A stretch of 64,000 bases of DNA, taken from positions 1 to 64,000 of the forward strand of contig NZ_JANKZF010000011.1 in NCBI RefSeq assembly GCF_027568515.1, in the 5' to 3' direction. Positions 1-64,000 of this stretch are shown here, piece by piece. The translations under genes and the position numbers were made by a program. The notes under the pieces were generated by a model. That model had not been told where the DNA came from, made no database searches, and saw only the letters and a program-made list of their open reading frames with translations. How positions within the stretch are numbered: position 1 is the stretch's first letter; each line of letters begins with the position of its first letter. Origin of the DNA: Arthrobacter sp. HY1533. GTDB lineage: Bacteria > Actinomycetota > Actinomycetes > Actinomycetales > Micrococcaceae.

Positions 1-79
1 GCGCCCCGCCCCCAAAACCCGGCCGGGGGGGATGTTAAAATTTCACTGCCCCGCCGGCCGTTTTGTTGATGCAAAGCCG

Positions 80-514
80 TCAGCTGATGCAGAATTCGTT
101 GCCTTCGGGGTCTGCCATGGTGAACCAGGCGTGCGGACCTTGGCTGGCCTCCCAAAGGAAGGTGGCGCCCCGCGCCTCCAGCCTTGTCCGGACCGCCTCC
201 TTGGCCTCGCCGCCGAGCCGCACATCCCAGTGGATCCGGTTTTTCCCCGACTTGGCGTCTGTGCTGCCTTGAAAAAGGATTCTGGGCTGATCCGGGCCTG
301 GAACTGACCCGGCCGTGATGGCTTGTCCGTCTTTCCAAACTAGGGTTCCCTTGTGCACCAGTGTCTGGGCCTCGCTTGCGAAGCCCTTCTCAACCATGGA
401 GCGGATGAAAGCCTCATCGCTTGGCTCGGTCTGCCAGCCCATGGTCTCGGCCCACCAATCGGCGAGCTCGTGCGGATTGATGCAGTCAACGACTATTTGC
501 AGTGAATAGGCCAT
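80..514 (-). CDS. VOC-family (glyoxalase-like) protein
   Basis: A 144-aa protein of the vicinal-oxygen-chelate fold, substrate unknown. It opens MAYSLQIVVDC, has a Trp-rich helix (ADWWAETMGWQ), a mid strand IHWDVRL and ends on the motif MADPEGNEFC, where the Glu is the usual metal-ligand position of the last strand. These are typical of the Glyoxalase_6 group of small actinobacterial VOC proteins. I chose the ATG at 514 over an in-frame start 39 codons upstream, because that stretch runs into a long palindrome (579-640) and adds no fold residues. DoxX lies upstream on the same strand but the palindrome separates the two. Reaction not inferable. Confidence 0.8.
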   Translation of the reverse strand: MAYSLQIVVDCINPHELADWWAETMGWQTEPSDEAFIRSMVEKGFASEAQTLVHKGTLVWKDGQAITAGSVPGPDQPRILFQGSTDAKSGKNRIHWDVRLGGEAKEAVRTRLEARGATFLWEASQGPHAWFTMADPEGNEFCIS

Positions 515-578
515 GACTCCAGTCTGGCCAGCTGCGGGGCGATCCGTCCAGAGCCCAATCTGGGCCGCAATTCGCCTC

Positions 579-640
579 CGGGGGCAGTTGTTCGGATCCG
601 CGGCTTGCCGACAGGCCTCGGATCCCAACAACTGCCCCCG
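579..640. repeat. Long intergenic palindrome, terminator- or REP-like
   Basis: Two 22-nt arms (579-600 and 619-640), complementary except at one position, enclose an 18-nt loop. Each arm has a GGATCC core followed by a run of C or G (AACAACTGCCCCCG). It lies between the 3' end of doxX and the start of the VOC gene, both on the minus strand, so a transcript from doxX would form the hairpin. There is no U-tract, so either a U-less terminator or an interspersed palindromic repeat fits. Confidence 0.7.
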
Positions 641-684
641 GGCCGGGCCGGGGGACGGGACACTGGCCCGCCGGGGCGCCCTGG

Positions 685-1119
685 CTAGGCCAGCACGCGC
701 AGGGCTGAGGTGTTGCGGCCAAACATGAGGTTGTCGAGTGAGAACTTCCCGGGTCCAATCAGGGCCACGGCGAGGGCGGAGGCGCCCAGCATGAGGACCA
801 GTTCAAAGCCGCCGGCCTCGACGAAGATGCCTGCCGGGGCATGGACCAGGGCGATGGCGCCCACCATGTTCAGCATCAGCAGGATGGCGATGGGCCGGGT
901 GGCCAGGCCCAGCACCAGCGCGATGCCTCCCACGAGCTCCAGGGTGGCGACAACCGGCGCAACGAGATCCGCGGCGGGGACGCCCATCTGGGTGAAGGCC
1001 CCCTGGGTGCCTGCGATGGTGAACTCGTTGTACTTCTGCCAGCCGTGGGCGGCAAAAAGGAAGCCAACCACAACGCGCAGCATGGTTTGGGCAATGGTGT
1101 TCAGGGCGGTCTTGTTCAT
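685..1119 (-). CDS. DoxX-family membrane protein
   Basis: A 144-aa integral membrane protein with four predicted hydrophobic helices. The N-terminal MLRVVVGFLFAAHGWQKY and the following GVP/LELVGGIALVLGL segment are the signature of the DoxX family, whose members include quinone/thiol-stress-related membrane proteins of uncertain activity. It ends in a short polar tail. The gene is transcribed alone, away from the GNAT gene at 1287. The intergenic region carries repeated TCAAGT/ACTTGA half-sites over its probable promoter, so regulation by a dimeric repressor (MarR-like) is likely. I infer inner-membrane location and stress-linked expression; the function is unproven. Confidence 0.88.
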   Translation of the reverse strand: MNKTALNTIAQTMLRVVVGFLFAAHGWQKYNEFTIAGTQGAFTQMGVPAADLVAPVVATLELVGGIALVLGLATRPIAILLMLNMVGAIALVHAPAGIFVEAGGFELVLMLGASALAVALIGPGKFSLDNLMFGRNTSALRVLA

Positions 1120-1187
1120 GGGACACTCAACATTTCATGGGGTCGGGGCGGGCCTGATGGGAAGCAGCGGCCTCTGTTGGTTTAACT

Positions 1188-1227
1188 TTCAAGTAAATTC
1201 TCTCAAGTTTTTACTTGAAGTGTCAAC
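1188..1227. promoter_or_regulatory. Operator-like inverted repeat at doxX promoter
   Basis: TTCAAGTAAA (1188-1197) and TTTACTTGAA (1210-1219) are perfect 10-nt inverted arms. A third half-site TCAAGT (1203-1208) and a near copy TCAACT (1222-1227) lie in the same AT-rich patch. On the minus strand a TTGACA -35 (1226-1221) sits in it, followed after 17-18 nt by a weak -10 (GAGAAT, 1202-1197), so the half-sites cover the predicted doxX promoter. The cognate regulator is not in the window. Confidence 0.5.
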
Positions 1228-1274
1228 TAAATGCCCCGTGGGGGAATGGCTGCAGCTCGGGGCGCGGCATCGGC

Positions 1275-1280
1275 TAGGGT
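1275..1280 (+). promoter_or_regulatory. -10 box of leaderless promoter (GNAT)
   Basis: TAGGGT ends 6 nt before the ATG at 1287, so transcription would begin at the start codon. There is no Shine-Dalgarno sequence. Confidence 0.5.
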
Positions 1281-1286
1281 TTTCCC

Positions 1287-1895
1287 ATGACAGCCATCAC
1301 CCCCATCACGCTGCGCGGCAAGTACGTCACCCTCGAGCCCTTGTCCATGGACCACCATGACGGCCTGGTTGCTGCCGCCTCCGACGGTGAATTGTGGGAC
1401 CTCTGGTACACCTCGGTGCCGCGACCCGAGGGAATGCGCGCCGAGATTGAACGCCGCCTGGCCGCGCAGGATGCCGGCTCCATGGTTCCCTTCACCACGC
1501 GGCTCAACGATCCGGAAACTGGGGAGCCCGGCCGGATTGTCGGCATGACCACGTACATGAACATCGACGCAACACTGCCCCGGCTGGAGATCGGCTCCAC
1601 CTGGAACGCAGCCGGCGTGCAGGGCAGCGGCAGCAACCCGGACAGCAAGAAACTGCTGCTCCAACACGCTTTCGAGACCCTGGGATGCGTCGCCGTGGAA
1701 TTCCGCACGCACTGGATGAACATGCAGTCACGCGAGGCCATTGCCCGCCTCGGTGCCAAGCAGGACGGCGTGCTGCGCGCCCAAACGGCCATGCCGGATG
1801 GCTCCCTGCGCGACACGGTGGTGTTCTCCATTCTTGCCGCCGAATGGCCCCAGGTGCGCAACGGGCTCGATCTGCGGATCAACAAAAAGCGGTGA
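1287..1895 (+). CDS. GNAT N-acetyltransferase, RimJ/RimL type
   Basis: A 202-aa acetyl-CoA-dependent N-acetyltransferase. The N-terminus ITLRGKYVTLEPLSMDHHDGL is the first strand and helix of the RimJ/RimL/SSAT branch. The C-terminal part LLLQHAFETLGCVAVEFRTHWMNMQSREAIARLGAKQDGVLR matches the family motif NxxSxxAIARLGAxxEGVLR. The acceptor could be a protein N-terminus, a ribosomal protein or a small amine. It ends in GTGA, overlapping the next gene by 4 nt, so the two are translationally coupled. No ribosome-binding site precedes the start; the spaced TAGGGT suggests a leaderless mRNA. Confidence 0.88.
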   Translation: MTAITPITLRGKYVTLEPLSMDHHDGLVAAASDGELWDLWYTSVPRPEGMRAEIERRLAAQDAGSMVPFTTRLNDPETGEPGRIVGMTTYMNIDATLPRLEIGSTWNAAGVQGSGSNPDSKKLLLQHAFETLGCVAVEFRTHWMNMQSREAIARLGAKQDGVLRAQTAMPDGSLRDTVVFSILAAEWPQVRNGLDLRINKKR

Positions 1896-2575
1896 GTGTT
1901 CCGCACTGGGAAGGCGCCGTCAACGCCCGTCTCTTGGCTGGCGACATCTACCGGATGGGCCGCAGCGAGTGGCTCACCGAGCGTGGGTGGCGGCAACTTT
2001 ACGACGACGGCGTCCGCACTGTCATTGACCTGCGGAACCCCTCCGAGCGCACGCGCAGGCCAAGTGACCCCGAGGTGGCGGAGGCTGCGCTGGCGGGTTT
2101 CGCCGTGGTGCACGCACCCATGGAGGATCCTGCAGACCCGCGCTACCGGGAGCATTTTGATCCCTACATGAACCATCCGCGCCTGTATGCGGACATGGTG
2201 GACATGTTTCCCGGGCATATTGCCGCGGTGTTCAATGAGCTCGCGGCGGCGCGCGGCAAGGTGGTGATCCACTGCTCGGCCGGGCGGGACAGGACGGGGC
2301 TGGTTGCCACGCTGCTGTTGGCGCTGCTGGGCCAGTCGGGGCGCGCGGCGCGGGAGGATGAACTGGCGGCACGCGGCATCAATGACTGGCACCTGGTGGC
2401 CCCAGTCAAGCACCCCTACGAACACCACCTCGACTCCGGCGAGCTGGCAGAGGTGGTGAAGGGCCGCGGAGAGGCTGTGGTGGAATTCCTGGGCGGCCTG
2501 GATGTGCGCGCGTTCCTGCTGGCCAATGGCGTCACGGCGGCCGAGATCGCGGCGGTCGTGGCCCGCAGCCGCTGA
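1892..2575 (+). CDS. Tyrosine-protein phosphatase, DSP/PtpB-like
   Basis: A 227-aa cysteine phosphatase with the P-loop HCSAGRDRTG (about residues 127-136; catalytic Cys128, Arg134). An upstream VIDLRNPSERTRRP segment is typical of the Y_phosphatase3 family of MptpB-like bacterial lipid/tyrosine phosphatases. The GTG at 1892, overlapping the GNAT stop (GTGA), is chosen as start because homology begins with WEGAVNARLLAGDIYRMG, and the reading frame upstream lies inside the GNAT gene. Substrate could be phosphotyrosine, phosphoserine or phosphoinositide. Operon partner: the GNAT gene. Confidence 0.85.
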   Translation: MSVPHWEGAVNARLLAGDIYRMGRSEWLTERGWRQLYDDGVRTVIDLRNPSERTRRPSDPEVAEAALAGFAVVHAPMEDPADPRYREHFDPYMNHPRLYADMVDMFPGHIAAVFNELAAARGKVVIHCSAGRDRTGLVATLLLALLGQSGRAAREDELAARGINDWHLVAPVKHPYEHHLDSGELAEVVKGRGEAVVEFLGGLDVRAFLLANGVTAAEIAAVVARSR

Positions 2576-2601
2576 AGTGGCTGCCCCGGCTGGGGCTGGG
2601 C

Positions 2602-3108
2602 TCAGCTGGCCCGGGCTGCGCCCACCAGTTCGGTGCCTGATGAACCAGGTGCCGCTGCCGGCGCAAATTCTTCGCTGAGCTCCTCGTTGAAAACGAAGTA
2701 GCGGTACGCGAGGAACCTGAAAATGGTGCCAAGAATCAGTCCCACCACGCCGCCGGCAATGAAATCGGCCGTGAAGGACGTGAATCCCAGGACGTAGCGT
2801 GACACAACCTGGCAAGCCACCACGATCCCCAGGCCCAGTCCGTTCATCAGCAGGAACAGGGCAAATTCCCGCCATATCCTGTCCGAGCGGCGGTGGCGAA
2901 ACGTCCAGTGCCGGTTGGCGAACCACGCGAACAGGGTAGCCACCACAGTGGAAACAATGCGTGCCTTGATGGTGCTGTCGGACATGGGGCCATGCCACAG
3001 AAGCGTGTAGATGCCATTGTCAATGAACCAGCCAATGCCGCCCACGGCGCCGAATTTCAGCGCCTCGCGCCACAGCAGGGTTGTCAGCTTCAGGAACTTC
3101 TCGAGCAT
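2602..3108 (-). CDS. GtrA-family membrane protein
   Basis: A 168-aa four-helix membrane protein. ALKFGAVGGIGWFIDNGIYTLLWH, then VVATLFAWFANRHWTFRHR and later IFRFLAYRYFVF, are the conserved helices and Trp-Thr-Phe/Tyr-Phe-Val-Phe motifs of GtrA. This family is thought to flip or assist polyprenyl-linked sugars for cell-surface glycans. I take the ATG at 3108 (MLEKFLKL) because the in-frame stretch upstream is low in hydrophobicity and contains the likely divergent promoter region shared with secA2. No glycosyltransferase partner is adjacent. Confidence 0.85.
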   Translation of the reverse strand: MLEKFLKLTTLLWREALKFGAVGGIGWFIDNGIYTLLWHGPMSDSTIKARIVSTVVATLFAWFANRHWTFRHRRSDRIWREFALFLLMNGLGLGIVVACQVVSRYVLGFTSFTADFIAGGVVGLILGTIFRFLAYRYFVFNEELSEEFAPAAAPGSSGTELVGAARAS

Positions 3109-3332
3109 GAACAATGCGGCCCCTCCCGGGGCGGACACCCCAGAGTTATCGATAACAATTTTGCGGCACAGCCGTCCCCGGGGCTGATCCATGTGTGAGG
3201 TACTGAAAATAGCACCTAGGTTTGGGATGCGTGCGAAAGCGCCGCTATTGTTCAGTTTGTGACGCGCACCATACCTTCCGGTGCTGGCGGCGGCAGGCTG
3301 TAAAAACTTCAAGCAAGTGGGCTGATCGGGCA

Positions 3333-5789
3333 ATGGGCAAGAACAAGGAAGCATCGGGGACGGGGCGTACTCCGAAGGGCAGGTCCCCGCTGGGCAGCAG
3401 GTTCAAGAACTGGCTGCTCAACACGCCAGGCGTGGTTGACACGGCCAGCCTGGAGCCGATTGCCGCCCGGGCAGCGGCCAGGGCGGCAGAGGCTGCGGCA
3501 GCCGGCGGCCCGGCCATGGAAGCCGCCGGGCAAATCCTGGCAGCCCTCCGCAGCCCTGCCCGCGGCCCCGGAATGGATGCGACCGGCCAGCCCGGCGCAT
3601 CACCTGCTGCGTGGAGCGATGCCGAACTCGAGGACTACCTGTGGGCCGCAGCCGTCGTGATGCAGCAAACCCTGGCCATGGCACCTTTCGAAACCCAGCT
3701 CCTGGCCGCCGCCACCATGCTCCGCGGAACAGTGGTGGAAATGGACACCGGCGAGGGCAAGACCCTGGTGGGGGCGCTCGTGGCCGGCGCCCATGCACTG
3801 CAAGGGACCCGCGTCCACGTCCTGACCGTCAACGACTACCTGGCAGGGCGCGACGCGGAGTGGATGGGCCCGTTCCTGGCCGCCCTCGGTGCCGACGCGG
3901 CCTCCGTCACGGCAGCCCTGAACCCGCAGGAGCGCCGCACGGCCTACCTGGCCGGCGTGGTCTACGTTTCAGTCAACGAGCTGGGCTTCGATGTGCTGCG
4001 GGACCGGAGCTGCACCGATGCTGCGGAGGCAGTCTTGCAGCCCTTCGGTGCCTGCATTGTCGACGAGATCGACTCCGTGCTGGTGGACGAGGCCACGGTG
4101 CCCCTGGTGCTGGCCGGGCGGGCCCGCAGCGAGCTGCAATCCGTGGACGTGGCCGGTTTTGTTGCCGAACTTCGCCCCGGCATCGACTTCACGGTGGCGG
4201 CGGACAGGCGCAATGTGTCCCTGACGGATGCGGGCCTGGCCGGGGTGGAGGCGAGGTGGCCCGACGTCGAGCTTTACTCTGCGGACGGCACGCCGCTGTT
4301 CTCCTCCATCAACACGGCCCTGCATGCGCAGGTGCTGTTGCAGCGCGACGTCGACTACATTGTCCGTGACGGGCGGGCCGAGATTGTGTCCGATTCGCGC
4401 GGCCGGGTGGCCTCGCTGCAGCGCTGGCCCGACGGGCTGCAGGCCGCCGTGGAAACCAAGGAAGGCCTGCACCGGACCGAACAGGGCGAAGTCCTGGACC
4501 AGCTGCTGGTGCGCGACCTCATCAAGTCCTTCGCCACCGTCACCGGCATGAGCGGCACCGCCGTGGCAGTTTCGGAGTACCTGCGCACACACTACGGGCT
4601 CGACGCCGGCCGGGTTGCCTCCCACAGGCCGTGCATCCGGGTGGACCACCCCGAGCGGATCTATGCCACGGCCGCCCAGCGCGATGCGGCCGTCGCCGCG
4701 GCGGCTGCGCAGGCCCACGCCACGGGCAGGCCCGTCCTCATCGGCACGCACGACGTCGCCGCCTCCGAACGCTTCGCGCAGCTGTTGTCGGGCGCGGGCA
4801 TCGAAACGCAGGTCCTCAATGCCCGCAACGACACCGCCGAGGCACACGTGATCGCCCAGGCCGGGCGCCGCGGAACCGTCACGGTCTCCACCCAAATGGC
4901 CGGCCGCGGCACGGACATCCTGCTGGGCGGCACATCCGTCGACCCGTCCGCACATGGAGACGTCGCGGAACTGGGTGGCCTGCTCGTCATCATCGTGGGC
5001 CGCTTCCACTCGCCGCGCCTGGATGCCCAGCTGCGTGGCCGTGCCGGCCGGCAGGGCGACCCCGGCGCCAGCATCATCTACTCGAGCATGGAGGACCCCG
5101 CCGCGAACGGGCAGGAATCCCACGGCCTGGAGCTCATTGATTCGGTGGCCCAGGACATGGACGACGCCGGACTCGTCACCCGGGCGGATGTGGCCAGGCT
5201 GCTTGACCGTGCCCAGCGGCTGGCCGAGCAGGAACGCTTCACCACCCAGCAGAACTCCTGGAAGTACAACGAACTCATTGCCTACCAGCGGCAGGTGGTC
5301 CTGGCCGAACGCGGCAGGGTTCTCAACAGCGAGGGCGCGGCGCTGGACATCCTGGAGGGCGAGGCCGAATCCGCCGGACAGGTGGACCCCGGCCGGCTGG
5401 CCGAGCTGCGTGAGCTCCTCGGCGGGGAGGAGCTGGCGCGCGTGTGCCGGGCGGTGCTCCTCTTCGAGCTGGACGCCCTGTGGAGCGACCACCTGGCGCT
5501 GCTCTCGGAACAGCGGGCCGCCATCCACCTGCGGGCACTGGGCCGGCAGAACCCCCTGGATGAATTCCGGCGTGAGACGATCCTGGCCTTTGAGGGCTTC
5601 CTGGACGACGCCCACGCCGCCGCACGGCGGACCGTCGAGTCCCTTCAGGTGGTGGACGGGGGCGTTGATCTCGAGGCCGCGGGCATCCGCCGCGGCTCCA
5701 CCACCTGGACGTACATGGTGGACGAGAACCCCTTTGGTAGCCAAACCGACCAGATCGTGAAGTGGCTGCTGAAAAAGCTGGGCAAATAG
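3333..5789 (+). CDS. secA2: Accessory preprotein translocase ATPase SecA2
   Basis: An 818-aa SecA-type ATPase. Walker A MDTGEGKTLV is at about residues 137-146, the DEID Walker B at 244-247, and the motif QMAGRGTDILLGG at about 521-533. The C-terminus ends in the helical scaffold (QIVKWLLKKLGK) and lacks the Cys-rich zinc-binding tail of housekeeping SecA. Length and architecture fit actinobacterial SecA2, which exports a subset of proteins through the SecYEG channel. The extra Ala-rich stretch at residues 35-65 is unusual. I chose the ATG at 3333 (MGKNKEASG); the 37 codons upstream have unfavourable composition. Monocistronic. Confidence 0.9.
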   Translation: MGKNKEASGTGRTPKGRSPLGSRFKNWLLNTPGVVDTASLEPIAARAAARAAEAAAAGGPAMEAAGQILAALRSPARGPGMDATGQPGASPAAWSDAELEDYLWAAAVVMQQTLAMAPFETQLLAAATMLRGTVVEMDTGEGKTLVGALVAGAHALQGTRVHVLTVNDYLAGRDAEWMGPFLAALGADAASVTAALNPQERRTAYLAGVVYVSVNELGFDVLRDRSCTDAAEAVLQPFGACIVDEIDSVLVDEATVPLVLAGRARSELQSVDVAGFVAELRPGIDFTVAADRRNVSLTDAGLAGVEARWPDVELYSADGTPLFSSINTALHAQVLLQRDVDYIVRDGRAEIVSDSRGRVASLQRWPDGLQAAVETKEGLHRTEQGEVLDQLLVRDLIKSFATVTGMSGTAVAVSEYLRTHYGLDAGRVASHRPCIRVDHPERIYATAAQRDAAVAAAAAQAHATGRPVLIGTHDVAASERFAQLLSGAGIETQVLNARNDTAEAHVIAQAGRRGTVTVSTQMAGRGTDILLGGTSVDPSAHGDVAELGGLLVIIVGRFHSPRLDAQLRGRAGRQGDPGASIIYSSMEDPAANGQESHGLELIDSVAQDMDDAGLVTRADVARLLDRAQRLAEQERFTTQQNSWKYNELIAYQRQVVLAERGRVLNSEGAALDILEGEAESAGQVDPGRLAELRELLGGEELARVCRAVLLFELDALWSDHLALLSEQRAAIHLRALGRQNPLDEFRRETILAFEGFLDDAHAAARRTVESLQVVDGGVDLEAAGIRRGSTTWTYMVDENPFGSQTDQIVKWLLKKLGK

Positions 5790-5853
5790 CTTCCGGCTCC
5801 GGCACAAAACGCGAATACTGGTGAGCAGGCACCCAACGGCGGGAGACGGGACC

Positions 5854-6417
5854 ATGGGAAAGCTCATTTACACGGCCATCATGTCACTGGACGGCTTCGT
5901 TGAGGACCGCGACGGAAAGTTTGACTGGGCCATGCCTGACGACGAGGTCCACAGCTGCGTCAACAACCTGGAGCTGGGAATTGGCACCTACCTCTTGGGG
6001 CGGCGGATGTACCAGACCATGGCGGTGTGGGACCAGATCTACGGCCAGACGGACCTGGTCAAGGTGATGCGGGACTACGCCGCGATCTGGCACGGGATGG
6101 ACAAGATCGTCTATTCCGGGACGCTGGACCACGCCACCACGGACAGGACCCGGATAGAGCGGGTCTTCGATCCTCAGGAGGTGCGGCAAATGAAGGTCCA
6201 TGCCGCCGAGAACCTTTCAGTGGGCGGCGCCGAGCTGGCGGGCGAGGCGCTGCGCGCCGGCCTGGTGGATGAGATCCACCTGTTCATCTCGCCGGTCCTG
6301 GTGGGTGGCGGGAAACGTGCCCTGCCCGAGATGGACGCCACCACGCTGGAAATGCTGGGACAGCAGAGCTTTGGCAACGGCGTCGTCCATCTCCACTACG
6401 CAGTCAAGGAACCCTGA
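5854..6417 (+). CDS. Dihydrofolate-reductase-family (RibD_C) protein
   Basis: A 187-aa NAD(P)H-dependent reductase of the DHFR/RibD C-terminal fold. The N-terminus KLIYTAIMSLDGFVEDRDGKFDW and the C-terminal block LSVGGAELAGEALRAGLVDEIHLFISPVLVGGGKRALPE are diagnostic for the RibD_C family. A GGGAGA ribosome-binding site lies before the ATG at 5854. Real DHFR is unlikely because the folate-site motifs are absent; these small actinobacterial paralogues have no assigned substrate. It is the only gene between secA2 and the convergent membrane protein, with a 65-nt gap from secA2. Confidence 0.85.
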   Translation: MGKLIYTAIMSLDGFVEDRDGKFDWAMPDDEVHSCVNNLELGIGTYLLGRRMYQTMAVWDQIYGQTDLVKVMRDYAAIWHGMDKIVYSGTLDHATTDRTRIERVFDPQEVRQMKVHAAENLSVGGAELAGEALRAGLVDEIHLFISPVLVGGGKRALPEMDATTLEMLGQQSFGNGVVHLHYAVKEP

Positions 6418-6433
6418 CGGCCTCGGCGAACGG

Positions 6434-7258
6434 CTACTGCTTCCACTTGTTGCTGCGGTACGCGTTGGCCAGCAGCTCAAGCTTGCCCGGGTTCGCGTCC
6501 CAGTAGCTCTTGTGGCCGCTGATGCCCATGCGCTGCGGGGTGCCCCAGGGTGTCACGGAGAAGAGGTTGGCTGCCTGGATGTCGTCCCCCGCGGCTGTCT
6601 TGCAGGTGAACGTCACCACCACGGCCAGGGCGCGGCGGAACTCTCGGGTTTCCGGGGCGCTGGACTGGAAGTCGGAGGCGCACTTGTGGCCCACCAGCTG
6701 GGCAGGGAGCTCCGCGGCCGGCGTCGCGGCAAGCTTGTCCTTGATGGCCATGATGGCGGCCTTGACCTTGGCGGGGTCGGAGCCGAACTTGCCCTCGTCG
6801 GACTCTGCAAAGAAGGCGAACGCCATGGAAATGCCGTCGGCGTCCTTCTCCTCGGTGCCCTGGGCGACCTGCTGCATGGGCTGGCCCGTCTCGGGATCGG
6901 TGGTGACGCCAAAGACGCCGTCGTAGCTCCATGTGGTGAGGTACTGGAACGACGATTCACCCGTGACGAAGCGCTGGAATGCGGGGTCGCCGTCGGGCGG
7001 GTAGTTGCTGGGGCCCTGCAGCTCGTTCCATCCCGCCGGCAGCGCAATGGCACCGTCCGGAAGGGGTGGGGCTGAGGAGACGTCCGTTGCGGCCGGTTCC
7101 GGGTCAGCCTGGGCCGATGACGCAGCCGACGCCGTCTGCTGCGGGTCGGCGGTGGGGCCGGAATGGCCATTGTCCGCGCCCTTGGTCAATGCGGGGATGA
7201 CCCAGACAAACACAGCCACCAGGGCAATCACCAAGGCTGCGGCAACCGAGCCAAACAC
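6434..7258 (-). CDS. Membrane-anchored extracytoplasmic protein, unknown
   Basis: Not recognised. From the GTG at 7258 the protein has 274 aa: one transmembrane helix (VAAALVIALVAVFVWVIPAL), a Gly/Ser/Pro-rich linker, then a soluble domain with two cysteines and a closing TPWGTPQRMGISGHKSYWDANPGKLELLANAYRSNKWKQ-type tail. The frame stays open upstream to 7354 and encodes a proline-rich cytoplasmic tail (SYPNGAPQPPSIPPASPSG) such as usually precedes the helix in actinobacterial proteins of this build. The codon where ATG would be expected is ATC at 7345-7343, with AAGG before it. The true start may therefore be ATC 7345 (303 aa). Confidence 0.72.
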   Translation of the reverse strand: MFGSVAAALVIALVAVFVWVIPALTKGADNGHSGPTADPQQTASAASSAQADPEPAATDVSSAPPLPDGAIALPAGWNELQGPSNYPPDGDPAFQRFVTGESSFQYLTTWSYDGVFGVTTDPETGQPMQQVAQGTEEKDADGISMAFAFFAESDEGKFGSDPAKVKAAIMAIKDKLAATPAAELPAQLVGHKCASDFQSSAPETREFRRALAVVVTFTCKTAAGDDIQAANLFSVTPWGTPQRMGISGHKSYWDANPGKLELLANAYRSNKWKQ

Positions 7259-7469
7259 AATGGCCAGGGTCTTGCCCGTGGAGGATCCGGACGGGGACGC
7301 CGGGGGAATGGAGGGAGGCTGCGGCGCCCCGTTGGGATAGCTGATGACAGGCCCTTATCTTTGTCGTTGCTCCGCCGGCGATCCCAGGCTGTTTGGGGTC
7401 TGGCCCTGCCGGGCCCTGCGGTCGGCGTGCGCCATTAGTAAAAATGGTAGCGTAGCCGCGTCGCCGGGA

Positions 7470-8228
7470 TCAGCGCGCCAGCATTCCCCACACGAGCCAG
7501 CCGGAGGCCGCGGCGGCGCTGAAGATGACCACGGCAAATCCGGTGAGCCACAGGAACGACGGCGTTCGGGTCGCCTGGGCGAGAAGGTACGCGTCCGAGC
7601 TGGCCAGCATGTTGCGGCGGCGGGTGTGGACGGCTGCCACCTTGAAAAAGTCGCGGACCGAGCCCACACCCAGTGCGATGCCCAGGGCCAGCACGGCCCA
7701 GCTGACGGTTTCCGGGGTGGCAAACATGACAAGGCACTGGGCCACGGCGGCGCTGGCCAGGGCCACGGCGATGCCTGTGAAGTTGCGCAGGAAGAGCAGC
7801 GCCAGCAGCAGTGTGAGGGCGCCGATCGACGCCGCGGCGCCGGCCCAGCCGGCCGAGACCGACCACACCAGGGCCAGGCCAACCACGGCCGGTGCAGGGT
7901 AGCCCCAGAAACCGGACCAGGTGGCGCTGAAACCGCGCCGGCCGCTGCTGACCAGTTGGCCGGAATGGTCCAGTCCGATCTTGAGCCCGTGCACCACCCT
8001 GCCCGTCATGAGAGCTGCGAAGGCGTGGCCGAGCTCGTGCACAAACGTCACGTAGAGGCCGAACCAGCGCCACGTGACGCGCGGGATGCTCAACACAATG
8101 GCTGCGGCAAGGATGCCCAGCAGCAACGCCGGGGGAAAGCTCGGGACCTCGGTGCGGCTGAAGCCGGCAAGAACCGCCTGCCACCAGGTGGTGGCCGCGT
8201 TTCCGAGCTGTTCGGTGGCATTTGTCAT
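7470..8228 (-). CDS. M50-type (site-2-protease-like) membrane metalloprotease
   Basis: A 252-aa polytopic membrane protein with the zinc motif HELGH at residues 64-68 inside a hydrophobic segment (YVTFVHELGHAFAALMTGR). The pattern is that of the peptidase M50B-like family common in actinobacteria. A second metal-ligand Asp motif of the LDG type is not obvious to me; SGFWGYPAPA may occupy its place. A PDZ domain is absent. Function is probably intramembrane proteolysis, with unknown substrate. The start ATG at 8228 is preceded by TAGTCT at 6 nt (leaderless). Divergent from the ABC-F leader. Confidence 0.8.
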   Translation of the reverse strand: MTNATEQLGNAATTWWQAVLAGFSRTEVPSFPPALLLGILAAAIVLSIPRVTWRWFGLYVTFVHELGHAFAALMTGRVVHGLKIGLDHSGQLVSSGRRGFSATWSGFWGYPAPAVVGLALVWSVSAGWAGAAASIGALTLLLALLFLRNFTGIAVALASAAVAQCLVMFATPETVSWAVLALGIALGVGSVRDFFKVAAVHTRRRNMLASSDAYLLAQATRTPSFLWLTGFAVVIFSAAAASGWLVWGMLAR

Positions 8229-8234
8229 TCCAGC

Positions 8235-8240
8235 AGACTA
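8235..8240 (-). promoter_or_regulatory. -10 box of leaderless promoter (M50 gene)
   Basis: Read on the minus strand, TAGTCT ends 6 nt before the ATG at 8228; no ribosome-binding site is present. Confidence 0.5.
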
Positions 8241-8293
8241 GGCCATGTTGCTGTGGCCGAACCGCCGAGGCGGCTCGCGATGCCGGGGCCTGC

Positions 8294-8463
8294 TTGACAC
8301 GTCCGGCCCCGGCCGTGCAAGACTGGGGGAGTTCTGTCCCCTCCGTGAGGAAATTCCGTTGAAGACTTGGTTCGCTTCCGCCTAAACAGCGCCGCAGCAG
8401 TGCACGCCCGCCCGCAAGGGTCCGGCCTGCAGCCCCGGCGCATTCATTCGCCGAGGAGAACCA
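8294..8463 (+). promoter_or_regulatory. Candidate attenuator leader of the ABC-F/MFS operon
   Basis: A TTGACA -35 (8294-8299) is followed about 19 nt later by a weak -10 (AAGACT, 8319-8324). The leader then has a hairpin GGGGA/TCCCC (8326-8330 with 8337-8341) and a candidate short peptide at 8359-8385. Just before the gene, a stem CGGCG/CGCCG (8436-8440 with 8449-8453, extended by CC/GG) abuts the GAGGAG ribosome-binding site at 8453-8458. The arrangement fits translational attenuation by a stalled ribosome; this is inference from layout. Confidence 0.42.
8359..8385 (+). CDS. Putative 8-aa leader peptide MKTWFASA
   Basis: A TTG start, 7 nt after GAGGAA, opens an eight-codon frame MKTWFASA that stops at TAA 8385. 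It lies 78 nt upstream of the ABC-F start. Genes for antibiotic-responsive ABC-F and Mef-type proteins often carry such a peptide. An overlapping GTG-started frame (8345-8362, MRKFR) is the alternative. Too short for statistical support. Confidence 0.35.
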   Translation: MKTWFASA

Positions 8464-10158
8464 ATGCAGAACACCCACCCCATTTCGCTGTCCCAGCTCA
8501 CTTTCGCCTGGGCTGACGGCACCCCCGTCTTCACAGGCCTCACAGCCGTTTTTGCCGCCGGCCGCACAGGCCTGGTGGGCCCCAACGGCACAGGCAAGAC
8601 CGCGCTGCTGCGCCTCATCGCCGGGGAACTTGTGCCCGAGGCAGGAACTGTTGCGACGTCGTCGAACGTGAACTACCTGCCGCAAAAGCTGACCCTGAAC
8701 ACGGAGCAGACCGTCACGGGGCTGCTGGGGCTGGAGGCCAAGCGGCGCGCGCTCGCCGATGTCCTGGGCGGGCGCGAGGAGAACATGGCGGAGAACCTGG
8801 AGACCATAGGCGAGGACTGGGACCTGGAGGAACGCGCAGTGGCCTTGCTGTCCGGGTACGGGCTGCCGGCCGCGGGCCCGGAGTTCCTGGACCGGACTGT
8901 GGGCACCCTGTCCGGCGGGGAGTCCATGATCACCGCGCTGGCCGGGCTGGAACTTGCCGCGCGGCCCATCACGCTCCTGGACGAACCCACCAACAACCTG
9001 GACCGGACAGCCCGCGAACGCCTGTACCAGGCCGTGGATCGGTGGCGCGGGACCCTCATTGTGGCCACGCACGACCGCGCCCTGCTGGAACGCGTCGACG
9101 CCATCGCCGAGTTGCGGCCCGTCCGCAGCCGCGCCTGGGACGGGGAACGCGTGGAGCTCATCCGGCACGGGGGCAACTGGGACGTTTTCCAGGCCCAGAT
9201 TGCTGCCGAGCGGGAAACCGCCGAACGCGCTGTCCGGGATGCCGGCGCCAGGCTCGCCACCGAGAAACGCCAGCGCATCGAGGCGGAAACCAAGATTGCC
9301 CGCCGGGCCAGGCAGGGGCGCAAGGCCGCCGATTCGATGCCCAAGATCCTGGCCAATGAGCTGCGCAAGCGGGCCCAGGAATCCGCGGGCAAGGTGCGCG
9401 GCACCATGGGGAACCGGGAATCCGATGCCGCCGCGGCGCTGGCCGAGGCCCGCGATGCCGTGGTCGCGGACGCTCGGATCCGCATCGAGTTGCCGGACAC
9501 AGCCGTTCCGCCCGGCCGCACAGTGCTGGATGCGCCGGCAACGGTGGTGGAGCTTGGCGTCATGCACGACGGCGGCACCCCGGTTGCGCCCGACGCCCGG
9601 CTATCGCTGCGCGGACCCGCGCGGGTGGTGCTGACGGGACCCAACGGTGTGGGCAAGACGTCGCTGCTCAACGCCCTGGAACCCCTTGCGGCTGTTCCGG
9701 TGGGGTACCTGCGGCAGCGGATTGGCGCGGTGGCCGGCTCCGCCGTATCGGCGGGCCAATCCTGGGAGGGCCTGGATGACACGCTCACGGTGCTGGAAAA
9801 CGTGGTGGCCGTGGCGCCGTCGGCCGCCCCGGCTGAAGTCCGCGAACAGCTGGCCCGCTTCCACTTCCGCAGGGACCTGGTCCACCAGCCGGTCGGCGAG
9901 CTCTCCGGCGGCGAACGCTTCCGCGTTGCCCTGGCCCGCATCCTGCTGGCGCAGCCCGCGCCGCAGCTGTTGCTGCTGGATGAGCCCACCAACAACCTGG
10001 ACCTGGTCTCGGTGGAGCAGTTGCTGTCCGCGCTGGCAGACTACAAGGGTGCGCTGGTGGTCTCCAGCCACGACGACGCCTTTCTTGAATCGCTGGAACC
10101 AGGCAGGTCCTGGGAACTGCTGCGCGGGCCGGCCGCTGAAACTGGGGGAACCAACTGA
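8464..10158 (+). CDS. ABC-F family ATPase, possible antibiotic-resistance factor
   Basis: A 564-aa soluble protein with two ABC ATPase domains and no membrane segment. Walker A GPNGTGKT is at 39-46 and GPNGVGKT at 392-399; signatures LSGGE at 149 and LSGGERF at 480; DEPTNNLD at 173 and 506. The basic helical linker (about 245-315, rich in Arg/Lys) corresponds to the ABC-F P-site tRNA interaction motif region, so it probably acts on the ribosome. ABC-F proteins are either housekeeping translation factors or displace ribosome-targeting antibiotics. The leader upstream and the MFS exporter 2 nt downstream favour the second. Confidence 0.88.
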   Translation: MQNTHPISLSQLTFAWADGTPVFTGLTAVFAAGRTGLVGPNGTGKTALLRLIAGELVPEAGTVATSSNVNYLPQKLTLNTEQTVTGLLGLEAKRRALADVLGGREENMAENLETIGEDWDLEERAVALLSGYGLPAAGPEFLDRTVGTLSGGESMITALAGLELAARPITLLDEPTNNLDRTARERLYQAVDRWRGTLIVATHDRALLERVDAIAELRPVRSRAWDGERVELIRHGGNWDVFQAQIAAERETAERAVRDAGARLATEKRQRIEAETKIARRARQGRKAADSMPKILANELRKRAQESAGKVRGTMGNRESDAAAALAEARDAVVADARIRIELPDTAVPPGRTVLDAPATVVELGVMHDGGTPVAPDARLSLRGPARVVLTGPNGVGKTSLLNALEPLAAVPVGYLRQRIGAVAGSAVSAGQSWEGLDDTLTVLENVVAVAPSAAPAEVREQLARFHFRRDLVHQPVGELSGGERFRVALARILLAQPAPQLLLLDEPTNNLDLVSVEQLLSALADYKGALVVSSHDDAFLESLEPGRSWELLRGPAAETGGTN

Positions 10159-10160
10159 CC

Positions 10161-11477
10161 ATGAAACTGCGCAACAATGCCGCCTTTGTGCGGTTCTGGC
10201 TCGCCTCCACGGTGTCGGACTTCGGCACGTACATCACCACGATTGCCCTGTCCGTCCTGGTCCTGGTGACAATGGACGGCACTGCGCTGGACACGGGCAT
10301 GGTCAACGCCGCGAGGTGGGCGCCGTATCTGCTGTTTGGGCTCGTGGCCGGTGTGTGGGTGGATGGATTTCCGCGCAGGCGGGTGCTGGTTGCCGGCGAC
10401 CTTGGCCGCGGCCTGGTGCTGGCGGCCATCTGCGTGCTCGGCGCAACGGGGGTCCTTTCCCTTCCCGTCCTGCTGCTGGGTATGTTCGTCTTTGGCACCC
10501 TGGCCCTGATGAGCGACGCCGCCTACCAGTCGTTTGTGCCCCAGCTGGTCCCGCGGCCCATGCTGACCCGGGCCAATGCACGCCTGCAGCAGAGCGACAC
10601 TGTTGCCCAGACCTCGGGCAGTGCCTTGGCCGGCGGCCTCGTAGCTCTGGTGGGCGCCCCGTTCGCACTGCTGCTTGACGCCATTTCCTACTTCTTCTCC
10701 GGACTGGTCCTGGCCGGCATGAAGCAACCGCCCCAGGACAGGGCGCCCTCCCGCGGGGGCCGGGCCATCCGCAAAAGCGTGGCCGAAGGCTTGCGCTGGG
10801 TCTATGGGCATGCGCAGCTGGGTCCGCTGGCGTGGAGCACGCACCTGTGGTTCATTGGCTCGGCCATGATGGGTGCCGTGGTCCCCGCCCTGATCCTGAA
10901 CGAGCTGCGGCTCGGGGCGCTCGGGCTGGGGCTTGTCATGGGCTGCGCGGGGGTTGGCGCCGTCATCGGGACCACCGCTTCGACACGGCTTGGCGGGATC
11001 TGGGGAACGGGCCGGGCCATGGTTGCCTCGCGCCTGGTGCAGCCGCTGGCCGTTGCCATGCTGGCGCTGTCCCCACTGCTTGCCGCTGCAGCCGTTGCCA
11101 ATGGCCCTGTCCCGGCGTCCGTGGCCGAGTGGCAGGCGCCATTGTGGGCAGCGTTCTTCCTGGCAGCCGCCGGGCAGTTCCTCTTTGGCCTCACCCTGGG
11201 CGTTGAGGGACCCCTGGAAATGGGCTACCGGCAGGCTGTCACGCCGGACCGGCTGATCGCCCGGATGAGTGCCACGCTGCGTTCGGTCAACCGGGGGATG
11301 ATCGTCCTCGGAGCCCCGCTGGGTGGCCTCATCGCCGCAACTGCCGGCGCCGCCGCGGCGCTGTGGATTGCAGCGGCCATCATGCTGGCGGCCGGACTTG
11401 TCCTGTTCCTTTCACCGTTCCGGGCCGCCCGCGTCGAGGACCAGCAGCTCAGCGAGGTGGAGGCTGCGGCGCGCTGA
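10161..11477 (+). CDS. MFS exporter, MefA/EntS-like
   Basis: A 438-aa transporter with about 12 hydrophobic helices. It starts RNNAAFVRFWLASTVSDFGTYITTIAL, typical of the MFS_3 drug/siderophore-export branch that includes macrolide exporters of the Mef type. An acidic/basic loop VWVDGFPRRRVLVAGDLGRG after helix 2 is the MFS motif A region. The ATG lies 2 nt after the ABC-F stop, so both are on one mRNA and probably coupled. The pairing of an exporter with an ABC-F protein recalls mef-msr operons; the substrate itself cannot be read from sequence. Confidence 0.85.
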   Translation: MKLRNNAAFVRFWLASTVSDFGTYITTIALSVLVLVTMDGTALDTGMVNAARWAPYLLFGLVAGVWVDGFPRRRVLVAGDLGRGLVLAAICVLGATGVLSLPVLLLGMFVFGTLALMSDAAYQSFVPQLVPRPMLTRANARLQQSDTVAQTSGSALAGGLVALVGAPFALLLDAISYFFSGLVLAGMKQPPQDRAPSRGGRAIRKSVAEGLRWVYGHAQLGPLAWSTHLWFIGSAMMGAVVPALILNELRLGALGLGLVMGCAGVGAVIGTTASTRLGGIWGTGRAMVASRLVQPLAVAMLALSPLLAAAAVANGPVPASVAEWQAPLWAAFFLAAAGQFLFGLTLGVEGPLEMGYRQAVTPDRLIARMSATLRSVNRGMIVLGAPLGGLIAATAGAAAALWIAAAIMLAAGLVLFLSPFRAARVEDQQLSEVEAAAR

Positions 11478-11571
11478 CCCCAGCGCCGGCGGACGACGGC
11501 GGCTCCCGGGCGCCGCCGTCATCCGCGGCCGGTGCCACGAAACCTTGGCCAAGGAGCGGGCACGCCGGGGA

Positions 11572-11577
11572 TAGGCT
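11572..11577 (+). promoter_or_regulatory. -10 box of leaderless promoter
   Basis: TAGGCT ends 7 nt before the GTG at 11585, with no ribosome-binding site. Confidence 0.45.
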
Positions 11578-11584
11578 GGCAGGC

Positions 11585-11881
11585 GTGAATCAACAGCAGC
11601 ACGTGCCCCGCCGATTTGAACTGACCCTCCACAAGCCGTGGCTGGGGTGGTTCCCGAAGCCCACGGTTGTTGTCAACGGATCGGCCCAGCCGGCCCAGTG
11701 GGGAACCCGCAACTGGAAGGTGCCCGGCGACGCGGACGTCCAGGTCACGGTGTTCCTGTTCAACCGGCTGTGGAAATTTGGCGAGGCCAGCTTCACGGTG
11801 GCCCCCGGCGCCCCGGCCGCGCTGGTGTACTCGGCACCGTGGCTGCCGTTCCTGCCGGGCAAGGTCCGCGCCGCGAAATAA
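11585..11881 (+). CDS. Small conserved-looking hypothetical protein
   Basis: Not recognised. A 98-aa protein rich in beta-type residues and tryptophans: FELTLHKPWLGWFPKPTVVVNG, then VQVTVFLFNRLWKFGEASFTV and LVYSAPWLPFLPGKVRAAK. The pattern of a basic N-terminus and two amphipathic beta stretches suggests a small cytoplasmic or membrane-surface beta protein. The GTG start follows TAGGCT by 7 nt, as in other leaderless genes of this window. Third positions are GC-rich throughout, supporting coding. It stands alone, downstream of the MFS gene by 107 nt and convergent with the RIO kinase. Confidence 0.62.
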   Translation: MNQQQHVPRRFELTLHKPWLGWFPKPTVVVNGSAQPAQWGTRNWKVPGDADVQVTVFLFNRLWKFGEASFTVAPGAPAALVYSAPWLPFLPGKVRAAK

Positions 11882-11893
11882 GCCCGGACCATG

Positions 11894-11956
11894 CCGTGAA
11901 CTCGCAATCGTGGCCCCTTCGACGCTCAAATAGGGGCGAAAATTGCGAGTCCACGG
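11894..11956. terminator. Imperfect palindrome between convergent genes
   Basis: Arms 11894-11917 and 11933-11956 share CCGTG/CACGG, ACTCGCAAT/ATTGCGAGT and GCCCC/GGGGC, with an internal 4-nt mismatch and a 15-nt loop. It sits between the ends of the convergent hypothetical gene and the RIO kinase, the place for a bidirectional terminator. No U-tract follows. Confidence 0.5.
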
Positions 11957-11971
11957 CCGGTTTTCAGGCGG

Positions 11972-12883
11972 CTACCAGGCCTCGGCGAGCAGCCCGCCCA
12001 GGAGGTGGCCGTCGTCGACCTCCAGACCCCGGGCGTTGAACCAGGCGCACATGTTCCGGCAGTCCCTAGCCAGCAACTCGGCCCCCTGCAGGTTGCCTGC
12101 CAGGTCAACGAGCTGCGGCAGGTCAATGACCACCAGGCGGTCGCCGGCAGCCAGCACGTTGTAGGGGGAGAGATCGCCGTGGGCGAATCCCATCCGGGCC
12201 AGGCCCGTCATGGCATCCACCAGCTGCTCCCAATACAGTTCAAGCCGTTCCCTGTCCGGGGTCGACGCCTGCAGCCTGGGGGCCGCAACCCCCGGATTTT
12301 CCGGATCCTCGATGAATTCCATCAGGATCTCATTGCCGCAGATCTGCACGGGGTACGGCACCGGAATGCCGTTTTCATGCGCCATGCGCAGGTACGTCCA
12401 TTCGGCGTTGGCCCAACGGGCGGCCTCCACCTCGCGGCCATAGCTGCTGCCGTTCTTCAGCGCGCGGGCGTCGCGGGAACGGCGCACGGAACGCCCCTCC
12501 GTGTAGGCGGAGGATCGGTGGAAGAGGCGCTGCTCGGCAGACCGGTAGCGCTTGGCCGCCAACAGGGCGCTGCGGGATTCGGTGGCGCGTTCCACTAGGA
12601 ACACGTCCGCCTCCTTGCCCGTTTTTAGGACGCCCAGGTCCGTGTCGACGGCGGCTGCATCCTCAATGACAAACTCCGGATACGGTGCGGGACCGCGCAT
12701 GAGCTTTTCAAGGCCGGGCCAGGTGGACCAGCGCTGGTTTTCGGCGAGGGAATCGTCCAGGACGTTCCAGTCGGCCGAGCGGTCCATGGACCGGGCAGCG
12801 GCGCGGCCGGAACCGGGGTTGCGGCGCTGGGAGGACTTGCGGGTGGTTTTTTCGAAGTGCTGTGTGTCAGCAGAATTCTTCAT
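11972..12883 (-). CDS. RIO-type atypical serine/threonine kinase
   Basis: A 303-aa RIO1-like kinase. From the ATG at 12883, GKEADVFLV (about 89-97) is the RIO nucleotide-binding loop, Lys111 in AAKRYR the ATP-anchoring lysine, HGDLSPYNVL (235-244) the catalytic loop and VIDLPQLVD (252-260) the metal-binding DFG equivalent. A basic, probably disordered N-terminus of about 40 residues precedes. RIO kinases act in ribosome maturation in eukaryotes and archaea; the role in actinobacteria is little known. An AGGAG lies about 11 nt upstream of the start. The next 286 nt (12884-13169) hold no gene I can support. Confidence 0.87.
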   Translation of the reverse strand: MKNSADTQHFEKTTRKSSQRRNPGSGRAAARSMDRSADWNVLDDSLAENQRWSTWPGLEKLMRGPAPYPEFVIEDAAAVDTDLGVLKTGKEADVFLVERATESRSALLAAKRYRSAEQRLFHRSSAYTEGRSVRRSRDARALKNGSSYGREVEAARWANAEWTYLRMAHENGIPVPYPVQICGNEILMEFIEDPENPGVAAPRLQASTPDRERLELYWEQLVDAMTGLARMGFAHGDLSPYNVLAAGDRLVVIDLPQLVDLAGNLQGAELLARDCRNMCAWFNARGLEVDDGHLLGGLLAEAW

Positions 12884-13169
12884 GGGTGAATCGACTCCTG
12901 TGGAGGGCAATGTGGATGTTTTGGGCGCGAAGTGCTGCACGAACAATCATTGGGTCCTCCTTAGAGTCGGTTCTTTTCATGGCGCCTGGCCAGGCACCAA
13001 GCCATTTCATCTGACCACGCCGGCCACGTTGGTGTCAACGCCCATTCGTCCACCGCCGAGGGGGCTGTGGGCGGGGAACATCATTTGATGCCGCCATGCA
13101 CTGTTCCGGGGAAGGGCGCGGACGTAGCCTTATGGGGTCAGGAATACGCAACGTGAAGCCGTGTGAACC

Positions 13170-15101
13170 ATGCGAAAATTCCCCAGAAACGTGTTGTTGG
13201 CCGTGACGCTGCTGTCCATGGCCACCCCCTTCGGGGTGGCCGCGGCCGCCCCGCAATCAGTGAATGTGGCTGCTGCACCAGCACTGACTCCGGCGCAACA
13301 GATGGCGCGGATGGGCATGGCCCAGCGCGTGGGGCAACTGTTCATGGTGGCGGCCAACGCCACGGGAGCCAGTGCGGCCACCATGAACACGCTGGCCAAC
13401 TACCATGTGGGCAACGTGTACCTGTCCGGCCGCAGTGCTGGCGGAACGGCCGCCACGGCGAACGTGGTGCGCGGGATGGCCGCCACGGTCAACGGCACCA
13501 CCACAGGAAACGTCAGGCTCCTGGTCGCCACCGACCAGGAATGTGGCTACGTCCAAGTCCTCTCCGGCCCGGGCTTCTCCACCATCCCGACCGGACTGTC
13601 CCAGGGCACGTGGGCCCCGGCAACGCTTCAATCGAATGCCGAAACGTGGGGCAGGCAGTTGGGTGCCGCCGGGCTCAACATGAACCTGGCCCCTGTGCTG
13701 GACACCGTGCCAAGCGCCGCGTTCGCGCCATCAAACGCTCCGATCGGATATTACGAACGGGAATACGGCTACACCCCGCAGACCGTTTCCAGCCACGGCA
13801 ATGCCTTCGCGGCGGGCATGCGGCAGGGCAACATCGTCCCCGTGGTCAAGCATTTTCCAGGGCTGGGGAGGGTGACGCTCAATACCGACACCAGCTCCAA
13901 CGTCCACGACACCGCAACCACGCGCAATGACGCCTACCTGCAGCCGTTCAGGGATGCGATCAACGCAGGTGCCCGGGTGGTCATGGTCTCCAGCGCCTAT
14001 TACGACCGGATTGACGCCGCCAATATTGCCCCGTTTTCCCCGACCATCATGGCGGGCATGTTGCGCGGCGATCTGGGCTTCACCGGCGTCATCCTCTCCG
14101 ACGACCTTTGTGCAGCACGCCAGCTGAGTCCTTGGAGCCTGCAGGCGCGCGCCATCAACTTCTTCCAGGCCGGCGGCAGCATGCTGTTGTGCGCCGATCC
14201 CGCGGACATTCCCGTGATGTACCAAGCTGTGCTCGGCACCGCGCAAGGCAGCCCGGCCTTTGCCGCGGCAGTCAACGCCGCAGTGCTCAAGGTGCTCACG
14301 CTCAAGGCCGCCACCCTGGGTTCAGCCTTTGGCCCAGGCGCCCCGCCGCTGCTGAAGGACTTCAACGGCGACGGAAACGCCGACGTGATGGCAAGGAACG
14401 CGGCAGGCCAGCTGTGGCTGTATCCCGGCAACGGGCATTCCGGCTGGCTTGTTCCCCGCCAGGTGGGCTCTGGATGGGGTGGCTTCGACGCCGTGCTGGG
14501 TGTTGGTGATTTCAACGGCGACGGCAAGGCGGATGTCATGGCAAGGAACGCGGCAGGCCAGTTGTGGCTGTATCCGGGCAATGGACGTGGCGGCTGGTTG
14601 TCGCCGCTGCAGGTGGGTTCTGGATGGGGTGGCTTCGACGCCGTGCTGGGTGTAGGTGATTTCAATGGGGATGGCGCTGCGGATGTGATGGCAAGGAATG
14701 CGGTTGGCCAGTTGTGGCTGTATCCGGGCAATGGACATGGAGGCTGGCTTGCGGCCATGCAGGTGGGTTCTGGATGGGGTGGCTTCGACGCCGTGCTGGG
14801 TGTTGGTGATTTCAATGGGGATGGCGCTGCGGATGTGATGGCAAGGAACGCGGTTGGCCAGCTGTGGCTGTACCCGGGCAATGGACGCGGCGGCTGGTTG
14901 TCGCCGCTTCTGGTGGGTTCTGGTTGGGGTGGCTTCAATGCCGTGCTGGGTGTTGGTGATTTCAACGGGGATGGCACTGCGGATGTGATGGCAAGGAACG
15001 CGGCTGGCCAGCTGTGGCTGTATCCGGGCAATGGCCACGGAGGCTGGCTTGCGACCCGGCAGGTGGGCAATGGCTGGGGCGGGTTCGGCCTTATCTTCTA
15101 G
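13170..15101 (+). CDS. Secreted GH3 glycosidase with FG-GAP/VCBS repeats
   Basis: A 643-aa exported protein. Residues 1-27 are a signal peptide (MRKFPRNVLLAVTLL..AAAA). Residues about 45-390 are a GH3 N-terminal barrel: VATDQE, KHFPGLG and SDDL are present, the last carrying the probable nucleophile Asp. The NagZ-type Asp-His dyad after KHFPGHG is replaced by NTDTSSNV. Residues about 397-643 are five repeats of 50 aa starting DFNGDGxADVMARN, with Ca-binding FG-GAP/VCBS character. A wall-glycan or polysaccharide hydrolase with a propeller-like binding module is likely. Confidence 0.85.
   Translation: MRKFPRNVLLAVTLLSMATPFGVAAAAPQSVNVAAAPALTPAQQMARMGMAQRVGQLFMVAANATGASAATMNTLANYHVGNVYLSGRSAGGTAATANVVRGMAATVNGTTTGNVRLLVATDQECGYVQVLSGPGFSTIPTGLSQGTWAPATLQSNAETWGRQLGAAGLNMNLAPVLDTVPSAAFAPSNAPIGYYEREYGYTPQTVSSHGNAFAAGMRQGNIVPVVKHFPGLGRVTLNTDTSSNVHDTATTRNDAYLQPFRDAINAGARVVMVSSAYYDRIDAANIAPFSPTIMAGMLRGDLGFTGVILSDDLCAARQLSPWSLQARAINFFQAGGSMLLCADPADIPVMYQAVLGTAQGSPAFAAAVNAAVLKVLTLKAATLGSAFGPGAPPLLKDFNGDGNADVMARNAAGQLWLYPGNGHSGWLVPRQVGSGWGGFDAVLGVGDFNGDGKADVMARNAAGQLWLYPGNGRGGWLSPLQVGSGWGGFDAVLGVGDFNGDGAADVMARNAVGQLWLYPGNGHGGWLAAMQVGSGWGGFDAVLGVGDFNGDGAADVMARNAVGQLWLYPGNGRGGWLSPLLVGSGWGGFNAVLGVGDFNGDGTADVMARNAAGQLWLYPGNGHGGWLATRQVGNGWGGFGLIF
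14358..15101 (+). repeat. Five 150-bp tandem repeats inside the GH3 gene
   Basis: Units start at 14358, 14508, 14658, 14808 and 14958 with an exact 150-bp period; the last is slightly short. Long stretches are identical at the DNA level (for example GGTTCTGGATGGGGTGGCTT in several units), more than amino-acid constraint requires, so recent duplication or gene conversion between units is likely. Confidence 0.9.
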
Positions 15102-15807
15102 CGGCCGAGTCGTCCGCCGGAAGAGTGCCCCAACGCTGCCAGCCAATGACGGCCACGGCAGCCTGGGCCACGAACAGGAAAATCAGCACCGAGCCCCGGG
15201 CAGACATCGTTGCCGAGTAGACGGATGATGCAGACGCCGCCACGACCAAAAGCCACGCCCAGCGGGAACGGTGGGCCAGGCCCACCAGGGCGCCCGGCAA
15301 AAGGGCCGAGAGGAAGGCCGGAACCAGCAAGGCTGCCCAGGGAAGCCGGGCGAGTGGTGCCGAGAATCCCGAAAAGAAGGAGAAGACAACCATCATTGAA
15401 GCCAGGGCGCAGACCAGGGCCACGGCCACTGGCCCCAGCAGGTCCACGCCGCTGAACGGGCGCAGCTGCAGAACCCGCGTGGACGGTGTGTCCCTGCGCA
15501 GTTTCTGGAACGACAGCAGCCCATAGGCGGCCGCGCCCACCGAGACCAGGAGCGGAATCGCCACACCTGCGGCGAACATCAACAGCCCGGCGGGGGAGCC
15601 GGCGGCAACGCCCGGGAAGTCCATCATCTGCACGATTCCGCCCAGCAGGAATGACACCCCGGCCAGCCACCAGCCCACCTCATTGCGCCGGGCCAGCAGC
15701 AGCAGGGCCGCGCACATCAACGCGACGCCCAGCAGCGTGGTCACCAGGGCTGCAACCCCCAGGGGGCCGGCCGTCCGGCCAAACAAAAGCTCAGCAATTC
15801 CATACAT
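15091..15807 (-). CDS. Integral membrane protein, unknown
   Basis: Not recognised. A 238-aa protein with about seven hydrophobic helices (for example VAALVTTLLGVALMCAALLLLA, GLLMFAAGVAIPLLVSVGAAAYGLL and AWLLVVAASASSVY) and a short basic loop LQKLRRDTPS-like between them. Helix pattern and a conserved-looking GWWLAGVSFLLGGIVQM recall nicotinamide-mononucleotide transporter-like families, but I see no diagnostic residue. Its last 11 nt overlap the convergent end of the GH3 gene. The start is preceded by TAGAGT at 6 nt (leaderless). Confidence 0.65.
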   Translation of the reverse strand: MYGIAELLFGRTAGPLGVAALVTTLLGVALMCAALLLLARRNEVGWWLAGVSFLLGGIVQMMDFPGVAAGSPAGLLMFAAGVAIPLLVSVGAAAYGLLSFQKLRRDTPSTRVLQLRPFSGVDLLGPVAVALVCALASMMVVFSFFSGFSAPLARLPWAALLVPAFLSALLPGALVGLAHRSRWAWLLVVAASASSVYSATMSARGSVLIFLFVAQAAVAVIGWQRWGTLPADDSAARR

Positions 15808-15813
15808 GCCCCA

Positions 15814-15819
15814 ACTCTA
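15814..15819 (-). promoter_or_regulatory. -10 box of leaderless promoter
   Basis: On the minus strand TAGAGT ends 6 nt before the ATG at 15807. Confidence 0.5.
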
Positions 15820-15936
15820 GGGGCCGCCGGGATGAAGCCCGCCACTGGGGCCCGTGATTCCTGCCGCTATTTGGCCCCCGACGGCAGGGCGGCATGCTTG
15901 GATGGGAAGAGAGCTGCGAAAGGCAAGGAATTGACC

Positions 15937-18153
15937 ATGGCCCGTGGAATTTATGTCAGCGCAACAACACCCGGTTCAGGAAAGACGCTGGTCTCCCTGG
16001 GACTGGCCGATGCGCTCCACCGGCGCGCGGACAGGATTGGCTTCTTCCGGCCCATCACCTCCGCCGCGGACCCCGAGGATGATCCCACCGTTGCCATGCT
16101 GCGGCGCATGTACCAGCTCTCCCCGGACGTGTGCCGGGCAGGGATGACAAGTTCCGAGGCCCGGACGCTGCTGGCCTCCGGGCGGCGCGAAGAAATTGAC
16201 GCCCGCGCCGTGGAAATATTCGGCAAGATAGCCAAGAACTGCGACGTCGTGATCGTGGAGGGCACGGAACTGACCGGCCAGGATGCCGCCGTCGAATTTG
16301 ACCTCAACGCCCGGCTGGCCAACAACCTGGGACTGCCCGTCCTGGCGGTCGTGGGCGCCCGCGGTCTCGACGCCGCGGAGATCGCCGACGCCGTGGACGT
16401 GGCCCGCAAGGAACTTTCCGCGGAAAAATCCTCCCTGCTGGCCGTCATGGTCAACCGCGCAGAGCCGGCCGCCATCGACGCCATCCATGCGGCCATGCGG
16501 CCCGGCGGCAACAGCCTGCCGGTGTATGTCATCCCCGAAATTGCCGAGATCTCCCGACCCACCGTGGCGGAGGTGGCTGCCGCGCTGGGCCTGCGCCAGA
16601 TGGCCGGCAGCCCCGAACTGGAACGTGACATCCACGCCATCAAGGTTGCCGCCATGACGGTGGGCAACTTCCTGAACCTGTTCGAGGCAAACGACCTGGT
16701 GGTGGTGCCGGGCGACCGCGCCGACGTCATGGTTGCCACGCTGGCCTCGGCCTTCTCACCGGAATTCCCGGTCCCCAGCGGCATGGTCCTGACCGGCGGC
16801 CTGGCCCCGGATCCCCACGTGCTGCCGTTCCTGGCCCACGCGCCCTTCCCCATTTTTTCCTCCGACGCCGACACCTACAGCACCGCCCACGCCGTCAGCG
16901 AGGTGCGCAGCGAGATCCACACCGGACAGCGGCGCAAGGTTGCCGCCGCCATGGGCGCCTGGGCCCGCAACGTTGACGAGTCCGAGCTGCTGGGCAGGCT
17001 CACCCTGCCACGCCCGGCCACCATGACACCTTTGCGCTTCCTGCACGAGCTGATCGAACGGGCCCGCAGCGAACGCAAGCACATTGTGCTGCCCGAGGGG
17101 ACGGACGCCAGGGTCCTGGCGGCCGCGGAAATCCTGCACCGCCGCGACGTATGCGAGCTGACCGTCCTGGGTTCCCCGCAGGCCGTGGAGGAAGTTGCGG
17201 CCACCCACGGCATCGGCCTCAGCGGCATCACCATCGTTGACCCCGCCACCTCGCCGCTGCGTGAGGCGTTCGCGCTCGAATACCAGCGCTTGCGTGCCCA
17301 CAAGGGCGTTGACCTGGACCGGGCCCGCGAGGTCATGGCTGACGGATCGTACTTTGGCACCATGATGGTCCAGCTGGGCCACGTGGACGGCATGGTGTCC
17401 GGCGCCGCCCACACCACGGCGAACACCATCCGTCCGGCACTGGAGTTCGTCAAGACCCGGCCGGGCGTCCGCATTGTCTCCTCAGTGTTCCTCATGCTGC
17501 TGGCCGACCGTGTGCTGGTCTACGGCGACTGCGCCGTGAACCCGGAACCCAACGAGGAGCAGCTGGCCGACATTGCCATTGCCTCCGCCGAAACGGCAGC
17601 CCAGTTTGGCGTGGAACCCCGCATAGCCATGCTGTCGTACTCCACAGGCGGTTCCGGATCCGGCGAGGCGGTCGACGCCGTGCGCCGCGCCACCGAGCTG
17701 GCCCGCGCCGCCCGCCCGGACCTGCCCATCGAGGGCCCCATCCAGTACGACGCCGCCGTGGACGCCTCCATCGCCGCGTCCAAGTTGCCGGCCTCGGCCG
17801 TGGCCGGCCAAGCCACCGTGTTTGTCTTCCCGGACCTCAACACCGGCAACAACACGTACAAGGCAGTCCAGCAGTCCTCGGGTGCCGTCGCCGTGGGACC
17901 CGTGCTGCAGGGCCTCAACAAGCCCATCAACGACCTCTCCCGCGGCTGCACAGTGGAAGACATTGTGAACACCGTGGCCATCACTGCCATCCAGGCCCAG
18001 GCCCCGGTGGTCGAGCCTGTCGAGACCCAGACCCCGGTGGGCGAGCCCGTCGAGGCCCAGGCAGCGACGGCACCGACGGTTTCGACGGTTTCGACAAGCT
18101 CAACCACCGCAACCACCGCCGTCAACGCAACCACCGAAGCGAAGGACTCCTAA
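15937..18153 (+). CDS. pta: Phosphate acetyltransferase with unusual C-terminal tail
   Basis: A 738-aa long-type Pta converting acetyl-CoA and phosphate to acetyl phosphate and CoA. The N-terminus has an AAA_26 P-loop domain (GIYVSATTPGSGKT, residues 4-17), the middle a DRTGG domain, and residues about 360-685 the PTA_PTB catalytic domain (ERKHIVLPEGTDARVL, YSTGGSGSG, FVFPDLNTGN). Normal homologues end near NTVAITAIQAQ. Here about 50 more residues (VVEPVETQ, STVSTSSTTATT) follow, encoded by an interspersed palindromic repeat. The ATG at 15937 has AAGGAA upstream. The stop shares one base with the ackA start. Confidence 0.95.
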   Translation: MARGIYVSATTPGSGKTLVSLGLADALHRRADRIGFFRPITSAADPEDDPTVAMLRRMYQLSPDVCRAGMTSSEARTLLASGRREEIDARAVEIFGKIAKNCDVVIVEGTELTGQDAAVEFDLNARLANNLGLPVLAVVGARGLDAAEIADAVDVARKELSAEKSSLLAVMVNRAEPAAIDAIHAAMRPGGNSLPVYVIPEIAEISRPTVAEVAAALGLRQMAGSPELERDIHAIKVAAMTVGNFLNLFEANDLVVVPGDRADVMVATLASAFSPEFPVPSGMVLTGGLAPDPHVLPFLAHAPFPIFSSDADTYSTAHAVSEVRSEIHTGQRRKVAAAMGAWARNVDESELLGRLTLPRPATMTPLRFLHELIERARSERKHIVLPEGTDARVLAAAEILHRRDVCELTVLGSPQAVEEVAATHGIGLSGITIVDPATSPLREAFALEYQRLRAHKGVDLDRAREVMADGSYFGTMMVQLGHVDGMVSGAAHTTANTIRPALEFVKTRPGVRIVSSVFLMLLADRVLVYGDCAVNPEPNEEQLADIAIASAETAAQFGVEPRIAMLSYSTGGSGSGEAVDAVRRATELARAARPDLPIEGPIQYDAAVDASIAASKLPASAVAGQATVFVFPDLNTGNNTYKAVQQSSGAVAVGPVLQGLNKPINDLSRGCTVEDIVNTVAITAIQAQAPVVEPVETQTPVGEPVEAQAATAPTVSTVSTSSTTATTAVNATTEAKDS
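18006..18108. repeat. Interspersed palindromic repeat copies inside pta
   Basis: A forward copy lies at 18006-18027 (containing GGTCGAGCCTGTCGAGACC), a degenerate forward copy exactly 30 bp later at 18036-18057, and an inverted copy at 18087-18108 (TTCGACAAGCTCAACCACC). All are in frame with the pta C-terminus. The same element occurs between genes at 22779-22922, 30397-30421, 36914-36935 and 55108-55151. Confidence 0.85.
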
Positions 18154-19286
18154 TGCGCGTGCTCGTCATCAACTCCGGTTCCTCCTCGCTGAAGTACCAG
18201 GTGCGGGACACCGAAAGCAATGAGATAGGCGCGACGGGGCTGATCGAGCGCATCGGCGAGGGTGCCGGCGGTCCCGCCAACCACGGCGAGGCCATGGACC
18301 AGGTGGCCGCGGCGCTCGAGGCGGGCCTGGCCGAGAAGCCGCTGGACGCCGTGGGACACCGCGTGGTGCACGGCGGGGAACGCTTCAGCGAACCCGTGCT
18401 CATCAACAACGAGATCACGCGCGCCATCGAGCGGCTGAACCCGCTGGCACCCCTGCACAACCCGGCCAATGTGCTCGGCATCCGCGCCATCACGGCGAAG
18501 TGGCCGGACATGCCGCAGGTGGCCGTGTTCGACACCGCCTTCCACCGCACCCTGCCCGAGCATGCCTGGCGCTACGCCGTGCCGGACTCGCTGTACCGCA
18601 AGTACGGGATCCGCCGCTACGGCTTCCACGGCACCTCGCACGAATTTGTCACGGCCCGCGCCGCCGAGCTGCTGGGTGTCCCCGTCGAGGACTTCAACGC
18701 CGTGGTGGCGCACCTGGGCAACGGTGCCTCGCTGGCGGCCGTGAAGGGCGGTGCCAGCATTGACACGTCCATGGGGTTCACGCCGCTGGAAGGCCTGGTC
18801 ATGGGCACCCGCAGCGGCGACATTGACCCCTCAATCCTGGTGTTCCTGCAGCGCCAGGGACTGTCGGCGGATGAGATCGACACCCTGCTGAACCGCGAAT
18901 CCGGGCTCAAGGCGCTCTTTGGCGACAACGACATGCGCGCCATCGTGGACGCCGCCGAGGCCGGGGACAAGCAGGCCCAGGTGGCGCTGGACGTCACCTC
19001 CTACCGGCTGGCCAAGTACATTGGCGGCTACCACGTGGCTGTCGGCGGGGCGCAGGCCATCGTGTTCACGGCCGGCATCGGGGAGAACTCCGCCGCCTTC
19101 CGCGAGCAGGTGGTTGCCCGGCTGGGTGCCCTCGGCGTGAAGCTCGACGGCGCGGCGAACCTGGTGCGCTCCGGCTCGCCCCGGGTGGTCAGCACTCCCG
19201 ATTCGGCCATTGCCGTGCTGGTGGTGCCCACCGACGAGGAGCAGGCCATCGCGGAGGCGACTGCCGCCGTCGTGCTTGCGTCCTAG
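18153..19286 (+). CDS. ackA: Acetate kinase
   Basis: A 377-aa kinase of the ASKHA fold that interconverts acetyl phosphate plus ADP and acetate plus ATP. The N-terminal VLVINSGSSSLKYQV, the HRVVHGGERF block, FDTAFHRTLPEHA, YGFHGTSHE and MGTRSGDIDPSI are the family signatures, and length is normal. The ATG overlaps the pta stop by one base (TAATG), so the two are co-translated. Together with Pta it forms the overflow and acetate-assimilation route. It converges on, and overlaps by 4 nt, the decarboxylase gene. Confidence 0.96.
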   Translation: MRVLVINSGSSSLKYQVRDTESNEIGATGLIERIGEGAGGPANHGEAMDQVAAALEAGLAEKPLDAVGHRVVHGGERFSEPVLINNEITRAIERLNPLAPLHNPANVLGIRAITAKWPDMPQVAVFDTAFHRTLPEHAWRYAVPDSLYRKYGIRRYGFHGTSHEFVTARAAELLGVPVEDFNAVVAHLGNGASLAAVKGGASIDTSMGFTPLEGLVMGTRSGDIDPSILVFLQRQGLSADEIDTLLNRESGLKALFGDNDMRAIVDAAEAGDKQAQVALDVTSYRLAKYIGGYHVAVGGAQAIVFTAGIGENSAAFREQVVARLGALGVKLDGAANLVRSGSPRVVSTPDSAIAVLVVPTDEEQAIAEATAAVVLAS

Positions 19287-20758
19287 GGGGATTCGGCCGG
19301 CTCGACCAAAGCGGCCAGCAACTCGGTGAGCAGCCACTCCGAGACGGGCCGCGGCAGGGCTTCGACAAGGGCCAGTACCGGTGCCATGGCCTCGGGCAGC
19401 CCGCCCCCGGCCAGCCCCAACCCGGCCAGGACCAAGCGGGCAGTTTCCGAGTCCCGCAATGCCCCGGAGCCATCCGACAGCAGTGCGGCCATGGGCCCCT
19501 CAATGGCGTCCAGCAGCTGCCGGGGCTCGATGCCAGGCACGCCGCGGACGTCGTCGCCGGCCTGGTTCATGGCCTCGATGAGCTCCGCCAGGCGGGATTC
19601 CGTGACGGGCGTGATGGTCAGGTGCGTGGTCCGCGGCAGGGTTGAACCGTCGGCCTGGGTGAAGGCCGGCTGGAGCTGGGCGGTGAATCCGTGGGCCTTG
19701 AGGCGGTCTGCCCAATGGTGCGGATCGATCCGGCGGCCGGCCGGCACGCTGGTGTCAGCGGCCACGGCAAAGAGCGGACCTGTGGGGTTTCCAACAACGG
19801 CCAGGCCCTCGATCTGCCCCACTGCCTCCAGGAGCGCAGTGGTGGCGCGGAGGCAGGAAGCAGCCAGGCCGGCGAAGCCCGCCGTTCCCAGCAGCTTGGT
19901 GATGGCCCACGCGGCGGCCAGCGGCGCGGCGGACTTGGAGCCCAGCAGGGTCGGGTTCACCACGGGGTACCCGGGCCAGGAGGTGGCGGCAAAATATTGG
20001 GAGCGCTGCCGGTCCCTGCCGCGGGTCAGCAGCACCGAAATGCCCTTGGGCGCGTAGCCGTACTTGTGCAGGTCGGCAGCAATGCTGGTCACGCCGGGCA
20101 CACTTAGATCCCAACTGGGCAGGCCGGGCCAGAAGGGGAGCACCAGCCCGCCGATGCAGGCGTCCACATGGCAATCGATGCCCCGTGACTGTGCCGCGGC
20201 GGCGACCGCAGCCACGGGATCCAGCGCCGCATGCGGATAGGACGGGGCGGAGACAACAACCAGGGCGGTGTCGGGACCCATCGCCGCCTCCATGGCGGCG
20301 GCGTCGGCCAGCCCGTCGGCGCCCACGGGGACCAGGTCGAGGGCCAGCCCGAAGTAGTGGGCCGCCTTGTGGAAGGCCGCATGGACCGATGCCGGGGCCA
20401 GCAGCCTCGGAGTCCCTGTTCCCTTGAAATTCTCCCGGGCCGTCCTGACCGCGAGCATGCAGCTTTCGGTGCCGCCGCTGGTGACGGTTCCCACCACGTC
20501 GCCGTCCCCGCCCAGCAGGGTGCGCATGAACCCGAGGACGTCCCGCTCCATGGCGGCGATCGAGGTGAAGGTTGTGGGGTCCAGGCCGTTGAGCGGCTGG
20601 ACCGCCAGCATGGCCGCCGCGGCGAGCTTGTCCACGGCCTCCAAGCCGGAATCGTAGACGTAGGACAGAACCTGGCCGCCGTGGGTGGGGGCATCGGCTG
20701 CGCGCAGCGCTGCCAGTTCCTGGAGAATGTCTTCGGGATTGGCGGCAAACTCGATCAT
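19283..20758 (-). CDS. PLP-dependent decarboxylase/lyase, group II
   Basis: A 491-aa fold-type-I PLP enzyme. VTSGGTESCMLAVRTAREN (about 92-110) binds the cofactor phosphate, DCHVDACIGGLVLPF (195-209) supplies the Asp that contacts the pyridine N, and IAADLHKYGYAPKG (227-239) carries the Schiff-base Lys232. The sequence is closer to sphingosine-1-phosphate lyase and tyrosine/glutamate decarboxylase-like proteins than to aminotransferases. The ATG at 20758 overlaps the stop of the upstream transporter gene (ATGA), giving coupling. The substrate is probably an amino acid or aldol-type amine whose transport the partner gene performs. Confidence 0.82.
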   Translation of the reverse strand: MIEFAANPEDILQELAALRAADAPTHGGQVLSYVYDSGLEAVDKLAAAAMLAVQPLNGLDPTTFTSIAAMERDVLGFMRTLLGGDGDVVGTVTSGGTESCMLAVRTARENFKGTGTPRLLAPASVHAAFHKAAHYFGLALDLVPVGADGLADAAAMEAAMGPDTALVVVSAPSYPHAALDPVAAVAAAAQSRGIDCHVDACIGGLVLPFWPGLPSWDLSVPGVTSIAADLHKYGYAPKGISVLLTRGRDRQRSQYFAATSWPGYPVVNPTLLGSKSAAPLAAAWAITKLLGTAGFAGLAASCLRATTALLEAVGQIEGLAVVGNPTGPLFAVAADTSVPAGRRIDPHHWADRLKAHGFTAQLQPAFTQADGSTLPRTTHLTITPVTESRLAELIEAMNQAGDDVRGVPGIEPRQLLDAIEGPMAALLSDGSGALRDSETARLVLAGLGLAGGGLPEAMAPVLALVEALPRPVSEWLLTELLAALVEPAESP

Positions 20759-22137
20759 GGTGCTCCTTGGACGTGGGGTGCGGCCGAATCGTTGGCGGGG
20801 CTGTCGACGTCGTGCTGGCGCAGGGGGTAGCGGCGGAACACCAGCAGGCTGAGCACGATCAAGATGGCCGGAACCAGGCTGAAGCTGAGGATGATGCCAT
20901 TGATGGCGGCGGGCCCCTGCGTGACGGCTTCCCCGGCCACCGACTGGACGTAGCCGCTGGCCGCCAGCACCACCGTCAACACAGTGGCGCCCAGGGCCAT
21001 GCCGGTGGTTTCCCCTGCCGTCCAGACGCCGCCGAAGATGCCGGCCTGGCCTTCGCCGTTGGTCCTTGCGTCGTGGGAGATGACGTCGGGCAGCATGGAC
21101 ATGGGCAGGGACTGCATGCCGGCGTATCCGGCCCCGGCGAGGGCAACCGGAAGGTAGATCCAGGCACCCGGGGCGGCCATCATGCCAAGGAGTGCCAAGG
21201 ATGCAACCCCGAACATGGTGCTGGCGAAGCGGAACGCCCGTTCCTTGCCGATCCAGCCGGCAACAACGCGCCACACAGGGGCGAAAAGCAGTGCCGGGCC
21301 GATGAGGGCAATGAACAAGAAGGTCACTGCCTGCTCCGAGTGCAGCACCCACGTGGCCACATATTGCGCGCCGGCAAGCATGACGCCGGTGGCCAGGCCC
21401 TGCAGGGCAAAGCAGAGCAGCAGGACACGGAAGGCGTGGCTGCGCCGCAGGGCCGCCCAGCCATCCCTGTAGTTGCTGGCGATGCTGCCGGGCTGTGCGG
21501 GGCGGGGGATTCCGCGCTCCGCAACCCGGGAGGTTGCCAGCATGGCCGCCCCGATGAGCAGTCCGGCAACCAGCGCCATGACCAGGTACCCCAGGGCTTC
21601 ATTGTCCCCGCCGAGTGAGCGCAGGGCCGGGCCGCCGGCCCCGAACAGCAGGATGGCCAGCGAGAGCACAACCACACGCACCGACAGCAGGCGGGTGCGC
21701 TGGTCGTAGCTGGCCGTCAGTTCGGCCGGCAGGGCTATGTAGGGAACCTGGAACAGGCTGAACGCCGTGGCGGTGGCCATGAAGGCAACAAGCACCCAGA
21801 TCCCGGCGGCCACGGGAGGCATGCCGGAGGGCACCGCGAAGGTGAGGATGAAGAACAGCGGCAACAGCAGGCCGCCCAGGACCATGAAACGGCGCCGGGA
21901 ACCGGTGGCCGCCAGCGAGTGGTCCGAGCGGGCGCCAATGACCGGGTCAATGACCACATCCCACACCTTGGCCACCGTGACCAGCAGCCCGGCGGTGATG
22001 GCTGCGATGCCCAGGGTGTCCGTCATGTAGTAGATCAAGACGAGTCCCGGCAGGGTGGCGAACCCTCCCGTGCCAAGGGATCCGATGGCGTATCGGGCTA
22101 CCGTCCGGGTGGGGAGCGGCTGTTCCAAGGTGGTCAT
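20755..22137 (-). CDS. GPH-family (MFS_2) transporter
   Basis: A 460-aa, 12-helix transporter. ARYAIGSLGTGGFATLPGLVLIYYMTDTLGI and KVWDVVIDPVIGARSDHS are the first helix and the motif-A-like loop of the glycoside-pentoside-hexuronide:cation symporter family. The start ATG at 22137 is preceded by TACACT at 7 nt (leaderless) rather than by a ribosome-binding site; an in-frame start 22 codons upstream would run into the divergent GNAT promoter. It is translationally coupled to the downstream decarboxylase. The transported solute is unknown. Confidence 0.82.
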   Translation of the reverse strand: MTTLEQPLPTRTVARYAIGSLGTGGFATLPGLVLIYYMTDTLGIAAITAGLLVTVAKVWDVVIDPVIGARSDHSLAATGSRRRFMVLGGLLLPLFFILTFAVPSGMPPVAAGIWVLVAFMATATAFSLFQVPYIALPAELTASYDQRTRLLSVRVVVLSLAILLFGAGGPALRSLGGDNEALGYLVMALVAGLLIGAAMLATSRVAERGIPRPAQPGSIASNYRDGWAALRRSHAFRVLLLCFALQGLATGVMLAGAQYVATWVLHSEQAVTFLFIALIGPALLFAPVWRVVAGWIGKERAFRFASTMFGVASLALLGMMAAPGAWIYLPVALAGAGYAGMQSLPMSMLPDVISHDARTNGEGQAGIFGGVWTAGETTGMALGATVLTVVLAASGYVQSVAGEAVTQGPAAINGIILSFSLVPAILIVLSLLVFRRYPLRQHDVDSPANDSAAPHVQGAP

Positions 22138-22144
22138 GAATTGA

Positions 22145-22150
22145 AGTGTA
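22145..22150 (-). promoter_or_regulatory. -10 box of leaderless promoter (GPH transporter)
   Basis: On the minus strand TACACT ends 7 nt before the ATG at 22137. Confidence 0.45.
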
Positions 22151-22189
22151 CGCAAGCGTGAGAGCCGCATCACTCCATGGTGGCAGGGG

Positions 22190-22195
22190 TAGGCT
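22190..22195 (+). promoter_or_regulatory. -10 box of leaderless promoter (GNAT)
   Basis: TAGGCT ends 6 nt before the ATG at 22202. It is divergent from the transporter promoter 40 bp away. Confidence 0.5.
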
Positions 22196-22201
22196 CGAGT
22201 C

Positions 22202-22765
22202 ATGCTTGAGATTCCCTACCCGCTGTCCACGGAGCGGCTGGTTTTGCGGCGCTTCACCACCGCCGACCTCGACGCCTACTACGATTACCAGCGGCTGCCC
22301 GAGACGGCGCGGTACCTATATGGCGAGGCCCGGAGCTATGCGCAGTGCATGGCGCGGATTGGCCGCTACGTGGAGGAGCCGTTCAACGGGCCAGGCGACT
22401 GGGCCACCTTTGCCGTGGAGCTCAAGTCCGCACCCGGGCTGATCGGCGAGATGGCCTTGAAGTGGAACACCGGCGGCAAGCCCGAGGGTCCGGTGCCGGA
22501 GCGCTTTGGTGAGATCGGCTGGACCATGGCGCCTGCCGCGCAGGGCCACGGCTACGCCACCGAGGCTGCGCGGGCCGTGCTGGAACTGGCCCTGGACCGG
22601 CTGGGTTTCCGCCGCGTCGAGGCGAGGCTGGACGCGCGGAACACGGCATCGGCGGCCATTTGCGAGCGGCTGGGCATGGCGCACGAAGGCGTCATGCGCG
22701 ACAACATGTACCTCAAGGGCGAATGGACCTCGGAGGCCGTCTACGCCACGGTCCGCGGTTCCTGA
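22202..22765 (+). CDS. GNAT N-acetyltransferase, RimJ/RimL type
   Basis: A 187-aa acetyltransferase. STERLVLRRFTTADLDAYYDYQ is the typical first strand; GEIGWTMAPAAQGHGYATEAARAVLELALDRLGFRRVEARLDARNTASAAICERLGMAHEGVMRDN contains the acetyl-CoA pyrophosphate-binding QGHGYA loop and the classical NxxSxxxxERLGM motif. Substrate unknown (protein N-terminus, aminoglycoside-like or small amine). Expressed from a leaderless promoter divergent from the GPH transporter gene; followed by the palindromic repeat array. Confidence 0.88.
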   Translation: MLEIPYPLSTERLVLRRFTTADLDAYYDYQRLPETARYLYGEARSYAQCMARIGRYVEEPFNGPGDWATFAVELKSAPGLIGEMALKWNTGGKPEGPVPERFGEIGWTMAPAAQGHGYATEAARAVLELALDRLGFRRVEARLDARNTASAAICERLGMAHEGVMRDNMYLKGEWTSEAVYATVRGS

Positions 22766-22778
22766 GGGCCGGTGACCC

Positions 22779-22922
22779 GGTGGTCGAGCTTGTCGCCGGT
22801 GGTCGAGCCTGTCGAGACCCTGGCGCCTGAACTGGCACCGGTGGTCGAGCCTGTCGAGACCGGTCTCGACAAGCCCGACCACCGGGGTCTCGACAAGCTC
22901 GACCACCGCGGCTCGACCACCG
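22779..22922. repeat. Array of interspersed palindromic repeats
   Basis: Six copies or fragments of the GGTCGAGCCTGTCGAGACC-type repeat. Forward ones are at 22779-22795 (truncated), 22798-22819 and 22840-22861; inverted ones at 22862-22883, 22886-22907 and 22908-22922 (fragment). The central forward and inverted copies abut at 22861/22862 and would form a long hairpin between the convergent GNAT and peptidase genes. Confidence 0.9.
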
Positions 22923-22931
22923 GGCCAGCGG

Positions 22932-25124
22932 CTAGCGGAGCTCGGTGGCCCCGACGGCGTCGGCCAGGAACGCGTAGTCCCAGGCGCGGGTCTTCCAGCC
23001 CTCGTAGCGTCCGGACGCGCCGCCGTGGCCGCCGTCCATCTCAATCTTCATGACAATCGGCGCCGATCCGGTGGACACGGCACGCAGTTCCTGCACCCAC
23101 TTGGCCGGTTCCACGTACAGCACGCGGGTGTCGTTGAAGCTAGTGACGGCGGCGATCTTCGGGTAGGCCACGGCCCGCACGTTCTCGTACGGCGTGTACT
23201 CCTTCATGTACTTGTAAACCTCGGGGTCGGTGATGGGGTTGCCCCACTCCTCCCACTCCAAGGCAGAGAGCGGCAGCTCGGGATCAAGGATGGTGGTCAG
23301 GGCATCCACAAATGGCACCTGCGCCACCACGGCCGCGTACTTTTCCGGGGCCAGGTTCGCCACGGCGCCCATGAGCAGCCCGCCGGCCGAACCGCCCATG
23401 GCGGCAATGCGCGCCGGGTCCACCCAGCCGGATTCCGCCAGCCAGTCAGTTGCGGCAACGAAGTCGGTGAACGTGTTCTTCTTGTTCAGCTTCTTGCCGT
23501 CCTCGTACCAGTGGCGGCCCATCTCGCCGCCGCCGCGAACGTGCGCAATGACAAACACCATGCCGCGGTCCAAAAGCGACAGCCTCGGCACGCCGAAACC
23601 GGGGTCCATACTGACCTCGTAGGAGCCGTAGCCGTAGACCACGCCGGCGTTTGAGCCGTCGCGCGGCAGGTCCGCACGGCGCAGCACCGACAACGGAACC
23701 AGCGTGCCGTCGGGGGCCTTGGCCCACTCGCGTTCGGCAACGTAGTCGGCCGCGCGGTAGCCGCCCAGCACGGGCGTCTCCTTGCGCAACAGCAGTTCGC
23801 CGCCGGCGTCGCCCAGCGGCAGCACGTAGTCGTAGACGCGCGGCGGCGTGAAGTCCGAGGTGTAGACCAGCCGGATCACGGGCGATTCAAACTCGCTGCC
23901 GCCCATCGAGGCCGTGTACAGCTCCTCGTCAAAGACGGGTTCGACGGCGGCACCCTGTTCCGCGGTGCCCAAGCCTTCCAGCGTGGTTACCTGGATGCGC
24001 TCAATGGTGTCCTTGCGCAGCGAGACCGCCATGTGGGTGGCCGTGACCGTGGCGCCGTTGATGCGCACGGAATCGTCATGTGCCACCACGGTTGCCCACT
24101 GCTGTTCGGCGATGGGCTTGCTGAACTCCGCGGCGTCAACCAGCGAGATCATGGAGTTCACGGCGTCCCGGTCATGGGTGAGCAGGATCTTTTCGACGCC
24201 GTCCAAAAGGAAGGGCTCGGCGTCGTACAGGATTTCGGCGCTGCGCGGGATCAGGACGTTCAGGCCTTTTTCCGGGGCGGCAAAATCCAGGAGGCGGGTT
24301 TCGCTGAACTCGGAGCAGCCAATGCTGACCATGAGGTGGCGGCGGTCTGCGGAGAGGTCAAAGCCGGTCCACATGGCCACGTCGTCCTCCTGGTAGAGGA
24401 TCGCATCTTCGGAAACAGGTGTGCCCAGGATGTGCGTCTTGACTTGGTGGGGGCGCCAGGAGTCGTCGGCCAGCATGTAGAACAGCGTGTTGCCGTCGGG
24501 GGAGAAGCTCAGGCCGTAGAAGGCATTCTCAATGACATCCGGAAGCAGTTCGCCGGTGCGCAGGTCCTTGATGCGGATGGTGAACAGCTCGTCGCCCGCG
24601 TTGTCCACGGCGTAGGCGTAGAGGTTGCCGTCGCGGGTCACGGCGGCGCCGCCGATCGAGAAGAAGGGCTGGCCCTCCGCCTCGACATTGCCGTCCAGCA
24701 GGATTTCCTCCCCGGGGACGGGCACGCCGGGCTCCACGAGCGGCGGGGTCCAGTCGTCAAGGGTGCCGTTGCTTTCGGCGCGGACGCGGCACTGGATGCC
24801 GTAGGCCTGGCCCTCCACCATGCGCGAGTAGTACCACCAGCCGTCCTTGCGGCTGGGCACTGACAGATCCGTCTCCTGGGTGCGGTTCTTGATCTCGTTG
24901 AAGATGTCGGTGCGGAGCTGTTCCTGGTCCGCCGTGACCGCGTCGGTGTAGGCCTGCTCGGCGTTGAGGTGGGCCACCACCTCGGGGTTTTCCTTTTCCC
25001 GCAGCCACTCGTAGTTGTCCACGAAGGTGTCGCCGTGGTGGGTGCGCTCCACAGGGACCTTCTTGGCAACGGGCGGTGCCGAAACGGGCGTTGAGAGAGG
25101 GGCGGAAGCGTCAGGAAGTGTCAT
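22932..25124 (-). CDS. ptrB: Prolyl oligopeptidase family protease (oligopeptidase B)
   Basis: A 730-aa S9A serine peptidase. The N-terminal two thirds form the beta-propeller (opening VERTHHGDTFVDNYEWLREKENPEV), and the C-terminal third the alpha/beta hydrolase. The nucleophile is Ser579 in MGGSAGG, the Asp lies in SFNDTRVLYVEP, and the His in DGGHGGASGR. These match oligopeptidase B, which cleaves after Arg/Lys in short peptides. The protein is cytoplasmic, as no signal peptide is seen. The start ATG at 25124 is preceded by TACAGT at 7 nt. Divergent from the paa thiolase. Confidence 0.93.
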   Translation of the reverse strand: MTLPDASAPLSTPVSAPPVAKKVPVERTHHGDTFVDNYEWLREKENPEVVAHLNAEQAYTDAVTADQEQLRTDIFNEIKNRTQETDLSVPSRKDGWWYYSRMVEGQAYGIQCRVRAESNGTLDDWTPPLVEPGVPVPGEEILLDGNVEAEGQPFFSIGGAAVTRDGNLYAYAVDNAGDELFTIRIKDLRTGELLPDVIENAFYGLSFSPDGNTLFYMLADDSWRPHQVKTHILGTPVSEDAILYQEDDVAMWTGFDLSADRRHLMVSIGCSEFSETRLLDFAAPEKGLNVLIPRSAEILYDAEPFLLDGVEKILLTHDRDAVNSMISLVDAAEFSKPIAEQQWATVVAHDDSVRINGATVTATHMAVSLRKDTIERIQVTTLEGLGTAEQGAAVEPVFDEELYTASMGGSEFESPVIRLVYTSDFTPPRVYDYVLPLGDAGGELLLRKETPVLGGYRAADYVAEREWAKAPDGTLVPLSVLRRADLPRDGSNAGVVYGYGSYEVSMDPGFGVPRLSLLDRGMVFVIAHVRGGGEMGRHWYEDGKKLNKKNTFTDFVAATDWLAESGWVDPARIAAMGGSAGGLLMGAVANLAPEKYAAVVAQVPFVDALTTILDPELPLSALEWEEWGNPITDPEVYKYMKEYTPYENVRAVAYPKIAAVTSFNDTRVLYVEPAKWVQELRAVSTGSAPIVMKIEMDGGHGGASGRYEGWKTRAWDYAFLADAVGATELR

Positions 25125-25131
25125 GGAATCC

Positions 25132-25137
25132 ACTGTA
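25132..25137 (-). promoter_or_regulatory. -10 box of leaderless promoter (ptrB)
   Basis: On the minus strand TACAGT ends 7 nt before the ATG at 25124. Confidence 0.5.
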
Positions 25138-25223
25138 GCCACGGTGCCCGACGGCGGCGCACCAGTATGCCCAGAGCGGAGAGGCGGAAATGGTTGACCG
25201 ACCCGGGATCGCATGGAATATTT

Positions 25224-25245
25224 ATAGAACGAACGGTCAGTAATT
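25224..25245. promoter_or_regulatory. PaaR-type operator upstream of the paa thiolase
   Basis: Contains AACGAACGGTCAGTAATT, nearly identical to the site before paaA (32950-32971). It fits the TetR/PaaR pattern ACCGNNCGNNCGGT that I recall for Corynebacterium. A TTGACC (25194-25199) and AATATTTAT (25217-25225) form a likely promoter whose start would fall within the site. Confidence 0.65.
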
Positions 25246-25308
25246 TATTCGACGGTTCCCGCCGACGGCATTGGCCGCGCCGGCACCGCGAGTCCGGAGG
25301 GTTCACCC

Positions 25309-26535
25309 ATGGCAGCAGGCACACCACAGGCATTCCTGGTGGGCGGGGTTCGCACACCCGTGGGACGCTACGGCGGCGCGTTGTCATCGGTTCGGCCGGA
25401 CGACCTCGCGGCCCTGAGCATCCGGGCACTCATAAGCCGCACCGGGATCGACCCCGCAGACGTCGACGAGGTCATCCTGGGCAACGCAAACGGTGCCGGC
25501 GAGGAAAACCGCAACGTTGCCCGCATGGCATGGCTGCTGGCCGGCTTCCCCGACACCGTCCCCGGCATCACAGTGAACCGCCTGTGTGCCTCCGGGATGA
25601 GTGCCATCACCACGGCCAGCCACATGGTCAAGGCGGGGGCCGCGGACATCGTGGTGGCCGGCGGGGTGGAATCCATGTCCAGGGCGCCCTGGGTCATGGC
25701 CAAGCCGGAGCAGGCCTTCGCAAAACCGGGCGCCACCTTCGACACCTCGATCGGCTGGCGTTTCACCAACCCGGCCTTCCTCTCCGGAGAGCTGTCCCGC
25801 GACGGAAAAATGACTTACTCCATGCTGGAAACTGCCGAGGAGGTGGCCCGCCGCTTCAACGTCAGCCGCGAGGACTGCGACGCCTTTGCCGTCCGCTCCC
25901 ACGAACGCGCACTTGCCGCCATCGCCGCCGGACACTTCCGCGATGAGATTGTCCCCGTCACCGTCAAGGGACGGCGCGGCGACACCGTGGTCGACGCCGA
26001 CGAGGGCCCGCGCACCGGCACCACCCTGGACGTCCTGGCCGGACTGCGCCCCGTGGTGGCCGGGGGAACAGTGGTCACGGCCGGCAACGCCTCCTCCCTC
26101 AACGACGGCTCCTGCGCCATCATCGTCGCCTCGGAACGCGCCGTCGAAAAGTACAGGCTGGTCCCGCGCGCCCGCATCCTGGACGGCGCCGCGGCCGGCC
26201 TGGCCCCGGAAATCATGGGAATGGGACCGGTCGCCGCCACCCGCAAGGTCCTGCAAAGGCAGGGAATTGACGTGGGCCGGCTCGGCGCCGTCGAACTCAA
26301 CGAGGCGTTCGCCTCCCAATCGCTGGCCAGCATGCGCGAGCTCGGCCTGGACCCCGGCACCGTCAACAACTGCGGCGGTGCCATCGCCCTGGGCCACCCG
26401 CTGGGCTCCTCCGGCGCCCGCATCGTCGTCACCCTGCTGGGCCGGCTGGAACGCGAGGCCCCCGGCGGCATCGGTCTGGCCACCATGTGCGTTGGCGTCG
26501 GCCAGGGTGCCGCCCTGCTCGTGGAGGGCATGTGA
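25309..26535 (+). CDS. paaJ: 3-oxoadipyl-CoA/acetyl-CoA thiolase of the paa pathway
   Basis: A 408-aa degradative thiolase. Catalytic Cys93 lies in NRLCASGMSAI, His363 in GHPLGSSG and Cys394 in CVGVGQG. It most likely performs the last step of phenylacetate breakdown, splitting 3-oxoadipyl-CoA to acetyl-CoA and succinyl-CoA, and perhaps also 3-oxo-5,6-dehydrosuberyl-CoA. It heads a four-gene unit with paaF, paaH and paaZ behind a PaaR-type operator. The stop overlaps the next start by one base. By sequence alone an acetoacetyl-CoA thiolase is possible; the operon decides. Confidence 0.88.
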   Translation: MAAGTPQAFLVGGVRTPVGRYGGALSSVRPDDLAALSIRALISRTGIDPADVDEVILGNANGAGEENRNVARMAWLLAGFPDTVPGITVNRLCASGMSAITTASHMVKAGAADIVVAGGVESMSRAPWVMAKPEQAFAKPGATFDTSIGWRFTNPAFLSGELSRDGKMTYSMLETAEEVARRFNVSREDCDAFAVRSHERALAAIAAGHFRDEIVPVTVKGRRGDTVVDADEGPRTGTTLDVLAGLRPVVAGGTVVTAGNASSLNDGSCAIIVASERAVEKYRLVPRARILDGAAAGLAPEIMGMGPVAATRKVLQRQGIDVGRLGAVELNEAFASQSLASMRELGLDPGTVNNCGGAIALGHPLGSSGARIVVTLLGRLEREAPGGIGLATMCVGVGQGAALLVEGM

Positions 26536-27335
26536 TGGACGACGCCGGCACGCGCCTGAATCCCGCCACTTTCGCCACGCTGCTGGTCACCGAGCGGGAC
26601 GACCGGGTGGGCGTGCAGCTGAACCGCCCCGAGGTGCGCAACGCCATTGACGCCCGGATGGTGGAGGAGCTGCATGCAGTCTGCGCGCACCTGGAAGCCA
26701 CTCCCAAGGTGCTGATCCTCTCCGGCAGTCCCGGCGGCGATTCCGGGGCAAAGGCCATTTTTGCCTCAGGTGCAGACATTGCCGAGCTGATCGGGCGCCG
26801 CAGGGAGGACGCCCTGGCCGGCATCAACTCGGGCCTGTTCGCCAGGATTGCCAAACTGCCCATGCCTGTCATCGCCGCCCTGGACGGATACGCGCTGGGC
26901 GGCGGGGCGGAACTGGCTTACGCCGCCGACTTCCGCATCGGCACCCGCGCCCTGCGCATGGGCCAGCCCGAAACCAGCCTCGGCATCATGGCCGCGGCCG
27001 GGGCCACCTGGCGCCTCAAGGAACTGGTGGGGGAGCCCATGGCCATGGAGATCCTGCTGGCCGGGCGCATCCTCACGGGGGAGGGCTGCCTGCGCGTTGG
27101 GCTCATCACCGAGCTGGTCGAATCCGCCGACCTACTCAAAGCGGCCCACGCGCTCGCCGACAAGATCGCGGCGCAGGACCCGCTGGCCGTGCAGGCCACC
27201 AAACGCGTCTTCCACGAACCCCGCGCGGCCCACCCCGAGGCGGACAACCTGGCACAGGCCGAACTGTTTGAGTCGCCAGCCAAGTTTGCGCGCATGCAGG
27301 CCTTTTTGGACAAGCGGGAAAGGAAGCAGCCATGA
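26535..27335 (+). CDS. paaF: Enoyl-CoA hydratase/isomerase, PaaF-like
   Basis: A 266-aa crotonase-fold protein. FASGADIAEL is the CoA-binding/oxyanion segment and ALDGYALGGGAELAYAADFRIG the second oxyanion motif. Ends with a helical tail LAQAELFESPAKFARMQAFLDKR. In the pathway it probably hydrates 2,3-dehydroadipyl-CoA. The ATG overlaps the thiolase stop (TGATG). A paaG-like role is possible, but a separate paaG-like gene exists at 37070. The start lacks an in-frame upstream alternative with a ribosome-binding site. Confidence 0.85.
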   Translation: MDDAGTRLNPATFATLLVTERDDRVGVQLNRPEVRNAIDARMVEELHAVCAHLEATPKVLILSGSPGGDSGAKAIFASGADIAELIGRRREDALAGINSGLFARIAKLPMPVIAALDGYALGGGAELAYAADFRIGTRALRMGQPETSLGIMAAAGATWRLKELVGEPMAMEILLAGRILTGEGCLRVGLITELVESADLLKAAHALADKIAAQDPLAVQATKRVFHEPRAAHPEADNLAQAELFESPAKFARMQAFLDKRERKQP

Positions 27336-28222
27336 CCCCCACCCCCGACCCTCCCTCAGCTGTGGGGGCCTTTTCCCCAACGCTTCCTCACTTTGTGGGT
27401 GTCCTGGGTGGCGGGCGCATGGGTGCCGGGATCGCTCACGCCTTCCTGCTGGCCGGCTGCGAGGTGCTCGTGGTGGAGCGTGATCTCGATGCCGCCGCGG
27501 CAGCGCGCGGGCGGGTGGAATCCGCCGTGGCCAAATCTGTGGCGCTCGGGCTGGCGGCTTCAGTGGAGAGCCACACCGCCCGGCTTGAAGTGTCCACGGA
27601 CTACTCCCACTTTGCCCCTTGTGAGCTGGTGGTGGAGGCCGTGCCGGAGATTTGGGATTTGAAGGTGGCATCGCTGAAGCGGGTGGAAGCGCATCTGGCG
27701 GACCGCGCCGTACTGGCCTCGAACAGCTCCTCGCTGTCCATGACGGGGCTGGCCGCTGAACTCGGCCGCCCGCAGAACTTCATTGGCCTGCACTTCTTCA
27801 ACCCGGTCCCCGCGTCCACGTTGATCGAAGTGGTTATTGCCCAACAGACGGTCCCCGAACTGGGGGACGCGGCGCGGGGCTGGGTGGCGGCGCTGGGCAA
27901 AACAGCCGTCGTTGTCAAAGACGCACCGGGATTCGCCTCTTCCCGGTTGGGCGTGGCCATTGCGCTGGAGGCCATGCGCATGGTGGAAGAGGGTGTGGCC
28001 AGCGCGGAGGACATCGACAACGCCATGGTGCTGGGCTACAAGCACCCCACCGGCCCCCTGCGGACCACCGACATTGTGGGCCTGGACGTGCGCCTGGGCA
28101 TTGCCGAATACCTGGCCGAAACGCTGGGGGATCGCTTTGCGCCTCCGCAGATCCTGCGTGACAAGGTGGCCCGCGGCGAGCTGGGCCGAAAGAGCGGCCA
28201 AGGATTCTTCCACTGGGCCTAG
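27332..28222 (+). CDS. paaH: 3-hydroxyadipyl-CoA dehydrogenase
   Basis: A 296-aa NAD-dependent 3-hydroxyacyl-CoA dehydrogenase. The Rossmann motif GVLGGGRMGAGIAHAFLLAGCEV begins only at residue 23. ASNSSSLSM, NFIGLHFFNPVP with the catalytic His, and DAPGFASSRLG follow, and the end GRKSGQGFFHWA is normal. The first 21 residues (proline-rich) are additional; their DNA resembles the 32-bp repeat at 48505. The ATG is supported by GGAAAGGAAG upstream and by a 4-nt overlap with paaF. Confidence 0.92.
   Translation: MTPTPDPPSAVGAFSPTLPHFVGVLGGGRMGAGIAHAFLLAGCEVLVVERDLDAAAAARGRVESAVAKSVALGLAASVESHTARLEVSTDYSHFAPCELVVEAVPEIWDLKVASLKRVEAHLADRAVLASNSSSLSMTGLAAELGRPQNFIGLHFFNPVPASTLIEVVIAQQTVPELGDAARGWVAALGKTAVVVKDAPGFASSRLGVAIALEAMRMVEEGVASAEDIDNAMVLGYKHPTGPLRTTDIVGLDVRLGIAEYLAETLGDRFAPPQILRDKVARGELGRKSGQGFFHWA
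27351..27400 (+). repeat. Degenerate copy of a 32-bp repeat in the paaH 5' end
   Basis: Aligned without gaps to the tandem repeat at 48505-48554, 36 of 50 positions are identical, including CTCCCTCA, TGGGGG and CGCT-CCTCACTTT blocks. It encodes part of the N-terminal extension of PaaH. Confidence 0.55.
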
Positions 28223-28262
28223 CAGCCCGCACCAAGACCAACCCCGAAAGGACGGGTCAACG

Positions 28263-30392
28263 ATGACCACCGCACCTTCAATTGAAATAGTTCCGAGCTA
28301 CATCCGGGATGCATGGTGGACCCCGGCCGACGGCGCCACAACCACAGATGCCCGCGACGCCAGTACAGGTGAGCTGCTGGCCCGGGTGTCGGCCGAGGGG
28401 CTGGACCTGGGCGCCGCCGTCGAACATGCCCGGACGGTGGGGCAGGCTGAGCTGGGCAAGCTGACCATCCACGGACGTGCCCTGAAGCTGCGCGAATTGG
28501 CCGCATACCTCAACGGCCGTCGGGAGGAGCTCTACGCAATCTCGGCCCGGACCGGCGCCACAAAAATTGACTCCATGGTGGACATTGACGGCGGCATCGG
28601 CGTGCTGTTCACGTTTTCCTCCAAGGGCCGGCGGGAACTGCCCAACTCGAACGTGATTGTCGACGGTCCCGTGGAGGTGCTTTCGAAGGACGGCTCGTTC
28701 ATCGGCGAGCACATTTACACCCGGATCCCCGGCGTCGCGGCCCAGATCAACGCCTTCAACTTCCCTGTCTGGGGCATGCTGGAAAAGTTCGCCCCCGCGT
28801 TCCTGGCCGGGGTGCCCACCCTCGTCAAGCCGGCCACGCCCAGCGGCTACCTGGCCGAGGCCGCCGCGCGCGCCATGGTCGAATCGGGAATCCTGCCGGC
28901 GGGCTCATTGCAACTCATCTCCGGCTCCGCCCGCACCCTGTTGGACGTCCTGGACTACCGTGACATGGTCTCTTTCACCGGCTCCGCCTCGACCGCCAAT
29001 TCGCTCAAGAGCCACCCCAATGTGGTGTTGGGCGGCGTCCGCTTCACCTCGGAGACCGACTCGCTCAACGCCGCCATCCTTGGCCCCGACGCCGTCCCCG
29101 GCACGCCGGAATTCGAGGCCTTCATCAAGTCCGTGGTCACCGAAATGACCGTCAAGGCCGGCCAAAAGTGCACGTCCATCCGCCGCACCATCGTCCCCAA
29201 CGGGCTCAAGCAGGCCGTCGTCGACGCCATCGGGGCGCGCATCGGCGAACGCGTGGTGGTGGGTGATCCCCGCGCCGAGGGCGTCACGATGGGGGCACTC
29301 GCCTCCTTGGAGCAGCTGGCGGACGTCCGTGCTGCCGTGGAAACCATGCTCGCCGCCGGTGGTGAGCTGGCCTATGGGACCCTCGATGCGCCGGCCGTGA
29401 CCCGCGCGGACGGCTCGGTGGCCGCCGTCGTCGATGGTGCATTCATGACGCCGGTGCTGCTGAGTTGGGCCAATGCCGAGGCCCCGGAGGTGCACGCGCT
29501 GGAGGCCTTTGGGCCCGTGTCCAGCGTGATTGGCTATGACACGCACGACGGCGATGTCAGCGAGGCGGTCAGGCTCGCCGCGCTGGGGGCGGGGTCGCTC
29601 GTGGCGACCGTCTGCACGAATGATCCGGCGACGGCCCAGGCACTGGTGGCGGGCATTGCCGCCCACCACGGCCGCGTCCTGGTGCTCAATCGTGAGGACG
29701 CCCGCACGTCCACGGGCCACGGCTCTCCCGTGCCGCACCTGGTGCACGGAGGGCCGGGCCGGGCCGGCGGGGGCGAGGAACTGGGCGGCATCCGCTCGGT
29801 CCTGCACCACATGCAGCGCACCGCCATCCAGGGCTCACCCAACATGCTCACCGCCATCACTGGTGTGTGGCACAGCGGTGCCGACAGAGTGGCTGCCGGG
29901 TCTGTGGAGTTCGGGGCTGTGCCCGGTGCGGTCCACCCGTTCCGGAAGTCCCTGGCGGAGCTGCGGATCGGGGACGCGTTCGCCTCCGGCCTGCGCCGGG
30001 TGACGCTCGAGGACATCACCGCCTTTGCGAACTCCACGGGCGACACCTTCTACGCCCACACTGATGCCATGGCCGCGGAAAGGAACCCGTTTTTTCCAGG
30101 CATCGTGGCGCACGGATACTTGTTGGTGTCCTGGGCTGCAGGGCTGTTTGTGGAGCCGGCGCCGGGGCCCGTGCTGGCCAACTACGGGCTGGAATCGCTG
30201 CGCTTCATCACGCCGGTGGCGGCGGGGGACTCGATCCGCGTGACGCTGACGGCCAAGAAGATCACCCCGCGCGTCACCGACGAATACGGCGAGGTTTGCT
30301 GGGATGCCATCCTGCACAACCAGGTCGGCGACATTGTGGCCACCTACGACGTGCTGACGCTCGTGGAAAAGGAGAACACGCTCTACGCGTAG
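28263..30392 (+). CDS. paaZ: Bifunctional oxepin-CoA hydrolase / semialdehyde dehydrogenase
   Basis: A 709-aa fusion. Residues about 1-535 form an aldehyde dehydrogenase (QINAFNFPVWGMLEKFAPAFLAG; catalytic Cys303 in GQKCTSIRR). Residues about 555-709 form a MaoC-type R-hydratase (DITAFANSTGDTFYAHTD, PGIVAHGYLLVSWAAGLF). In phenylacetate breakdown the hydratase opens oxepin-CoA and the dehydrogenase oxidises the resulting aldehyde to 3-oxo-5,6-dehydrosuberyl-CoA. The ATG is 40 nt after paaH with AAAGGA upstream. Full length for the family. Confidence 0.95.
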   Translation: MTTAPSIEIVPSYIRDAWWTPADGATTTDARDASTGELLARVSAEGLDLGAAVEHARTVGQAELGKLTIHGRALKLRELAAYLNGRREELYAISARTGATKIDSMVDIDGGIGVLFTFSSKGRRELPNSNVIVDGPVEVLSKDGSFIGEHIYTRIPGVAAQINAFNFPVWGMLEKFAPAFLAGVPTLVKPATPSGYLAEAAARAMVESGILPAGSLQLISGSARTLLDVLDYRDMVSFTGSASTANSLKSHPNVVLGGVRFTSETDSLNAAILGPDAVPGTPEFEAFIKSVVTEMTVKAGQKCTSIRRTIVPNGLKQAVVDAIGARIGERVVVGDPRAEGVTMGALASLEQLADVRAAVETMLAAGGELAYGTLDAPAVTRADGSVAAVVDGAFMTPVLLSWANAEAPEVHALEAFGPVSSVIGYDTHDGDVSEAVRLAALGAGSLVATVCTNDPATAQALVAGIAAHHGRVLVLNREDARTSTGHGSPVPHLVHGGPGRAGGGEELGGIRSVLHHMQRTAIQGSPNMLTAITGVWHSGADRVAAGSVEFGAVPGAVHPFRKSLAELRIGDAFASGLRRVTLEDITAFANSTGDTFYAHTDAMAAERNPFFPGIVAHGYLLVSWAAGLFVEPAPGPVLANYGLESLRFITPVAAGDSIRVTLTAKKITPRVTDEYGEVCWDAILHNQVGDIVATYDVLTLVEKENTLYA

Positions 30393-30396
30393 CCCT

Positions 30397-30421
30397 GGAT
30401 CTCGACAGGCTCGATCACCGG
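30397..30421. repeat. Interspersed palindromic repeat (single copy)
   Basis: Contains ATCTCGACAGGCTCGATCACC, an inverted, slightly diverged copy of the GGTCGAGCCTGTCGAGACC family. It lies in the 33-nt gap between the convergent ends of paaZ and paaR, and could act as a terminator. Confidence 0.75.
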
Positions 30422-30425
30422 CAGC

Positions 30426-31046
30426 CTACTTGCGCAGCCCGTCGAAAGCCATGGAGATGACGTCGTCGGCCAGTTTCTTCGCCGTCAGGGAGCCGCCGGG
30501 CTTGTACCATTCCACAATTGAGTTGATGGTGCCGAACAGGAGCCGGGTGACGGTGCCGGGGTCAATGTCGCTGCGCATCGAGCCGTCCTGCTGCGCTGCG
30601 GACACCAGGGAAGTGATGGTGCGGTCAAAGGCACGACGCCGGGCCAACGCGTCGCGCTCCATCTCCGTGTTGCCCCGCAGCCGCAGCAGCAACGTGACGA
30701 ATGGCAGGCGCTGCACCAGGACGGCCACGGTGCCACGGAGCACGAACTCAAGGCGGGCCTCGGCAGTTCCGGAGGTGGCGCCGTCGAGCGTCAAGACCTC
30801 CTCGAGTCCGCCCAATGCCTCCTCGAGTGCCAGCCTCAGCAATTCCTCCTTGGAGGGGACGTGATGGTAGATGGCCGACTTGGAGATACCCAAAGTTTCC
30901 GCCAGGATGCCCATCGAGGTGGCCTCGTAGCCGTGCCTGTTGAAGACGTCCACGGCAATGCGCAACACCGATTGCTGGTCGTATCCGGGCCGCCCGCGCT
31001 TGGTGGTGGCGGGCGGTGTTGCGAGGGTGGGCGGGTTGGCAGGCAT
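30426..31046 (-). CDS. paaR: TetR-family repressor of phenylacetate genes
   Basis: A 206-aa TetR protein. The N-terminal helix-turn-helix lies at about 25-68 (DQQSVLRIAVDVFNRHGYEATSMGILAETLGISKSAIYHHVPSKEELL), and the C-terminal part is the ligand/dimer domain (TetR_C_33-like). In actinobacteria the paa cluster is repressed by such a protein and induced by phenylacetyl-CoA. Three similar operators occur before the three paa transcription units here. It lies in the middle of the cluster, 21 nt from paaK, same strand, so it may be cotranscribed with paaI-paaK and autoregulate. Confidence 0.88.
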   Translation of the reverse strand: MPANPPTLATPPATTKRGRPGYDQQSVLRIAVDVFNRHGYEATSMGILAETLGISKSAIYHHVPSKEELLRLALEEALGGLEEVLTLDGATSGTAEARLEFVLRGTVAVLVQRLPFVTLLLRLRGNTEMERDALARRRAFDRTITSLVSAAQQDGSMRSDIDPGTVTRLLFGTINSIVEWYKPGGSLTAKKLADDVISMAFDGLRK

Positions 31047-31067
31047 GGTTCCTAGTTTCTCACGGGG

Positions 31068-32384
31068 TCAGCCCTTGGGGCGGTTGTCGTAGATGCGCCT
31101 CAGTTTTCCGTTGGACCGCTCCAAGGTGCCTGGCGCAACGACGTCGACGGTGCACGAGGAGCCGATGTGGACCTTGACGTGGGACTTCAGGGTTGCGGCC
31201 GCGGCCGTGCGTTCCTCCGACGTGGTGTTTTCCCGCGGCTCGATGTGGATGGTCATCTCATCCATCCGGCCCGTGCGGGTCAACTCCAGCTGGAAGTGGG
31301 AGCTCAGGGCCGGGATACGCAGGGCAATTTCCTCGATCTGGGACGGGAACAAGTTCACCCCGCGCAGAATGATCATGTCGTCGCTGCGGCCGGTGATCCG
31401 GGCCATCCGGCGCATGGAGGGCCGTGCCGTGCCGGGCAGCAGCCTGGACAGGTCCTTGGTGCGGTACCGGATGATGGGCAGCGCTTCCTTGCTCAGTGAG
31501 GTGAACACCAGCTCGCCCTCCTCGCCGTCGGGCAGCACGGTTGAATGGTCAAAGGGGTCGATGATTTCCGGGCGGAAATGGTCCTCCCAGATGTGGTTTC
31601 CGTCCTTGGTTTCCACGCATTCACCGGCCACGCCGGGGCCCATGACCTCGGACAGGCCGTAGATGTCGCAGGCCTGCAGGTCAAGGCCAGCCTCGAGTTC
31701 GTGGCGCATCTCCTCGGTCCACGGCTCGGCCCCGCAGACGGCAATTTTGAGCGATGTGCTGCGGGGGTCAATGCCGCGGTGGAGCATGGCGTCCATGATG
31801 GTCAGCAGGTATGTGGGGGTGCACATGATGGCGTCCGGCTCGAAGTCGGTGATGAGCTGGATCTGCTTTTCCGTCTGCCCGCCGGACATGGGGATGACTG
31901 TGGTGCCCAGCGCCTCGGCGCCGTAGTGTGCGCCCAGACCGCCGGTGAACAGGCCGTAGCCGTAGGCGTTGTGGACCAACATGCCTGGGCGGACACCCGA
32001 GGCGCGCATGGAGCGGGCCACCAGCGAAGCCCACACCTTGATGTCGTTGGCCGTGTACCCCACCACGGTGGGCCGGCCCGTGGTCCCGGAACTGGCATGG
32101 ATGCGCACCACCTCGCTCTGCGGCACGGCGAACATGCCGAAGGGGTATTCCTGGCGCAGGTCTTCCTTGGTGGTGTACGGGAACTTGGCAAGGTCGGCCA
32201 GCTCCCGCAGATCGGAGGGGTGGACGCCGGCCTCATCGAATTTGCGCTTGTACAGGGGCACGCGGCCATAGGCGTAGGCCAGGGTGTTCTGCAGCCGGTC
32301 CAGCTGCAGCGCCTCGAGTTCGTCCCGGCCCATCAATTCCGCTGCATCCAGCTTTGACGGGTCGCTTGCGGCTGAGTCAGTCAT
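31068..32384 (-). CDS. paaK: Phenylacetate-CoA ligase
   Basis: A 438-aa adenylate-forming ligase that activates phenylacetate with ATP and CoA, the entry step of the pathway. RIHASSGTTGRPTVVGYT (about residues 91-108) is the P-loop-like A3 motif; CGAEPWTEEMR, DIYGLSEVMGPG and RYRTKDLS are the further adenylate motifs; GVNLFPSQIE lies in the C-terminal lid domain. Length is typical. Its start overlaps the end of paaI by 8 nt, so the two form one mRNA with paaR downstream. Confidence 0.95.
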   Translation of the reverse strand: MTDSAASDPSKLDAAELMGRDELEALQLDRLQNTLAYAYGRVPLYKRKFDEAGVHPSDLRELADLAKFPYTTKEDLRQEYPFGMFAVPQSEVVRIHASSGTTGRPTVVGYTANDIKVWASLVARSMRASGVRPGMLVHNAYGYGLFTGGLGAHYGAEALGTTVIPMSGGQTEKQIQLITDFEPDAIMCTPTYLLTIMDAMLHRGIDPRSTSLKIAVCGAEPWTEEMRHELEAGLDLQACDIYGLSEVMGPGVAGECVETKDGNHIWEDHFRPEIIDPFDHSTVLPDGEEGELVFTSLSKEALPIIRYRTKDLSRLLPGTARPSMRRMARITGRSDDMIILRGVNLFPSQIEEIALRIPALSSHFQLELTRTGRMDEMTIHIEPRENTTSEERTAAAATLKSHVKVHIGSSCTVDVVAPGTLERSNGKLRRIYDNRPKG

Positions 32385-32832
32385 CGGTGGCGGACCTTTC
32401 AGGGCTGTGCTTGTTGGGGATGGTCCGGCTTCGCCCGCGGAATTCGGCGATCACGGTGCCGCCGCCGTCGTCGGCGAGTATTTGGACGTCGTACAGGCCG
32501 CTGCGTCCCTGCTGTTGGCGCCGGTTGGCAATGGCGGTGATGCGCTGGCCTGCGCGGCTCGGGGCCAGGAAATTGACGTCGACGCCGGATGCAACAGTGA
32601 CAGTGCTGCCGTCACCATCGGCGGGGTTGCAGGCCAGTGCGAAGGCCGAGTCGGCAAAGGCAAAGATCATGCCGCCGTGCGTGATGCCGAAGCCGTTCAT
32701 CATTTCCGGGCGCAGGGTCATGGCGATGGTAGCGTGCCCGTCCGCGACGCGCAGCACCTCAATGCCGAGCCACTCGGAGGCATGGTCGTTTGCAAGCAAC
32801 GGATGGTCGGTGCCCGGTCCGCTTGAGCCCAT
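32377..32832 (-). CDS. paaI: Hotdog-fold phenylacetyl-CoA thioesterase
   Basis: A 151-aa hotdog protein. MMNGFGITHGGMIFAFADSAFALACN contains the HGG motif and the catalytic Asp of the PaaI subfamily; VTVASGVDVNFLAPSRAGQRI is the central strand. PaaI hydrolyses CoA esters that would otherwise trap CoA when a ring-opened or hydroxylated intermediate accumulates. First gene of the paaI-paaK unit, divergent from paaA, with a PaaR-type operator at 32850-32871 just upstream. Confidence 0.9.
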   Translation of the reverse strand: MGSSGPGTDHPLLANDHASEWLGIEVLRVADGHATIAMTLRPEMMNGFGITHGGMIFAFADSAFALACNPADGDGSTVTVASGVDVNFLAPSRAGQRITAIANRRQQQGRSGLYDVQILADDGGGTVIAEFRGRSRTIPNKHSPERSATDD

Positions 32833-32849
32833 GTGGTGCCCCTTACTTT

Positions 32850-32871
32850 TCTTACCGAATGTTCATTAGGT
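32850..32871. promoter_or_regulatory. PaaR-type operator before paaI
   Basis: Contains CTTACCGAATGTTCATTAGGT, a less perfect member of the operator set. On the minus strand TTGACA (32896-32891) and TATTACC (32875-32869) form the likely paaI promoter overlapping the site, although their 15-nt spacing is short. Confidence 0.5.
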
Positions 32872-32923
32872 AATACCCTTTCGCGGGGCCTGTCAATCCA
32901 CGCCTTTGGGACGGGCCGATTGA

Positions 32924-32950
32924 TTGACGGCGTCGTGGCTGCGCTATATT
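32924..32950 (+). promoter_or_regulatory. Predicted paaA promoter
   Basis: TTGACG (32924-32929) and TATATT (32945-32950), spaced 15 nt. The expected transcription start falls inside the operator that begins at 32950. Confidence 0.5.
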
Positions 32951-32971
32951 CTGAACGAACGGTCGGTAATT
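32950..32971. promoter_or_regulatory. PaaR-type operator before paaA
   Basis: Contains AACGAACGGTCGGTAATT, matching the site at 25224 at all but one position in this stretch. It overlaps the predicted transcription start of paaABCDE. Confidence 0.65.
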
Positions 32972-33005
32972 AAATTGGGCCGCAGGCGGCATTTCGGGAG
33001 AGGCC

Positions 33006-33977
33006 ATGGAACAGGATTCGCAGTCCGCGCAGGACACTGCAGGGCAGGAGAACTTTGATGCAATCATCGCCAAGGATTCCCGGATTGAGCCGCGTGACTG
33101 GATGCCGGACGCCTACCGCCGCTCCCTGGTGCGGCAAATCTCCCAGCACGCGCATTCGGAGATCATCGGCATGCAGCCCGAGGCCAACTGGATCACCCGG
33201 GCGCCGAGCCTGAAGCGCAAGTCGATCCTCATGGCCAAGGTGCAGGACGAGGCTGGCCATGGCTTGTATCTGTATTCGGCCGCCGAGACTCTGGGCACCC
33301 CGCGAGACGAGATGATGGATGCGCTGGTTGCCGGCAAGGCCCGTTATTCCTCCATCTTCAACTACCCCGCCGTCACCTGGGCGGATATGGGCGCCATCGG
33401 CTGGATGGTGGACGGTGCCGCCATCTGCAACCAGGTTCCCCTGTGCCGTGCCTCCTACGGCCCCTACGGCAGGGCCATGGTCCGGGTTTGCAAGGAGGAA
33501 TCCTTCCACCAGCGACAGGGATTTGAGATCCTGCTGGAACTGGCCAACGGAACCCCGGAACAGCGCGCCATGGCCCAGGACGCGGTGAACCGCTGGTACG
33601 CCCCGTCCTTGATGATGTTCGGGCCGCCGGACGACGATTCCCCGAACTCCAAGCAGTCCATGGCCTGGAACATCAAGCGCTTCAGCAACGACGAACTTCG
33701 CAACCGCTTTGTGGGCATGCTGGTGGAGCAGGTCAAGGTGCTGGGCCTGACATTGCCCGATGACCAGATCGGCTTCAATGCGGAAACCGGCAAGTGGGAG
33801 CACGGCCCGCTGGACTGGGAAGAGTTCAAGGAAGTTTTGGTCGGCCGTGGCCCCTGCAATGCCCAGCGCCTGGAACGCCGCCGCTCCGCCCATGAGGAAG
33901 GCGCCTGGGTCCGTGAGGCCGCCGCGGCCTACGCGGACAAGCAGGCCGCCAAGCACGCACAGAAAGACGCTGCCTAG
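33006..33977 (+). CDS. paaA: Phenylacetyl-CoA 1,2-epoxidase catalytic subunit A
   Basis: A 323-aa ferritin-like diiron oxygenase subunit. KVQDEAGHG (Glu82, His85) and [10 protein letters not shown] (Glu164/165, His168) are the two EX2H iron-ligand motifs. With PaaC it forms the heteromeric core that makes the ring 1,2-epoxide of phenylacetyl-CoA. GGGAGAGG lies right before the ATG. The first gene of paaABCDE, 2 nt from paaB. The length fits actinobacterial PaaA. Confidence 0.96.
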
Positions 33978-33979
33978 CC

Positions 33980-34312
33980 ATGAATGCCCAAGAATCCGCA
34001 GAAAGTTCGACGCCGGCTGCCGGAGAAATTGCCCACCGGTGGCCACTGTGGGAGGTGTTTGTGCGCTCCAACCGCGGCCTGAGCCACGTCCACGCCGGAT
34101 CGCTTCACGCGCCCGATGCATCCATGGCCCTGCGCAACGCCCGCGACCTGTACACCCGGCGCAACGAGGGCGTGTCCATCTGGGTGGTCCCGGCCGACGC
34201 CATTGCCGCCTCCGACCCCGATTCCAAGGGGTCCTTCTTCGAATCGCCGCAGGGCAAGGACTACCGGCACGCCACGTATTACACGAAGAGCGAAGGGGTG
34301 AAACACCTGTGA
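33980..34312 (+). CDS. paaB: Phenylacetyl-CoA epoxidase subunit B
   Basis: A 110-aa small subunit. WPLWEVFVRSNRGLSHVHAGSLHAPDASMALRNARDLYTRRNEGVSIWVVPADAI is the conserved PaaB sequence, and SPQGKDYRHATYYTKSEGVKHL the typical tail. PaaB bridges PaaAC dimers and is needed for activity but carries no metal. It begins 2 nt after the paaA stop, and its stop overlaps the GTG of paaC by 4 nt, so dosage is coupled. Confidence 0.96.
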   Translation: MNAQESAESSTPAAGEIAHRWPLWEVFVRSNRGLSHVHAGSLHAPDASMALRNARDLYTRRNEGVSIWVVPADAIAASDPDSKGSFFESPQGKDYRHATYYTKSEGVKHL

Positions 34313-35157
34313 CACAGTCCCTAGGCGACGCATCTGCCTCCGCCACCCGCATCACGCCCGGCAACGCCCTGCGCCCCGAGGACATAGCGCTCGCCGCCCG
34401 GCAGGGAGCCGAGCAGCCAAGCGAGGACGTTGCGGAATATGCGCTGCGCCTGGGCGATGATGCCCTGATCCTGGCGCAGCGCCTGGGCCACTGGATTTCC
34501 CGCGCCCCCGAGCTGGAGGAAGACGTGGCGCTAGGCAACATCGCCCTTGACCAGCTGGGGCATGCCCGCTCCTTCCTGACGTACGCGGGAAGCGCTTGGG
34601 GCAAGAGCGAGGACGATCTTGCCTACTTCCGCCGCGAACCGGAATTCCGTTCAGCCCACCTTTTTGAACAGCCCAACGGCGACTTTGCCGCCACCATTGC
34701 CCGGCAGTTCATCGCGGCCAACTACCAGTTCCCTCTCTACCGGGAGCTGACCCACTCAGGTGACCCCATGCTGGCAGCCATCGCCGCCAAGGCCGTCAAG
34801 GAAGTGGACTACCACCTGGACCACAGCACGCAATGGGTGCTGCGCCTGGCCGGCGGCACCGATGAATCCCGGCGGCGCATGATCCACGGGCTGAACTTGA
34901 TGTGGCCATTCAGCGGTGAACTGTTCCAGGACGACGCGCTGACCGAGCGGCTCGGCGCTGCCGCCGTGCTGCCCTCCAGCCTGCGCGCGGAGTTTGACCG
35001 GTCCACCGCGGAGGTCCTGGCCGAGGCGGAACTGGACGTCCCTCCGCTGCCCATGGCAACCGGCGGTGGGCGGCTCGGGCGCCATTCCGAGCACCTGGGC
35101 TACCTGCTGGCCGAGATGCAGGTGCTCGCGCGCGAATTTCCCGGAGCCAGCTGGTGA
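34309..35157 (+). CDS. paaC: Phenylacetyl-CoA epoxidase structural subunit C
   Basis: A 282-aa ferritin-like protein. ALRLGDDALILAQRLGHWISRAPELEEDVALGNIALDQLGHARSFLTYAG is the PaaC signature; iron ligands of PaaA are absent, as expected for the structural partner. I take the GTG at 34309 (GTGA overlap with paaB, GAAGGGG upstream) because the open frame extends much further upstream into paaA/paaB only as an artefact. Its stop overlaps the paaD start by 4 nt. Confidence 0.94.
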   Translation: MTQSLGDASASATRITPGNALRPEDIALAARQGAEQPSEDVAEYALRLGDDALILAQRLGHWISRAPELEEDVALGNIALDQLGHARSFLTYAGSAWGKSEDDLAYFRREPEFRSAHLFEQPNGDFAATIARQFIAANYQFPLYRELTHSGDPMLAAIAAKAVKEVDYHLDHSTQWVLRLAGGTDESRRRMIHGLNLMWPFSGELFQDDALTERLGAAAVLPSSLRAEFDRSTAEVLAEAELDVPPLPMATGGGRLGRHSEHLGYLLAEMQVLAREFPGASW

Positions 35158-35699
35158 GCGCCGTGGACACGAAGGACCTGACAGCGCAGCAAGCGGCCTG
35201 GGACATTGCCGCCAGCGTCTGCGACCCCGAGATCCCGGTCCTCACCATTGCGGACCTTGGCATCCTGCGCGCCGTCGAAGTTGACGACGCCGGCGGGCCG
35301 GGTGCCACAGCCGGCAAGCCTGCCGTGCGGGTCACCATCACCCCCACCTACTCGGGTTGCCCGGCCATGGAAGCCATCCGGGACGACCTCGCCGCCGCAT
35401 TTGCCGCCGCGGGCCACCAACACATCAGCGTTGAAACAGTGCTGGCCCCGGCCTGGACCACCGACTGGATGACGGAGGCGGGCAGGGCCAAACTGCAGGA
35501 GTACGGGATCGCTGCGCCCAGCGGGCACTCCGGCGCCGGCGGCCACAGCGGCCGTGTGCGGCTGGCGCTGGCGGTCCAGTGCCCGCAATGCCGGTCCCTG
35601 AACACCAGGGAGATCACCCGCTTTGGCTCCACCTCCTGCAAGGCGCTGTACGTCTGCCAGGACTGCAAGGAACCCTTCGACTACTTCAAGGTGCTCTGA
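35154..35699 (+). CDS. paaD: Phenylacetyl-CoA epoxidase maturation protein D
   Basis: A 181-aa protein with an N-terminal MIP18/DUF59 domain (SVCDPEIPVLTIADLGILRAVEVD, TYSGCPAMEAIRDDL) and a C-terminal zinc-ribbon-like part (VQCPQCRSLNTREITRFGSTSCKALYVCQDCKEPFDYFKVL) with four-plus cysteines. PaaD is thought to help assemble the Fe-S or diiron centres of the complex. The GTG start overlaps paaC (GTGA), and the stop shares one base with the paaE ATG. Confidence 0.93.
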   Translation: MSAVDTKDLTAQQAAWDIAASVCDPEIPVLTIADLGILRAVEVDDAGGPGATAGKPAVRVTITPTYSGCPAMEAIRDDLAAAFAAAGHQHISVETVLAPAWTTDWMTEAGRAKLQEYGIAAPSGHSGAGGHSGRVRLALAVQCPQCRSLNTREITRFGSTSCKALYVCQDCKEPFDYFKVL

Positions 35700-36889
35700 T
35701 GAGCGTCCCCGCCGACGCCGCAGCCCGCCGCCGCGCCGCCTTCCACCAACTGGCCGTTTCGCAGGTCCACCGGCTCACGGAGGACGCCATCGAGGTCACC
35801 TTCGCCGTTCCCGCGGAACTAGCCGGCCACTACGACTACCTGCCCGGGCAGTACGTAGCTTTGCGCCTGCAGATGCCGGACGATTCCGGTGTGCTGCGCG
35901 AGGTGCGCCGCAGCTACTCCATCTGCGCCGCCCCGGTCTCTTTCGCCGACGGCAGCTCCGAGATCCGGGTGGCCATCAAACGCGACCTTGGCGGCCAATT
36001 CTCCACCTGGGCCAACGCCGAACTGGCAGCCGGCGCCACGATGGATGTCATGAGTCCCATGGGGGCCTTCATCTCCAAGCACGGCGCCGTGTCAAACGTG
36101 CTCACCGGCATGAACCACCCCGAAGACCTGGTCCGCGCGGCCGGCACGTTCGTGGCCATCGCCGCCGGCTCCGGCATCACCCCTGTCATCGCCCTGGCCC
36201 GCACGCTGCTGGCCGCCAACGCCGACACCCGCTTTGACGTCATCTACGCCAACAAGGCCTCAATGGACGTGATGTTCCTGGAGGAACTGGCCGACCTCAA
36301 GGACAAGTACCCGGCCAGGCTGGCCCTGCACCACGTGCTTTCCCGGGAACAACGCATCGCCCCGCTCATGAGCGGACGGCTCGACGCCGACAAGCTGGAG
36401 GCACTGCTGGGCACCGCCATCCACAGCGACGACGTGGACGAATGGTTCCTGTGCGGGCCCTTCGAACTCGTCCAGCTGTGCCGCGACGTGCTGGCGTCCC
36501 GCGGCGTCCCCCGGGACCGCATCCGCTTCGAACTGTTCACCACGGGAACCCCCAACCGCCCCGAAGGCCACACGGGGCGCCGCGTCATCGTGGACGAATC
36601 GGAGGAGAACTACAAGATCACCTTCACCCTGGACGGGCTCAAGGCCGACATCCTCAGCCCCACCCACGCCCGCGAATCCATCCTCAACGCCGCCCTGCGC
36701 GTGCGCCCCGACGTCCCCTTCGCCTGCGCAGGCGGCGTCTGCGGCACCTGCCGCGCCAGGTTGATTTCGGGAAGCGTCACCATGGAGGAAAACTACGCAC
36801 TCGAGCCCGAAGAGCTCGACGCCGGCTACGTCCTCACCTGCCAATCCCACCCCACCACGCCCGAGGTCACCGTTGACTACGACGGATAG
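35699..36889 (+). CDS. paaE: Phenylacetyl-CoA epoxidase reductase E
   Basis: A 396-aa iron-sulfur flavoprotein reductase. Residues about 15-110 are the FAD domain (LPGQYVALRL, RRSYSIC), about 140-270 the NAD(P)H domain (VAIAAGSGITPVIALART, WFLCGPFELV), and the C-terminus a plant-type [2Fe-2S] ferredoxin with Cys343, Cys348, Cys351 and Cys381. It passes electrons to the PaaA diiron site. Start ATG at 35699 shares a base with the paaD stop. Last of the five-gene unit; the repeat at 36914 follows. Confidence 0.95.
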   Translation: MSVPADAAARRRAAFHQLAVSQVHRLTEDAIEVTFAVPAELAGHYDYLPGQYVALRLQMPDDSGVLREVRRSYSICAAPVSFADGSSEIRVAIKRDLGGQFSTWANAELAAGATMDVMSPMGAFISKHGAVSNVLTGMNHPEDLVRAAGTFVAIAAGSGITPVIALARTLLAANADTRFDVIYANKASMDVMFLEELADLKDKYPARLALHHVLSREQRIAPLMSGRLDADKLEALLGTAIHSDDVDEWFLCGPFELVQLCRDVLASRGVPRDRIRFELFTTGTPNRPEGHTGRRVIVDESEENYKITFTLDGLKADILSPTHARESILNAALRVRPDVPFACAGGVCGTCRARLISGSVTMEENYALEPEELDAGYVLTCQSHPTTPEVTVDYDG

Positions 36890-36913
36890 CGCATCGGTGG
36901 TCTCGCTGGTCTC

Positions 36914-36935
36914 GGTGGTCGAGCTTGTCGAGACC
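36914..36935. repeat. Interspersed palindromic repeat (single copy)
   Basis: Contains GGTCGAGCTTGTCGAGACC, a forward copy of the window-wide family, 25 nt after the paaE stop. Confidence 0.85.
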
Positions 36936-36945
36936 CGGCGGCGGC

Positions 36946-37029
36946 CCGGCATTTTTCCGGCGACTATCCGACGCGTCGGCCGCGGGCGGCCTTTGGCGTC
37001 TCCTTTACGTCGCCTACAAAAAATGCCGG
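36946..37029. repeat. 84-bp nested inverted-repeat element
   Basis: CCGGCATTTTT (36946-36956) pairs exactly with AAAAATGCCGG (37019-37029). Inside, GGCGAC (36959-36964) pairs with GTCGCC (37009-37014), and a palindrome CCGACGCGTCGG sits at 36968-36979. The element fills the gap between paaE and the paaG-like gene. It may be a small mobile palindrome or a strong terminator. Confidence 0.65.
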
Positions 37030-37069
37030 CTCCGCCGCCTTGCCTGCGTCTCACCCCTGAGGAGTCACA

Positions 37070-37852
37070 ATGATTGAGTTTTCCGTAGGTGACGGCGTGG
37101 CCGAGATTGTGCTCTATGCACCGCACAAGCTCAACGTGCTGGATGAAGCCGGGCTCGCGGAGCTCTCCGCCGTCTACGACGAGGCCGGTGCTGCCGTCTC
37201 CGCGGGCACTGTCCGGGCGCTGCTCATCCGCGGTGAGGGGCGGGCGTTTTGTGCCGGCCGCGACATTGCCGGGGTGGACGGGGCCAATGACGACGCCCGC
37301 GGCTACCTCGAGGAATTGCTGACGCCGCTGCTGCAGAAAATGGCGGCCTTCCCGGCTCCCACCTTTGCCGCAGCCCAGGGCGCCTGCCTCGGCGTGGGGC
37401 TGGGCCTGCTCATCGCCACGGACGTGGTCTATGTTGCGGAAAACGCCAAGTTTGGCTCGCCGTTCGGCAACCTCGGCGCCACCCTGGACTCCGGCGGGCA
37501 CTGGCTTTTCACCGAAACCCTCGGCGCCCACCGCACCCTGGACCTTATTTACAGCTCGGAGCTGATCAGTGGCGCCGACGCCGTGGCCGCCGGGCTGTTC
37601 AGTCGCGCCCTGCCCGCGGAGGAACTCCTGGACTTCACCCGCGCCGCGGCAGCCAAGGCCGCAGCCGGCCCCACCCAGGCCTTCATCGCCAGCAAGACGC
37701 TCGTGGCTGCGATCCGCAGGGAAAGGCTGGGACTGTGGGACGCCGTCGTGCTTGAAAATGAGGCGCAGGTGGCGCTGTCCGCAACGGCCGACTACGCCGA
37801 GGGCTTTGCTGCCTTCACGGCCAAGCGGAAGCCCGGATTCACCGGCAAGTAG
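37070..37852 (+). CDS. paaG: Enoyl-CoA hydratase/isomerase, PaaG-like
   Basis: A 260-aa crotonase-fold protein. IRGEGRAFCAGRDIAGVDG and AAQGACLGVGLGLLIATDVVYVAENAKFGSPFGNLGATLDSGG are the oxyanion and active-site segments. The LDSGGHW Asp corresponds to the catalytic Asp of PaaG, which isomerises the ring epoxide to oxepin-CoA. Located directly after paaABCDE but separated by two repeat elements (180 nt), so it may be transcribed from its own promoter. GGAG before the ATG serves as the ribosome-binding site. A general enoyl-CoA hydratase is the alternative. Confidence 0.82.
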   Translation: MIEFSVGDGVAEIVLYAPHKLNVLDEAGLAELSAVYDEAGAAVSAGTVRALLIRGEGRAFCAGRDIAGVDGANDDARGYLEELLTPLLQKMAAFPAPTFAAAQGACLGVGLGLLIATDVVYVAENAKFGSPFGNLGATLDSGGHWLFTETLGAHRTLDLIYSSELISGADAVAAGLFSRALPAEELLDFTRAAAAKAAAGPTQAFIASKTLVAAIRRERLGLWDAVVLENEAQVALSATADYAEGFAAFTAKRKPGFTGK

Positions 37853-37855
37853 CCC

Positions 37856-38689
37856 CTATTTCCGGCCCGTGAAGTTTTCCATGGACTTGTAGACGCCGAA
37901 CACGCGCCCGGCCACCACATCCCAGACCGGGAGGGGCAGGATGCCGCGCAGCGCCTTGCTCAGCTGCACGGTCCAGGGCATCAGGAGCATGGGTGTGCCC
38001 TCCTTCATTGCCCGCCATACCCGCTCGGTTACCGCCTCGGGCTCCAGGAGCGGGGTCAGCAGCGGACCGCGGGCGCCCTCAAACATGCCGGTCTTGATGT
38101 ACGACGGGCAGAAAGTGGTGACCTTGATGTGGCGGTGGCCGGCCTGCTCCAGTTCAAGGCGCAGGGAATCGCTCCAGCCCACCACGGCCCACTTGGAGGA
38201 GGAGTAGATGCTCATGCGCGGGTTGGACAGCAGCCCCGCGGCCGAGGCCACGTTCACGATCCGGCTGGTGCGGCCGCCGCTGATCATGGCGGGCAGGAAC
38301 TCGCGCGTGATGTGCATCAGGGCCAGGGTGTTGATGGCCATGGTGGCGGCAATGTCGGTGCGCTGGTCGTGCTCCCAGAAGTACTTGCCGCGCACAATCC
38401 CGGCGTTGTTGATCAGGATGTCCGGGGTGCCCACCTCGCTGCGCACCCACTGCGCCGCTTCCTCGATGGCCTCGAGGCTGCTGACGTCCACCACCTGGCT
38501 GTGGATTTCCGAGCCCCGGCCGCGCAGTTCGGCGGCGGCCTCCTCAAGCGCCTGGGCATTCACGTCCCAGAGGATGACGTGCGCGGCGTGGTCGCGCACG
38601 GCCAGCTGGGCGTACATCTTGCCCATTCCCATGGCGGCACCCGTGATCAGGACGGTGGCGTTGGCAAGGGATTCTATGGTGCCGGTCAT
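37856..38689 (-). CDS. Short-chain dehydrogenase, classical SDR
   Basis: A 277-aa NAD(P)-dependent reductase. TVLITGAAMGMGKMYAQLAV is the TGxxxGxG cofactor motif, NNAG is intact (ILINNAGIVRG), and the YSSSK active-site pair is present (Tyr and Lys in SIYSSSKWAVVG). The C-terminal hydrophobic stretch (MLLMPWTVQLSKALRGILPLPVWDVVAG) suggests membrane association, as in retinol- or acyl-DHAP-reductase-like SDRs. The start overlaps the stop of the upstream flavoprotein gene by 4 nt, so the two are coupled. A reductase for alkyl- or acyl-dihydroxyacetone phosphate is a reasonable guess from this pairing. Confidence 0.85.
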   Translation of the reverse strand: MTGTIESLANATVLITGAAMGMGKMYAQLAVRDHAAHVILWDVNAQALEEAAAELRGRGSEIHSQVVDVSSLEAIEEAAQWVRSEVGTPDILINNAGIVRGKYFWEHDQRTDIAATMAINTLALMHITREFLPAMISGGRTSRIVNVASAAGLLSNPRMSIYSSSKWAVVGWSDSLRLELEQAGHRHIKVTTFCPSYIKTGMFEGARGPLLTPLLEPEAVTERVWRAMKEGTPMLLMPWTVQLSKALRGILPLPVWDVVAGRVFGVYKSMENFTGRK

Positions 38690-40362
38690 GAGTGTTCCTT
38701 GGTGTTGGAGGGGATGAGCTTGCCCGGGTTCATGATGCCGGCCGGGTCCAGTGTGTGCTTGATGCCGGCCAGGACCTTGGTGCCCAAGTCCCCAATTTCG
38801 GCGCCCAGGTACGGTGCGTGGTCGGTGCCAACAGCGTGGTGGTGGGTGATGGTGGCGCCCGCGGCAACAATGGCCCGCGAGGCGGCGTCCTTGACCCGGG
38901 CGTTCTGTGCCAGGCCGTCCTTCTCCAGCCCCGACAGGAACGTGAAGTAGAGGGAGGCGCCGTCGGAGTAGACGTGTGAGATGTGCGTCTGGACGTAGGC
39001 TCCGGCACCGTTTTCGGCCAGGGCATCGAGGATGGCATGGCGGACGCTCCGGTACGTGTCCTCGATGCGGCCCCACGTGGCGGCCGTTTCCAGCGTCTCC
39101 ACGTAGACGCCGCGCGTCAACAGCTCATCGCGCAGGTAGGGGCCGCTGAACCGCCCGTGCTCCCACGATTTTCCGGGCAGCGGACCCAGCGGGATGCCCC
39201 CGGCCCGGCGCAGGATCCGGGCGCTGCGGCGCCTGCGGGCCCGGATGGCCCGGCTGTCGCCCTCCCACACAAACAGGGCAAGGGCCGGTGTGCCCTGTCC
39301 GCGCACACCGAGGTAGCGCTGGAGGGCGCCGGTTTTCCAGCCGCCCAGCTTGAAGGTCGACGCCGTCTCGTCCGTGTCGCTCAAGCGGCACACATGCGGC
39401 ATATCGCCCCGTGCGCCGTCGTGCCTGAGCCTGCGCATGGCCTGTGCCCCGGCCTCGAAGGACGGGAAGGACCATGCTCCGTAGGCCTTGTCCGCGGGGG
39501 CGGGGGTCACCTTCACGGTGGCGCTCGTGATGACTCCCAGTGTTCCCTCGCTGCCCACCACAACGTCCAACAGCTTGGGGCCGGCCGCGGTGCCCGGGGC
39601 AGGGGAGCCGGCGTCGAACGGGCCGGCCGGAGTCTCGAGGTGGACCGCCTTCACCAGATCGTCGGAGCGGCCGTAGCCGGTGGAGGCCTGGCCGGCGGAG
39701 CGGGTTGCCACGTAGCCGCCCAGCGTTGCCTCCTGGTGGCTCTGTGGAAAATGGCCCAGGGTCAGTCCGTGAGGGGCCAGTGCGGCCTCGATTGCGGGGC
39801 CTCGGATGCCGGCCTCGAAAGTTGCCGTGCGGGACAGCGGGTCCAGCAGCAGCAGCCGGTCCATGCGCCGCATGTCCAGGGTGACCACCCCGTCAAAGGT
39901 TCCGCGCAGCGGCTCCACGCCACCCACCACGGAGGTTCCGCCGCCAAAGGCCACCACGGCCAGGTTGTGGCGGACGCACAGGGCCAGGATCTGGCCCACC
40001 TCGTCGCTGCTGCCGGGGAAAACCACGGCGTCGGGTGCGTCGAGCGCGTCCCCGCCGCGGCGGCGCATGAGGTCCGGGGTGCTCTTGCCGCCGGCATGCA
40101 GAATGCGTTCGGTGTCCCCGGTGGAGACATGCTCCGTGCCCGTGATGGCGCCCAGTTCCGCCAGCACCTCCGCGGCCAGGGATGCCGGGCCAACACGGAC
40201 GTCTGCGAGCGCCACGGGGGGATGGGCGGCCTCCACGCTGGCCAGGCGAAGCGTGCGCTGCAGGAAGGCCAGGGCGCCGGGGCTCAGCGGCTTGGCCCGC
40301 GCCGGGTCTCCCCAGCCGTGCCAGACGGACCGGGAAATTTCTTCTGTGAGATGGGTCACCAT
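38686..40362 (-). CDS. FAD-binding oxidase, alkylglycerone-phosphate-synthase-like
   Basis: A 558-aa flavoprotein of the VAO/PCMH type. DAPDAVVFPGSSDEVGQILALC followed by VVAFGGGTSVVGGVEP is the FAD PP-loop; GHFPQSHQEATLGGYVATRSAGQASTGYG and VGSEGTLGVITSATVKV follow; the C-terminus has the THHHAVG triple-His motif. That His-rich motif and the overall layout match alkyl-DHAP synthase (AGPS), which swaps the acyl of acyl-DHAP for an alkyl chain. Start taken at ATG 40362; the upstream in-frame ATG at 40389 lies beyond the divergent TetR start. Coupled to the SDR. Confidence 0.83.
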   Translation of the reverse strand: MVTHLTEEISRSVWHGWGDPARAKPLSPGALAFLQRTLRLASVEAAHPPVALADVRVGPASLAAEVLAELGAITGTEHVSTGDTERILHAGGKSTPDLMRRRGGDALDAPDAVVFPGSSDEVGQILALCVRHNLAVVAFGGGTSVVGGVEPLRGTFDGVVTLDMRRMDRLLLLDPLSRTATFEAGIRGPAIEAALAPHGLTLGHFPQSHQEATLGGYVATRSAGQASTGYGRSDDLVKAVHLETPAGPFDAGSPAPGTAAGPKLLDVVVGSEGTLGVITSATVKVTPAPADKAYGAWSFPSFEAGAQAMRRLRHDGARGDMPHVCRLSDTDETASTFKLGGWKTGALQRYLGVRGQGTPALALFVWEGDSRAIRARRRRSARILRRAGGIPLGPLPGKSWEHGRFSGPYLRDELLTRGVYVETLETAATWGRIEDTYRSVRHAILDALAENGAGAYVQTHISHVYSDGASLYFTFLSGLEKDGLAQNARVKDAASRAIVAAGATITHHHAVGTDHAPYLGAEIGDLGTKVLAGIKHTLDPAGIMNPGKLIPSNTKEHS

Positions 40363-40379
40363 GAGATACAGTGTGACAC
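40363..40379. promoter_or_regulatory. 17-bp divergent control region
   Basis: Only 17 nt separate the starts of the flavoprotein and tetR genes. TACAGT (40367-40372) ends 7 nt before the tetR ATG at 40380, so that mRNA is probably leaderless. On the other strand CACACT is the best -10 at the same spacing to the ATG at 40362. GTGAC..GTCAC (40373-40377 with 40384-40388) could be the TetR site. Confidence 0.5.
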
Positions 40380-40985
40380 ATGACGTCACAACGTACCAGC
40401 CCGCAGGTTGATGAAACGCTGCTCGCCGCCATCAGGGACTCCGTGGTGCTCCACGGCGTCCGGCGCACCACGGCCAACGACATCGCCGAGCGGGCCGGCA
40501 TGTCCCGCATGACGTTTTACCGCCGCATGGGATCGGTGGAGAACGCAGTCCTGGCAGCCCTGACCCAGGAGTTCCGTTCCTACACAGCCAGCGTGCACCA
40601 AGGCAGCCCGGCCGGCACGGGCCGCCAGCAGCTGGTCCACTTCGCCGTGGAAAGCGTGCGGGTGTTCGCCACCTCGGAACTGCTGGCCTCCATCGCCGAA
40701 CGCGACCCGGAGTTCCTCATCCCCTATGTGACCGACAGGTTCGGGGCCAGCCAGCAGCTGATCCTGGATGATCTGCACACCATGCTTGACGCCGGGATTG
40801 CCGACGGCAGCATCGAGGCGGGCAACGGCACGCCCACCGCCCTGCTGCTTGCCGTACAGGGCGTGGCCTTGTCATCGCGGGTCCTGCTGAAAATGGGCAC
40901 CTTCGATGACACGCTCACGGAACTGGGCAAGATGCTGGAACGCTACCTCACGCCGTCGAGCCCGAAGGCCACGGTGCTCGCATGA
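40380..40985 (+). CDS. TetR-family regulator
   Basis: A 201-aa TetR protein with the helix-turn-helix at about 15-58 (LLAAIRDSVVLHGVRRTTANDIAERAGMSRMTFYRRMGSVENAVLAAL). Its divergent position and the 17-bp intergenic region make it the likely local repressor of the flavoprotein/SDR unit and of its own unit with glpD and the lipid kinase. Ligand probably lipid-like. A TetR gene holds the equivalent place next to glpD1 and a flavoprotein in mycobacteria, as far as I recall. Its stop overlaps glpD by 4 nt. Confidence 0.87.
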   Translation: MTSQRTSPQVDETLLAAIRDSVVLHGVRRTTANDIAERAGMSRMTFYRRMGSVENAVLAALTQEFRSYTASVHQGSPAGTGRQQLVHFAVESVRVFATSELLASIAERDPEFLIPYVTDRFGASQQLILDDLHTMLDAGIADGSIEAGNGTPTALLLAVQGVALSSRVLLKMGTFDDTLTELGKMLERYLTPSSPKATVLA

Positions 40986-42562
40986 CCCCGGACGCCCCCA
41001 ACCGCAGCTGGATCAATGACGCAAGCCGCCGGCGTTCGCTGGAGCATGTAGCCGGGCATACCGTGGACGTGGCCGTGGTGGGCGGCGGAATCACGGGGGC
41101 CGGCGTGGCCCTCGACGCGGCGAGCCGGGGCCTGAGCGTGGCCCTGCTGGAGAGCCGCGACCTGGCGTCCGGAACCAGCGGCTACAGTTCCAAGCTGGTC
41201 CACGGCGGTCTGCGCTACCTGGCCAAGATGGACTTCGCCGTGGCCTGGGAATCGGCCGTGGAGCGGCGCTGGCTCATGGACAGGATCGCCCCCCACCTGG
41301 TCCACCCCCTGGGCTTTGTCATTCCGGACGCCCGCAGCGCCCCCGCCTGGGAAGGGCTGGTGGCCGGGTTCGGCGTGGTGGTCTACGACGCACTGCGCAG
41401 GCTCTCCGGGCTTCGCAGCACGGTGCTGCCCCGTCCCCAGCTGCTCTCCAGCCAGGCCGTGGCGGCACTCGCCCCCGCGCTGGATGCCTCCGGACTGCGC
41501 CGCGGCTACCTGTACTGGGACGGGCAGGCCGTGGACGACGCGCGGTTGGTCCTGGGCGTGGCCCGCACCGCCGCCAGCCACGGCGCACACATCCTGCGCG
41601 ACGTTCAGGCCACGGCCCTGACGGCCGAATCAGTGGAAGCCGTGGACCGGCGGACCGGGGAGCCCGTGCACATCAGGGCCCGGACCGTGGTCAACGCAAC
41701 GGGCGTGTGGGCCGCCGACTTCGACCCCCAGTTGAGGGTCACCCCCAGCCGCGGCACACACCTCGTGGTGCGGGCCAGTCGGATGGGCAATCCCCACGCC
41801 GCGCACACCGTCGCCGTGCCTGGCCACTTTGGCAGGTACGTGTTTGTGCTGCCCCAGCCCGGCGGTGTCGTCTACATTGGGCTGACGGACGAGGAGGACC
41901 ACGCAGCCGACGGCCACCGCCCCGGCGTCCCGGAGCACGACGTCGACTTCCTCCTGGACATTGTCAACACCACCCTGTCAGTGCCCCTGGCCCGCGAAGA
42001 CGTGGTGGGCTCCTTTGCCGGGCTGCGGCCCCTGGTCGAGGCTGCACACGGCGACGGCCCCGACGGGACAGCCGACATTTCCCGCAGGCACCTCATCCGG
42101 GACACCCCGGGTGCGCCCATCACGGTGGTTGGCGGAAAAATGACCACCTACCGGCGCATGGCCCAGGACGCTGTGGATGCAGCCGTGGCCCGGCTGGGCG
42201 TTGAGGCGCCGTGCCGCACCAGGACCCTGGCGCTCGTGGGCGCCGCGACCGCTGCAGGGCTCGGTGGGATTGCGGCGCCGGACCGCCTCGTGGCCAAGTA
42301 CGGCACGGAGGCTGCGGCAGTCCAGCAACTCGGGCGCCAGGACCCCTCCCTGGCCGAACCCCTCTTTGAAGGAACGGACATCACGGGCGCTGAACTGCTG
42401 TTTGCAGTGCTCGCGGAGGGGGCCAACACCGTGGAGGACCTGCTGGAACGCCGCACCCGGCTGGCCTTTGTGCCTGCCGACGCCCGGCAGGCCCGCGGCC
42501 CCGCCGGCGCCATCCTGGCGCTCGCAGCAACGTGGGCCCCGGGAAAGGGGGCGCAGCGGTGA
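40982..42562 (+). CDS. glpD: Glycerol-3-phosphate dehydrogenase, FAD-dependent
   Basis: A 526-aa flavoprotein. VDVAVVGGGITGAGVALDAASRGLSVALLESRDLASGTSGYSSKLVHGGLRYL is the GlpD/GlpA FAD-binding start, and VVGGKMTTYRRMAQDAVDAAV the second family block. It oxidises glycerol 3-phosphate to dihydroxyacetone phosphate and feeds electrons to menaquinone at the membrane. Coupled by 4-nt overlaps to tetR upstream and to the lipid kinase downstream. Here it may supply DHAP for the AGPS-like enzyme rather than serve glycerol growth, as no glpK or glpF is near. Confidence 0.92.
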   Translation: MTPDAPNRSWINDASRRRSLEHVAGHTVDVAVVGGGITGAGVALDAASRGLSVALLESRDLASGTSGYSSKLVHGGLRYLAKMDFAVAWESAVERRWLMDRIAPHLVHPLGFVIPDARSAPAWEGLVAGFGVVVYDALRRLSGLRSTVLPRPQLLSSQAVAALAPALDASGLRRGYLYWDGQAVDDARLVLGVARTAASHGAHILRDVQATALTAESVEAVDRRTGEPVHIRARTVVNATGVWAADFDPQLRVTPSRGTHLVVRASRMGNPHAAHTVAVPGHFGRYVFVLPQPGGVVYIGLTDEEDHAADGHRPGVPEHDVDFLLDIVNTTLSVPLAREDVVGSFAGLRPLVEAAHGDGPDGTADISRRHLIRDTPGAPITVVGGKMTTYRRMAQDAVDAAVARLGVEAPCRTRTLALVGAATAAGLGGIAAPDRLVAKYGTEAAAVQQLGRQDPSLAEPLFEGTDITGAELLFAVLAEGANTVEDLLERRTRLAFVPADARQARGPAGAILALAATWAPGKGAQR

Positions 42563-43494
42563 CGGCCCCCGGCGCGGGAGCACGGCACGGCGGCCCGGCC
42601 CCATCCGGCGGCGCGGCCCTGCTGCTGGTCAATCCGACCTCCGGCCGCGGCCGCGGGCTGCGGCTGCTGCCACGGACGGCCGAGGCATTGCGCTCCGCCG
42701 GATACCGCCTCGAGGTGTCCACCACCGAAAGCCTGGCCGACGCCACGGAGCAGGCGCGCCGGGCGCCGGCCGGAACCCTCGTGGCAGTCCTGGGTGGTGA
42801 CGGCTTCCTGGGCGCCGCCGCAACAGGGGCGGGCGAGTCGGGCGCCGTCGTGCTCCCCCTGGCCGGTGGACGAGGCAACGACACTGTGCGCCGGCTGGGA
42901 CTGGCCCTTGACCCGGTCAAGGCCGTCCAGTCCATTGACCGCCTGGCCGTGCGCGAAATTGACCTGGGCCTGGCCAACGGACGTCCTTACCTGGGCGTGG
43001 CCAACGTGGGCTTCGACGGCCTCGCCAACGAATACGGCAACAATGCGCGCCTGAACCTGGGCCCGTTCGTGTACCTGTACGGCGGCATCAAGGCCTTCCT
43101 TGAGTGGAAGGACGTGACCTTCACGGTGTCCGTGGACGGCCGGGAAACCACCTTTCCGGGGTGGTTTGTGGCCGTGGGCAATGTGGGCCAGTACGGGGGA
43201 GGGCTGCGGATCTGCCCGCAGGCCGCGGCCGACGACGGATTGCTGGACGTGGTGTCGCTGGGCCGGGCCACGGTGCTCGGGGTGGCGGCCACGTTCCTGC
43301 GCTCCTACAGGGGCGGCCACCTGGGCCAGGCCAACATCAGCTTTGCCAGGGGCAGCGCCGTCACCATCAGTGCCAGCAAGCCGCTGAACCTCTATGCCGA
43401 CGGGGAAAGGGTGGCTGCCCTGCCCGCCCGGATGGAAATCGCCCCCCGGGCCGTGCGGGTCCTTGTCCCTGCGGGGTCGGCCGCCCTTTCCTGA
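42559..43494 (+). CDS. Diacylglycerol-kinase-family lipid kinase
   Basis: A 311-aa DAGK catalytic-fold protein. LLLVNPTSGRGRG, VAVLGGDGFLGAA (GGDG nucleotide motif) and LPLAGGRGNDTVRRLG are the conserved motifs; the last is usually GTGND, here AGGRGND. LANEYGNN and YGGIKAFLEWKDVTFTVSVDG are typical of actinobacterial YegS/DgkB-like kinases. It phosphorylates diacylglycerol or another lipid alcohol to the phosphatidate. I take the GTG at 42559 (GTGA overlap with glpD, AAAGGGGG upstream). An upstream GTG at 42532 is possible. Confidence 0.87.
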   Translation: MTAPGAGARHGGPAPSGGAALLLVNPTSGRGRGLRLLPRTAEALRSAGYRLEVSTTESLADATEQARRAPAGTLVAVLGGDGFLGAAATGAGESGAVVLPLAGGRGNDTVRRLGLALDPVKAVQSIDRLAVREIDLGLANGRPYLGVANVGFDGLANEYGNNARLNLGPFVYLYGGIKAFLEWKDVTFTVSVDGRETTFPGWFVAVGNVGQYGGGLRICPQAAADDGLLDVVSLGRATVLGVAATFLRSYRGGHLGQANISFARGSAVTISASKPLNLYADGERVAALPARMEIAPRAVRVLVPAGSAALS

Positions 43495-43500
43495 GCCGCC

Positions 43501-43953
43501 TCAGCGGGTGTCCAGGTCCTCAAAGATCAAGAATGTCTGGGTGTCCAGCACGCCTGGCATGGACTGCAGCGTATCGAAGATGACCCGGCGCAGGCCCACG
43601 TTGTCCTCGGCCCGCACCAGCAGGATGACGTCGAAGTCGCCGCCCACCAGGGCAATGTGCGCCACCTCCGGAATGGCGCGCAGCTCCTCACGCAGCTCCC
43701 GCCACGAATGCTGGCTGACCTTCAGGGTGACGTAGGCGCTGGACTTCAGCCCGGCCTTGACCGGATCCACGAGCGCCGTGAACTTGGTCAGGACGCCGGA
43801 CTCCGTGAGACGGGATATCCGTGAATACGCGTGGGCGCGGGAGATGTGGACCTCGGCGGCCACGGCGCTGACGGACATGCGCCCGTCCCGGACCAGTTCG
43901 GCAATGATGCGCCTGTCCACCTCGTCCAGCGGCACGGCAGCCTGCTCTTCCAT
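43501..43953 (-). CDS. Lrp/AsnC-family regulator (BkdR-like)
   Basis: A 150-aa protein. The N-terminal AsnC helix-turn-helix (LDEVDRRIIAELVRDGRMSVSAVAAEVHISRAHAYSRISRLTESGVLTKF) is followed by the RAM ligand domain (EVAHIALVGGDFDVILLVRAED). The gene is divergent from the 2-oxoacid dehydrogenase operon at 44181 and probably activates or represses it in response to a branched-chain amino acid or keto acid. AAGGAG lies 5 nt before the ATG at 43953, which settles the start; upstream frame is intergenic. Confidence 0.9.
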   Translation of the reverse strand: MEEQAAVPLDEVDRRIIAELVRDGRMSVSAVAAEVHISRAHAYSRISRLTESGVLTKFTALVDPVKAGLKSSAYVTLKVSQHSWRELREELRAIPEVAHIALVGGDFDVILLVRAEDNVGLRRVIFDTLQSMPGVLDTQTFLIFEDLDTR

Positions 43954-44180
43954 GGGACTCCTTGTGCGGCTGTGCGGAACCCGGCCGCCGCGGTGCGCGG
44001 CGCCGAGACAAGCTGTGCGGGCAATGCGCCCATTGCCGGGCATGTGTCTTTCACGCTAGAGGTTTCAGATCAAAAGATCCAGAGTTTTGCGGACTTGTGG
44101 CGACGTTCCGCCATGGATCACATACTGAAACCAACAGAACATCTTTGCTGATGCGCCACCTTTGAAGGAGGGCGAGTTCA

Positions 44181-45356
44181 ATGACGAACCATCCGGAATT
44201 CCTGAACCACCCGGGAAATGCCGCCCTGAAGGCGGGAAGCAACAGCCTGCAGGGCGAGTACCTGCTGCCGTCCACCGACGCCGTCCGGCTTATCAACTCC
44301 GACGGCACCGCACACACAGGCACCAAGTACAAGGAAACATACGCACTGCCAGACGCCCAGAGGCTGCTGCAGGGCTACGGGGAGCTGGTCATGGGCCGGC
44401 GGATCAACGAGCAGGCCGGCGCCCTGGTGCGGCAGGGGCGGATGGCGGTGTACCCGTCGTCGTTCGGGCAGGAGGCCTGCCAGGTGGCGGCAACCATGTG
44501 CCTGCGCGGCAGCGACTGGCTGTTCCCCACCTACCGCGACACCGTGGCCGTGCTGGGCCGCGGCGTGCCGCCCATGGAGGCCTTCGAGGCGCTGCGAGGC
44601 GACTGGCACAGCGGCTTCGACCCCCTTGAGCACCGCACCGCCCTGCCCGCCACACCGCTGGCCACCCAGCTGCTGCACGCCGTTGGCGTGGCCCACGCGG
44701 CCAAGCTCCGCGGCGAGGACACGGTGGTGCTGGCCCTGTGCGGGGACGGCGCCACGAGTGAGGGCGACTTCCACGTGGCCCTGAACTTTGCCGCCGTCTT
44801 CCACGTCCCGGCCGTCTTCCTGGTGCAGAACAACCAGTACGCCATCTCCGTCCCGCTCATTCACCAGAGCGTGGCGCCGTCGCTGGCCCACAAGGCCATT
44901 GGCTATGGCATGCCGGGTGAGCGCGTGGACGGCAACGACCTCGCCGCGCTGCTGGCCGTGCTGGGCAGTGCCGTGGACAGGGCGCGCAACGGCGGCGGGC
45001 CCGCCCTCATCGAGGCCCACACCTACCGGATGGAGGCGCACACCAACGCCGACGACGCCACCCGCTACCGTTCCGCCGCCGAGGTGGCCCAGTGGGCGCC
45101 GCGGGACCCCCTGCTGCGGCTGGAAAAATACCTGCACGACGCCGGGACCCTGGGTTCCGCCGACGCGGCCGGTTTCGCTGCGGCCGCGGAGGAGACGGCC
45201 AAGGCACTGCGGGACGGCCTGAACGCCCCCACCGAGCCGGACCCGCTGGACATGTTCCGCTTCGTCTTCAGCGAACCCACGGCCCAGTTGCAGGAACAAG
45301 GCAGGCAGCTCGCGGCCGAACTCGCCGCCGCTTCCACGGAAGGCGGCCGGCCATGA
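44181..45356 (+). CDS. bkdA: Branched-chain 2-oxoacid dehydrogenase E1 alpha
   Basis: A 391-aa thiamine-diphosphate E1 alpha. ALCGDGATSEGDFHVALNFAAVFHVPAVFLVQNNQYAIS is the TPP-binding motif (GDG..NN), and YRMEAHTNADDATRYR the phosphorylation-loop region. Partners with E1 beta to decarboxylate the keto acid and transfer the acyl group to E2 lipoate. The Lrp neighbour favours branched-chain keto acids over pyruvate, but pyruvate dehydrogenase cannot be excluded. GGAGG lies about 9 nt before the ATG. Stop overlaps bkdB by 4 nt. Confidence 0.88.
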   Translation: MTNHPEFLNHPGNAALKAGSNSLQGEYLLPSTDAVRLINSDGTAHTGTKYKETYALPDAQRLLQGYGELVMGRRINEQAGALVRQGRMAVYPSSFGQEACQVAATMCLRGSDWLFPTYRDTVAVLGRGVPPMEAFEALRGDWHSGFDPLEHRTALPATPLATQLLHAVGVAHAAKLRGEDTVVLALCGDGATSEGDFHVALNFAAVFHVPAVFLVQNNQYAISVPLIHQSVAPSLAHKAIGYGMPGERVDGNDLAALLAVLGSAVDRARNGGGPALIEAHTYRMEAHTNADDATRYRSAAEVAQWAPRDPLLRLEKYLHDAGTLGSADAAGFAAAAEETAKALRDGLNAPTEPDPLDMFRFVFSEPTAQLQEQGRQLAAELAAASTEGGRP

Positions 45357-46423
45357 CGGCAACCCCAGCCGTGGAAGCCCCGGAACTCTCAGGTGTGCAA
45401 AGCCTGACGTTCGCCAAGGCCCTGACCCTGGCCATGGCCGATGCCATGGAGGCCGACAACTCCGTGGTGGTCTTCGGCGAGGACGTGGGAAAGCTCGGCG
45501 GCGTGTTCCGGGTGACCGACGGGCTGACCGCCCGCTTCGGCGAGGAGCGCTGCTTTGACACGCCTCTGGCGGAATCCGGGATCGTGGGCATGGCCACCGG
45601 CATGGCCATCAACGGCATGCGCCCTGTGGTGGAGATGCAGTTCGATGCCTTTGCCTACCCCGCCTTTGAACAGATCACCAGCCACGTGGCAAAAATGGGC
45701 AACCGCACGCGCGGCCGGGTCCGCCTGCCGCTGGTCATCCGCATCCCGTACGCAGGCGGCATTGGCGGGGTGGAGCACCACTGCGATTCCTCCGAAGGGC
45801 ACTACGCCCACACCCCGGGACTCGTGGTGCTGACGCCGTCGAACGTTGCGGACGCCTACACAATGCTGCGCGACGCCATCGCCTCCCCGGACCCCGTGGT
45901 GTTCATGGAGCCCAAGAAGTTGTACTTCTCCAAGGCCGAGGTGGACCTGGATGCGCTGCGCTCCCGCTACGATGCGGCCGGCAGGCTGGACCGGGCGGAC
46001 ACCGTGCCCTCCGGCATTGGGCATGCCGCCGTGCTGCGCGAGGGCACCGATGCAACGCTCATCGCCTACGGGCCGTCGGTGGCCCCGGCGCTCGCCGCCG
46101 CGGAGACTGCCGCGGCCGAGGGGCGTTCCCTTCAGGTGGTGGATGTGCGCTCCCTGGTCCCGTTCGACGACGAAACCGTCAACGCCGCCGTCAGGTCCAC
46201 GGGCCGGGCCGTGGTCATTGCCGAGGCGCCGGGCTTCGCCTCGATGGCCTCGGAGATCGCGGCCAGGATCCAGGAGCATTGCTTCCATTCACTGGCCGCC
46301 CCCGTGCTGCGCGTGACCGGATTCGACATCCCCTACCCGCCGCCGCGCCTGGAGAAGCACTTTCTGCCGGGTGTGGACAGAATTCTTGACGCCGTGGACC
46401 GGCTCCAATGGGAGGAATCATGA
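45353..46423 (+). CDS. bkdB: Branched-chain 2-oxoacid dehydrogenase E1 beta
   Basis: A 356-aa transketolase-like subunit. LTLAMADAMEADNSVVVFGEDVGKLGGVFRVTDGL, FDTPLAESGIVGMATGMAINGMRPVVEMQF and HHCDSSEGHYAHTPGLVVLTPSNVADAYTMLRDAI are the E1-beta signature blocks, and the C-terminal VTGFDIPYPPPRLEKHFLPGVDRI the subunit interface. ATG at 45353 overlaps bkdA (ATGA); a GGAGGA site for the next gene lies in its last codons. Same acyl-chain ambiguity as bkdA. Confidence 0.9.
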   Translation: MTATPAVEAPELSGVQSLTFAKALTLAMADAMEADNSVVVFGEDVGKLGGVFRVTDGLTARFGEERCFDTPLAESGIVGMATGMAINGMRPVVEMQFDAFAYPAFEQITSHVAKMGNRTRGRVRLPLVIRIPYAGGIGGVEHHCDSSEGHYAHTPGLVVLTPSNVADAYTMLRDAIASPDPVVFMEPKKLYFSKAEVDLDALRSRYDAAGRLDRADTVPSGIGHAAVLREGTDATLIAYGPSVAPALAAAETAAAEGRSLQVVDVRSLVPFDDETVNAAVRSTGRAVVIAEAPGFASMASEIAARIQEHCFHSLAAPVLRVTGFDIPYPPPRLEKHFLPGVDRILDAVDRLQWEES

Positions 46424-47766
46424 ACGGACAGGTGTTCCTGCTGCCGGATTTGGGTGAGGGCCTGGTCGAGGCCGAGATTGTGCGCTGGCTCGTGGAGGTG
46501 GGGGACACCGTCCGGGTGGACCAGCCCCTGGCCGAGGTGGAAACGGCAAAGTCAGTGGTGGAGGTGCCCTCGCCCTACGCCGGCACGGTGGCCACGCTGC
46601 ACGGCGCCGAGGGCAGCACGCTGGAAGTGGGCAAGCCGCTGGCCACGATTGCGGCCGATGAGGCTGGGGTGCCCGACGCCGGGGTGCCCAGCCCGGTAGC
46701 CGAGGACTCCGCGGGTCCCGAAGGCTCCGGCAACGTGCTGATTGGCTACGGAACGTCCGGCACGGATGGCCCGGGCCGCAGCCGGCCGCCAGTGGTGGCC
46801 GCGGCACGGCAGGCGCCCCTTGTGGTCTCGCCCGTGGTGCGCAAGCTGGCCCACGACCACGGGATTGCCTTGGCCGGCATCCCCGGCACGGGCCCTGACG
46901 GGCTGATCCTGCGGGCGGACGTGCAGGCCGCCATCGCCGCCGTTGAACCGCCCGCCGCGCCGGCCGCACCGGCGGAACCGCCTGTGGCGCCGCAACAAGC
47001 GGAACCACGGCGGGAGGCGGCGGAAGCGCCTGCGCCTGCGTCCGGCGTCGTGGACCAGCGCACCGGGCTTGCAGTGATGTCCAGGACACCCCTGACCGGG
47101 CTGCGGAAGGCGGCGGCCGAGGCCATGGTGCGCAGCCGCCGGGAGATACCCGAGGCCACCGTCTGGGTGGATGTGGACGCCACGGCGCTGCTGGAGCTGC
47201 GTGCCGGGATGCAGGCGCAGGGCTCGGCGCCGGGCCTGCTGGCCTTTGTCACGCGGTTTGTCGTGGCCGGGCTGGCCCGCTTCCCGCAGCTGAACATGCA
47301 GCTGGCCGGCGACGGCGGAACGGACTCCGTGGTGGAGTTCGCCGGCATCAACCTGGGCTTCGCCACGCAAACCGAACGCGGGCTCGTGGTGCCTGTGCTC
47401 CGCAACGCCCAGGGCCGCAGTGCCAGGGAACTCGACGCGGCCATCCGCGGGCTCACCGCCAGGGCATTGGAGGGGCATGCCGGGCCGGGCGAGCTGGGCG
47501 GCGGCACGTTCACCATCAACAACTACGGCGTGCTGGGCGTGGACGGCTCGGCCGCCATCATCAACCACCCGGAGGCGGCCATGCTGGGCCTGGGCCGCAT
47601 CATGGACAAGCCGTGGGTGGTGGACGGGGAACTGTGCGTGCGCAAGATGACGGAGCTGACCCTGGCCTTTGACCACAGGGTCTGCGACGGGGCAGTGGCC
47701 GCCGGCTTCCTGCGCTTCGTGGCCGACGCCATGGAAAACCCGGCGGCGGTGCTGGCCGACTTGTAG
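46420..47766 (+). CDS. bkdC: Dihydrolipoamide acyltransferase E2
   Basis: A 448-aa E2. One N-terminal lipoyl domain (FLLPDLGEGLVEAEIVRWL; lipoylated Lys44 in ETAKSVVEVP), an Ala/Pro-rich linker, a peripheral-subunit-binding domain (VVSPVVRKLAHDHGIALAGIPGTGPDGLILRADV), a second linker, and the catalytic domain with LAFDHRVCDGAVAAGF (His and Asp of the HRxxDG motif). It forms the core that passes the acyl group from lipoate to CoA. No E3 gene lies in the window; the shared lipoamide dehydrogenase must be elsewhere. GGAGGA just before the ATG. Confidence 0.92.
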   Translation: MNGQVFLLPDLGEGLVEAEIVRWLVEVGDTVRVDQPLAEVETAKSVVEVPSPYAGTVATLHGAEGSTLEVGKPLATIAADEAGVPDAGVPSPVAEDSAGPEGSGNVLIGYGTSGTDGPGRSRPPVVAAARQAPLVVSPVVRKLAHDHGIALAGIPGTGPDGLILRADVQAAIAAVEPPAAPAAPAEPPVAPQQAEPRREAAEAPAPASGVVDQRTGLAVMSRTPLTGLRKAAAEAMVRSRREIPEATVWVDVDATALLELRAGMQAQGSAPGLLAFVTRFVVAGLARFPQLNMQLAGDGGTDSVVEFAGINLGFATQTERGLVVPVLRNAQGRSARELDAAIRGLTARALEGHAGPGELGGGTFTINNYGVLGVDGSAAIINHPEAAMLGLGRIMDKPWVVDGELCVRKMTELTLAFDHRVCDGAVAAGFLRFVADAMENPAAVLADL

Positions 47767-47769
47767 GGT
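47764..47769 (+). promoter_or_regulatory. -10 box of leaderless promoter (MBL gene)
   Basis: TAGGGT overlaps the bkdC stop codon and ends 6 nt before the ATG at 47776. Coincidence with the stop makes it less certain than the others. Confidence 0.4.
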
Positions 47770-47775
47770 GGGGGC

Positions 47776-48501
47776 ATGGCAGAACAGCAGCCGGGGCCTG
47801 CCTCGGACGGCACCTGGCAGGACCTCGGTGGAGGCAGCTTTGTCCTCGCCAGCAGTGCCGCACGCGCCCTGGTGAACATCGGGCTCGTGGTGGGGCGTGA
47901 GCGGGCCCTGCTGGTGGACACCGGCTGCGGCCCCCGCCACGCCACCGAGATCCTGGCCGCCGTGCGGGCCCTCACCGCACTGCCACTCCTCGTGGTGAAC
48001 ACGCACGCCCACTGGGACCACTTCTTCGGCAACGCGGCGTTCCGGGATGCGGGCACCACAACCATCTGGGCGCACGCCGCCGCTGCCCGGGCCATGGAAC
48101 GCACGGGGGAGTCGCAGCGGGCCGAGGTGGCCGGCGTCGAGCCTGACATGGCGGCCGGCAGGGGACCCGGCACGGAGATTGTGCTGCCCACACACCTGGT
48201 CCAGGAGGTGCCAGTGGTGTTGGACTTGGGCGGCACAGTGGTGGAACTGTTCACGCTGGGCCGCGGGCACACGGACGGCGACCTCATGGTGGGCGCTCCC
48301 GGCGTGCTGTTTGCCGGGGACGTGCTGGAGGAAGGCGCCGAGCCCCAGTTCGAGGACGCACACCCGCAGGAATGGGCCGCGGTGCTGCGCCGGCTTGGCA
48401 CCATGGCTGCCAGGTACCCCGTCATGGTCCCCGGACACGGCCGCCCCGTGGACGCGGCCTTCGCGGCGGCCCTGGCGCCGGTTGTCCAGGCCCACAGCTA
48501 G
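47776..48501 (+). CDS. MBL-fold metallo-hydrolase
   Basis: A 241-aa metallo-beta-lactamase-fold protein. VVNTHAHWDHFFGN is the HXHXDH zinc motif; a further ligand lies in LGRGHTDGDLMVGAPGVLFAGDVLE (His and Asp), and VPGHGRPVD the last. The layout is that of quorum-lactonase/hydroxyacylglutathione-hydrolase-like cytoplasmic proteins with undetermined substrate. Begins 9 nt after bkdC, so cotranscription is possible, but a spaced TAGGGT before the ATG points to an extra promoter. Confidence 0.87.
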   Translation: MAEQQPGPASDGTWQDLGGGSFVLASSAARALVNIGLVVGRERALLVDTGCGPRHATEILAAVRALTALPLLVVNTHAHWDHFFGNAAFRDAGTTTIWAHAAAARAMERTGESQRAEVAGVEPDMAAGRGPGTEIVLPTHLVQEVPVVLDLGGTVVELFTLGRGHTDGDLMVGAPGVLFAGDVLEEGAEPQFEDAHPQEWAAVLRRLGTMAARYPVMVPGHGRPVDAAFAAALAPVVQAHS

Positions 48502-48504
48502 ACC

Positions 48505-48577
48505 CTCCCTCACTTTTGGGGGTGTTTCGGGGAACGCTCCCTCACTTTCGGGGGTGTTTCGGGGAACCCTCCCTCAC
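48505..48577 (+). repeat. 32-bp tandem repeat, 2.3 copies
   Basis: CTCCCTCAC recurs at 48505, 48537 and 48569, exact period 32; the units differ at few positions (for example CACTTTT versus CACTTTC), and each contains GGGGGTGTTTCGGGGAA. It directly follows the MBL stop. A degenerate relative encodes part of PaaH (27351-27400). Confidence 0.9.
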
Positions 48578-48641
48578 CGCCGGACCCCATGGCAGCGATG
48601 GCGTGCTTTCCGGCAGCGCAATCCCACCTCCGCGGCGGGTC

Positions 48642-48647
48642 TAGAGT
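48642..48647 (+). promoter_or_regulatory. -10 box of leaderless promoter (MFS)
   Basis: TAGAGT ends 7 nt before the GTG at 48655. Confidence 0.5.
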
Positions 48648-48654
48648 GGGGACA

Positions 48655-49851
48655 GTGAGCAAGAACGCCAAACCCGGAGACTTCAGCCTGTGGTCCATTG
48701 CCCTTCCGGCATTTGGGCCATCACTGCTTTTTGGCATTGGTGAAGGGGCCATCCTGCCCGTCATCCCGCTCATGGCACGTGAGATGGGCTCCTCGCTGGC
48801 AGGGGCATCACTGGTGGTGGCACTCATCGGCATCGGCTCCCTGGTCAGCAACATCCCGGCCTCACTGATCACCGCAAAATTTGGCGAACGGCGCGGCATG
48901 GTGGGTGCGGCCGTGCTGAGCCTGGCAGCCATGCTCACCTGCGTGTTCGCACACAACATCTGGGCGCTCGCCGTGGGCGTGTTCCTCATTGGAGCCTCCG
49001 CAGCCGTGTTCAACCTGGCGCGGCAAAGCTACCTGACCGAGGCCGTGCCGCCGCTCATGCGCGCCCGCGCCATGTCCACCCTGGGCGGCGTGGGCCGGAT
49101 CGGCCTGTTCGCGGGTCCCTTCATCGGCGCCCTGGCCATCCACCTCACGGAGCTGTCCGGGGCCTTCTGGGTTGCAGCAGTTGCCGTTGCCGCGGCCGGG
49201 GCTGTGGCATGGTGGCTGCCGGATCTGGAGCCCAGCGGCGGTCCGGCACCCACCGGCCCGGGCCCCACCGTGCGCTCGCTCATGGCCGCCCACAAACGTG
49301 TCTTTTTGACCGTGGGCATCGGCGTGCTGCTGGTCAGCGCCGTGCGCTCGTCACGGCAGGTGGTGGTGCCGCTGTGGGCCGACAACCTTGGCCTGAGCCC
49401 GGCGGCAACCTCGGTCATCTACGGGCTCTCCGGCGCGATCGACATGCTGGTGTTCTACCCCGCGGGCAAGGTCATGGACCGCAAGGGGCGTAACTGGGTT
49501 GCCGTCCCCTCCATGGTGCTCATGGGCGCGGCCCTGCTCCTGATCCCGCTGACCACCGGCGCCACCACCCTGCTGCTGGCGGCCCTGCTCATCGGCTTCG
49601 GCAACGGGATTGGCTCAGGCCTGATCATGACCCTGGGCGCCGACTACTCGCCGCGCCACGGCCGCGCCCAGTTCCTGGGCATCTGGCGGTTCATGTCCGA
49701 CGCCGGCGGGTCCAGCGGGCCTGCCCTCCTGGCCCTGCTCACGGCGGCCGTTTCGCTGTCCTTTGGCATTGCCGCCACGGGCGTCCTGGGCCTGGCCGCG
49801 GCGGCCGTGCTGGGCTACTGGGTGCCGCGGAACAAGGCAGTCCACCGCTAG
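48655..49851 (+). CDS. MFS transporter
   Basis: A 398-aa, 12-helix major-facilitator protein. LPAFGPSLLFGIGEGAILPVIPLMAREMG is helix 1; ASLITAKFGERRGMVGAAVLSL is the motif-A loop; GKVMDRKGRNWVAVPSMVLMGAALLLIPL is the corresponding loop of the second half. The sequence resembles drug/multi-substrate exporters (DHA1-like). I use the GTG at 48655 because TAGAGT lies 7 nt upstream and the frame before it is the tandem-repeat region. Substrate unknown; no neighbouring biosynthesis gene explains it. Confidence 0.82.
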   Translation: MSKNAKPGDFSLWSIALPAFGPSLLFGIGEGAILPVIPLMAREMGSSLAGASLVVALIGIGSLVSNIPASLITAKFGERRGMVGAAVLSLAAMLTCVFAHNIWALAVGVFLIGASAAVFNLARQSYLTEAVPPLMRARAMSTLGGVGRIGLFAGPFIGALAIHLTELSGAFWVAAVAVAAAGAVAWWLPDLEPSGGPAPTGPGPTVRSLMAAHKRVFLTVGIGVLLVSAVRSSRQVVVPLWADNLGLSPAATSVIYGLSGAIDMLVFYPAGKVMDRKGRNWVAVPSMVLMGAALLLIPLTTGATTLLLAALLIGFGNGIGSGLIMTLGADYSPRHGRAQFLGIWRFMSDAGGSSGPALLALLTAAVSLSFGIAATGVLGLAAAAVLGYWVPRNKAVHR

Positions 49852-49917
49852 GGAGCAAGACGGCCCGCGCCAGGGGGATCCCTTGACTTCCGGCACGGGT
49901 GGGCCAAGGATGGGGCC

Positions 49918-50073
49918 ATGGGGACTCAAATGGCAGCATCGTGGCAGGGATTGAAGGACAAGTTGGCCGGGGCATTCGCGCAGTGGGCCCGGCACAGGGC
50001 GCGGCTGCGGAAAGCCCGCACCGGCTGGCCCCTCGGGGAAAAGTCGTGGCCGGGGCCCTGGCTCCACCGCTGA
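49918..50073 (+). CDS. Possible 51-aa small protein
   Basis: Within the 339-nt gap 49852-50190 a 52-codon frame begins at ATG 49918 with AAGGA 7 nt before it. The product (starting MGTQMAASWQGLKDKLAG) is basic, amphipathic and has five tryptophans. TTGACT at 49883-49888 could serve as a -35. No similarity is recognised. Most of the rest of the gap holds no gene that I can support. Confidence 0.35.
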   Translation: MGTQMAASWQGLKDKLAGAFAQWARHRARLRKARTGWPLGEKSWPGPWLHR

Positions 50074-50190
50074 CCGCACACTGACGGACGCCCCAGGTGA
50101 CGGCCGGCCCCGCAAACGGCCGGGACGGCACCCACGGACAAGCCCAGAAAGTTTTTGACGCCCGGTAGCGGCGCCGCGAATCATGGGAGC

Positions 50191-51372
50191 ATGAGCTCAA
50201 GATTCGAGGCCGTTTGGCGGGCCGTGCAGGAAAAAGTGGATTCGGGGTGGGCACCCGGCATCGTGGCCGGCGTCCGGCACCGGGGCACCACGGAATACTT
50301 CGCAGCGGGGGTGCGGACGCTGGGCGGGCCCGAGCCAATGCAGGCCGGCACACCCTTCCGCATGGCGTCGCTGGGCAAGCCCATGGGCGGCGCGCTGGCC
50401 GTGGCCATGATGGCCGACGGCACCCTGGCCCCCGACGACCCCGCGGACATGTGGCTCCCCGAGCTGGCCTTCCCCCACGTCCTCACCAGCCCGGATGCAC
50501 CCCTGGACAGCACGGTCGCGGCGGAGCACGAGATCACTGTCCGGCAGCTGCTGACCCTGACCCACGGCATGGGCTACATGGACCCGGACACGCCGCTTGC
50601 CCATGCGATGGACGCGGCCGGCCTGTTCCCTGGCGCCCGCCGCCACACGCTGCACCCCGATGAATACATGGCCCGCGTGGGTGGGTTGCCGCTGGCGCAC
50701 CAGCCCGGCACCCGGTGGAGCTACCACGTGGGCAGCGACATCCTCTCGGTCCTGCTGGCCAGGGCCGGGCGGGCCCTGCTGGCCAGGGCCGGGCGGGCCC
50801 CGCTGGGCCAGCTGCTTCAGGAGTACATCGGCACACCCCTGGGACTGTCCGCCACTGCCTTTTACGGCGATCCGGCCGAGCTTCCCACCGCCTATGAACC
50901 AACCTCGGAGGGACTTGCCGTGTTCGATGAACCTTCCGGCCAGTTCTCGCAACAGCCGGAATTTGAGTCCTTCGGCGGCGGCCTGGTGTCCAGCGTTGCG
51001 GACTACCTGACCTTCCTGGCCGCCCTGGCCGACGACTCCCTGCTCCCGGCCGAGCTGCGGGCCGAAATGACCCGGGACCAGCTCACCGAGGCACAGAAAG
51101 GCGGCTCGGAGGAGCTGCTGGGCCCCGGCATGTCGTGGGGCTGGCAGGTTTCCGTGCAAACAGGGGAGGCCGACCCCTGGGGAGCGCCCGGGCGGTTCGG
51201 TTGGATGGGCGGCTCAGGGACCACCGCATTCGTTGACCCGTCCAGGGAGCTCATCGGCGTCCTGTGCACGCAACGGATCATTATGGACGCCTACGACGAC
51301 TTTTCCTGGTTCTGGGGACCCCTCGCGAAGGCAGCGGGGCCCGCCGGCACCCGGGCGGGACAAGCAGGCTAG
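50191..51372 (+). CDS. Serine beta-lactamase-family hydrolase
   Basis: A 393-aa protein of the class-C beta-lactamase/esterase fold. MASLGKP supplies the SxxK nucleophile, TRWSYHVGSD the Tyr of the YxN-like motif (here YHV), and WMGGSGTTAFVDPSRELIGVLCTQ the third motif. No signal peptide is evident, so an esterase, transesterase or D-peptidase in the cytoplasm is more likely than an antibiotic-hydrolysing enzyme. The helix ILSVLLARAGRALLARAGRAPLG contains an exact 24-bp tandem duplication (50751-50798). GGGAG precedes the ATG at 50191. Converges on the PAP2 gene with a 4-nt overlap. Confidence 0.82.
   Translation: MSSRFEAVWRAVQEKVDSGWAPGIVAGVRHRGTTEYFAAGVRTLGGPEPMQAGTPFRMASLGKPMGGALAVAMMADGTLAPDDPADMWLPELAFPHVLTSPDAPLDSTVAAEHEITVRQLLTLTHGMGYMDPDTPLAHAMDAAGLFPGARRHTLHPDEYMARVGGLPLAHQPGTRWSYHVGSDILSVLLARAGRALLARAGRAPLGQLLQEYIGTPLGLSATAFYGDPAELPTAYEPTSEGLAVFDEPSGQFSQQPEFESFGGGLVSSVADYLTFLAALADDSLLPAELRAEMTRDQLTEAQKGGSEELLGPGMSWGWQVSVQTGEADPWGAPGRFGWMGGSGTTAFVDPSRELIGVLCTQRIIMDAYDDFSWFWGPLAKAAGPAGTRAGQAG
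50751..50798 (+). repeat. 24-bp tandem duplication in the hydrolase gene
   Basis: Two identical adjacent 24-bp units (50751-50774 and 50775-50798) encode LLARAGRA twice in frame; the third partial unit diverges. Confidence 0.9.
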
Positions 51373-52271
51373 CGCAAGGTCCGGCGTCGCACGGGAATGG
51401 TCAGCAGGAGCGTTCCGGCCATGGCCAGCACATAGCCGGCCACCACAATCAGGCCCACCCCGGCCAGGAAATAGCTCACGGTGCTCGTGGCGCCGGGGAC
51501 TTGGGCTGCGCGCAGCACCAACGCCCCGGCCAGGCCGGCCAGCAGTGCCATGAATGCGGCCGCGGCCGTCCAGCCGCGTGCCGAGGCCCAGTGCTGGTTG
51601 GCGCCGAGCCACACGTTCCATGACGGGCCCGTGCGCATGACGGCCAGGGCGGCCAGGGCAGTCCAGCACGCCACCACAAAGAATGCGGCAATCACGTCGG
51701 CAGGCCGGTGCCATTGGTTGATCAGCGTGGAAAGTCCGGCCATGATGGCGTAGCTGCCTCCCACAAACGCGGCCGCGGGCCGCCACCGCGGGGAAACCAC
51801 CAGGAACACGGCCGCGGCCGCGCTGGCGGCCAGCGTGCTGTGGCCCGACGGCAGGGAATTCAGGGCAAGCGTGTTCACGCCCAGGTTGGGGCGGTCGGGC
51901 AGGCCCGCCTTGATCAGTTGGGTGGACAGGTTCGCGGCGGCCATGGCGGCGATCGCGATGCCGGCCGCCTTCCACCGCCGGCGGGCCAGCGTGACGAACA
52001 GGACCACAATCGCGGCAATGACCACCGAGGTGACCGGCAGCAGGTCCAGGAGCTGGGCCGTCTGCACGCCGATCCGCTGGCGGGCCACGGCGGCCTCCAC
52101 CAGGGCGGACTCGTCGATGAACTGGCCCGTGGTTGTCTTGACGAAGAACCTGTAGCTCAACAGCAGCCCGGCCAGGCAGATGAACGCCGCCGCGAGGAAG
52201 GGCCAGGCGGCGATGCGCGCGGCGGTGCGGCCGTGCTGGCCTGGGCGGTGGGACGCGGCGTGGGTATTCAT
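51369..52271 (-). CDS. PAP2-family phosphatase, membrane
   Basis: A 300-aa polytopic membrane protein with the three acid-phosphatase motifs: KAGLPDRP (121-128), PSGHS (141-145) and NQWHRPADV (His188). Type-2 phosphatidate phosphatases of this group remove phosphate from phosphatidate, lipid pyrophosphates or undecaprenyl pyrophosphate. Hydrophobic helices flank the motifs. Start ATG 52271. It is divergent from menC with 59 nt between starts; the region holds the menC promoter. Extra C-terminal helices (to residue 290) are not part of the catalytic core. Confidence 0.9.
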   Translation of the reverse strand: MNTHAASHRPGQHGRTAARIAAWPFLAAAFICLAGLLLSYRFFVKTTTGQFIDESALVEAAVARQRIGVQTAQLLDLLPVTSVVIAAIVVLFVTLARRRWKAAGIAIAAMAAANLSTQLIKAGLPDRPNLGVNTLALNSLPSGHSTLAASAAAAVFLVVSPRWRPAAAFVGGSYAIMAGLSTLINQWHRPADVIAAFFVVACWTALAALAVMRTGPSWNVWLGANQHWASARGWTAAAAFMALLAGLAGALVLRAAQVPGATSTVSYFLAGVGLIVVAGYVLAMAGTLLLTIPVRRRTLR

Positions 52272-52318
52272 CGCCTCTAGGTTCCCACAGATTCATGGGA
52301 GGCCGCGGACCGTGGGGC

Positions 52319-52324
52319 TACAGT
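52319..52324 (+). promoter_or_regulatory. -10 box of leaderless promoter (menC)
   Basis: TACAGT ends 6 nt before the ATG at 52331. Confidence 0.5.
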
Positions 52325-52330
52325 GTAGGG

Positions 52331-53305
52331 ATGCAATCGACCCCGCCGCTCGAGCAGCTCCTTGCCTCCGCCCACGTCGTCTCCCTGCCCATGCGCGTGA
52401 AATTCCGGGGTGTGGAGGTCCGCGAGGCCGTGCTCCTGGACGGCCCGGCGGGCTGGGCGGAATTTTCCCCATTCACCGAGTACGACGACGAGGAGTCCTC
52501 CCGCTGGCTGGCCTCGGCCGTGGAGGCCGGCTGGCTTGGGCACCCCGAGGCGGTGCGGTCCTGGATCCCCGTCAACGCCACGCTGCCCGCGGTTTCAGCC
52601 GAGCAGGTTCCGGCCGTGCTGGGCGCCTATGACGGCCTGCACACCGTGAAGATCAAGGTGGCCGAGGCAGGCCAGACGCTCGCAGACGACGCCGCCCGCG
52701 TGGGCGCCGTGCGGAACCTGCTGCCAGATGCCGCGATCCGCGTTGACGCCAACGGCGGCTGGAGCGTGCCCCAGGCCGTGTCGGCACTGCGCATGCTGTC
52801 TGTGTTCGGGCTCGAGTACGCCGAACAGCCCGTGGCCACCATCGCCGAGATGGCGGCCGTCCGCGAAGCCCTGCGCGGATCCGTGCTCATTGCCGCCGAT
52901 GAAAGCGTCCGCAAGGCCACTGACCCACTGGCCGTGGCCCGGGCCGGCGCCGCCGATCTCCTGGTGGTCAAGGCCGCACCCTTGGGCGGGGTTCGCCGGG
53001 CCCTGGAAATCGTGGCCGAGGCCGGCTTGCCCGCCGTGGTCAGCTCCGCCCTGGACACCTCCGTGGGCATCGGCACGGGCCTGGCCCTCGCCGCTGCGCT
53101 GCCGCAGCTGCCCTACGCCTGCGGGCTCGGCACGGTCTCACTTATGGCGGGCGATGTTGCCACGCCGAGCCTGGTGGCCGTGGCCGGCGGCATGGCCGTG
53201 CGCGACGTTGTGGCGGACCCGGAGCTGCTGGCCCACTTTGCCGCCCCGGCCGAGCGGCAGCAATGGTGGCTGGAGCGCATCCGACGCTGCCACGCACTGC
53301 TGTAG
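52331..53305 (+). CDS. menC: o-Succinylbenzoate synthase
   Basis: A 324-aa enolase-superfamily enzyme that dehydrates SHCHC to o-succinylbenzoate in menaquinone synthesis. TVKIKVAEAG supplies the proton-abstracting Lys pair; RVDANGGW, YAEQPV and AADESVRK supply the metal-ligand Asp, Glu and Asp/Glu; LLVVKAAPLGG the second Lys. Length is close to actinobacterial MenC (about 320). The ATG follows TACAGT by 6 nt, with no ribosome-binding site, and menD lies 29 nt downstream with its own -10 box, so the two may be separate transcripts. Confidence 0.92.
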   Translation: MQSTPPLEQLLASAHVVSLPMRVKFRGVEVREAVLLDGPAGWAEFSPFTEYDDEESSRWLASAVEAGWLGHPEAVRSWIPVNATLPAVSAEQVPAVLGAYDGLHTVKIKVAEAGQTLADDAARVGAVRNLLPDAAIRVDANGGWSVPQAVSALRMLSVFGLEYAEQPVATIAEMAAVREALRGSVLIAADESVRKATDPLAVARAGAADLLVVKAAPLGGVRRALEIVAEAGLPAVVSSALDTSVGIGTGLALAAALPQLPYACGLGTVSLMAGDVATPSLVAVAGGMAVRDVVADPELLAHFAAPAERQQWWLERIRRCHALL

Positions 53306-53322
53306 CGGTGCAGCCGGGTGGC

Positions 53323-53328
53323 TAGAGT
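53323..53328 (+). promoter_or_regulatory. -10 box of leaderless promoter (menD)
   Basis: TAGAGT ends 6 nt before the GTG at 53335. Confidence 0.55.
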
Positions 53329-53334
53329 GGTTGG

Positions 53335-55104
53335 GTGACTTTACTTAGCTCCATGGACGCCGCCCGCTACGTTGTCGACGCACTTGAACGCGCCGGCGTG
53401 CGGCAGGTGGTGCTGGCCCCCGGATCCCGCAGCGCGCCCCTTGTCTACGCCCTTGCCGAGGCTGAGGCCGACGGCCGCCTCACCGCACACGTCCGCATTG
53501 ACGAGCGTGTTGCCGGGTTCACGGCCCTGGGCCTGGCCATGGGCTCCGGGCTGCCCGCCGCCGTCGTGACCACCTCCGGCACAGCCGTGGGCAACCTGAT
53601 GCCGGCCGTCATGGAGGCCAACCATGCCGGAACGCCGCTCGTGGTGCTCTCCGCCGACCGGCCCGAGGAACTGCGCGGCACGGGCGCCAACCAGACCACG
53701 GCGCAGCTGGACCTCTTCGGCGACCATGTGCGCTTCGCCACGGACGTGCCCGCCGGCGCCGACCCCACCTCGGCCATTGCCACGGCCCTGAGCGCGGCCC
53801 AGGGCAGGCTCGAGGGCATTCCCGCCGGCCCCGTCCAGGTCAACCTGGCCTTCCGCGAGCCCCTCACCCCGGCGCTGGACGGCTCCGAGTGGGAGCGGCT
53901 GCTGCCCGTGGTGGACTCACCGGCATCCCTGCTGGAAACTGACGACGGCGATGACACGGCCGCCGCGGACAGCGGCCCCGCGTCCGCGGCGGGGGCCAGC
54001 CCCGTGGCGGGCACCGAGGCGGCGATCCTGCTGCCCTCCACAAGCCACCGGACAGTGGTGGTGGCCGGCCACGGCGCAGGCCCGGAGGCCGAGTTCTTTG
54101 CCCGCACACTGGGCCTGCCCCTGCTCGCCGAGCCCTCCTCCAACGCCCGCTTTGGTCCCAATGCGGTGGGCCCCTACAGGCTGCTGTTGGAGCAGTTCGG
54201 CCCCGGCAGCACGCAGCCCATTGAGCGCGTTGTCGTATTTGGCAGGCCCACGCTTTCGCGGCAGGTCAGTGCCCTGCTGGCCCGGACGGAGCTGGAACGG
54301 GCATTGTTCCTGCCCCGCCCCGTGCCGTGGTTTGAGCCGGGCCGGCGCGCGGAGCTGGTGCTGACCCAGTGGGACCAGCTGGTGGGCTTTGCCGGCCAGG
54401 GGCCCGAAGGGTGGCTGGAGGCCTGGCAGCAGGCGGCCGCCACGGCCGAGGCTGCCCTGGAGGCATTCCTGGCTGCGGATGGGGAACAGGCTGCGGGGCT
54501 CAACGGGCCGCAGGTGGCCCGCCTGGTCTGGGCACGGTCGCAGCAGGATTCCGGCAGCAACCTCATGCTGGGTTCCTCCAATCCGGTCCGCGACGCCGAG
54601 CTCGCCGCCCTGCCCACCGCGGCCAACAACATCACTGCGAACGCCAACCGCGGCCTGGCCGGGATCGACGGAACTGTTTCCACGGCCACCGGCCTGGCCC
54701 TGTCCACGGGCAGGCCCACCCGGGCGCTCATGGGCGACCTGACATTCCTGCACGATTCCGGCGCCCTCAATTTGGGGCCCGCCGAGGCCCGGCCACTGCT
54801 GCAGCTGATCGTTCTGAACGACGGCGGCGGCGGCATCTTCTCGGTCCTGGAGCACGGCACCTTGGCGCAGGCACCCAACTACGCGGCCGCCGTCGAACGC
54901 TTCTTTGGCACGCCGCACACGGTGGACCTGGCGGCGCTGGCCGCGGCCCACGGCTGGGCACATTCGGTGGCACGGACCGCGGCGGAACTCGCCGAAGCCC
55001 TCGCCGCGCCGGTGCAAGGCCCCAGCATCATCGAGGTAGCCGCGGCAGGGCGCGACGGCCTGCGGGAAATGCACGCCAAGATCAAGGCAGCCTTAAATAA
55101 GTAA
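53335..55104 (+). CDS. menD: SEPHCHC synthase, menaquinone biosynthesis
   Basis: A 589-aa thiamine-diphosphate enzyme that adds 2-oxoglutarate to isochorismate. Residues 1-190 hold the pyrimidine domain with GVRQVVLAPGSRSAPLVYAL (MenD signature) and HVRIDERVAGFTALGLAMGSG; the C-terminal domain has LMGDLTFLHDSGALN and LIVLNDGGGGIFSVLE with the TPP-binding motif. Starts at GTG 53335 with TAGAGT 6 nt upstream. Ends 3 nt before the palindromic repeat at 55108. Ordered with menC, then after an importer insert with menF and menG. Confidence 0.95.
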   Translation: MTLLSSMDAARYVVDALERAGVRQVVLAPGSRSAPLVYALAEAEADGRLTAHVRIDERVAGFTALGLAMGSGLPAAVVTTSGTAVGNLMPAVMEANHAGTPLVVLSADRPEELRGTGANQTTAQLDLFGDHVRFATDVPAGADPTSAIATALSAAQGRLEGIPAGPVQVNLAFREPLTPALDGSEWERLLPVVDSPASLLETDDGDDTAAADSGPASAAGASPVAGTEAAILLPSTSHRTVVVAGHGAGPEAEFFARTLGLPLLAEPSSNARFGPNAVGPYRLLLEQFGPGSTQPIERVVVFGRPTLSRQVSALLARTELERALFLPRPVPWFEPGRRAELVLTQWDQLVGFAGQGPEGWLEAWQQAAATAEAALEAFLAADGEQAAGLNGPQVARLVWARSQQDSGSNLMLGSSNPVRDAELAALPTAANNITANANRGLAGIDGTVSTATGLALSTGRPTRALMGDLTFLHDSGALNLGPAEARPLLQLIVLNDGGGGIFSVLEHGTLAQAPNYAAAVERFFGTPHTVDLAALAAAHGWAHSVARTAAELAEALAAPVQGPSIIEVAAAGRDGLREMHAKIKAALNK

Positions 55105-55107
55105 CCG

Positions 55108-55151
55108 GGTCTCGACAGGCTCGACCCCCGGTGGTCGAGCCCGTCGAGACC
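55108..55151. repeat. Interspersed palindromic repeat pair
   Basis: An inverted copy (55108-55129, GTCTCGACAGGCTCGACCC) abuts a forward copy (55130-55151, GGTCGAGCCCGTCGAGACC). The pair sits in the 63-nt gap between the convergent menD and importer ATPase genes and would make a long hairpin at both transcripts' ends. Confidence 0.9.
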
Positions 55152-55167
55152 CGGAACGTTCAAGGCG

Positions 55168-55971
55168 CTAGAGGACCCGGCTGAGGAACTCCTTGGTCCG
55201 GTGGTGCTGCGGGTTGGCGATGATCTCGCGCGGCTTGCCGCTTTCCACCACCACGCCGCCGTCCATGAACGTCAGGGTGTCGCCCACCTCGCGGGCAAAG
55301 CCAATCTCGTGGGTCACCACGATCATGGTCATGCCCGACTTGGCCAGGTTCTTCATGACCTCCAGGACGTCGCCCACGAGCTCCGGGTCCAGGGCGGAGG
55401 TGGGCTCATCGAAGAGCATGAGCTCCGGCTCCATGGCCAGGGCGCGGGCAATGGCAACACGCTGCTGCTGCCCGCCGGAGAGCTGGGAGGGGTAGAAGTT
55501 GGCGCGGTCGGACAGGCCAACCATCTCCAGCAGTTCCAGTGCCTTCAGTTTCGCGGCGGCCTTGGACTGCCGCTTGACCTGGGTGGGTGCCTCAATCACG
55601 TTCTGCAGGGCGGTCTTGTGCGGGAACAAGTTGAAGCGCTGGAACACCATGCCGATTTCGCGGCGCTGGGCCGCGATCTGCTTGGTGTTCAAATCGTGCA
55701 GCCTGCCGTTGACGTCCCGGAAGCCGATCAAGTCATCGTGCACATAGATGCGCCCGGCGCTGATGGTTTCCAGGAGGTTGATGCAGCGCAACAGGGTTGA
55801 CTTGCCGGATCCGGAGGGGCCAATGATGACCGAGACCTCCCCGGGCTTGACCTGCATGTCGATGCCGCGCAGCACGTGGTGGTCGCCGAAGAACTTGTGG
55901 ACGCCCTGAATGTCCACCAGGGGCGCTACGCCGGCGGAGGCCGGTACGGGGGCTGGTGCTGTGCTGGTCAT
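55168..55971 (-). CDS. Polar amino-acid ABC importer, ATPase
   Basis: A 267-aa ABC ATPase. [18 protein letters not shown] is the Walker A of the GlnQ/HisP type, [39 protein letters not shown] contains signature and Walker B, and [21 protein letters not shown] the H-loop. It powers the importer with the permease (4-nt overlap) and binding protein genes upstream. The amino acid cannot be read from this subunit. Last gene of the three-gene unit; a repeat follows. Confidence 0.92.
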
Positions 55972-56942
55972 GGCTTTTCGCCTTCCGTGGTTCCGTCGGC
56001 GGTGTCGACCGGTTTGGCGTGGGCAGCCGCGACGGCCGCGGTGGCCTTCACGGGTGCCTTCATGACGTTGTCCACGCCCTTGCCGAAGTGCCGCTCAATG
56101 AAGAACTGGCCCACCATCAAAACCGAGGTGACAACCAGGTACCAGAAGGCGGCAACCATGAGCAGGGGGATGGGCAGGAAGGTCCGGCTGGCCAGCGCGT
56201 TGGTCACGAACGTCAGGTCCAAGGTGAACGGGACGGCCAAAACCAGCGAGGTGGTCTTGAGCATGCCGATCGTCTCATTGCCTGTGGGCGGGATGATGAC
56301 GCGCATGGCCTGCGGCAGGATGATCCGCCACATGACCTTGGAACGCCGCATGCCCAGGGCCTCGGCTGCCTCCATCTGCCCGTTGTCCACGGACTTCAGG
56401 CCGGCCCGGAAGATTTCCGCCAGGTAGGCGGACTCGTTCAGGCCCAGGCCCACAATGGCGGCCACCGTGGCATTGATGACAGTGGCGGTGTCCCAGGAGA
56501 AAAGCTCCGGGCCAAACGGCACGCCAACAATGATCTTCGGGTACAGCGCACCGATGGAACCCCAAAACAGCAGCTGGGTGTAGACAGGGGTGCCGCGGAA
56601 GAACCAAACCCACACCCAGGAAACATACCTGAACAGGGGGTTGTCGGACTGGCGCATGAAGGCCAGCAGGATGGCCAGCACAATGGCGATTGCCATGGCG
56701 CTGACCGTCAGGACCAGGGTCCAGCCAACGCCGCGGATGACGAGCACATCGAACAGGTAGGTCCTGAACGTTCCCCAGTAGAACTTGGGGTTGACGGTCA
56801 TCGACTGGATGGCCAGGGCCAGGACCAGAAGAATTGCGGCGGCACCTACCCAGCGCCACGGGTGCCGGACCGGAACTGCGTCAATCAGTTCCAGCCCGGC
56901 CGCCGAACCCGGCGTGGCCTTGCGGCCAAATGGTCTGGCCAC
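55968..56942 (-). CDS. Polar amino-acid ABC importer, permease
   Basis: A 324-aa His/Glu-type permease. [54 protein letters not shown] is the first part of the BPD_transp_1 domain, and [35 protein letters not shown] the EAA loop with its conserved Gly. A long N-terminal extension (about 50 aa) and a basic C-terminal tail are present. One permease gene serves, so it forms a homodimer. Starts 4 nt after the binding protein. Confidence 0.9.
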
Positions 56943-56946
56943 TGGC

Positions 56947-57879
56947 TTAGCCGGCCGTCGGGTTCAGCACGGCCTTGGTCAGGGCGCCGTCCGTGTTGTT
57001 CCAGGTGGTGAGGATCTTCGTGTAGGTGCCATCTTCGATGAGCTTGTTCATGACCTTTTCAATGACCTGGGCGAAGGCAACATCGTCCTTGGCGATGGCA
57101 ATGCCCTGCTGCGCTGCATCGTAGGTGCTGCCCAGGGTTTCCAGCTGGCCGTTCGTCTTGGCGAGCGCGTTGTTGATGATGGGGGTGTCGGCGCTCATGG
57201 CATCGATGGTTCCACCGACCAGGCGAGTTGTGACATCGGTCTGGTTCTTGAGGGAGACGATCTCAATGGCGGGCTTGCCGTCGGCCACGCACTTGGCGGA
57301 GCGGTCCTTGACGTCCGGGTCTTCCTCGACGGTGCCCGTCTGGACGCCCACCTTCTTCCCGCACAGGTTCTCCATGGTGATGCCGTTGGGGTTGCCCTTC
57401 TGCACGGCCCACAGCACGCCGGCGTTGAAGTAGCTGACAAAGTTCACGGCCTTGGAACGCTCCGGGTTGATCGTGAAGGAGGAGATGCCCAGGTCGTAGA
57501 CGGTGCCCAGCTTGGGCAGGATCGAGGAGAAGTCAGCGGTCTGGACCTCCGCCTTCTTGCCCAGGGTCGCGGCGATTGCCTTGGCGAAGTCCACGTCGTA
57601 GCCGATGGGCGTCTGGCCGTCCTTGTCCAGGAACTCGGCCGGCTCATAGGAGGTGTCCGAGCCAACCGTGATGGTTGCCTTGTCCTTGACGCTGGCGGGC
57701 AGCAGGGCAATCAAGGCGTCGTCCTTGGCTACCGTGGTGGGATCAAATGCCGCGGGCTGTGATGCGCCCGGGGTGCTGCCGCCACCGTCCTGTGAGGCTG
57801 TTGTGCAGCCGGTCAGTGCCAGTGCTGCAACGGCAAGCACGGCTGCCGCGCGAACGGTCAGCTTGGTTGAGATATGCAT
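56947..57879 (-). CDS. ABC importer solute-binding lipoprotein
   Basis: A 310-aa family-3 (SBP_bac_3) solute-binding protein. The lipobox LALTGC follows a basic N-terminus, so the mature protein is a lipid-anchored surface receptor. KATITVGSDTSYEPAEFLDKDGQTPIGYDVDFAKAIAATLGKKAEVQ is the amino-acid-type fold start, and GVQTGTVEEDPDVK part of the hinge. Ligand probably a polar or basic amino acid. GAGGGACAA precedes the ATG, and a CRP-like palindrome (57951-57964) lies in the promoter region. Confidence 0.92.
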   Translation of the reverse strand: MHISTKLTVRAAAVLAVAALALTGCTTASQDGGGSTPGASQPAAFDPTTVAKDDALIALLPASVKDKATITVGSDTSYEPAEFLDKDGQTPIGYDVDFAKAIAATLGKKAEVQTADFSSILPKLGTVYDLGISSFTINPERSKAVNFVSYFNAGVLWAVQKGNPNGITMENLCGKKVGVQTGTVEEDPDVKDRSAKCVADGKPAIEIVSLKNQTDVTTRLVGGTIDAMSADTPIINNALAKTNGQLETLGSTYDAAQQGIAIAKDDVAFAQVIEKVMNKLIEDGTYTKILTTWNNTDGALTKAVLNPTAG

Positions 57880-57950
57880 GTTTGTCCCTCATGTTGTTCT
57901 GGAGCGCCGTTTCGTGGGGCACTGCTTAAGTGGAACTAGTGTAACCCGGC

Positions 57951-57964
57951 GTGATTTGCATCAC
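57951..57964. promoter_or_regulatory. CRP/GlxR-like binding site
   Basis: GTGATTTGCATCAC has perfect GTGA-N6-TCAC half-sites, the CRP/GlxR consensus. On the minus strand it overlaps the spacer of a predicted promoter whose -10 is TACACT (57943-57938), upstream of the binding-protein gene. A site there would more likely repress than activate. Confidence 0.6.
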
Positions 57965-58056
57965 GGTAAACTGTATTTCACTATTGAACAACTCGGCGAG
58001 TGGGCTGGCAAGAGGGTATTTTGCCGACCTGTCTGGTGGACCGGACAGGAAAACGG

Positions 58057-59406
58057 TTACTGGCGGTCCGCCAGGTTCAGGGCCTGCAGCATGGGCCGGA
58101 ACTTGGCCCACGTCTCGGCCAGTTCGGCCTCCGGGTCGGAAGCCTCCACGATGCCGGCGCCGGCGTAGAGGCGCACCCGGTGCGCATCTTCCAGGACGGC
58201 TCCGCGCAGCGCGATGCCCCACTCGCCGTTGCCGGCTCCGTCCAGCCAGCCCACGGGCCCGGCATAGGGGCCGCGGTCCATTTTCTCCAGTTCCAGGATG
58301 AGCCGCCCGGCATCCTCGCGCGGTGTCCCGCACACCGCCGCGGTGGGGTGCAGGGCCTCAACAAGGGCCAGGGAGGTGGGCAGGTGGCCATTTGAACTGG
58401 CCAGCTGGGCCGTGACGTCCGAGGCCAGGTGCCACACGTTGGGCAGCTCCAGGATGAACGGTTCGGCCGGGAATGAGAGGTCCGTGGCGAAGGGCGCCAA
58501 CTGCCGCGTCAGGGAGCGGACGGCAAAGTCGTGCTCCTGGCGCTGCTTGAGTGAACCGCCCAGCACGGTGTCGGCGAAGCCGGTGGATCCGGCCGGTTCG
58601 TCCTCCCGGTCAAGGGTGCCGGCGAGCACCCTGGCCTGGGCGGTCTGGCCGTCCACCTTGATCAGGATCTCTGGCGTGGCACCCACCAGGCCGCGCACCC
58701 CGTAGGTCCAGCATTCGCTGTAGAGGCCCACCAATCGTTGCAGAATTGAAACCCGCTGCACGGCCTCCGGGAACGTTGCGAGAACGTCGCGGGCCAAAAC
58801 CACCTTTTCCAGGCCGCCGCGGGCAATGGCTGCCACGCCCGCGGCCACGGAGGCCTTCCATTCCTCTTCGGTGAGCGCCCCGGAACGCACGGTGCCCGCG
58901 GAGGGGTGTGCCGGCGTCGAACGCGCAGAAACAGGGGAGCCAATGGCCACTGTCTGCTCCAGCAGGGCCAGGGCGGAACCGGCTGTGGGGATGGTGCCGT
59001 CGAGCGTGAGCTGGGTCAGCCAGGCGGTGCCGTCGGCAAAGCCCACCACGAGGGCCGGGACAATGAGTTCCGAGGGGTGGTCGCTGGTCTTGGAGAAGGC
59101 AAAGGAGCCAAACGCCATGGCCCCCGTGCCGGGCATGCGCACCGAATCCTGCACCACGGCGTCGGCCAGCAGGGACTTCCACCACTGCTCGGCGTCGCTG
59201 AACCGGGACGTGCCGGTGCCCGTGAACGCTGTGATTTCGCCGAAGCCCAGCAGGCCCTCGCCGCGGCGCAGCCAGCACAGGGGGCCTTCGGGGGACCCGG
59301 CGGCCAGGAGCCCGGCGGGCCCGCCCGCGGCGAGCCGCTCCAGCGTGGCCGGATCCAGGGCCAGGGTGAGGGTTCGCAGCGGATGGGTGCCCAGGGAAGC
59401 AGTCAT
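58057..59406 (-). CDS. menF: Isochorismate synthase
   Basis: A 449-aa chorismate-binding enzyme. The C-terminal domain carries the ADC-synthase-fold motifs EKVVLARDVLATFPEAV, LIKVDGQTAQARVLAGTLDR, and LELPNVWHLASDVTAQL; ALHPTAAVCGTPREDAGRLILELEKMDRGPYAGPVGWLDGAGNGEWGIALRGAV contains Mg- and chorismate-binding residues. It converts chorismate to isochorismate, which menD uses. A stretch TAATCT lies 9 nt before the ATG at 59406. Divergent from menG. A salicylate or siderophore role is less likely beside men genes. Confidence 0.92.
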   Translation of the reverse strand: MTASLGTHPLRTLTLALDPATLERLAAGGPAGLLAAGSPEGPLCWLRRGEGLLGFGEITAFTGTGTSRFSDAEQWWKSLLADAVVQDSVRMPGTGAMAFGSFAFSKTSDHPSELIVPALVVGFADGTAWLTQLTLDGTIPTAGSALALLEQTVAIGSPVSARSTPAHPSAGTVRSGALTEEEWKASVAAGVAAIARGGLEKVVLARDVLATFPEAVQRVSILQRLVGLYSECWTYGVRGLVGATPEILIKVDGQTAQARVLAGTLDREDEPAGSTGFADTVLGGSLKQRQEHDFAVRSLTRQLAPFATDLSFPAEPFILELPNVWHLASDVTAQLASSNGHLPTSLALVEALHPTAAVCGTPREDAGRLILELEKMDRGPYAGPVGWLDGAGNGEWGIALRGAVLEDAHRVRLYAGAGIVEASDPEAELAETWAKFRPMLQALNLADRQ

Positions 59407-59520
59407 GATGAGACCAGATTACTCGCCCGGACCCGGCAGTTCGGCGCAGCGCCGGTGTGATGGCCCACAAGTGGCCCGCACCGATGCACGAACCGGGGCA
59501 AAGTTTGAGAGACTAAGGGG

Positions 59521-60219
59521 GTGAACCGTGCATCCTTGGAGAAGCGTCCGGAAGAAATGGCCGCCATGTTTGACGACGTGGCCCCTAAATACGACATCGT
59601 CAACGACATCCTGTCCATGGGACAGACGCGCCGTTGGCGCCGCATTGTGGTTGATGCGGTGGGCGCCGTGCCCGGCCAGCGGGTCCTTGACCTGGCCGCG
59701 GGAACCGGCACCTCCAGCGAACCCTACGCCGACGCCGGCGTGGACGTGGTGGCCTGCGACTTCTCCGTGGGCATGCTGAAGGTGGGCAAGCGCCGCCGCC
59801 CCGACATCGACTTCATTGCCGGGGACGCCACCAACCTGCCGTTTGCCGACAACTCCTTTGACGCCTCCACCATCTCCTTTGGGCTGCGCAACGTCATTGA
59901 CCCCAAGAAAGCCCTGCGCGAAATGCTGCGCGTGACCAAGCCCGGCGGCAAGCTGGTTGTGGCCGAGTTCTCCCACCCCACGTTCTCCCCGTTCCGCACC
60001 GTGTACACGGAATACCTGATGCGCGCCCTGCCGCCCATCGCCAAGAAGGTGGCCTCCAACCCGGACGCCTACGTGTACCTGGCCGAGTCCATCCGCGCCT
60101 GGCCCAACCAGGACAACCTCTCCGCCTGGCTCACCGAGTCCGGCTGGGAGAACGTGGCCTACCGCAACCTCAGCGGCGGCATCGTGGCCGTGCACCGCGC
60201 CACCAAGCCCGCAAGCTAA
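59521..60219 (+). CDS. menG: Demethylmenaquinone methyltransferase
   Basis: A 232-aa class-I SAM methyltransferase (UbiE/MenG). [39 protein letters not shown] is motif I and the SAM-acidic residue, [25 protein letters not shown] and [14 protein letters not shown] the UbiE signatures. It methylates demethylmenaquinone, the last step of menaquinone synthesis. GTG start at 59521; GAGACT 6 nt upstream is a weaker leaderless -10. Followed after 2 nt by the reductase gene. Confidence 0.93.
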
Positions 60220-60221
60220 AC

Positions 60222-61544
60222 GTGAAGGTACTTGTTGTAGGTGCCGGCCCCGCCGGATCAACCGCCGCCTGGCACCTGGCCAAGGCCGGGATCGACGTCA
60301 CCGTGCTGGAGAAGACCCGGTTTCCGCGTGAGAAGGTCTGCGGCGACGGCCTGACCCCGCGCGCCGTCCGCGAAATGCAGCTCATGGGCCTGCCGCACGA
60401 CCCCGCCGAGGGCTGGCGCCGGAACAAGGGCCTGCGCCTGATTGCCGGCGGACGCACCGTGGAGGTCCCGTGGCCGGAGCTGAGCAACTTCCCCAACTAT
60501 GGCCTCATCCGCACCCGCCTGGGCTTCGACGAGTCCCTCGCCGCGCATGCCCGGGCCGCAGGCGCAACGATCCTTGAGGGCCATTCGGTCACCACTGCCA
60601 TCACGGACGACGCCGGCACCGTGGTAGGTGCCAGGGCGTCACTTTTGGATAGCTCAGGCAGGAAGACGGGCGAGACTGCCGACTTCCACGCCGACGTGGT
60701 GCTGGCCGCCGACGGCAACTCAACCCGCACAGCGGTGTCGCTTGGCCTGGAAAAGCGCGACGACCGGCCCATGGGCGTGGCCTACCGCACCTACTTCACC
60801 TCTCCCCGCCACGACGAGGACTGGATGGAGGGGTGGCTGGAACTGAAATCCCCCGAGGGCAAGACGCTGCCCGGCTACGGCTGGGTGTTCGGTGTTGGCG
60901 ACGGCACGGCCAATGTTGGCCTGGGCATCCTGAACTCCTCCAAGGAGTTCGGCAAGCTGGACTACCGCCAGGTGCTGCGCGACTGGACCGCCGGCATGCC
61001 CGCCGAGTGGGGCTTCACACCGGAAAACCAGGTGGGCGCCATCCGGGGTGCGGCGCTGCCCATGGGCTTCAACCGCACACCGCACTACTCCAACGGGTTG
61101 ATGCTGCTGGGTGATTCCGGCGGCATGGTGAGCCCGTTCAACGGCGAGGGCATTTCCTACGCCATGGAATCGGCCCGGTTCGCGGCCGAGTTCATCGCCA
61201 GGGCTTCGGGCAGCAACTCGAAGCTGGCCTCGGCGCATGCCCTGTCCGGCTACTCCGACTTTGTCCGGGAACAGTGGGGCAGCCACTTCACCCTGGGCCG
61301 CACCTTTGCCTCCCTTATTGGCAATCCGGGGATCATGAAACTGGCCCTGCGCACGGGCATGCCCATCCCTGTGCTCATGCGCTTTGTGGTGCGGCTGATG
61401 GCCAACCTCACCGACGCCGGAGAACGGGGTTTTGAGGATAGAGTGATTCACTTGTTGGAGAAGCTCGTCCCCGCCACCAGCAATCAGGACAATGCAGGCA
61501 CATCCAAGCAACAATCCCTACCAATAGTTAGTGTTAAGCAGTGA
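60222..61544 (+). CDS. menJ: Geranylgeranyl-reductase-family protein, MenJ-like
   Basis: A 440-aa FAD-dependent reductase. VLVVGAGPAGSTAAWHLAKAGIDVTVLEKTRFPREKVCGDGLTPRAV is the family start; GLMLLGDSGGMVSPFNGEGISYAMESAR the second FAD motif. In mycobacteria the homologue MenJ reduces one double bond of the menaquinone side chain. Its place between menG and a polyprenyl synthase, with 2-nt and 4-nt spacing, supports the same role, predicting partly hydrogenated menaquinone such as MK-9(H2). GTG start at 60222; digeranylgeranyl lipid reduction is the alternative. Confidence 0.85.
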   Translation: MKVLVVGAGPAGSTAAWHLAKAGIDVTVLEKTRFPREKVCGDGLTPRAVREMQLMGLPHDPAEGWRRNKGLRLIAGGRTVEVPWPELSNFPNYGLIRTRLGFDESLAAHARAAGATILEGHSVTTAITDDAGTVVGARASLLDSSGRKTGETADFHADVVLAADGNSTRTAVSLGLEKRDDRPMGVAYRTYFTSPRHDEDWMEGWLELKSPEGKTLPGYGWVFGVGDGTANVGLGILNSSKEFGKLDYRQVLRDWTAGMPAEWGFTPENQVGAIRGAALPMGFNRTPHYSNGLMLLGDSGGMVSPFNGEGISYAMESARFAAEFIARASGSNSKLASAHALSGYSDFVREQWGSHFTLGRTFASLIGNPGIMKLALRTGMPIPVLMRFVVRLMANLTDAGERGFEDRVIHLLEKLVPATSNQDNAGTSKQQSLPIVSVKQ

Positions 61545-62644
61545 CTACTTCCGCAAACCACAGCTGGACCCCTGCAGGGCAAGGACGCCCTGATTCCCAC
61601 GAGCCCGAGCCCAGCACCATGGCCATTGCCACCGGATTGCAGTTGCCGGCCGGATTCACGGCCGTTGCCGAGGACCCGGACCTGGGCCCCTCCATCTCCA
61701 TGAGCATGGCCAAGGTGGAAAAGGTGCTGCGCGAGGCAATCGCCCACTCCGACCCCTTGGCCGACGCCACGAGCCGCCACCTGGTTGAGGCCGGCGGCAA
61801 GCGCATCCGGCCGCTGCTGGTGCTGCTCGCCGCACACCTCGGGGACCCCAACCTGCCGGAGGTGGTGCAGGCCGCCGTCGTGGTTGAACTGACGCACCTG
61901 GCCACGCTCTACCACGACGACGTCATGGACTCCGCGCCATACCGCCGCGGCGCACCCACAGCCCACGAGGTGTGGGGCAACACCGTGGCCATCCTGACCG
62001 GCGACTTGATCTTTGCCCGCGCCTCGATCCTGGTGTCGCAGCTGGGCGGGCGCGCCCTGGAAATCCAGGCCCGCACCTTTGAGCGCCTGTGCCTGGGACA
62101 GCTGCACGAGACCGTCGGCCCGCGCGAAGACGAGGACCCCATTGAGCACTACCTGTCCGTGATCGCGGACAAGACCGGCTCGCTCGTGGCCGCCTCCGGC
62201 CAGCTCGGCGCCATCTTTGCCGGGGTGGATGAAGAAATGCAGGATGTATTGCTCGAGTACGGCGAGAAGGTGGGCGTGGCCTTCCAGCTGGCCGACGACG
62301 TCATCGACGTCACCGGGCTGAAGCAGGTTTCAGGCAAGTCACCCGGAACCGATCTGCGCGAGGGTGTTCCCACGCTGCCCGTGCTGCTGTTGCGCAACGC
62401 AGCGGCTGCCGGCGATGCCGCGGCGGCTGCCGTTCTTGAGCTGGTGGACGGCGACCTGAGCAGCGACGAGGCCCTGGCGCAGGCCGTCACAGCCCTGCGC
62501 GAACACCCCGTCACCCAGGAATCCTGGGCCGTGGCCCGCGAATGGTCGGATGCCGCCGTTGCCTCGCTTGCCCCGCTGCCCGAGGGAATTGTGAAGACGG
62601 CCCTGGCCAGCTTCGCCGAGGCCGTGGTCTCCCGCGACGTTTGA
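61541..62644 (+). CDS. Long-chain polyprenyl diphosphate synthase
   Basis: A 367-aa trans-isoprenyl synthase. LVEAGGKRIRPLLVLLAAH (substrate-binding Arg), TLYHDDVMD (first Asp-rich motif, 126-130, in the DDxxD class) and QLADDVIDVTG (second, 252-256) are intact, and DLREGVPTLPVLLLRNA follows. It makes the side-chain precursor of menaquinone, chain length unknown (hepta- to nonaprenyl typical). GTG at 61541 overlaps menJ by 4 nt; a shorter start at ATG 61619 would remove a low-complexity N-terminus. Ends before a 44-bp perfect palindrome. Confidence 0.9.
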   Translation: MTTSANHSWTPAGQGRPDSHEPEPSTMAIATGLQLPAGFTAVAEDPDLGPSISMSMAKVEKVLREAIAHSDPLADATSRHLVEAGGKRIRPLLVLLAAHLGDPNLPEVVQAAVVVELTHLATLYHDDVMDSAPYRRGAPTAHEVWGNTVAILTGDLIFARASILVSQLGGRALEIQARTFERLCLGQLHETVGPREDEDPIEHYLSVIADKTGSLVAASGQLGAIFAGVDEEMQDVLLEYGEKVGVAFQLADDVIDVTGLKQVSGKSPGTDLREGVPTLPVLLLRNAAAAGDAAAAAVLELVDGDLSSDEALAQAVTALREHPVTQESWAVAREWSDAAVASLAPLPEGIVKTALASFAEAVVSRDV

Positions 62645-62668
62645 TGTGCCGCGCCAAGGGCGCGCCAG

Positions 62669-62712
62669 ACACTTGAGGGTGCGTATGCAATTGCATACGC
62701 ACCCTCAAGTGT
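62669..62712. repeat. 44-bp perfect palindrome between convergent genes
   Basis: Twenty-two nt on each side of the centre between 62690 and 62691 are exactly complementary, with no loop; the ends read ACACTTGAGGGTGCG and CGCACCCTCAAGTGT. It lies between the end of the polyprenyl synthase gene and the end of the hypothetical gene at 62727, the place for a bidirectional terminator. Confidence 0.95.
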
Positions 62713-62726
62713 TTGACGGCCTGCGG

Positions 62727-63332
62727 CTACTGGAGCTTGACGGTGCCCAGCCGTGGCAGCTCGAAGGGGCTGGCGCCTTCGGCGCTGTTGTTCCAGTGCG
62801 TGGAGGCGCTGCGGTGGCGGGCCTCGACCTCTGAAGCGGTGGCCAGTCCGGCGTCGTCGATGCTCACCATGACCCCGCTGTGCTGGAGGTTGAAGAAGCG
62901 GATCACAATGCGGCGGCCGTTGACGTGCCACACGCACGCCTGGACCACGGGATCGTGCCAGGGGTTGGTGCCTTCGCCGTAGATTCCGGCCAGCCGGGCG
63001 TGGATGTCCTCATAGCCCTCCTTGGTGGAGGGGTTGTCGGTTTCCAGCGAGGAGTACAGCTGCATGCTGATGCCCAGGAACCGGCCGCCGTACGACGTCC
63101 AGGACGAGGCGATCTCCCCGCCGGCCAGCGGCGTGCGGAGGGAGTAGTGCGCCACGGCCGAGGCTTCCTGGGGGTCATCCCAGCAGGCCCCGGAAACCAG
63201 GCCCAGGCGTTCAAACCAGCCCTTGCGGTCAAAGTCGGAACGGGGCCACATGCCCGTAACCAACTTTTCAATGAGGCCAACAACCGCGGCCGGTTCCGGA
63301 TTCAATGCGCCAATGGGCTCCTGTGCGTTCAT
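62727..63332 (-). CDS. Hypothetical protein, possible immunity-type
   Basis: Not firmly recognised. A 201-aa soluble acidic protein without signal or membrane segment. It has VVGLIEKLVTGMWPRSDF, YGGRFLGISMQLYSSLETDNPST and a Trp/His-containing HDPVVQACVWHVNGRRIVIRFFNLQHSGVMVSIDDA core typical of two-layer beta/alpha immunity-like folds (DUF6301-like by impression). It sits beside an SMI1/KNR4-type gene on the same strand. Start ATG 63332 is preceded by TACGGT at 6 nt. A function beyond a guess cannot be given. Confidence 0.68.
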   Translation of the reverse strand: MNAQEPIGALNPEPAAVVGLIEKLVTGMWPRSDFDRKGWFERLGLVSGACWDDPQEASAVAHYSLRTPLAGGEIASSWTSYGGRFLGISMQLYSSLETDNPSTKEGYEDIHARLAGIYGEGTNPWHDPVVQACVWHVNGRRIVIRFFNLQHSGVMVSIDDAGLATASEVEARHRSASTHWNNSAEGASPFELPRLGTVKLQ

Positions 63333-63338
63333 AACGAC

Positions 63339-63344
63339 ACCGTA
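63339..63344 (-). promoter_or_regulatory. -10 box of leaderless promoter
   Basis: On the minus strand TACGGT ends 6 nt before the ATG at 63332. Confidence 0.5.
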
Positions 63345-63384
63345 CCGCTCGAAACTGAATATGCCCATAGGCGAAGCTGTGGGT

Positions 63385-63816
63385 TTAGTCCTCTTCGCCC
63401 AGGACTTCGTTGAAGACCCAGTCGAGCATGTCAAAGACAAACTCGCTGAAGGTGCCTTCCTCGTTGATCCACTGGCCCGTGGCGTTGTTGCGGCGCCACA
63501 CAATGGGGTCCGGGACGTCGGCCTGGTCCGCCAGCATGCCCCAGGTGTAGGTCTCGTCCTCGTCCTCGAGGAACAAGAGGTAGCCGTCCTCGATTTCCAG
63601 TTCCTCGGGGTCCCAGAAGTAGTAGTACGCCTCCATGAGGTCCTCGCAGTTGCCCACCGCGTGCAGGAATTCACGCAGCGCCAGGGGGACGGTGATCTGC
63701 AGTTCCGCGAAGACGGCGTCCAGGTCGGCCCAGTCGATGCCGTCCGCTTCCTGCCACGGCTCTTCCAGGTACAGGGGCACCAAGCCGCGGAACTTCTCTA
63801 CGAACATGTCAGACAT
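63385..63816 (-). CDS. SMI1/KNR4-like (SUKH) protein
   Basis: A 143-aa acidic protein. LDAVFAELQITVPLALREFLHAVGNCEDLMEAYYYFWDPEELEIEDGYLLFLEDEDETYTWGM is the SMI1_KNR4 core (a helix ending LP..L..FL, then Tyr-rich strands). The SUKH superfamily is enriched in immunity proteins against polymorphic toxins, though other roles exist. GGAG 7 nt before the ATG at 63816 fixes the start; an in-frame ATG at 63831 is less well placed. No toxin gene lies in the window. It precedes the immunity-like gene at 62727 by 52 nt on the same strand. Confidence 0.72.
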   Translation of the reverse strand: MSDMFVEKFRGLVPLYLEEPWQEADGIDWADLDAVFAELQITVPLALREFLHAVGNCEDLMEAYYYFWDPEELEIEDGYLLFLEDEDETYTWGMLADQADVPDPIVWRRNNATGQWINEEGTFSEFVFDMLDWVFNEVLGEED

Positions 63817-63862
63817 CAAAATCTCCACCATTTGGCAACGGGCAAAACGCTTAGCTTCAATC

Positions 63863-64000
63863 CTATCTGCGCCGGGCCAGCCGCGGTGCCCAGCTGCGGG
63901 CTGCCAGCGGGGCGTGCCAGCCGTAGCGCAGGCTCAGCATGCGCAGCGCGAAAACCACCACGGCGGCGACGGTGCCCGTGGCGAGGTTGAGCCACCCCAG
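63863..64000 (-). CDS. TRIC/UPF0126 membrane protein, C-terminal part
   Basis: The last 45 codons of a gene that runs off the window. The fragment has a hydrophobic helix LNLATGTVAAVVVFALRML and a tail LRYGWHAPLA, as at the C-terminus of the TRIC/UPF0126 family of inner-membrane cation-channel-like proteins, which end in a basic RxGW-P tail. Stop TAG at 63865-63863. Identification rests on a short segment and the typical tail only. Confidence 0.6.
   Translation of the reverse strand: MGWLNLATGTVAAVVVFALRMLSLRYGWHAPLAARSWAPRLARRR

What the first reader, a model, noticed from the sequence alone, without database searches (positions are those of the whole stretch)
37856..43494. AGPS-like, SDR, TetR, GlpD and lipid-kinase module
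In animals AGPS makes alkyl-DHAP and an SDR (DHRS7B) reduces it. Here an AGPS-like flavoprotein with the HHH motif is coupled to an SDR, and divergent to TetR, GlpD (DHAP source) and a DAG kinase. As I recall, glpD1, a TetR gene, a flavoprotein and a DAG kinase are also neighbours in mycobacteria. The set would suit synthesis or recycling of ether-linked glycerolipids, a pathway hardly described in actinobacteria.
Basis: inference. Interest (0 to 1): 0.72.

Follow-up and report, generated by a model that had tools for sequence, protein, structure and literature searches.

The report
Actinobacterial AGPS-like glycerolipid gene module
A soil bacterium carries a widely conserved, probably self-regulated set of genes built around a relative of the enzyme that animals use to make ether lipids, and the gene neighbours suggest that here it more likely salvages or breaks such lipids than makes them.

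Summary
An AGPS-like flavoenzyme and an SDR overlap by ATGA, divergent from an overlapping TetR-GlpD-lipid-kinase operon. The SDR is a Micrococcaceae addition. A palindromic operator lies between the divergent genes; it occurs once per genome, in exactly the 16 of 58 relatives that carry the module.

The flavoenzyme keeps the AGPS catalytic residues (R419, R515, Y578, HHH) and fold, but belongs to a clade separate from eukaryotic AGPS. AGPSs of that other clade, in relatives of the same order, sit with a fatty-acyl-CoA reductase and another SDR; this module does not. The genome gave no GNPAT/PlsB-type or CarF domain and no full FAR-type reductase. The module's GlpD is a second paralogue, 29% identical to the GlpK-linked one.

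Related flavoenzymes elsewhere, including E. coli YgcU, recur beside a kinase and a secondary-alcohol oxidase in catabolic-looking operons. Best reading: kinase, GlpD and flavoenzyme act in series on 1-O-alkylglycerols through alkyl-DHAP, most likely releasing alcohol and DHAP. Ether-lipid synthesis remains possible. Nothing here is a biochemical proof.

The parts
37856..38689 (-). SDR (TGxxxGxG and YxxxK read by eye); candidate fatty-alcohol dehydrogenase or alkyl-DHAP reductase; Micrococcaceae-specific addition
   Evidence: Pfam PF00106 2.2e-46; best solved relative 17-beta-HSD type XI, 4e-41; adjacent in 15 of 15 module loci of the genus; 81-87% identical in 5 of 80 named loci
38686..40362 (-). 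AGPS-like FAD enzyme (ORF opens at GTG 40389; ATG 40362 likely, as the upstream part overlaps the operator)
40367..40397 (-). Palindromic operator/promoter between the divergent genes; overlaps the TetR start codon
   Evidence: one site in each of the 16 module carriers among 58 relatives, control pattern 0
40380..40985 (+). TetR-family regulator, presumed autorepressor of both operons
   Evidence: PF00440 6.3e-07; position and operator
40982..42562 (+). GlpD-like FAD dehydrogenase, module-specific paralogue
   Evidence: DAO 2.7e-55 and DAO_C 3.1e-15; G3P-site residues kept but E57A, V64A, L68A, T270L among other changes (E. coli numbering)
42559..43494 (+). YegS/Rv2252-type lipid kinase (ORF opens at GTG 42532; GTG 42559 overlaps the GlpD stop)
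   Evidence: DAGK_cat 5.2e-20, YegS_C 2.6e-40; GGDGF where the family norm, recalled, is GGDGT

Best explanation
The five genes form one TetR-controlled lipid module that routes 1-O-substituted glycerols through a 1-O-substituted DHAP. Inferred steps: (1) the YegS-type kinase phosphorylates a 1-O-alkylglycerol (or diradylglycerol/monoacylglycerol) to the 3-phosphate. (2) The dedicated GlpD oxidises C2 to give 1-O-alkyl-DHAP and passes electrons to the quinone pool. (3) The AGPS-like flavoenzyme performs the AGPS half-reaction on that substrate: its FAD N5 holds the DHAP carbon as an iminium adduct while the C1-O bond breaks; water (or a fatty acid) then takes the place of the alcohol, giving DHAP (or acyl-DHAP) plus fatty alcohol. 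(4) In Micrococcaceae the SDR oxidises the freed alcohol. TetR is displaced by a lipid or its CoA or phosphate form. Shown here by sequence: gene set, overlaps, operator, conservation, catalytic residues, predicted fold, paralogy of GlpD, no match to the usual partners of synthesis that were searched. Inferred: substrates, direction, TetR binding and ligand.
For: Core of GlpD plus AGPS-like enzyme in 73 of 80 named loci (four of the seven without begin within 1.3 kb of the end of the held DNA); kinase in 66, TetR in 66. One operator per genome and, among 58 relatives, only in the 16 carriers, as expected of a local, substrate-responsive unit. Full AGPS catalytic set and predicted AGPS fold; the reviewed mechanism breaks the DHAP C1-O bond and passes through a flavin-DHAP iminium that a second nucleophile attacks (PMC3509576, passages). 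Own genome has a second GlpD beside GlpK, 29% identical, so this GlpD is not needed for glycerol or for DHAP supply. Module GlpDs keep R54, Y55, H233, R317, R332, K354 yet carry Ala at E57, V64 and L68, where the other GlpD groups mostly keep Glu, Val and Leu/Val. AGPS-like flavoenzymes of other clades recur beside an FGGY-type, glycerol or lipid kinase in 11 of 16 annotated plasmid regions viewed, and beside GlpD in 5 of 16, against 1 of 10 and 0 of 10 for GlcD-type controls. In 5 of the 6 rows with a kinase but no GlpD, a glycerol dehydrogenase, iron-containing alcohol dehydrogenase or SDR is in the same stretch.
Against: No substrate was tested. The measured reaction of AGPS is ether formation, and a wax-type or Acr1-type reductase or a PlsC-type acyltransferase could supply a synthetic route unseen by PF07993, PF19277 and PF10520. 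8 of 21 phylum-sample genomes with a strong window-type flavoenzyme have a GPAT_C protein and one has CarF. E. coli's ygcU cluster also holds flavoprotein and FAD/4Fe-4S genes of the electron-transfer kind, which points to a redox role for that relative. Most flavoenzymes in the sugar-kinase operons lack R515, so the parallel is of layout, not of orthology. The three Shinella/Roseibium/Paracoccus contaminans operons are one kind and two of the 16 rows are the window's own module type, so the 11 of 16 are not independent. The GlpD changes named are 5 of 19 module-specific positions, some of which go to larger residues; they were not placed on a structure.
Confidence: 0.45

Rival explanations
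1. Ether-lipid synthesis: kinase or acyltransferase gives 1-acyl-G3P, GlpD oxidises it to acyl-DHAP (a GNPAT bypass), the AGPS-like enzyme swaps the acyl for an alkyl chain, and an SDR reduces alkyl-DHAP.
For: Catalytic set and predicted fold of AGPS; SDR overlapping it in Micrococcaceae; AGPS plus SDR is also the layout of the eukaryote-like AGPS clade; GPAT_C in 8 of 21 carriers of the phylum sample.
Against: Not in the AGPS clade; no FAR or synthesis-type SDR at 1e-20 in any of 80 module loci; no GPAT_C or CarF and only a weak partial FAR-type match in the genome; window SDR 27% identical to the synthesis SDR; patchy in the genus (15 of 23).
Confidence: 0.27
2. The flavoenzyme is a dehydrogenase of a 2-hydroxy acid or phosphorylated sugar acid, and its GlpD and kinase neighbours serve that route.
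Confidence: 0.15
3. A glycerol or G3P utilisation and phosphatidate-recycling unit in which the flavoenzyme plays a minor part.
For: GlpD and kinase families; Rv2252 is annotated as diacylglycerol kinase.
Against: A second GlpD lies beside GlpK in the same genome; in the genus, module GlpD and flavoenzyme are present or absent together in all 23 genomes.
Confidence: 0.08

Closest known systems
Rv2249c (glpD1)-Rv2250c-Rv2251-Rv2252 of Mycobacterium
   Same: Same four families; mycobacterial loci have the same divergent layout and operator type; the four genes each rise, log2 2.1-2.3, on inbR over-expression in BCG (PMC4564863 table passage)
   Different: No SDR of the window type there; kinase follows the flavoenzyme instead of GlpD; no reaction assigned to the flavoprotein in the passages seen
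Alkylglycerone-phosphate synthase (AGPS; 4bby, 2uuu)
   Same: Predicted fold, FAD domain and catalytic residues
   Different: Separate clade; dedicated GlpD and lipid kinase beside it, no FAR beside it
FAR-SDR-AGPS cluster of relatives of the same order (L196, L197, L266) and the M. xanthus MXAN_1676-1674 operon (PMC9131029, passages)
   Same: AGPS-family enzyme with a reductase of the SDR or epimerase kind
   Different: Has a fatty-acyl-CoA reductase; no GlpD or lipid kinase of the window kind found beside it; SDR 27% identical
Kinase-linked AGPS-like flavoenzyme operons, including E. coli ygcU-ygcW-ygcE
   Same: Flavoenzyme with HHH (EHH in one) and a kinase, with GlpD, glycerol dehydrogenase or SDR in most
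   Different: FGGY-type sugar or glycerol kinase, transporters, R515 lost in most
Alkylglycerol monooxygenase (AGMO)
   Same: Would also open the ether bond of alkylglycerols
   Different: Tetrahydrobiopterin and oxygen-dependent enzyme, said in 2021 to be the only known enzyme for this breakdown (PMC7911779, abstract and passages)

Membership tests
AGPS (EC 2.5.1.26) | VAO-type FAD fold with AGPS as nearest solved structure | tested here: met
AGPS (EC 2.5.1.26) | Catalytic Tyr578/Tyr508, Arg419, Arg515 and HHH | tested here: met
   Tyr508 of Dictyostelium essential per PMC3509576; entry titles Tyr578Phe and Arg419His support the numbering; the roles of Arg419, Arg515 and the His triad are recalled
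AGPS (EC 2.5.1.26) | Falls in one clade with eukaryotic AGPS | tested here: not met
   Dictyostelium and guinea-pig AGPS group with L022-L025 (98/98), window does not; the guinea-pig branch is long and only two eukaryotic fragments were used
AGPS (EC 2.5.1.26) | Activity on acyl-DHAP plus fatty alcohol | not testable with these tools
   Needs enzyme assay
AGPS-dependent ether-lipid synthesis | Fatty alcohol source (FAR) and DHAP acyltransferase (GNPAT) in the genome | tested here: inconclusive
   PF19277 0 in own genome, 28 of 296 in the phylum; PF07993 one partial 4.6e-13 match; other reductase and PlsC-type families not searched
Aerobic plasmalogen pathway | CarF/TMEM189 desaturase | tested here: not met
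   PF10520 without a match in own genome; 12 of 296 in the phylum sample
GlpD | G3P-site residues R54, Y55, H233, R317, R332, K354 | tested here: met
   assignment of these residues to the site is recalled
GlpD for glycerol growth | Linked to GlpK, or sole GlpD | tested here: not met
   Another GlpD at G000:C6 beside GlpK
Rv2249c-Rv2252-type module | GlpD-TetR divergent from AGPS-like enzyme, lipid kinase nearby, shared operator | tested here: met

The most novel reading that the evidence does not exclude
AGPS chemistry run as an etherase: many bacteria, E. coli K-12 included, use a kinase and a C2 dehydrogenase to turn a glycerol ether into an R-O-DHAP, and an AGPS-family flavoenzyme then breaks the C1-O bond without oxygen or net redox change. 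The actinobacterial module would be the long-chain, lipid version, with a lipid kinase, a GlpD with a remodelled pocket, and a dedicated TetR.
Probability: 0.3. Interest if true: 0.85.

Novelty: new variant of a known kind. Interest (0 to 1): 0.6.

Why it matters
The module is conserved from Mycobacterium, Nocardia and Rhodococcus to Streptomyces and Arthrobacter kin, and its flavoprotein has no assigned reaction in the papers found here. If the reading holds, it gives these bacteria a redox-neutral way to open ether-linked glycerolipids, where a 2021 review names an oxygen- and pterin-dependent enzyme as the only one known (PMC7911779). It would also explain a recurrent gene pairing of AGPS-like flavoenzyme, kinase and C2 oxidase, seen even in E. 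coli K-12, and so makes the question testable in a laboratory strain.

Tried and rejected
Looked for further conserved members by comparing the ORFs of 12 chosen loci with those of all 80: I saw nothing beyond GlpD, TetR, flavoenzyme and kinase that spread beyond near kin; other high counts were frames overlapping these genes. Looked for a wider TetR regulon: none seen; one 3-mismatch site (G096) is in a genome with no flavoenzyme match at 1e-60 and is taken as chance. Searched the Arthrobacter polyol-operon flavoenzyme in 149 order genomes at 1e-100: none; the tool notes that without a positive control genome this shows little. A first comparison of GlpD groups took a third GlpD group as the 'canonical' one; one search added 11 more rows, 10 of them beside a GlpK (L250 is not), and lists 19 positions that differ from all groups but the four polyol-operon rows. 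The tree was given 80 rows, lost 8 (under 10% of columns filled) and has a bad row (L124) and long branches; only the grouping of eukaryotic AGPS with L022-L025 is used. The models gave no coordinates to the Python box, so the GlpD residues could not be placed in 3D. Paper searches; one search was swamped by unrelated 'AGPs'. No paper on the function of the module was found in these searches of an open-licence library; subscription papers, including a Rv2252 kinase study that I recall, were not seen.

Counting notes. The counts 73/66/66 are tblastn matches over 50 bits to the window's proteins (67 kinases at E 1e-3). Weak SDR matches (26-31%) lie in 7 further loci and are not counted as window-type. 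The 16 annotated AGPS-like plasmid regions viewed are H6, H7, H8, H9, H10, H11, H12, H13, H27, H28, H37, H40, H42, H47, H49, H54, picked by me for variety from records (46 and 17, some shared). H2 and H32 had no annotation and are left out. Kinase counted: H6, H7, H8, H9, H11, H12, H13, H27, H28, H37, H42; H10 has a four-carbon acid sugar kinase, not counted. H27's flavoenzyme has EHH. GlpD: H6, H7, H8, H12, H42. Kinase without GlpD: H9, H11, H13, H27, H28, H37; all but H27 have a listed alcohol-type dehydrogenase or SDR. No such kinase or GlpD near H40, H47, H49, H54. GlcD controls: ten annotated rows picked from 40 spread rows: one ribulokinase (H75) counted; one glycerate kinase (H72) and one anhydro-muramic acid kinase about 6 kb off (H77) not counted; no GlpD.
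Full report
1. What is there. The window holds two tightly packed, divergent units. Minus strand: an AGPS-like FAD enzyme (38686 to ATG 40362, or GTG 40389) and an SDR (38689-37856) that overlap as ATGA. Plus strand: TetR (40380-40985), GlpD (40982-42562) and a YegS/Rv2252-type lipid kinase (GTG 42559 or 42532 to 43494), overlapping as ATGA and, if the later GTG is the start, GTGA. On one side lies an enoyl-CoA hydratase gene (37070-37852) after genes that look like phenylacetate degradation, on the other an Lrp-type regulator; these were not followed.

2. It is a real, old unit. Of these 80, 73 have a GlpD relative in the stretch, 66 a TetR and 66 the kinase; four of the seven without GlpD begin within 1.3 kb of the end of the held DNA. 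Genera include Mycobacterium, Mycolicibacterium, Nocardia, Rhodococcus, Streptomyces, Kitasatospora, Nonomuraea, Actinomadura, Nocardioides, Microbacterium, Promicromonospora and Paeniglutamicibacter. Outside Micrococcaceae the kinase, where present, follows the flavoenzyme; in the window and its kin it follows GlpD. The window-type SDR is in 5 of 80, all Micrococcaceae, and in 15 of 15 module loci of the genus. In the genus the module comes and goes as a block: flavoenzyme, GlpD and operator are found in the same 16 of 58 relatives, 15 of them among the 23 genomes of the genus.

3. Operator. The divergent region carries GTTACnnnnTGACA - 5 bases - TGTnAnACTGTAAC, an inverted repeat. With up to 3 mismatches it is in the divergent region of 66 of 80 loci and nowhere else in 1,264,063 bases on both strands. 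Of the 12 loci without it at 4 mismatches, 11 have no TetR match; of the 14 loci without a TetR match, 3 have the site. In the 58 relatives there is exactly one site in each of the 16 carriers and none in the other 42; the reversed control pattern gives none. In 296 genomes of the phylum 10 have a site: 9 at the module, one (G096, 3 mismatches) in a genome without a flavoenzyme match. Carriers of more distant families in that sample lack it. The left arm overlaps the first TetR codons and the centre holds its start codon, so part of the conservation may be coding; the symmetry and the right arm are not explained that way. TetR binding is inferred. In BCG the four orthologous genes each rise by log2 2.1-2.3 when inbR is over-expressed (PMC4564863, table passages), in line with one switch.

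5. What a synthesis cluster looks like. Loci of that other clade in relatives of the same order carry, beside AGPS, a fatty-acyl-CoA reductase fused to a HAD domain and an SDR (3 of 4 genomes with FAR and SDR; the fourth, a 7.1-kb contig, with SDR only). None of the 80 module loci has either gene at 1e-20. The window's genome gave no GPAT_C match (GNPAT/PlsB type), no CarF match and only a partial PF07993 match at 4.6e-13, against 1.6e-45 for the FAR of a relative. These searches do not cover PlsC-type acyltransferases or Acr1/FcrA-type reductases. Against a clean split: of 21 phylum-sample genomes whose best flavoenzyme match is at or under 1.6e-135, 8 have GPAT_C and one has CarF.

6. GlpD and kinase. 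The genome has a second GlpD beside GlpK, 29% identical to the module's. Module GlpDs (91 rows, a few genomes twice) keep R54, Y55, H233, R317, R332 and K354 of E. coli GlpD, but have A at E57 (99%), A at V64 (100%), A at L68 (98%), G at C144 (100%) and L at T270 (98%), unlike 11 further GlpDs (10 of them beside GlpK), a third group (14 rows) and E. coli. These are 5 of 19 such positions; others go to larger residues (for example G112R, A329D). A remodelled pocket next to the R54/Y55 segment is suggested, not placed on a structure. The kinases carry GGDG followed by V, I, L, M or F in 63 of 67 loci, T in 2 and A in 2.

7. The wider pattern. A second AGPS-like clade in the same genus sits in operons of MFS transporter, GlpK-like kinase, GlpD and flavoenzyme, with a zinc alcohol dehydrogenase downstream (families called for L193; L191, L192 and L194 by tblastn for GlpD and flavoenzyme, and otherwise by eye, where L194 also shows what looks like an aldehyde dehydrogenase). 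In plasmids, AGPS-like flavoenzymes lie beside GlpD and FGGY/GlpK kinase (Paracoccus jeotgali, Novosphingobium, Microbacterium), or beside such a kinase with glycerol dehydrogenase, iron-containing alcohol dehydrogenase or SDR (Shinella, Roseibium, Paracoccus contaminans, Enterococcus, Vibrio). E. coli K-12 has ygcU with SDR-type ygcW, kinase ygcE and a putative antiterminator ygcP, and 5,049 of 5,426 E. coli genomes match ygcU. Of 16 annotated regions viewed, 11 have such a kinase and 5 a GlpD, against 1 and 0 of 10 GlcD-type controls; rows were picked for variety and are not independent. The common denominator is a kinase and a C2-alcohol oxidase, which together could turn R-O-glycerol into R-O-DHAP, the kind of substrate AGPS acts on.

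8. Mechanism proposed. AGPS breaks the C1-O bond of acyl-DHAP, holds the carbon on flavin N5 and lets an alcohol attack (PMC3509576, passages). With alkyl-DHAP as substrate and water as second nucleophile the same steps would give alcohol and DHAP. For the window module: lipid kinase, then GlpD, then flavoenzyme, then SDR on the freed alcohol. The order and direction are inferred. The synthetic direction (acyl-G3P to acyl-DHAP by GlpD, then alkyl exchange) uses the same proteins and is the main rival. Against the cleavage reading: the electron-transfer type genes beside ygcU, loss of R515 in most small-substrate relatives, GPAT_C in some carriers, and the lack of any assay.

9. Novelty. The genes are known by name in mycobacteria; two papers in the library hold both Rv2251 and Rv2252, and the passages seen only report their expression. 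I found no description of the set as a functional unit, its operator or its reaction in the searches listed. I rate it a new variant of a known kind, AGPS-family DHAP chemistry in a new setting; if the cleavage reading proved right it would be a new enzymatic route.

Noticed in passing
L231:9965-15375 (E. coli K-12 MG1655 ygcU, ygcW, ygcE): E. coli K-12 has an HHH AGPS-like flavoenzyme beside an SDR-type gene, a sugar kinase, transporters, electron-transfer type genes and an antiterminator; ygcU matches in 5,049 of 5,426 genomes, annotated only as putative.
   Followed up: partly
L196:3406-9748, L197:6777-13967, L266:2705-9358: A likely genuine ether-lipid synthesis cluster in relatives of the same order: FAR-HAD fusion, SDR, eukaryote-like AGPS and, in two of the three, a histidine phosphatase.
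   Followed up: partly
L191:3003-11331, L193:3637-11962, L194:7734-15803: Arthrobacter-type operon of MFS transporter, GlpK-like kinase, GlpD, AGPS-like flavoenzyme and, nearby, alcohol or aldehyde dehydrogenase; looks like catabolism of a small glycerol derivative.
   Followed up: partly
window:42559-43494 and kinases of L061-L140: Module lipid kinases have V, I, L, M or F after GGDG in 63 of 67 loci, where Thr is the norm that I recall.
   Followed up: partly
L225:7950-11565: Methylobacterium plasmid pairs an HHH flavoenzyme with PdxA and a four-carbon acid sugar kinase, a possible sugar-acid route.
   Followed up: no
L113, L115: Module loci labelled Bifidobacterium breve MAG and Chloroflexi MAG; the first resembles the mycobacterial layout and may be misbinned.
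   Followed up: no
window:33760-37852: Genes that look like phenylacetate degradation next to the module; no link to it was seen.
   Followed up: no
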